From positions 1-19,855 of the forward strand of contig JAJZQR010000077.1 in the NCBI GenBank assembly GCA_021806765.1: DNA of 19,855 bases, read 5' to 3'. The DNA comes from Chloroflexota bacterium. Its GTDB lineage: Bacteria > Chloroflexota > UBA6077. Positions 1 through 19,855 of this stretch are shown here, in pieces. Below the pieces are notes generated by a model. That model was given only the letters and a program-made list of their open reading frames with translations. It searched no databases and was not told the DNA's origin. The position numbers were made by a program, and so were the translations under genes. Numbering within the stretch: position 1 is the first letter of the stretch; each line of letters begins with the position of its first letter.

Positions 1-642
1 GCGATCGCGCAGCAGGAACAGCAGGCTCGCGTACCTGAAGGTTTCGACGTCGCCCAGCCCCTTCACGGCTCCCGGCACCGTCAGCACCGACTCCACCAGC
101 CCTCTGCCCAGGGTCCCCAGGTAGGCGCTGTCCTCCTCGAAGCCGATGGGGATGCCGGCTGGGGTCGACCGGGGTCCGCCGGCGAGCGGGGTGATGGACC
201 AGTAGGCCCGTCCTCCCATCAGGGCCGGCCGGTGCCGGTACAGGTCCACGATCCACGGGGCGATCCCGCGTCCGAACTCCGCCTTCAATCGGGCCGTGTA
301 TGGAATGAGCTTGCTCGCGGCGGTGGAGCCGCTGGAGGGCTCGAAGAGCCGCACCGGCTCGGAGGTGAGCAGGTTGCCCTCTCTCCGGCCAAGCCGGTCG
401 ATGGCGGTCGCATAGTCGTCGTAAGTCGAGAGGGGGACGGCCCGCTGGAACTCCCGCGGCGTCCTGATGGAGGCGAAGGAGTGGCGCCGGCCGTACTCGG
501 TCTCGCGGTTGGCATCGAGGTAACCCCGGAGCAGAGCGGCCTGGGTGGTGGCGAGGCGGCCGGCCGAGGCCCAGAAACGCGCGGCCTCGGGCAGCATCGA
601 ACCGAGCCAGAGGCCGTTCGCGCCCAGGCTCGAGATCGCCAT
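1..642 (-). CDS. GH3-family acyl-acid amide synthetase, N-terminal part (truncated by window edge)
   Basis: The frame stays open from the ATG at 642 to base 1, giving 214 codons with no stop, so the gene continues to the left. The translation carries the GH3 N-terminal signature: an early YLDANRETEYGRRHSF stretch, then a PLSTYDDY motif, then LFEPSSGSTAASKLIPYT, which matches the ATP/AMP-binding loop of the GH3 (auxin-responsive) branch of the ANL adenylating fold. Known GH3 enzymes activate a carboxylic acid as its adenylate and transfer it to an amine. The substrate here is unknown, and full-length members run to about 500-550 aa. The upstream gene stops at 651, leaving 8 nt between them. 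A GTG at 651-649 is in frame and overlaps that stop (TAGTG), so a start three codons earlier is possible. It is the last visible gene of the operon that begins at the TPP riboswitch. Confidence 0.85.
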   Translation of the reverse strand, partial: MAISSLGANGLWLGSMLPEAARFWASAGRLATTQAALLRGYLDANRETEYGRRHSFASIRTPREFQRAVPLSTYDDYATAIDRLGRREGNLLTSEPVRLFEPSSGSTAASKLIPYTARLKAEFGRGIAPWIVDLYRHRPALMGGRAYWSITPLAGGPRSTPAGIPIGFEEDSAYLGTLGRGLVESVLTVPGAVKGLGDVETFRYASLLFLLRDR

Positions 643-650
643 GGCGGGCA

Positions 651-1361
651 CTAGAGGCCGGCCACGCGGAGTCCGGCCGCGGTCATGTTCTCGGCCGAGA
701 TCTCGGTGAGGCACACCAGTTCGTCGCCCCGCTCGTGCCCGGGGTTTTGCCGAACGAAGAAGGCCACGTGGGGGTCCTCCAGCAGCTTGGCGGTCACCTC
801 GCCTATGCCCTTCCTGAGGGGGGTCGCCCCGACGCTGAAACGCGCCACGCCGGAGTCGGGGTCGTAGTCGGACCCGAAGTGGCGGACGGCCAGGGCGTCT
901 ATCAGCTTCCGGACGGACTCCGGGGCCGGCCGGTCGTAACGGGGGTAGAACTCCTTATAGAAGACGGGCAGGAAGCGGTAGGTCCTGAAGCCCGAGGAGA
1001 TCAGTAGCCAGTAGAGGGGCCGCGCCATCCCCTCGGCCATGGCGAGGACGCTCCGGATCCACAGCTTCGAGAGTTCGAGCGTCCCCCAGCAGGCGGGCCG
1101 GACTATCGTGTCGCCCGAGTAGACGACGCTGAGCCGCTCACCCCCGACCTCGGTCTCGTAGAGGGCGAGGGTGGAGAAGCCCTGAAGATCGCCGGCCGCA
1201 TCGTGAAGCAGGAGCACCCAGTCCTTGGCGGCGAGGTCGCGTCCGAAGACCTCCGGGCTCGCCTGGTCGAAGTGCTCGGCGAAGAGGCCGAACATCCGGC
1301 TCACCTCACCGGCGCCCAGCTCCCTCCTGGCCACCACCCGCGTCGACAGCTTGCTCGCCAT
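651..1361 (-). CDS. GNAT-like acyltransferase-fold protein, uncharacterised
   Basis: A 236-aa soluble protein with no signal peptide or membrane segment. The central part, roughly residues 50-90 (a LLLHDAAGDLQGFSTLALYE strand pair followed by LSVVYSGDTIVRP), looks like the beta-strand core of a GNAT acyltransferase. The later WLLISSGFRTYRFLPVFYKE stretch resembles the usual strand-helix arrangement before the C-terminal arm. No classical acetyl-CoA P-loop (Q/RxxGxG/A) is obvious, so the fold call is moderate and the substrate is unknown. The ATG at 1361 is preceded by AGGAGGG at good spacing. The gene lies between a possible short peptide gene upstream and the GH3-type synthetase 8 nt downstream, so it is probably co-translated with both. 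A GNAT-like protein beside an acyl-amide synthetase suggests joint work on an acylated intermediate, which is inference. Confidence 0.6.
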   Translation of the reverse strand: MASKLSTRVVARRELGAGEVSRMFGLFAEHFDQASPEVFGRDLAAKDWVLLLHDAAGDLQGFSTLALYETEVGGERLSVVYSGDTIVRPACWGTLELSKLWIRSVLAMAEGMARPLYWLLISSGFRTYRFLPVFYKEFYPRYDRPAPESVRKLIDALAVRHFGSDYDPDSGVARFSVGATPLRKGIGEVTAKLLEDPHVAFFVRQNPGHERGDELVCLTEISAENMTAAGLRVAGL

Positions 1362-1375
1362 TCGCTTCAGCCCTC

Positions 1376-1474
1376 CTACCCGCAGTATCGCACGCCGGCC
1401 GGGAGGGCTGCCATCGCGGCGAGGACGGCCTGCAGGGGCCGGATCTCGAGGGGGCCGAGGAAGTTCCCCTTCAC
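1376..1474 (-). CDS. Possible 32-aa peptide gene between the two GNAT-like genes
   Basis: This short frame starts at a GTG (1474-1472) that overlaps the TGA stop of the preceding GNAT gene as GTGA, and stops at TAG (1378-1376), 14 nt before the ATG of the next gene. It therefore fills almost all of the only sizeable gap in an otherwise tightly packed operon. A GAGG sits about 10 nt upstream of the GTG. The product begins MKGNFLGPLEIRPLQAV, has a short Ala/Leu-rich middle, and ends VRYCG, with a single Cys next to the C-terminus. It could be a translationally coupled small protein, a peptide substrate for the two radical SAM enzymes upstream, or the frameshifted old C-terminus of the GNAT protein. 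I do not recognise it, and the coding evidence is positional only. Confidence 0.35.
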   Translation of the reverse strand: MKGNFLGPLEIRPLQAVLAAMAALPAGVRYCG

Positions 1475-2595
1475 AGGACCGCAGCCTCGGGCCCCGGCGT
1501 CCGCCCGTCCACGCGAGCCACCTCCTCCAGCCCGTCCTCCCAGGCGACCAGGTACAGGTGGCTCCGGTAGAGAACGTGGCGGTAGGCCCCCGCGATCCTT
1601 GCGAAGGGGTCCCCAGGGCTCATGCCCAGCATCGCGTAACCGAAGCCGGCAGGGGCCGCGTGGTTGTACAGGGCCCGGAGGAGGGCGGCGAAGACGTCCG
1701 GGTCGTCGCCGTCCACGGTCGCGTGGGCGGCGTAGCACGAGCGGAAGGGCGAGTTGGGCGCCGGCAGCGCGGGCCAGCCGAGGGCCCTAGCCCCGACGTT
1801 GACGAGCCACCGGAAGCGATCGAGGGCTCCAGCGTAGGAGCGGACCACGGCCTGCTTGAAACCGCTCTGGTCCCAGCAGGAGATGCAGCCGATCACGTGG
1901 TCTCTCCTGAGGGCCACGAAGAAGTCCTCGGGCGAGAGGTCCGGGGTGCACTCGGGGTCGAAGAGGATCCCGGGCGGCCAGTGGGGGGCGAACTGCCGGC
2001 GCGGGCCGTTGCGCTCCAGGCATGCGTGGATGGCGGGGACGTGGTCGGCGGAGGCTCGCACTATCCGGACGCCGGAGGGGGCGGCGAGGTCGGGCTTCCT
2101 GCGGCCCAGGGCTATCGCGTAGCTGTTGAAGGGCGCGTAGTCCGAGTAGCGCGGATACCCGGCGAGCCCGGCGGTGAGGAGCCTCCTGGCCGGCAGGTTG
2201 TCGGCAACGATACTGGTGAGGTAGAAGGGCGCCCGTCCGTCGCGGTGGAGCTCCCTCATGAAGCCGAAGCCCCGGGAGAGGCCGCGGCTCACGAAGAGGG
2301 GCTTACCCGGCCTGTGGAGCACCCGGAGCTGGCTCAGGTAGCCGATCTCGCGGACCTTGCCGTTCAGGAAGACCGGACGGATCGAGCGGCTGCCCATGCC
2401 GGCCACCTCCCCGGTCTCCTCATCCCGCCCCACGGCGACCTGGTGGAAGGGGCCCTCTACGGCGGCGGCCCGGAAGTAGGAGGGCTCTCGCTCCAGGCTG
2501 ACGGCGATGCGGCCCGCCATGGGGTTCTCCCGCAGGAGACGCCGCAGGGCCTCGTCGTCCTCGGGGCGCGCCAGCTCGAAGGCGATGCCGGCCAT
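1471..2595 (-). CDS. Tandem GNAT-family acyltransferase-like protein
   Basis: A 374-aa soluble protein that looks like two GNAT modules in series. The first begins FELARPEDDEALRRLLREN and includes EVAGMGSRSIRPVFLNGKVREIGYLSQLRV, a typical central GNAT strand region, followed by FYLTSIVADNLPARRLL, the strand 5/alpha 4 region that commonly carries the N-x-x-A-R-x-L pattern. The second begins near VRIVRASADHVPAIHACLE, continues through FFVALRRDHVIGCISCWDQ, and ends with a GYAMLGMSPGDPF strand. The family transfers acyl groups from acyl-CoA to amines; the substrate here cannot be read. The start at 2595 follows a GGAGGG lying inside the end of the upstream radical SAM gene, whose stop is only 6 nt away, so the two are co-translated. 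The stop is GTGA, overlapping a possible small peptide gene. Confidence 0.75.
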   Translation of the reverse strand: MAGIAFELARPEDDEALRRLLRENPMAGRIAVSLEREPSYFRAAAVEGPFHQVAVGRDEETGEVAGMGSRSIRPVFLNGKVREIGYLSQLRVLHRPGKPLFVSRGLSRGFGFMRELHRDGRAPFYLTSIVADNLPARRLLTAGLAGYPRYSDYAPFNSYAIALGRRKPDLAAPSGVRIVRASADHVPAIHACLERNGPRRQFAPHWPPGILFDPECTPDLSPEDFFVALRRDHVIGCISCWDQSGFKQAVVRSYAGALDRFRWLVNVGARALGWPALPAPNSPFRSCYAAHATVDGDDPDVFAALLRALYNHAAPAGFGYAMLGMSPGDPFARIAGAYRHVLYRSHLYLVAWEDGLEEVARVDGRTPGPEAAVL

Positions 2596-2601
2596 CGGCC
2601 C

Positions 2602-3996
2602 TCAGCCCTCCCGTTTCTTGGCGCCGGACGGCGGGGAGGTCCGCTCCCGCACCCTGATCAGCTCGCCGTCCCAGCCCTGGTCCCCGAGAGGGAAGTGGTG
2701 GCGCTGGTAGACCTCGTGCCGGCTGAGGAGGTTGATCATGGGGTAGTAGAACAGCATCCGCCCCTCGGATAGGTTCACCCGGTCCGCACCGCGACGGATG
2801 ATGCTGGGAAGGGAGTAGAACGCATTGCGGGAGCCGTAGCAGCCGAGCTCCAGCTCCTCGGGGCTCATCTGTAGAGGGCGGAAGGGGACCTGGTTGAAGC
2901 TGTAGTCCTCGGCCATCCACCACCTCTCGTACAGCAGACGGCCCTCGGCCTCCAGGCGCCGGTAGAGCGGCGTGCCGGGGAAGGGGACCAGGTGGTTGAA
3001 GGCCGCCATGAAGAAACGATGATCCAGGGCGAACTTCACCGTGCGGGCGAAGCTCTCAGGGGTATCGTCGTCGTAGCCGAACACGAAGGTCGCATAGATC
3101 CTGATCCCGTAGCGGCGAAGGTTGGCGAGGGCCTCCTCGAAGTCGGGCCGCACGGCGTTGACGGTCTTGTTCATCTTCTGCAGGGTCTCGGGGTTCAGCG
3201 ACTCGAAGCCGATGAGGAGACCCATACAGCCGCTCAACCTCAGCAGCTCCAGGAACTCCTCGTCGTAGGCGGCGTTCAGGCTGCCCTGGCTGACCCAGCG
3301 GATCTTCAGCGGGATGAGGGCTCGGAGGAACTCCTTGGCCTGGGCCATGTTGCCCGTGATGTTGTCGTCGACGAAGAAGACCAGGGGAGAGTTCTTCAGG
3401 GTCAGCAGCTCGGTCACGACGTCGTCGATAGGGCGGCTCGCGTAGCTGTGATCGTAGGCGCTCTGGACCGAGCAGAAGTCGCACTGGAACTGGCATCCCC
3501 TCCCCCGCTCGACCATGGCGAGCGGGAGATAGTCCTTGCCCCCGAAGATGCGGCGGTCGGGCACGAACCCCGAGAGATCCGGCCGCGCCGGGGCGCGGTA
3601 GTAGGTTTGGAGGGTTCCCCGCTCGGCATCCCGGAGGACAGTCTCCCACAGCTCCTCCGCCTGGCCGATCACGACGGATTCGGCGTACTGGGCGACGTCC
3701 TCGGGGCAGAGGGTCGCGTGGATGCCTCCCATCACCACCGGGACCCCGCGCTTTCGGTACTCGCTGGCGATCTGGTAGGCGCGCTTCGCGGTGTAAGCCT
3801 CGACGGTCATGGCCACCAGGTCGGTGGGCTCGTCAAAGGGGATCGGCTCCATGGAGTCGTTGTAGAAGGCGACCTGGACTCCCTCGGGGGTGAGACCCGC
3901 GAGGTGGGCGGGGGTGAGGGGCGCCATCTGCCAGGTGCGGATGTATGGCTGGCCGACCCGCCGGCCGATGCAGGGGTGGACCAGGGTGACTTTCAT
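2602..3996 (-). CDS. Cobalamin-binding-domain radical SAM protein (second of a tandem pair)
   Basis: 464 aa from the ATG at 3996, which has an AAGGA Shine-Dalgarno about 11 nt upstream. A longer open frame reaching 4551 only overlaps the neighbouring gene out of frame and was not used. Residues 1 to about 125 form a B12-binding-type Rossmann domain (MKVTLVHPC at the start, GGIHATLCPED near 90-100). There is no DxHxxG motif, as is common in BchE-like members. The radical SAM core follows, with cluster cysteines C168, C172 and C175 in GCQFQCDFC, then VFFVDDNITGN and LLIGFESLNPETL, which are typical of class B enzymes. The C-terminal 60-70 residues fit the family's usual tail. Such enzymes methylate unactivated carbons or make ring or C-C changes. 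The substrate is unknown. It starts 2 nt after the stop of its paralogue. Confidence 0.9.
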   Translation of the reverse strand: MKVTLVHPCIGRRVGQPYIRTWQMAPLTPAHLAGLTPEGVQVAFYNDSMEPIPFDEPTDLVAMTVEAYTAKRAYQIASEYRKRGVPVVMGGIHATLCPEDVAQYAESVVIGQAEELWETVLRDAERGTLQTYYRAPARPDLSGFVPDRRIFGGKDYLPLAMVERGRGCQFQCDFCSVQSAYDHSYASRPIDDVVTELLTLKNSPLVFFVDDNITGNMAQAKEFLRALIPLKIRWVSQGSLNAAYDEEFLELLRLSGCMGLLIGFESLNPETLQKMNKTVNAVRPDFEEALANLRRYGIRIYATFVFGYDDDTPESFARTVKFALDHRFFMAAFNHLVPFPGTPLYRRLEAEGRLLYERWWMAEDYSFNQVPFRPLQMSPEELELGCYGSRNAFYSLPSIIRRGADRVNLSEGRMLFYYPMINLLSRHEVYQRHHFPLGDQGWDGELIRVRERTSPPSGAKKREG

Positions 3997-3998
3997 CG

Positions 3999-5330
3999 CT
4001 AGCCGTCCTTCCCCAGGCTCATGATCCAATCGCAGTTGTAGAAGTCCTGGAGGTGATTGGCGTAGAAGCGGTATCCCAGGTTGGCGACCACCCAGACGGG
4101 GGCCTGGATGCGGGAGGCGGCGAATCTCCTGGCCATGGACGGCACGGAGTAGCTGTACTTCCAGGCCCTCTCGTGGCCCTCGTACAGCTCCCGGACGCTC
4201 ATCTGAGCGGGCCGGAAGACGACGTGCTGGGCGTCGTAGAGTTCCCAGTTCTTCGTGAGCAGCCTCCCCTCGGCCTCGAGCCGCTTGTAGAAGGGGGTGT
4301 TGGGGAAGGGCGTCACGATGGCATAGCGGGGGAGATCGATGCCGGCAGAGACGGTGAACCTGGCCGTCTCCATGAAGACGTCGGGGGTGTCGGAGTCCAG
4401 GCCGAAGGTGAAGCATGCCTGGAGGGTGATCCCGTGGCGGTGCAGCTGCGCCACCACCTCCCGGTACTGGTCCGGGGTGTTGAAGCCCTTGTGGGCCTGG
4501 CGAAGGTTGTCCGGCAGGATCGACTCGAAGCCCATGAGGACGCCGCGGCAACCGCTCCTGGCAGCCAGATCCAGGAGCGGCTTGTCTTGTACCAGGAGGG
4601 TCGTGGTGAGGCCGAACCAGTTGGTCTCGAGGGGGATCATGGCCTCGAAGAGCTCGGCGGCGTACTCCCTGTCGGAGATGAGGTTCAGGTCCACGAACAG
4701 GATGCGCTTCGAGTAGTGCTGACGGATGTCGGCGACGACGTCGGCCACCGGCTTCTTGTATGGCCGGCTGCCCCAGGCCGTGGGCGCGACGCAGAACTCG
4801 CAGTTGTGGACGCAGCTCCTGGTCGCCTCGAAGACGTGGGTCGTGATGTACGAACCCTTCTTCAGCATTTCCCGGCGCGGGAATGGAAGACCCGACAGGC
4901 TCAGGTTGGGTCCCTGGTCGTAGCGGGGCTTCAAGCGGCCGGCAGCGAAATCCCTCAGCATCTCGGGCCAGCTCTCCTCGGCGTAGCCCACAGCTATGGC
5001 GTCGGCGTGGGGCTGCGCGTCCTCGGGGATGAGGGTGACGTGGGGTCCTCCCAGGACGACCTTGATGCCCCGCGACCTGAAGTGGTCTGCCAGCTCGTAG
5101 GCCCTAACGGCGTTGCCCGTGATCACCGTCATTCCCACGAGGTCAGCCTGGAGGTTCGTGTCCAGGACCTCGATGCCCTCGTCGACGATCTCCACATCGG
5201 CTCCGAGCTCGGGAGGTACGTAGGCCGCCAGGGTGGTCAGGGTCAGCGGGCCGTAGCGGAGGTTCTTCTTGAAGATCCCCCCGCGGTGACGGTATAGAGG
5301 GCCCTTCGGAGAAACGAGGACGATTCTCAG
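3999..5330 (-). CDS. Cobalamin-binding-domain radical SAM protein (first of the tandem pair), apparent CTG start
   Basis: The frame encodes a second B12-type radical SAM enzyme paralogous to the next gene. The cluster motif is C173-C177-C180 (SCVHNCEFC), followed by ILFVDLNLISD and GVLMGFESILPDNL. The first ATG/GTG/TTG in frame is the GTG at 5195, but starting there would remove the conserved first strand and loop of the B12-binding domain. In-frame sequence upstream reads R-I-V-L-V-S-P-K-G and on through LRYGPLTLTTLAAYVP, and is clearly coding. The only plausible start for it is CTG (5330-5328), which has GAGGTG 5 nt upstream and an in-frame TGA just above. That gives 443 aa. A single-base error in or near the start is the alternative. 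The gene sits 72 nt below the DapA-like gene and heads the radical SAM pair. Confidence 0.85.
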   Translation of the reverse strand: MRIVLVSPKGPLYRHRGGIFKKNLRYGPLTLTTLAAYVPPELGADVEIVDEGIEVLDTNLQADLVGMTVITGNAVRAYELADHFRSRGIKVVLGGPHVTLIPEDAQPHADAIAVGYAEESWPEMLRDFAAGRLKPRYDQGPNLSLSGLPFPRREMLKKGSYITTHVFEATRSCVHNCEFCVAPTAWGSRPYKKPVADVVADIRQHYSKRILFVDLNLISDREYAAELFEAMIPLETNWFGLTTTLLVQDKPLLDLAARSGCRGVLMGFESILPDNLRQAHKGFNTPDQYREVVAQLHRHGITLQACFTFGLDSDTPDVFMETARFTVSAGIDLPRYAIVTPFPNTPFYKRLEAEGRLLTKNWELYDAQHVVFRPAQMSVRELYEGHERAWKYSYSVPSMARRFAASRIQAPVWVVANLGYRFYANHLQDFYNCDWIMSLGKDG

Positions 5331-5353
5331 GGCAACACCTCACACAGGATCAT
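5327..5353 (-). other. 8-codon mini-ORF overlapping the CTG start of the radical SAM gene
   Basis: ATG (5353-5351) with GGGAG 5 nt upstream opens the frame MILCEVLP, which ends at TGA (5329-5327). The stop overlaps the proposed CTG start of the radical SAM gene in the sequence CTGA. It may be a leader peptide whose termination helps initiation at CTG, or the true start of the large gene if one base has been gained or lost here. Confidence 0.3.
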
Positions 5354-5402
5354 GGAGTCTCCCGGAAGTATGGAGAGGGATGAAGCCGCAGCCCTCTATC
5401 GC

Positions 5403-6287
5403 CTACAGTAGCCCCAACTCCACGAGGGTGCGGCGGATCTCCTCCGCCTCCTCCGAGGTCGGCGGCTGGAGGGGCCTGCGGGCCAGTCCAGCCGGCCGCC
5501 CGATCATCGCCAGGGCCGCCTTCAAAGGTGCCGGGTGGTTGGTGGTGTACCAGGAGCGGATCATCGGAAGCAGGCGGTTCTGCAGATCGCTGGCCCGTCG
5601 CGGGTCCCCCGAGGTGGCCTCCCTATAGATCTCCACCAGGGTCTCGGGGACCAGATTGGCCGCGGCCAGGATGCCTCCCACAGCCCCCATCATGAGCGAC
5701 TCGAAGAACATGTCGTCGTCGCCGTAGAGGATATCGAACCCCTCGGGCGCCTCCTGCACCTTCTGCGCCATCTGCGCCAGATCGCGGGTGCACTCTTTGA
5801 GGGCAACGAGGCCCGGCAGGGGGTAAAGGCGGCGCATAATAGCCGGGGTCAGGTCGAGCCCCGTCCGAGCCGGGTTGTTGTACACCACAACCGGCAGTCC
5901 CGACTCGGCAGCCACGGCTTGGAAATACTGAGCCACGCCGTCGATGGATGGGCGAATGAAGTAGGGGGGGACCACCAGGGCCGCGTCGGCACCCACTTCC
6001 TTATAGGCGCGCGCCAGAGCGACGGCCTGCCCAGTGCTGGAGTGGAACACTCCAGCCATTATGGGGACACGCTTGCCCACCTGCTCCACCGCCACGGCCA
6101 CCACGCGAACCCGCTCCTCATCCGTCAGGTTGGTGAACTCTCCGCAGTTCCCCGCGATCAGGAAACCGCTAACCCTCGCCGCCAACTGTCTATCGATCAA
6201 TCGGCGTAGACAGCCCTCATCTACGCCGCCCTTTTCGTCGAAGGGCGTGACCTGCGATGCGATAACCCCTTCAAAATGGTGCCCCAC
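5403..6287 (-). CDS. DapA/N-acetylneuraminate-lyase superfamily protein, TPP-riboswitch controlled
   Basis: 294 aa from the GTG at 6287, which is preceded by GGAGGAGG with 8 nt spacing; ATG codons further upstream have no comparable ribosome site. It is a class I aldolase TIM barrel. The Schiff-base lysine lies in LVALKECTRDL, the catalytic tyrosine in VVVYNNPARTG, and the length is the family norm. The loop that reads GTTGE in true dihydrodipicolinate synthases is GNCGEF here, which removes both Thr residues of the proton relay. A 4-hydroxy-tetrahydrodipicolinate synthase assignment is therefore doubtful. Other members cleave or condense 2-oxo acids such as pyruvate. It is the first gene after the TPP riboswitch and attenuator hairpin, and probably the first of the operon. 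The reaction is not predictable from sequence alone. Confidence 0.85.
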   Translation of the reverse strand: MGHHFEGVIASQVTPFDEKGGVDEGCLRRLIDRQLAARVSGFLIAGNCGEFTNLTDEERVRVVAVAVEQVGKRVPIMAGVFHSSTGQAVALARAYKEVGADAALVVPPYFIRPSIDGVAQYFQAVAAESGLPVVVYNNPARTGLDLTPAIMRRLYPLPGLVALKECTRDLAQMAQKVQEAPEGFDILYGDDDMFFESLMMGAVGGILAAANLVPETLVEIYREATSGDPRRASDLQNRLLPMIRSWYTTNHPAPLKAALAMIGRPAGLARRPLQPPTSEEAEEIRRTLVELGLL

Positions 6288-6364
6288 GTGATGATCCTCC
6301 TCCATACGCATATGCAGTCCGTGCGAGTCTCCCCAAGCTAAGGGGGACACCCGCAGAAACAGCA

Positions 6365-6393
6365 GCGGCCGCCCTCTGGGGGAGGGCGGCCGC
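6365..6393 (-). terminator. Attenuator-like hairpin between riboswitch and first gene
   Basis: A perfect 12-bp inverted repeat (gcggccgccctc / gagggcggccgc) with a 5-nt loop lies 22 nt downstream of the TPP aptamer. On the minus strand it is followed by TGCTGTTTCTG, a weak U-rich run. Its position fits the expression platform of a transcription-terminating riboswitch. The poor U-tract leaves open Rho-assisted or translational control instead. Confidence 0.6.
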
Positions 6394-6415
6394 AACACAG
6401 CTTTTCCTTCGCGCT

Positions 6416-6500
6416 CAGCTTCCCTACGCTGGTATTACCCAGTTCAGGTACAGAGGGTTGGTGGCACCGCCACCTCTCAGCAGCTACGCTCCCCTAGCCG
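6416..6500 (-). promoter_or_regulatory. TPP (thiamine pyrophosphate) riboswitch aptamer, THI element
   Basis: Read on the minus strand, the element shows every conserved block of the THI aptamer in order. P1 forms between CGGCT (6500-6496) and AGCTG (6420-6416) as five pairs with one G-U. Next come AGGGGAGC, then GCTGAGAGG, a P3 hairpin GGTGGC-GGT-GCCACC, then ACCCTC, TACCTGA, the P4/P5 block CTGGGTAATACCAG, and CGTAGGGA. This matches the E. coli thiM-type consensus (CUGAGA, ACCUGA, CUGG-AUAAUGCCAG, CGUAGGGA) closely. It binds TPP and normally represses thiamine synthesis or uptake genes. The gene it precedes here is a DapA-like aldolase, followed by radical SAM genes. Confidence 0.95.
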
Positions 6501-6524
6501 TTGTCCCATTCGGTTGACGTGGTC

Positions 6525-6553
6525 AGGGTAGCACGGGCTGACGCTCAATTCAA
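6525..6553 (-). promoter_or_regulatory. Sigma-70-like promoter of the riboswitch operon
   Basis: On the minus strand a TTGAAT -35 box (6553-6548) and a TACCCT -10 box (6530-6525) are separated by exactly 17 nt. Transcription would begin about 18 nt before the 5' edge of the TPP aptamer. The position is right for the riboswitch leader; the -10 box is a weak match. Confidence 0.5.
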
Positions 6554-6730
6554 GCGATCCCGCGAACGTCAGGTCGGCAGGTCGCGGGAGCCAGCGTGTC
6601 GCCGACCCACACACAATCCACGCGCTGGTCGAACAGGAACAGAGGCTTCCTCAGGCGATCAGCAGCAGGCCCCGTTGCTCGATCTCAAACAGATTGTTCG
6701 GAGCAACAAGCCCTGCAACTCTACATCTCC
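6554..6730. other. Non-coding gap with two inverted repeats
   Basis: No gene was found between the riboswitch promoter and the end of the DUF262 gene. It holds an 8-bp inverted repeat TCCCGCGA/TCGCGGGA (6558-6589, 16-nt loop) just upstream of the -35 box, and a 7-bp repeat GTTGCTC/GAGCAAC (6674-6707, 20-nt loop) just after the DUF262 stop. The second may end DUF262 transcription. The first could be an operator or a terminator. Neither has a T-run. Confidence 0.4.
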
Positions 6731-8818
6731 TCATTCACCCTCGTCTTCTGAGTGCCTCTCAAAGGACTGTCGGATCAGATCCATCACGTCGTCCAGTTGA
6801 GCCAACGACGAAAGGCTGACCTGCACATCCCCGTTCCCCCAGACCCCGACGCCGGTGACGTCTTTGCACAACTTCTTTGGATCATTGATCTCGTCGAACC
6901 GCATGTTGAGGGTGAGGAGGAGTGCTTTCTTCTGGGGCGCCACATCGACGAAGTTGGTGGTCGTCTTGTAAGCGATGTAGACCTTCTTGATCTCCTCCCG
7001 AACGGAGGCGTCCAGGTTCAGGATGCGGGTCCTGATATGCTCGAAGAGCGAGAGCATCTCGCCCTGCAGTCCGGGGTGGTCCGCCAGGGTGTACTTCCCG
7101 TTTGCCTGCGGTTCCACGGTCTTGCGGTAGCCGTCCAGGGTAGCGACCGGCAGCTTGGGGGCCGCCCAGACCTTCAGGGCGATACTCGCCAAGGTGGCCG
7201 CTCGGCGCCTGATCGCATCTTCGTTCCAATGGTGCAGCTGAGCCAGGCTCTCATTTAGCTGGAGCGGGCTGTGGACAAAGCCGCCAGGTATAGTGCGTTT
7301 CTCCTCGAACGGACGGTCGCTCAGCTGAGAGTTGTAGCCGGTGAGGGTGAGGTTGCCGAGGGTGTGCAGGTACCTGGCTTGCAGCTCTTCCCAGTTGGGG
7401 CCAAGTTCACGCTGCCACTCCGGGGACAGGTTCGGGTTCTGGGGCATCACATGCTCGATGGTGTAGTTCTCAACTACCACCTTCTCTTTCCGCCCGTAGT
7501 TCTCCAGCTTTCGGAGCAGGTAGTTGCGGGTGCGGAAGTTATATACGTCCTTCACGACCAGCTCTGCCGCAAACTCGTCGTCGGGTGGGAAACGACGGTA
7601 GGAGTCCTTCAGAAGGAAGGCAGCCTTGACGCTCTCTAGGTAGTTACCCCTATCCACCTCGCGAGCCAAGCCTGCAAAGGTCTTGTTCAGCGTGTTGGTG
7701 GGAATGCCGCAGATGGACCGTCTGAAGATGTAGCTCTCGACTAGTCGTAGGATCTCAAGGAGATCCTCACGAGTGACGTGGCCCTGGGCGTAGTCGTCCA
7801 GAAGTTCGAGCATGAAAGGGTAGGCGACGTTGACGCGCAGGGCGTTGATGTCGCCGAAGATCTCCTTCAGAACTTTGTCCTTCGAGCGTTCAAAGGCGAA
7901 CTGCACATAGTAGGTAGCGTAGCGGTGGATATCCGCGACGATCTCTTTGATGGGTGAACTGCTATCCTGGACGTAGGCTTTGAAGGCAGGGTAAACGTCG
8001 TTGATGTTGGGGATGCGACCGGTCTTCACCGTCAAGTAATCGCGCATGAAGCCGTCGAAAGCCTCGGGGTGCTGGGTGTCGGTGAGGGCTACCTCCATCG
8101 GGTGCCAGTAGAGGTTGTAGACCTCCTCCTGGTCTTTGACCTCTAGCCCCATCAGGACGTAGTTCCTGATGAGATCGGACTGAGACAGGTCCAGTCCGGT
8201 GGAGTTCAGACTCTCGAAGATCAACTGCGGGTTGTCATACCGCCCATCCAGGGCTACGTCCACTATCACCAGCTTGGCCAACCCATTGTAGAGGGCATCA
8301 TGGTCCATCGTTGCGTTGGCGATCCTCTCCACGAAGAACTGGTAGTTCTCGACCACTCGTGGCGATGCGCTCGATGGCAACGGCTGGTCCTCGACCAGCC
8401 GAGACAGAACCTCTCGATCGCTCTGGGTAAGGACCAGCTTGTAGCGGAGATCACCCTTGCCGTGCCGGTTCGTCAAGTAGAGATCCTGGATCTCGTCTCC
8501 CGAGACCTCGGCCGATCCGCGGTTGGCTTCAATGGCCTTGCCGAGAGCGGCGAGGAGCAACGAGACGGTGGTGAGGCGCTGTTGGCCATCGATCACCAGG
8601 TATTGCGGCAGCGTGGCGCTGGTAGGACCTTGGGTGATGTAGACGATGGAGCCGATGAAGTGGCCGAAGACCGCGTCATCTCTCGCTGCCTTCAAGATGT
8701 CGGACCACAGCTGGCTGCACTGTTTGATAGTCCAGCTGTAGGGGCGCTGGTAGATCGGGATGACGAACTGCTTGTTGCCAGACATGAAGGGCAGCAAAGA
8801 GGCTTCGACGGCTTTCAT
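6731..8818 (-). CDS. DUF262/DUF1524 GmrSD-like nuclease with DUF5655-like tail
   Basis: 695 aa from the ATG at 8818, with GGAG 9 nt upstream. The N-terminal DUF262 (ParB/sulfiredoxin-like, NTP-binding) domain shows IPIYQRPYSW near residues 20-29 and the diagnostic IDGQQR at 76-81. The C-terminal half carries a DUF1524 HNH nuclease: YTIEHVMPQN with H456, then LGNLTLTGYNSQLS. The last 110 residues (from about DHPGLQGEMLSLFEHI to VSLSSLAQLDDVMDLI) resemble DUF5655. In GmrSD-type systems the two domains together cut modified phage DNA, and related DUF262 proteins occur with other defence modules. It is transcribed from a promoter at 9014-9041 through the remains of an hsdM gene, and lies next to a RES/Xre toxin-antitoxin pair. 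The exact target is not readable. All key motif residues are present, so it is probably active. Confidence 0.9.
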   Translation of the reverse strand: MKAVEASLLPFMSGNKQFVIPIYQRPYSWTIKQCSQLWSDILKAARDDAVFGHFIGSIVYITQGPTSATLPQYLVIDGQQRLTTVSLLLAALGKAIEANRGSAEVSGDEIQDLYLTNRHGKGDLRYKLVLTQSDREVLSRLVEDQPLPSSASPRVVENYQFFVERIANATMDHDALYNGLAKLVIVDVALDGRYDNPQLIFESLNSTGLDLSQSDLIRNYVLMGLEVKDQEEVYNLYWHPMEVALTDTQHPEAFDGFMRDYLTVKTGRIPNINDVYPAFKAYVQDSSSPIKEIVADIHRYATYYVQFAFERSKDKVLKEIFGDINALRVNVAYPFMLELLDDYAQGHVTREDLLEILRLVESYIFRRSICGIPTNTLNKTFAGLAREVDRGNYLESVKAAFLLKDSYRRFPPDDEFAAELVVKDVYNFRTRNYLLRKLENYGRKEKVVVENYTIEHVMPQNPNLSPEWQRELGPNWEELQARYLHTLGNLTLTGYNSQLSDRPFEEKRTIPGGFVHSPLQLNESLAQLHHWNEDAIRRRAATLASIALKVWAAPKLPVATLDGYRKTVEPQANGKYTLADHPGLQGEMLSLFEHIRTRILNLDASVREEIKKVYIAYKTTTNFVDVAPQKKALLLTLNMRFDEINDPKKLCKDVTGVGVWGNGDVQVSLSSLAQLDDVMDLIRQSFERHSEDEGE

Positions 8819-8822
8819 GCGG

Positions 8823-8919
8823 TCACTCCAACAAGTTCAGATTCGGTGAGTTGGCCCTCAATTCGTCGGCGGCGTCCCAGAGCCGCTTCTCAACTTCGTT
8901 GTGGTTGCTGGGTATTCAT
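8823..8919 (-). pseudogene. Frameshifted, truncated start of a type I restriction methylase (hsdM)
   Basis: On the minus strand, ATG (8919-8917) has GAGGT just upstream and reads MNTQQ, then runs out of frame to a stop. One frame over, codons from about 8903 read HNEVEKRLWDAADELRANS, the hallmark N-terminus of HsdM N6-adenine methylases. Removing one C near 8904 would join the two as MNTQQHNEVEKRLW. After RANS the homology ends and the frame stops at TGA (8825-8823), 4 nt before the DUF262 ATG. Only the first 25-30 codons of a gene of about 500 codons remain. It looks like a deletion scar in which a DUF262 gene took over the promoter of an old type I restriction operon. Confidence 0.7.
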
Positions 8920-9013
8920 GAGACCTCATTGGGATCGGTTCGCGGGTTCGGAGAACTGGCCGGACAGGCGAGGAGAGGCCGTGTGCAACTACATGGGTCG
9001 TGTTGTGTGGCTC

Positions 9014-9041
9014 AGTATAGTGCGGCAACGGTAGAAGTCAA
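9014..9041 (-). promoter_or_regulatory. Promoter reading into hsdM remnant and DUF262 gene
   Basis: On the minus strand TTGACT (9041-9036) and TATACT (9019-9014) are 16 nt apart, a near-consensus sigma-70 promoter. Transcription would start near 9007, about 90 nt before the hsdM-remnant ATG and 190 nt before the DUF262 start. The stretch between this promoter and the remnant (8920-9013) shows no gene. Confidence 0.6.
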
Positions 9042-9160
9042 CGACGAGGCGCGTGTACAAGCCTGCACAGCGCTAAGGGATACCGGTGGGCACCTCTAGT
9101 CGACAGATCAGCGCGTTCGTCCCCGTCCCGATCTTGGCGGGCACGACAGCTGCAGAGGGA

Positions 9161-9188
9161 TTAGCGCGTCCTAACGCCGTGATATAAT
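9161..9188 (+). promoter_or_regulatory. Promoter of the Xre/RES toxin-antitoxin operon, with possible operator
   Basis: A perfect TATAAT -10 box at 9183-9188 lies 20 nt before the antitoxin ATG, giving a very short leader. The -35 position holds only TTAGCG (9161-9166, 16-nt spacing). An inverted repeat TTAG-N6-CTAA (9161-9174) overlaps it and could be the site for autoregulation by the antitoxin, as usual for such pairs. The upstream stretch 9042-9160 shows nothing recognisable. Confidence 0.5.
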
Positions 9189-9207
9189 GTGAGCGGAGGT
9201 GCGGATC

Positions 9208-9786
9208 ATGGCAATCTCGACGCGGGCTCTGGAACGTCTCGGCATCCACGAGCAACCTGAGGAAATCGAGAAGCTGGTCTTGGAGGCGATGGAGCAAATG
9301 GTGTCCGGCCGGTATGCCCTGGACCCCAAGCAGGACCTCACCTCCGCCGAAAAGGACGCCCTCTCCCGAGGGGGGCTGGTGTTGGAAGAGATCGACCTGG
9401 GACGAGAGGATCCTCTGTTGCGGTCATCGACAGAGTATGCCGCGCTGGTGGCATCCAGCCTCACCGTCCATCAGGTGGCCGGGATGCTGGGTGTCGACGA
9501 CAGCCGCATCCGCCAGAGGCTGGCCAATCGAACGATTTACGGCATCAAGTTGCGGGCTGGCTGGCGTATGCCGCTCTTCCAGTTTGCCGAGGGCCATCTC
9601 CTGCCGGGCATCGAACCGGTTCTCCAGCAGCTTGCCGGCGACCTTCATCCCCTCGCGGTGCTCCACTGGTTCACTCAGCCGAACCCCGATCTGATTGTCA
9701 CCGACACGGCCGCGACAAGCCCGCGAGACTGGCTGCGTTCGGGACGAGATCCGCAAGTAGTCGCCGAATTGGCTTCCGAGCTGTAG
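9208..9786 (+). CDS. Xre/MbcA/ParS-type antitoxin (partner of RES toxin)
   Basis: 192 aa from the ATG at 9208, chosen over a GTG at 9199 because GGAGGTG lies 6 nt before it. The middle (SSLTVHQVAGMLGVDDSRIRQRLA followed by NRTIYGIKLRAGWRMPLFQF) is a helix-turn-helix plus wing, expected to bind the operon's own promoter. The C-terminal part (LHPLAVLHWFTQPNPDLI, then SPRDWLRSGRDPQVVAEL) fits the DUF2384 antitoxin domain, whose last helix blocks the toxin active site. The N-terminal 75 residues form a longer extension than usual. The RES toxin begins 6 nt after the stop, in the usual antitoxin-first order. Confidence in the pairing is high; the subfamily call rests on the C-terminal motif. Confidence 0.8.
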   Translation: MAISTRALERLGIHEQPEEIEKLVLEAMEQMVSGRYALDPKQDLTSAEKDALSRGGLVLEEIDLGREDPLLRSSTEYAALVASSLTVHQVAGMLGVDDSRIRQRLANRTIYGIKLRAGWRMPLFQFAEGHLLPGIEPVLQQLAGDLHPLAVLHWFTQPNPDLIVTDTAATSPRDWLRSGRDPQVVAELASEL

Positions 9787-9792
9787 ACCGAG

Positions 9793-10419
9793 ATGGCCAA
9801 GTTCCCAGAGCCGCCAGGCCGGGCGCAACTCCTCAGGATCGGCCCCCAGCTACGCGTTCTCCCTGTCGGTACCGAGTTGTGGCGCATCTACTTCCTGGGT
9901 GGCAATCACCCCGTGCGCTGGAATGGATTTCGCTTCTACGGGCCCCTGCCTTCTGCTCGTTTCGACCACCACCTGTCGCCGGCCCAACCTCAACAGCGGG
10001 GAATCCTCTACGCGGCGACCAGCATCGTCACCTGCCTGGCTGAGGTGTTCCAGGAGACCCACGTCGTGGACATTTCCAGCAGGGATCCCTGGCTGGCCGG
10101 CTTTGCCCTGACCGCTCCTGTGGTGCTCCACGACCTCACCGGGTCCTGGCCAACAGTTGCCGGTGCCTCCATGGCGGTCAATTCGGGACCTCGGGGAAGA
10201 GCACGCCGATGGTCCCAGGCTATCTACGACGCCTACGACCAGGTGCAGGGGCTCTGGTACTGCTCCTCTATGCACGCTAATCAGCCCGCCGTAGCCATCT
10301 ACGAGCGGGCTGAGGGAGCACTCCCTGCGGTTCCTCTCTTTCATCGGGCTCTGGCAGATCCGGTCCTTCTGAGTCCCCTGCGTACCGCCGCCCAGGTTCT
10401 GGGATACCGGTTGGTCTGA
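9793..10419 (+). CDS. RES-domain toxin (NAD+-targeting type)
   Basis: 208 aa beginning 6 nt after the antitoxin. The RES domain spans nearly the whole protein: R31 in LWRIYF, then RWNGFRFYGPLPSARFDHHL, Y73 in GILYAATSIVTCLAEVF with E84, and a Ser pair near 158-159 in LWYCSSMHAN. These are the R, E and S positions that name the family. Characterised RES toxins (MbcT, ParT) degrade or transfer NAD+ and arrest growth, and are held off by the adjacent Xre-type antitoxin. All signature residues are present, so the toxin looks intact. The start has only a weak ribosome site, consistent with translational coupling. Its placement beside a DUF262 nuclease suggests a defence role, which is inference. 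Confidence 0.88.
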   Translation: MAKFPEPPGRAQLLRIGPQLRVLPVGTELWRIYFLGGNHPVRWNGFRFYGPLPSARFDHHLSPAQPQQRGILYAATSIVTCLAEVFQETHVVDISSRDPWLAGFALTAPVVLHDLTGSWPTVAGASMAVNSGPRGRARRWSQAIYDAYDQVQGLWYCSSMHANQPAVAIYERAEGALPAVPLFHRALADPVLLSPLRTAAQVLGYRLV

Positions 10420-10631
10420 CTGCAGCGACCGGCCCCCTATCGCACCCCCGAGCCTGGAGTTGCACGAGGAGCGTGGAGCGACCTAGCACACGATCGTGTA
10501 GATCGCACCCGGTTGAACCGCAACATGGTAGCACGCCGGGTTGCCACTAACAACAACAGCTATGTCCCTTCGAACAGCTGCTGGCACCGCTTTCCCGGGG
10601 TCTAACCCAAGCCAGCACTGCGACTTTCTGC
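10420..10631. other. Intergenic gap with 12-bp palindrome
   Basis: No gene was found between the RES toxin and the glycosyltransferase. A perfect palindrome ACACGATCGTGT lies at 10488-10499 and could be a regulator site. No terminator with a T-run follows the toxin gene. Confidence 0.35.
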
Positions 10632-10637
10632 TACAAT
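10632..10637 (+). promoter_or_regulatory. -10 box giving a near-leaderless transcript
   Basis: TACAAT at 10632-10637 ends 8 nt before the GTG start of the glycosyltransferase. Transcription from it would begin at or next to the start codon. No convincing -35 box and no Shine-Dalgarno are seen upstream of the GTG. Confidence 0.45.
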
Positions 10638-10645
10638 CGACCACT

Positions 10646-11347
10646 GTGAAGACTATCATCGTGATCCCCACCTACAACGAGAGGGAGAACCTTCCGGAGT
10701 TGGTCCGGCGGCTAGAGCAGCTGGGCCTCGGTCTCCACGCCCTGGTGGTGGACGACAACTCCCCCGACGGCACCGGCGACCTGGCCGAGGAACTGGCCGG
10801 CACCCGCCCCTGGCTCCAGCTGCTCCACCGCCCCGGGAAAGCCGGGTTGGGCACCGCCTACCTGGAGGGCTTCCGCCTGGCCTTGGAGCGGGGCTACGAG
10901 GCGATGGGCGAGATGGACGCCGACCTCTCCCACAACCCCACCTACCTTCCGGCCATGATGAAAGCCCTGGAGGGGGCCGACCTGGTGCTGGGCTCCCGCT
11001 ACGTGCGTGGCGGGGGAGTGCGCAACTGGGGCGTGCTACGCCGGCTGATCAGCCGCGGAGGCAGCCTCTACTCTCAGATGGTGCTGGGTGTGGGGGTCCA
11101 CGACCTGACCGGCGGCTTCAAGCTGTTCCGTCGAGAGCTGCTGGAGAAGCTGGGGCTGGACACGGTCCGCTCCAATGGCTACTCCTTCCAGATAGAGATG
11201 ACCTACCGCGCCCTCAGACGCGGCTACCGGGTGGTGGAGGTGCCCATCATCTTCGAGGACCGGCAGGTCGGCAAGTCCAAGCTCTCCCGACAGGTGGTTC
11301 TCGAGGCCATGCTCATGGTCCCCCGGCTGCGCCTAGAGCGCCGATGA
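10646..11347 (+). CDS. Polyprenol-monophosphomannose synthase-like family 2 glycosyltransferase
   Basis: 233 aa from the GTG at 10646, where homology begins (KTIIVIPTYNERENL). The open frame extends upstream to 10541, but that part has no family character. It is a GT-A fold family 2 enzyme. VVDDNSPDGTGD near residues 34-46 binds the sugar nucleotide, D91-A-D93 in GEMDADLSHNP binds the metal, and the C-terminal FEDRQVGKSKLS motif is typical of Dpm1-like catalytic subunits. It has no membrane segments, as in the soluble short form. The expected reaction is transfer of mannose or a related sugar from a nucleotide donor to polyprenyl phosphate, giving a lipid-linked sugar for export and glycosylation. 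The downstream secreted peptidase, 31 nt away on the same strand, may be co-transcribed. Confidence 0.88.
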   Translation: MKTIIVIPTYNERENLPELVRRLEQLGLGLHALVVDDNSPDGTGDLAEELAGTRPWLQLLHRPGKAGLGTAYLEGFRLALERGYEAMGEMDADLSHNPTYLPAMMKALEGADLVLGSRYVRGGGVRNWGVLRRLISRGGSLYSQMVLGVGVHDLTGGFKLFRRELLEKLGLDTVRSNGYSFQIEMTYRALRRGYRVVEVPIIFEDRQVGKSKLSRQVVLEAMLMVPRLRLERR

Positions 11348-11378
11348 GGGATCCGTCGACCGCAAAGGAGCCCTCGCG

Positions 11379-13013
11379 ATGAGCCTTCTGGCCGGGCCTT
11401 TGATGGCCCTTCTCTTCGCCCTGGCCACGGGGCTGGGGATTTCCGCCCCCGCCTCGGCAGCCACGAGACCCCACTACGACCTGCAGGTATCGCTGAACTT
11501 CCCCGCCGCCACCCTGGACGTGGCCCAGAACACGGTGTTCCGCAACGACACCGGCGTCGACCTGCCCGACCTGGTCTTCGAGGTTACGCCGGCCTACTTC
11601 CACGCCTTCTCCCTCCAATCGGCCCAGGTGGACGGCCAGGAGGTTCACAGCTCCCTGGACGGGACGGTGCTGACCTTGACGCCAGACTCGCCCCTTCCCG
11701 CGGGCGCGACCACCCAGGTGGAACTGCACTACCGGGTGAGGGTTCCCGACGGGGGCGGAAGGTTCGGCCGGGGCAACGGGATCCTGGCCCTGGGCAACTG
11801 GTTCCCCGTGCTCTCGGTCTACAGTGGGGGATGGGACCGGCACCAGTACGTGGACGTGGGGGATGCCTTCTACACCGAGGTGGCCGATTTCGACGTGACC
11901 GTGGCCAGCGATGTCCCGGTAACCATCGCCGCCAGCGCCCCTTCCACCGGCCGGGAGGGCAACAGACAGAGCTTCCACGGTGAGGGGCTGCGAGACTTCG
12001 CCATGGCCATCTCCGATCAGTACCAGGTCCGCAGCCGGCAGGTGGACGGGATCCAGATCAACGCCTACGGACCCAACGCAGCCCGGCTGGAGGTGTACCT
12101 GACCGAGGCGGCCACGACCCTCCACTGGTACTCCACCCACCTGGTGCCCTATCCCTACCCGACCTTCAGCATAGCCGAGGTCTCCGCAGCGAACGGGGTG
12201 GCCACGGCCCAGGAGTACCCCGCCATGATCATGCTCTACCCCGCCCTGGGGGCGGATGGTGGCGGCACCGGAAGCTATTCCGAGTACACCGTCGGCCACG
12301 AGGTGGCCCACCAGTGGTTCTATTCCCTGGTAGGGGACGACCAGGTCCACGATCCCTGGCTGGACGAGGCGCTGGCCAGCTACGTAGACCTGCTGTTCTA
12401 CAAGGACCAGTCCCCCTCGTCCTTCGACTACTACATGGGGCGCACCCTGGCGGGCTACCGCTCCAGGGTGGCGGCAGGGACCGACCGGCCGGTCAATACC
12501 ACCATCTACGACTACCCGAACGACCTCCCCTACTTCGACATCGTCTATCGCAAGGGGGCCATATTCCTGGACAAGCTGCGGACCCTGATGGGGGACGAAA
12601 AGTTCTTCGCCCTGCTGCGGGACTACCTGCAGACCTATTCCAACAAGGTGGCCCTCCCCCGGACCTTCCTGGACATGGCCTACACCAGGGTCGGGCCCGA
12701 CCTGCCACCCCTGGTGGCCCGCTACTTCAGCTACGGGGCCTTCGCCGGCGGCAACGGCTACCAGTTGGACGTCAGATGGCCGGATCAGCTCACCACCGGC
12801 GGTTCGGCCACCCTCAGCTACCGGGCGGGTTTCCCAGTAGCCAGCGTGAAGGTGTGGCTGGACGACCGGCTGATCTACCAGGGATCGGGTGAGAATCCCG
12901 TGCAACTCTCCCTGGACGGGGTGGAGGAGGGGGACTACATCCTGAGGCTGGACCTGCGGGACAGCGAGGGTGCCCTCTACCAGCGAGCGGAGAGGGTGAA
13001 GGTAGAGCGTTGA
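11379..13013 (+). CDS. Secreted M1-family zinc metallopeptidase
   Basis: 544 aa; ATG at 11379 with AAAGGAG upstream. Residues 1-28 form a signal peptide (hydrophobic LLAGPLMALLFALATGLGI, then an ASA-A cleavage site), so the enzyme is exported. An all-beta N-terminal domain (about 30-225) precedes the thermolysin-like domain. Zinc ligands are H307 and H311 in HEVAHQWF and E330 in WLDEALASY, with the canonical 18 residues between H311 and E330. The exopeptidase GAMEN motif appears as TAQEY (about 276-280), keeping the Glu. The last ~100 residues look like a small beta sandwich (GGSATLSYRAGFPVASVKVW). M1 enzymes trim N-terminal residues from peptides, so extracellular peptide use is likely. Length is short compared with about 850 aa for aminopeptidase N, but usual for this bacterial branch. 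Confidence 0.9.
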   Translation: MSLLAGPLMALLFALATGLGISAPASAATRPHYDLQVSLNFPAATLDVAQNTVFRNDTGVDLPDLVFEVTPAYFHAFSLQSAQVDGQEVHSSLDGTVLTLTPDSPLPAGATTQVELHYRVRVPDGGGRFGRGNGILALGNWFPVLSVYSGGWDRHQYVDVGDAFYTEVADFDVTVASDVPVTIAASAPSTGREGNRQSFHGEGLRDFAMAISDQYQVRSRQVDGIQINAYGPNAARLEVYLTEAATTLHWYSTHLVPYPYPTFSIAEVSAANGVATAQEYPAMIMLYPALGADGGGTGSYSEYTVGHEVAHQWFYSLVGDDQVHDPWLDEALASYVDLLFYKDQSPSSFDYYMGRTLAGYRSRVAAGTDRPVNTTIYDYPNDLPYFDIVYRKGAIFLDKLRTLMGDEKFFALLRDYLQTYSNKVALPRTFLDMAYTRVGPDLPPLVARYFSYGAFAGGNGYQLDVRWPDQLTTGGSATLSYRAGFPVASVKVWLDDRLIYQGSGENPVQLSLDGVEEGDYILRLDLRDSEGALYQRAERVKVER

Positions 13014-13025
13014 CCCTCACCCCGA

Positions 13026-13046
13026 CCCTCTCCCAAGGGGAGAGGG
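13026..13046. terminator. Hairpin at the convergent junction
   Basis: CCCTCTCCC and GGGAGAGGG form a 9-bp stem with a 3-nt loop, 12 nt after the M1 peptidase stop. There is no T-run on either strand, so termination by it alone is uncertain. The motif is also a common bacterial intergenic repeat. Confidence 0.45.
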
Positions 13047-13068
13047 GGGGATAATACCCTCTCCCTCA

Positions 13069-13097
13069 GGGTTAGGGTTAGGGTGAGGGTGAGGGTG
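13069..13097. repeat. Telomere-like GGGTTA/GGGTGA hexamer repeats
   Basis: The plus strand reads GGGTTA twice, GGGTGA twice and then GGGTG, ending at the OsmC stop codon. Five G3 runs spaced by three bases could fold into a G-quadruplex on the plus strand. The units sit between two convergent genes. Confidence 0.75.
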
Positions 13098-13517
13098 TCA
13101 TCCCTCCTCGATGATCCGGTACGAGGTCCCGATCTTCGCCGTCTTCCCCAGCATCGCCGAGGCCGAGCAGTACTTCTCCTCGGATAGCCGAATGGCCCGC
13201 TGCAGGGCATCCTCGGAGATGTGGTGGCCCCGCACCACGTACTCCACCCGAATGTGGGTGTAAACCTTTGGGTCCTGCTCGGCCCGATCTCCGTTCACGA
13301 CCACCTCGAAGCCGGTGACCTCCTGGCGGGACTTCCTCAAGATAGAGATGACGTCCAGGGCGGTGCAGCCCGCCAGACCGGCCAGCAGCAGCTCCATCGG
13401 ACGCGCCCCCCGTCCCGTGCCCCCCTGCTCCGGCGACGCATCGATCTCCAGGTGGTAGCCCGAACCAACGGAGACGTCGAAGTGCATCCCCTGGGTAAGG
13501 GTCGCTTTAGCTTCCAT
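13098..13517 (-). CDS. OsmC/Ohr-family peroxiredoxin-like protein
   Basis: 139 aa, the usual OsmC length. The two family cysteines are present: C51 in LLLAGLAGCTALDVISIL and C117 in SEEKYCSASAMLGK, on the two long helices that face each other in the dimer. The GxGARPMELLLAG stretch is characteristic. OsmC/Ohr proteins reduce organic hydroperoxides using this thiol pair and are recycled by lipoyl or other dithiols. The ATG at 13517 has AGGAGG about 8 nt upstream. It lies downstream of thioredoxin reductase on the same strand, separated by a gap of 93 nt containing a 28-bp palindrome, so co-transcription is possible but not certain. Whether it favours organic or inorganic peroxide cannot be told. 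Confidence 0.9.
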   Translation of the reverse strand: MEAKATLTQGMHFDVSVGSGYHLEIDASPEQGGTGRGARPMELLLAGLAGCTALDVISILRKSRQEVTGFEVVVNGDRAEQDPKVYTHIRVEYVVRGHHISEDALQRAIRLSEEKYCSASAMLGKTAKIGTSYRIIEEG

Positions 13518-13547
13518 GATGGTATCCTCCTGTCTGAAGAGCTAGCA

Positions 13548-13575
13548 GTAGGGGCGACCGGCCGGTCGCCCCTAC
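13548..13575. repeat. 28-bp perfect palindrome between trxB and osmC
   Basis: A 14-bp arm GTAGGGGCGACCGG is followed directly by its exact reverse complement with no loop. It resembles the dispersed GTAGGGGCGA-type palindromic elements found between genes in several phyla. As RNA it would form a very stable hairpin, but no T-run follows. It may separate expression of trxB and osmC. Confidence 0.8.
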
Positions 13576-13610
13576 AGATTGCCTGTTGCCTTGTGACCCC
13601 TGGCCGGTTA

Positions 13611-14564
13611 CTAACCGACCAGCTGCGGATCCTTGCTCCTGGCTTCCTCGTCGGCCAGCGACTCCACGTAGTGCTGCGCGGCGACGGCCGCCGTCGTTCC
13701 GTCCCCCACCGCCGTGCTGATCTGGCGGGTGAGCTGCGACCGGACGTCCCCTGCCGCAAAGATCCCTGGGATGGAGGTTTCCATGTGGGCGCTGGTGACC
13801 ACGTGGCCCTGCTTGTCCCGTTCCACCGGCTCGTAGAACATCTCGGTGTTGGGGACGAAGCCGACGAAGACGAAGACGCCGCTGACGTCCAGCCGCTGCC
13901 GCTCCCCGTTCCTCAGCAGGGTGAGGTACTCCACCTGCTCCCCGCCGTGGATCTCCTCCACTAGGGCGTTGAGGATGAACTCCATCTTGGGGTTCTGCCG
14001 GGCCTTCTCCTGGATGTCCCGAGAGGCCCTCAGCTCCGACCGGCGATGGATGACGTACACCTTGCTGGCGTAGCGGGGGAGGAACATGCCCTCCTCCACG
14101 GCCGCGTCGCCCCCGCCCACCACGGCCACCACCTGGTTCTGGAAGAAGGCCCCATCGCAGATGGCGCAGTAGGAGACGCCCCTTCCGGTGAACTTTGCCT
14201 CGCCTGGGACTCCCAGCTTCCTGGGCTCGCCGCCCGCCGTGACGATGACGGCCTTGGCCAGGTACTCCTTCTCACCGGCCGTCTGGACCAGCTTCCGCTT
14301 CCCGTGGGGCTTGATGGTGATGGCCTCGTCCATCTCGATCTTGAGCCCCAGCTTACGGGCCTGCTTCTCCATCCGCTCGGCCAGTTCGGGCCCGGAGATG
14401 CTCTCGAAGCCCGGATAGTCCTCGATTCGATCGGTGTTCAGCAGCTGGCCTCCGGGCCACTTCCTCTCGAACAACAGCGCTCTCATCTTAGCTCGCGAAG
14501 CGTACAGCCCGGCAGTGAGACCGGCGGGACCGCCCCCGATGATCACCACATCGTACTCTTCCAT
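13611..14564 (-). CDS. trxB: Thioredoxin reductase (NADPH, FAD)
   Basis: 317 aa from the ATG at 14564, with AGGAGGTT about 11 nt upstream. A GTG at 14588 is in frame but overlaps that site and lacks its own. The order is FAD-binding GxGxxG (VIIGGGPAGLTAGLYASR, residues 7-24), the redox pair C133-A-I-C136 in YCAICDGAFF, the NADPH domain GGGDAAVEEG with HRRSELRAS (the HRRxxxR pattern that prefers NADPH), and the C-terminal FAD contact GIFAAGDVR. Length and motifs match low-molecular-weight TrxB. It moves electrons from NADPH to thioredoxin-like proteins. Neighbours on the same strand are a ferredoxin and a small helical protein upstream and OsmC downstream, a redox-stress set. No thioredoxin is nearby, but a candidate thioredoxin-fold selenoprotein is encoded 1 kb away on the other strand. 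Confidence 0.95.
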   Translation of the reverse strand: MEEYDVVIIGGGPAGLTAGLYASRAKMRALLFERKWPGGQLLNTDRIEDYPGFESISGPELAERMEKQARKLGLKIEMDEAITIKPHGKRKLVQTAGEKEYLAKAVIVTAGGEPRKLGVPGEAKFTGRGVSYCAICDGAFFQNQVVAVVGGGDAAVEEGMFLPRYASKVYVIHRRSELRASRDIQEKARQNPKMEFILNALVEEIHGGEQVEYLTLLRNGERQRLDVSGVFVFVGFVPNTEMFYEPVERDKQGHVVTSAHMETSIPGIFAAGDVRSQLTRQISTAVGDGTTAAVAAQHYVESLADEEARSKDPQLVG

Positions 14565-14637
14565 GCAGCCTGTAACCTCCTGCACCACGGCTTTCCCGTG
14601 GGCACATTCTAATATACAGTAGGGATGGGTGGGAAAC

Positions 14638-14841
14638 TCAATTCACCAGCGAGATGGCCTTGGCCGGACAGCCCTCCACGCACTTGGAGCAGGCACGGCA
14701 CCTTCCCCAGTCCAGAACAGGCGGCTCGTGAGGCTCGGGCTGGTAGATGGCCCGCACCGAGCACATCTTCCGTACAGAGCAGACTCCCTCCGAACACAGG
14801 TCCGGGTTGCAGCGGTTGGGGTCCAGCAACGCCTTAGGCAT
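14638..14841 (-). CDS. Ferredoxin-like 2[4Fe-4S] protein
   Basis: 67 aa with eight cysteines. The C-terminal set C48-C51-C54-C58 in CRACSKCVEGCP is the standard 4Fe-4S motif. The N-terminal set C11, C16, C21 and C27 in CNPDLCSEGVCSVRKMC has wider spacing than ordinary bacterial ferredoxins and may hold a second cluster. The ATG overlaps the stop of the small helical protein by 8 nt (ATGCCTAA), with AAGAAGGGGG before it, so the two are translationally coupled. TrxB follows 73 nt downstream. It is probably an electron carrier. A functional link to TrxB is suggested only by order. No recognised partner oxidoreductase is present in the window. Confidence 0.85.
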   Translation of the reverse strand: MPKALLDPNRCNPDLCSEGVCSVRKMCSVRAIYQPEPHEPPVLDWGRCRACSKCVEGCPAKAISLVN

Positions 14842-15004
14842 CGCCGACCCCCTTCTTCTTCAGATCCGCCTTCAGCTGGGATATCTCCTCCTCCAGGTCC
14901 TCTATCTCCATCAGCATGGCCGGGCGCACCGAATGGGCCGGCATGCGGCTCTTCAGATCGGCCAGCCGCGCCTGCAACTCTCGGAGTCGTTCGCTGTCTT
15001 CCAT
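14834..15004 (-). CDS. Small charged helical (coiled-coil-like) protein
   Basis: 56 aa from the ATG at 15004, with AAGGAG 9-10 nt upstream, to the TAA at 14834. The sequence is MEDSERLRELQARLADLKSR, a short PAHSVRPAM turn, then a second helix rich in Glu, Leu and Lys. It looks like a helical hairpin that could form a coiled coil. No catalytic or metal-binding motif is seen. The frame overlaps the ferredoxin start by 8 nt, which argues that it is real and co-translated. A role as assembly factor or subunit partner for the ferredoxin is plausible but unproven. Confidence 0.8.
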   Translation of the reverse strand: MEDSERLRELQARLADLKSRMPAHSVRPAMLMEIEDLEEEISQLKADLKKKGVGDA

Positions 15005-15015
15005 CGGGTATACTC

Positions 15016-15120
15016 CTTGGCTATCAGCTATCAGCTATCAGCAGTCAGGCGAGGCGCGGGGACCGCCAGCGGGACGGGAGAACGGCCTCCCGATACCCGG
15101 CTGACGGCCGATAGCCGGCC
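15016..15120. repeat. Degenerate inverted repeat with TATCAGC triplet
   Basis: The left part has CTATCAGCTATCAGCTATCAGC, three 7-bp units, then agtcagg. The right part (about 15100-15120) has GGCTGACGGCCGATAGCC, an imperfect reverse complement of the left. Together with the gap to the promoter at 15130 this is a 105-bp element in the divergent intergenic region that must also hold the promoter of the ferredoxin operon. It may be a MITE-like remnant. Confidence 0.45.
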
Positions 15121-15129
15121 GCCGATTGC

Positions 15130-15158
15130 TTGACAGACATACCCCCCTACCGTATATT
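15130..15158 (+). promoter_or_regulatory. Near-consensus sigma-70 promoter
   Basis: TTGACA (15130-15135), exactly 17 nt, then TATATT (15153-15158). Transcription would begin near 15165, about 39 nt before the GTG of the CoA-binding gene. It is the best promoter match in the window. Confidence 0.85.
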
Positions 15159-15203
15159 ACGATACTGTTGAGGGTCGCTCCTGTCAACTCCTAGGAGGCT
15201 GTT

Positions 15204-15611
15204 GTGGAGGCAAACATCGAGAGGATCTTGCGCGAGGCCAAGACCATCGCCGTGGTCGGCCTCTCCCCCAAGCCGGAACGCCCCAGTTTCGGCGTCGCCC
15301 GCTACCTGCAGCAGCAGGGCTACCGAATCGTGCCGGTTAACCCCACGGTGGACCAGGTGCTGGGCGAGAAATCCTACCCCGATCTGAAGTCCGTGCCGGA
15401 GAAGATAGACGTGGTGGATATCTTCCGGCGCTCCGAGGACGTCCCGCCGGTGATCGACGAAATCATCCAGGTGGGAGCCCCGGTGGTCTGGATGCAGGAA
15501 GGCGTCATCAACGAAGCTGCCGCCACCAGGGCACGACAGGCAGGCCTGGAAGTGGTCATGGACAGATGTATGCTGAAAGAGCACCAGCGGCTGTCCAACC
15601 CATCTAGATGA
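15204..15611 (+). CDS. CoA-binding domain protein (YccU-like)
   Basis: 135 aa from the GTG at 15204, with AGGAGG 5 nt upstream. It is a single Rossmann-type CoA-binding domain: TIAVVGLSPKPERPSFGVAR with the nucleotide-binding loop, a RIVPVNPTVDQVLGEKSYPDL strand-helix, VDIFRRSEDVPPVI, and VVWMQEGVINEAAATRARQ, ending near VVMDRCMLKEH. This is the usual length of the stand-alone family related to the N-terminal domain of succinyl-CoA synthetase alpha. Members bind CoA or acyl-CoA, but their cellular role is unsettled. It is the first gene after a strong promoter. The next frame begins 10 nt after its stop and is a candidate selenoprotein, so the two are probably co-transcribed. Confidence 0.9.
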   Translation: MEANIERILREAKTIAVVGLSPKPERPSFGVARYLQQQGYRIVPVNPTVDQVLGEKSYPDLKSVPEKIDVVDIFRRSEDVPPVIDEIIQVGAPVVWMQEGVINEAAATRARQAGLEVVMDRCMLKEHQRLSNPSR

Positions 15612-15621
15612 GGTAGGTTGA

Positions 15622-15975
15622 ATGGAGTCGAACGGCACAGCGAGGAACGTCGTCAACGTCTTCGACGACGCCGCCAGCACCCGCTTCTGCAGTAGCGGTT
15701 GAGGGCCTCCGCAATCTCAGGAGGAGATTACGCAAATCGTCGCCTGGTATCTGGCCAGGGAATACGGAAACAGCGTCGAGGTGAACTACTACGACCTGTC
15801 GCGGGCTTCGGTGCGACAGAAGTTCCCCCAGATAATCGAGAGGCTGCAGAAAGGGGAACTCATCCTTCCCTCCGTCTTCGTCGACGACGAGATGGTGAGC
15901 CTCGGCTACGTAGACTACTTCAGTGTGGCCAAGGCCATCGAGCGGACCCGGCCCAAGGAACAGGCCACGACCTGA
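15622..15975 (+). CDS. Thioredoxin-fold redox protein with in-frame TGA at the active site (candidate selenoprotein)
   Basis: ATG at 15622, with GAGGT 7-8 nt upstream and 10 nt after the previous gene. The frame reads NVVNVFDDAASTRFCSSG, meets TGA at 15700-15702 (codon 27), then continues GPPQSQEEITQIVAWYLARE without another stop to TGA at 15973, giving 117 residues if the first TGA is read. The whole fits one thioredoxin fold: strand, C23-x3-[TGA] redox site, helix, strand (VEVNYYDLS), helix, and LPSVFVDDEMVSLGYVDYF with the usual cis-Pro region. The TGA sits where a second active-site Cys is expected, the classic pattern of selenocysteine. A TGC-to-TGA mutation or sequencing error would look the same. 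No selA, selB, selC or selD is in the window. A start downstream would lose the active site. Confidence 0.6.
15718..15746 (+). promoter_or_regulatory. Candidate bacterial SECIS hairpin after the in-frame TGA
   Basis: Downstream of the TGA the RNA can fold as CAGG/CCUG, a mismatch, GG/UC, a mismatch, and GAUU/AAUC around the loop ACGCA, with the loop 27 nt after the TGA. Bacterial SECIS loops usually lie about 16-37 nt away. A competing 5-bp stem CCTCC/GGAGG (15706-15724) exists. The folding was done by eye. Confidence 0.35.
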
Positions 15976-16065
15976 CGGGTGACGGGGGGGACAAGGAGGC
16001 AGGGTGAAAGAGTCCGCATCTGTCTCCCCGTCTCCCACTCTCCCCGTCGCCCCGTCATACTCGAA
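15976..16065. repeat. G-run/C-run imperfect inverted repeat
   Basis: The stretch right after the selenoprotein stop is G-rich (ggtgacggggggacaaggaggcaggg) and is followed by a C-rich complement (tctccccgtctcccactctccccgtcgccccgtca). The two halves can pair with slippage into a long hairpin. No coding signal is seen. It could protect or end the upstream message. Confidence 0.5.
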
Positions 16066-16077
16066 AGGGGTACCCCT

Positions 16078-16167
16078 ATGGATATGGTGTTCCTGGCCGT
16101 GATGTTCGTGACCCTCGTTCTTCTGATGTCCCGAGGGGCTGGCTGTGGCGGCGGTGGTGGGGGTTGA
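16078..16167 (+). CDS. 29-aa single-span membrane peptide with Cys-Gly6 tail
   Basis: The frame from the ATG at 16078 encodes MDMVFLAVMFVTLVLLMSRG, one clear hydrophobic span, followed by AGC and six glycines before TGA at 16165. AGGGG lies in the 12 nt before the ATG, within the perfect palindrome AGGGGTACCCCT (16066-16077). The ORF lies 102 nt after the candidate selenoprotein and is followed by a strong terminator, so it is probably the last gene of that operon. Short membrane peptides with Gly/Cys/His-rich tails are known as hypothetical proteins. A metal or thiol role for the single Cys is a guess. I do not recognise a family. A longer in-frame start at 15979 would cross the repeat and is unlikely. 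Confidence 0.6.
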   Translation: MDMVFLAVMFVTLVLLMSRGAGCGGGGGG

Positions 16168-16235
16168 GGGATCTAGGCTCCGCGGAGCGGAGCTAGTGGC
16201 CACGTTGTAGCCTCCTACCCAAGGTGTTATAGTTC

Positions 16236-16268
16236 GGGAGTCCGGCTTCGCCGCCGGACTCCCCTTTT
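16236..16268 (+). terminator. Strong intrinsic terminator
   Basis: GGGAGTCCGGC and GCCGGACTCCC form a perfect 11-bp stem with a 6-nt TTCGCC loop, followed by CTTTTATT. It ends the CoA-binding/selenoprotein/membrane-peptide operon. Confidence 0.9.
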
Positions 16269-16321
16269 ATTGTCTATCGTTACCCACGAGGGGGTGGGCG
16301 GAAGGGCTTCTCTACTGACCC

Positions 16322-17617
16322 ATGGGCATCATCCACCTCCCTGCAGAGGATCTAGTCTACCTGGGCCCCCTAAAGTCGGGGCAGCGGGTGGTCATCGTGG
16401 GTGGCGGCCCCAGCGGCGCTAGCTGTGCTATCGCCCTCCGCCAGCTGGCCGAGGCCAGGGGCATAGAGCTGGAGATCGTCCTCTTCGAGGCAAAGGACTT
16501 TCGGGCCGAGAGCAACGTCTGCGTCGGTGTCCTCTCGCCCCCTTTTCGCCAGCTGCTGGGCCAGTTGGGGCTGCAGCTTCCCGAGGAGATGGTACAGCGG
16601 GTGGTGACCGGCTACGTCCTCCACGCCGACCATGACTCCCTGGTGCTGGACGACGAGCCGGGCGCCGAGCCCACCCTGGTGGTTCATCGAGCCGACCTCG
16701 ACCAGTTCCTGCTGGACAGCGCGGAGCAGCTGGGCGTACAGGTGATGTACGACCCCGTGGTGGACCTGCGCTACTCCCGATCCACGGCCCTGGTGGTGAG
16801 CAGCGGAGGGGCCAGGATCCTGGCCCAGGCCGTGGTGGGGGCGGTGGGGCTGAACCGCTTCGCCATGGCGATCTTCGAGTCGGGCATGGAGGGCTACCGC
16901 CGGCCGAAGGTGATGAGGTCGATCCTGATCGAGGTTCCCATGGCGGAGCCGCTGATCGAGGAGCGGTTCGGCAACCTGGTCCACGCCTTTCTTCCCCCGT
17001 CCCTACCCCGCATAGAGTTCGGCGCCCTCACCCCGAAACGGGATCGGGTGATGGTCAACGCGGCCGGCGAAGAGATCGACGACGAGGATTTCGACAGCTT
17101 CCTGCGGCTCCCCCTGGTGCAGCAGATGCTGGCCGGAGCGGATCTCGCCCAGCCCCGAGCCCACGAGGTCTTCCCCACCCGACCGGCCAGCCACTTCGCC
17201 CAGGACCGCATCGTCACCATCGGGAACGCCAGCGGGCTGATGCGCCCCCTGAAGGGAAAGGGGATCAACACCGGGATCCTGATGGGGATGAGGGCGGCGG
17301 CCACTATGATGGATGTGGGGGTCTCCGACCGGGCCTTCGACGCCCTCTACCGCAACTGCCGGGACATCACCAGCGAGTACAAGTACGGCCTCTTCCTCCG
17401 CTGGCTCTACCGCACCTCGCGGCGTCTGGGATGGATGGATGCTGTCATCCAGGTGGCAAAGCAGGAGAGGCAGCTGCGCCACCTGTTCCACGGCATGGTC
17501 TCCGGGGAGGACTCCTACAAGCAGCTGGTGCGCGGCATGGCGGCGCGGCCCCTGCTGCTGGCCCGGATAGGCATGGGGATCCTGAGGTACCGCGAGGCCC
17601 GGGCTCGGAGGGGCTGA
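16322..17617 (+). CDS. FAD-dependent geranylgeranyl-reductase-like oxidoreductase
   Basis: 431 aa; ATG at 16322, with only a weak purine run (GGAAGGG) about 18 nt upstream. The FAD-binding Rossmann motif is at residues 23-40 (VVIVGGGPSGASCAIALR), followed by EIVLFEAKDF. A second flavin contact near 300-330 reads IVTIGNASGLMRPLKGKGI, where the GD of many relatives is GN, then NTGILMGMRAA. This arrangement matches the geranylgeranyl reductase/PHBH-like flavoprotein group, which saturate isoprenoid double bonds or hydroxylate aromatics. The N-terminal 20 residues precede the usual start of the fold. The C-terminus (FLRWLYRTSRRLGWMD and onward) is basic and could touch the membrane, as expected for lipid substrates. 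Isoprenoid or quinone reduction is the best guess; the substrate is not determined. Confidence 0.75.
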   Translation: MGIIHLPAEDLVYLGPLKSGQRVVIVGGGPSGASCAIALRQLAEARGIELEIVLFEAKDFRAESNVCVGVLSPPFRQLLGQLGLQLPEEMVQRVVTGYVLHADHDSLVLDDEPGAEPTLVVHRADLDQFLLDSAEQLGVQVMYDPVVDLRYSRSTALVVSSGGARILAQAVVGAVGLNRFAMAIFESGMEGYRRPKVMRSILIEVPMAEPLIEERFGNLVHAFLPPSLPRIEFGALTPKRDRVMVNAAGEEIDDEDFDSFLRLPLVQQMLAGADLAQPRAHEVFPTRPASHFAQDRIVTIGNASGLMRPLKGKGINTGILMGMRAAATMMDVGVSDRAFDALYRNCRDITSEYKYGLFLRWLYRTSRRLGWMDAVIQVAKQERQLRHLFHGMVSGEDSYKQLVRGMAARPLLLARIGMGILRYREARARRG

Positions 17618-17825
17618 GGGCCACCTCCCGACTGTACCGGATCCCGACGCAAAGCTGGATCTGGCATCGTATCCTGGCGGCCGCCCGATCCGGCATCGGG
17701 GGCGATGAGAACTGTTTCGATTCGGTAACAGGACCAAATGGCCAGGGAAACGGGCGCAAGTTTCCCCGGGAACTGCCGATATTCTTAGGTGAAGACCACC
17801 ACTCGTTGCGGCGAAGGAGATAGAA
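17618..17825 (+). other. Non-coding leader region before the 53-aa gene
   Basis: No gene is visible. Two hairpins can be drawn: CCCGAT/ATCGGG with loop CCGGC (about 17684-17700) and GGGAAAC/GTTTCCC with an 8-nt loop (17745-17766). Neither is followed by a T-run. A GACGCAAAGC string recalls part of the c-di-GMP-I riboswitch, but the remaining conserved blocks are absent. The 3' end supplies AAGGAG for the next gene. Confidence 0.4.
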
Positions 17826-17987
17826 GTGGCCAACAATATCGCCCCCATCGATCTGACACGCTACCGGACAGGGAGAGATCTGGAATCCAAGCTTCGGGAG
17901 AGCCTGAAGGCCGAAGCCTACGATCAGGATCTGGAGTTGGCCGAGATCCTGGCCAAGGTGATCCAGCAGTGGCTGGAGGAGGAGTGA
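17826..17987 (+). CDS. 53-aa charged helical protein
   Basis: GTG at 17826 has AAGGAG 6-7 nt upstream, and the frame runs to TGA at 17985. The product starts MANNIAPIDLTRYRTGRDLE and continues as a largely helical, acidic chain ending VIQQWLEEE. No membrane segment, Cys or catalytic motif is present. It lies 208 nt after the flavoprotein on the same strand, 7 nt before the convergent dockerin gene ends. Good ribosome site and helical composition support a real gene. The function is unknown; small helical proteins of this type are often regulators or subunits, which cannot be told here. Confidence 0.65.
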   Translation: MANNIAPIDLTRYRTGRDLESKLRESLKAEAYDQDLELAEILAKVIQQWLEEE

Positions 17988-17994
17988 TCCTCAC

Positions 17995-19855
17995 CTACTG
18001 CTCCAGTCGCCAGCCGTGCTCCCTTCCGTTCTTGCCCCAGTTGGAGGTTAGGGCCACCAGGTCGTAGAGGTCCACCAGACCGTCGTCGGTGAGGTCGGCA
18101 ACGGCGGCGTGGCCATCGGGGTCCTCCGGGCTCCGGAGGCCGAAGTGCTCCACCAGGAAGGCCAGGTCGGCCTCATCGACGGCATCGGCAGAAGCTTCGG
18201 TGTCTACCAGGTTCCCCGACAGCAGCTCCAGCCGCGGCAGGGTGAGGCTATCCCCATCCCCCACCGCTACCTCCCCATGGCTCGCCGTGAGATAGCCCCG
18301 GTGGGAGAGACTCACCTGGTAGACGCCGGGCGCCACCGCCAGGGCGAAGGCTCCCGTCGGGGCTGAGGTGGTGCGGTAGAGGCTGACCACCACGTCGACC
18401 CCGGAATGGTCCCCTCGGGCCTGCAGCTTCACCACCCCATCGATGTAGGTCGACGTAACGGGGGTGGCGACTGGAGTCCCCGTAGGAGTGGAGGTGGGAC
18501 TATCGGTGGGAGACGGGAGAGGGGTCACCGTCGGGGTACTGGTAGCCGTGGGAGTCGGTGCAGGATCCACTACGAAGCCATCGATTACCACATCGTACCC
18601 CCCAGAGTTCATCGCTCTGGACTCGCTCACTCTCACGGTCAGCAGGTGATCACCCGGCAACACAGGGTAGACCACCACCTGACGCCACGTCATGACTTCG
18701 GCGTAGAGAATCGCCTCGGGCTGATAGACCCCGTCCACGAAAACCTCCACCACCCCCTCATCCGGCCCGAAAGCCGTGACCAGCCCAACCTTCGAGCCAC
18801 GGAAAGGGAACTGAAGCTGGGCACCCTTCTGGTCGGAGCGATGGGCAGAGCCTCCCTCGGGTCCGGGCCCAACCCACACCGACCAGCCGGAAGAGTACTG
18901 GATCCTCGGGTCGTCGTCGCCGTATTGGCCGGCAACTGCGAGGCCGAGGGTAGGGGTGGAGCTACCCGTGGGCATGGCGGTCGGAGTCAGTGTTGGGCTC
19001 GGAGTCGGAGTGAAGGTCGGCGTTGCGGTATCGGCCGGCGTAACCGTTGGAGTAGGGTGTGGGGTCTCGCTGGGGGTCGGAGTGAGGCTGGCGGTGCCGG
19101 TCGGGGTTATCGTAAGCGTTGGGGTGCCGGTCGGGGTTATCGTAGGCGTGGGGGTGCCGGTCGGGGTTATCGTAAGCGTTGGGGTGCCGGTCGGGGTTAT
19201 CGTAGGCGTGGGGGTGCCGGTCGGGGTTATCGTAGGCGTTGGGGTCTCGGTCGGGGTGGACGTGGATGCAGGCGAGCTGGTGGGGGTGTGAGTGACTGTC
19301 TGCGTGGGGATCGAGGTAGCATCGTCGGGTGGCGTGGCAGCCGCCGTAGGAGTTGGACTCGGCGTCTCCGTTGGACTGGGGGTGGAAGTGGGAGTGGAGG
19401 TGCCGGTGGCGGTGGATGTCGCCGTCGATGTGGCGACGGGTGTAGCCGTAGGCGAGCTGGTGGGAGTTGGGGTGGTCGTAGGAGTTGCCGTCGGGATTGC
19501 GGTGGGGGAGGGCGTCGGGGTTGGTTGCTCCCAGGCAACCGTTCCCATGTAGATCTCAGTGCCCCCGCTCCTGGTATCGGCCCAAACGATGCGATCACCG
19601 AACACTCGCGGCTCCGAGCGGGTCCCAGTCCCCGTAGAGACTGGGAACAGGACCTGCCGGCTCAAGCTGTAACCATACAACTCGTAGAAACCGACGGTCT
19701 TCTGCTTCTGCCACACCACCAGATCCCCCTGCAGGGCGGGGTTAGCCAGCGTCCCCACCCCAGCCATTATGGGAAACTCGACACCGTCCGGGCCTCTCCC
19801 ATATAGACCGAAGCCGGAGCCACGACTATCCAGCCAGACCAGGGTCCAACCATCC
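17995..19855 (-). CDS. Large extracellular Pro/Thr-repeat protein with propeller, carbohydrate-binding-like and dockerin-like domains (N-terminus outside window)
   Basis: The frame is open from the stop at 17995 to the window's right edge, about 620 codons. An ATG at 19767 is internal, since upstream codons ([20 protein letters not shown]) continue the same domain. In order: the end of a TolB-like beta-propeller ([26 protein letters not shown]), a ~200-residue PTPTP linker with tandem repeats, a jelly-roll-like module ([20 protein letters not shown] to [13 protein letters not shown]) resembling carbohydrate-binding domains, a second short PT linker, a carboxypeptidase-regulatory-like beta domain ([20 protein letters not shown]), and a C-terminal dockerin-like EF-hand pair, clearest in [22 protein letters not shown]. 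This is a secreted or surface protein; linkers of this type probably carry O-glycans. Binding partner and ligand are unknown. Confidence 0.85.
19093..19242 (-). repeat. Five 30-bp tandem repeats coding for TPTGTPTxTI units
   Basis: Five exact-length 30-bp copies of ggtgccggtcggggttatcg plus ta(a/g)gcgt(t/g)gg run head to tail within the PT linker, followed by a degenerate copy at 19243. The variable bases alternate aagcgtt, aggcgtg, aagcgtt, aggcgtg, aggcgtt, so copies 1-2 and 3-4 form a 60-bp higher-order unit, a sign of recent duplication. Confidence 0.9.

Follow-up and report, generated by a model that had tools for sequence, protein, structure and literature searches.

A TPP riboswitch in the leader of a gene of the DapA superfamily

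A genuine TPP riboswitch, confirmed as an RF00059 aptamer, lies in the leader of a gene of the DapA superfamily in the window (the term we use for the whole 19,855-nt stretch of DNA analyzed here). The explanation that we favor, with a probability of roughly 0.55, is that the intact riboswitch forms the 5' leader of this gene and acts in cis to switch it OFF. Under such a scheme, binding of TPP would close the P1 stem of the aptamer, the 12-bp hairpin that follows would end transcription once P1 is closed, and the enzyme would mainly be made when TPP is scarce. We infer both the OFF direction and the control in cis. The tie to TPP might have its reason in an unrecognised thiamine-related step, or in an enzyme that needs no TPP and stands in for one that does. 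The features of the leader and the gene behind it are collected in Table 1.

Table 1. Elements of the leader and the downstream gene, with the basis of each assignment.
Feature	Position	Strand	Basis
Possible promoter (TTGAAT-17-TACCCT, TG before the second hexamer)	6553-6525	minus	7/12 plus extended -10
TPP riboswitch aptamer, RF00059	6505-6404	minus	Covariance model 1-105, full length, 71.8 bits
Terminator-like hairpin, presumed expression platform	6393-6365	minus	Perfect 12-bp stem, 5-nt loop
Ribosome-binding site GGAGGAGG	6303-6296	minus	Sequence; 8 nt before GTG
DapA-superfamily gene, 294 aa	6287-5403	minus	PF00701, TIGR00674

The score of the aptamer exceeds the gathering score of the RF00059 covariance model (71.8 versus 54.3 bits, E-value 1.2e-12). 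At gathering thresholds this is the sole Rfam match in the window, and RF00059 alone matches when the region 5000-7000 is searched with permissive filters up to an E-value of 1. The first-pass annotation had proposed a TPP aptamer with a P1 stem at 6416-6500, suggested a search with this model as a check and named the lack of a match as contrary evidence: the search returned a match, and P1, in which 6500-6496 pairs with 6420-6416, closes exactly the proposed span. The CTGAGA motif of the aptamer lies at 6480-6475. Because the score falls inside the range of the comparison RF00059 matches listed (56.8-85.4 bits), the aptamer is without visible decay; at least 71.8 bits are reached by 49 of the 57 best comparison matches listed. 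From the end of the aptamer to the GTG at 6287 there are 116 nt, on the same strand and with no annotated gene between. The aptamer would be expected to bind TPP.

Aptamer, hairpin, ribosome site and GTG follow one another continuously on one strand within 220 nt. The 12-bp hairpin previously described before the gene is present with a perfect stem, and its T tail is weak (TGCTGTTTCT). A terminator scan returned one such site, compared with a shuffle mean of 0.4, and the whole window has only three perfect stems of at least 11 bp with loops of 3-8, always in intergenic positions according to the map of open reading frames. The hairpin would be expected to terminate transcription, and the available text of a comparative study notes that transcription attenuation may be overrepresented among Chloroflexi riboswitches, on the basis of small samples (PMC2258182). 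Folding of the leader proposes an antiterminator pairing and a sequestration of the ribosome site. The pairing with the 5' arm of the hairpin was equalled in 391 of 1000 dinucleotide shuffles and in 285 of 1000 random segments of the window, and the pairing with the ribosome site in 176 of 500 shuffles. Since these alternative pairings are no better than those of shuffles, we infer the switching mechanism only from the riboswitch family.

The ribosome site, which had been called strong, was found 8 nt before the GTG and graded good. A promoter had also been claimed 25 nt upstream of P1, and a promoter-like site does end at that distance, but a scan with a 9-of-12 threshold found none at the leader. 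On both strands of the window, 43 sites reach at least 7/12, and two of them, including the one at the leader, carry the TG of an extended -10, a criterion that was chosen after the site had been seen. As the site is below the threshold, is one of the 43 that reach this score and stands out through a post hoc criterion, we consider it a plausible promoter. Transcripts might also read through from the gene upstream, which lies on the same strand and has its end at 6731.

The start of the DapA-superfamily gene was placed at GTG 6287 rather than at the mechanical start at 6398, and most of the database relatives listed share it. Its product matches PF00701 with 254.5 bits and TIGR00674, the NCBIfam dapA family, with 240.3 bits, above the curated cut-off of 206.15. 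The predicted structure (pLDDT 92.4) has DHDPS structures as its nearest folds (TM 0.95), so that profile and predicted fold both agree with the membership in the DapA superfamily assigned by the first-pass annotation. In the alignment with E. coli DapA, the protein keeps the equivalents of K161 (K164), R138 (R141) and Y133. At the positions of T44, T45, S48 and Y107 it has N, C, F and F, respectively. T44 and Y107, together with Y133, are the proton-relay residues of DHDPS. The list of nearest structures names the E. coli mutants T44S, Y107F, Y133F, R138A and K161A, and these positions have therefore already been studied. Most likely, then, we are dealing with a class I lyase or aldolase of the Schiff-base type, which would act on pyruvate or another 2-oxo acid.

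The closest relatives of this protein form a discrete clade. Searches by sequence and by profile, in which the candidates with the most shared words were scored (7997 and 7998, respectively), both returned 35 clusters at 69-80% identity, after which identity drops to 49%. A discrete clade of this size and identity indicates that many lineages have retained the gene; two of the 35 clusters carry organism names (Chloroflexota bacterium and Sphingomonadaceae bacterium). The motifs of the Schiff-base lysine and of the carboxylate arginine are present in all 35 members, and so are GNCGEF and PPYF, which place N and F at the equivalents of T44 and Y107. The T45 equivalent is likewise replaced in 35 out of 35 relatives. 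In the 85 matches that come next (P0036-P0120), GTTGES (39) and APYYN (32) are the forms seen most often. Because the equivalents of T44 and Y107 are replaced throughout the clade, 'dapA' is probably the wrong name, and judging from these residues the enzyme is probably not a true DapA/DHDPS. Several members of the clade (P0001-P0035) are named 4-hydroxy-tetrahydrodipicolinate synthase by their sources, and such dapA-type names are likely an annotation error. A single-protein scan of species-genome contigs of at least 3 kb, using short exact peptide patterns, found no relative. An alignment-based genome scan, again using exact peptide patterns and contigs of at least 3 kb, found five loci at 29-31% identity, in Caedibacter, Alphaproteobacteria or Rhodospirillales, and none of them in the clade. 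No clade member was found in the viral contigs scanned, and the N-terminal extensions of database relatives, checked for traces of a leader, yielded nothing usable.

To measure how unusual the pairing is, we relied on an RF00059 search of 200 genomes of one other phylum, taken as Pseudomonadota, 90 of which have a match. Seventy sites were inspected, composed of 30 among the best scores (a non-random choice) and the first 40 other sites listed. The DapA-family profile used on their downstream frames was built from 14 proteins and recovered all six controls, namely E. coli DapA plus five further members of the family that had not gone into the profile. None of the 70 sites has a DapA-family gene downstream (0 of 30 loci with 93 frames, 0 of 40 loci with 148 frames), in agreement with the earlier claim that the target is atypical for a TPP riboswitch, here measured in a different phylum. 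Since the comparison phylum is not the likely host phylum, this result is a base rate and not a test of conservation. At 34 of the 70 sites (18 of 30 and 16 of 40), thiC comes first downstream. In the remaining tallies, which do not assign every site, the foremost families are thiamine-precursor kinases, ThiB, ThiO and those of transport or TonB, and the NMT1 and TenA families are also among the other first downstream genes; in two of the 30 loci the chosen frame is shorter than 110 aa and may not be the true gene. According to the available text of a 255-genome survey, more than 65% of the TPP-regulated genes in most lineages belong to thiamin biosynthesis, while the share of transporters is 30% on average and exceeds one half in Chloroflexi (PMC3766115). 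The 13 window proteins that were scanned include no thiamine family, and no report of a TPP riboswitch paired with DapA was found in the open-licence literature, in which aldolase papers were judged by title and the start of the abstract.

Downstream of the DapA-superfamily gene, on the same strand, lie two B12-binding/radical SAM genes. The first lacks an in-frame ATG, GTG or TTG at the expected start, and a CTG is found at 5330, 72 nt past the stop of the DapA-superfamily gene. When its protein was searched, 6197 of the 7997 scored candidates matched at an E-value of at most 0.001; the named relatives among the 120 matches listed include Anaerolineales, Caldilineaceae, Chloroflexi and one Ignavibacteriae, which suggests that the host belongs to the Chloroflexota. 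Comparison of 119 listed radical SAM relatives with the 35 clusters of the DapA clade gave one coincidence of contig size (3276), in a test that left out the window's own row and is weak because each cluster is represented by its longest contig alone. With jittered sizes, at least one coincidence appeared in 32% of 2000 trials, and the match at 3276 is therefore no evidence of linkage. Among the 17 contigs of at least 4 kb in the DapA clade, not one coincides with a contig of the radical SAM relatives. The radical SAM genes that had been reported to follow are present as two genes on the same strand, but in this weak test the contig sharing between the listed relatives of the first and the DapA clade is not above chance, and we leave these genes, with those behind them, outside the regulated unit.

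Besides the two radical SAM genes, the minus-strand segment 1-5330 holds two proteins whose GNAT matches are very weak (E-values 0.017 and 0.099) and a truncated gene of the GH3 family. Upstream of the aptamer by 226 nt is a GmrSD-type gene (6731-8818, minus strand; PF03235, PF07510, DUF5655), whose best PADLOC match is Orf5 with 626.7 bits. On the plus strand at 9199-10419, a RES-domain protein (PF08808) follows a protein of 195 aa whose HTH matches are very weak, and the two could possibly form a toxin-antitoxin pair. GmrSD-type restriction genes and RES-domain genes are typical of variable regions. Between an OsmC-like and a thioredoxin-reductase-like gene, a hairpin with a perfect stem of 12 bp and a loop of 4 nt (13548-13575) has no clear T tail; instead of a terminator, it may represent a dispersed repeat. 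A long open frame on the minus strand (17995-19767) has a repetitive middle part rich in threonine and proline.

Several observations stand against the OFF-switch explanation: the weak T tail, the sub-threshold promoter, the shuffle-level antiterminator and the absence of like targets at the 70 comparison sites, as well as a protein that passes the curated dapA cut-off. The last of these would fit an ordinary DapA of the lysine pathway with a TPP riboswitch before it by chance, and so would the synthase names given by the sources and the DHDPS structures nearest to the predicted fold. This we regard as very improbable, given the replacement of T44, T45 and Y107 equivalents in all 35 clusters, a window with no lysine riboswitch and no other lysine gene among its 13 scanned proteins. 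A more serious rival is that a thiamine gene or transporter was lost by a recent rearrangement, that the dapA-like gene now stands behind its leader and that control by TPP is accidental. The lack of DapA-like targets at the comparison sites and the variable-region types of the restriction and RES-domain genes upstream are in keeping with this reading. However, the leader runs unbroken from the aptamer through the hairpin and ribosome site to the start and has no visible decay, no pair of repeats flanks it within 5200-11000, and the restriction gene, being on the upstream side of the riboswitch, does not separate it from the dapA-like gene. An intact aptamer, an unbroken leader and the lack of flanking repeats speak against an orphaned riboswitch, which we nevertheless keep as a live rival, at well below even odds.

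Two further readings concern what the enzyme might do. The lyase could carry out an unrecognised thiamine step, making or removing a thiamine precursor or analogue, with the riboswitch regulating it as usual. That comparison sites mostly precede thiamine genes, thiC in first place, argues for this, while the 13 scanned proteins of the window include no thiamine family and we know of no thiamine pathway step with Schiff-base lyase chemistry; we hold it to be rather doubtful. By analogy, a TPP-independent Schiff-base enzyme might instead replace a TPP-dependent 2-oxo-acid enzyme when TPP is scarce. The retained Schiff-base lysine is consistent with such a replacement, which has a precedent in the B12 riboswitch over the B12-independent metE (PMC11260477), and the available text of the survey describes thiamin-auxotrophic Chloroflexi with several TPP-regulated uptake systems (PMC3766115). 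The pairing was nonetheless seen once, and this sparing of the cofactor is improbable in our view. Equally improbable is the proposal that the circuit would serve uncultured, thiamine-dependent Chloroflexota through the Schiff-base lyase clade. A new step in thiamine metabolism, as suggested by the first-pass annotation, is one of three live readings, beside the sparing of TPP and the orphaning of the riboswitch, and the interpretation given there is partly supported.

TPP riboswitches have so far been reliable pointers to thiamine genes. If the pairing described here is stable, it would point either to a missing thiamine-related reaction or to a choice between TPP-dependent and TPP-free enzymes set by the level of TPP. 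The case also draws attention to a 35-cluster clade in which the equivalents of T44 and Y107 are replaced and several members bear the names of dapA products.

Compared with known systems, the element resembles other RF00059/THI elements in its full-length aptamer above the cut-off, in its place in the leader of a co-directional gene and in the terminator-like hairpin that follows, and differs from them in its target, which is a DapA-superfamily enzyme and not the usual gene of thiamine synthesis, salvage or transport. The enzyme has the fold, length, Schiff-base lysine and equivalents of Y133 and R138 of DHDPS/DapA; unlike DHDPS/DapA, it has N, C, F and F at T44, T45, S48 and Y107 and belongs to a clade of its own, beyond which identity falls from about 69 to 49%. 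The available text of the comparative study mentions a handful of high-scoring aptamers that are not upstream of ligand-related genes and offers recent orphaning as one explanation (PMC2258182). Our case is similar in that a high-scoring aptamer precedes a gene without a known link to the ligand, whereas it differs in its unbroken leader and in a target that falls in a defined enzyme clade. Finally, a B12 riboswitch controls metE, the B12-independent methionine synthase (PMC11260477). The possible logic of a cofactor sensor before a cofactor-free enzyme would be the same, except that for TPP it stands as a hypothesis alone.
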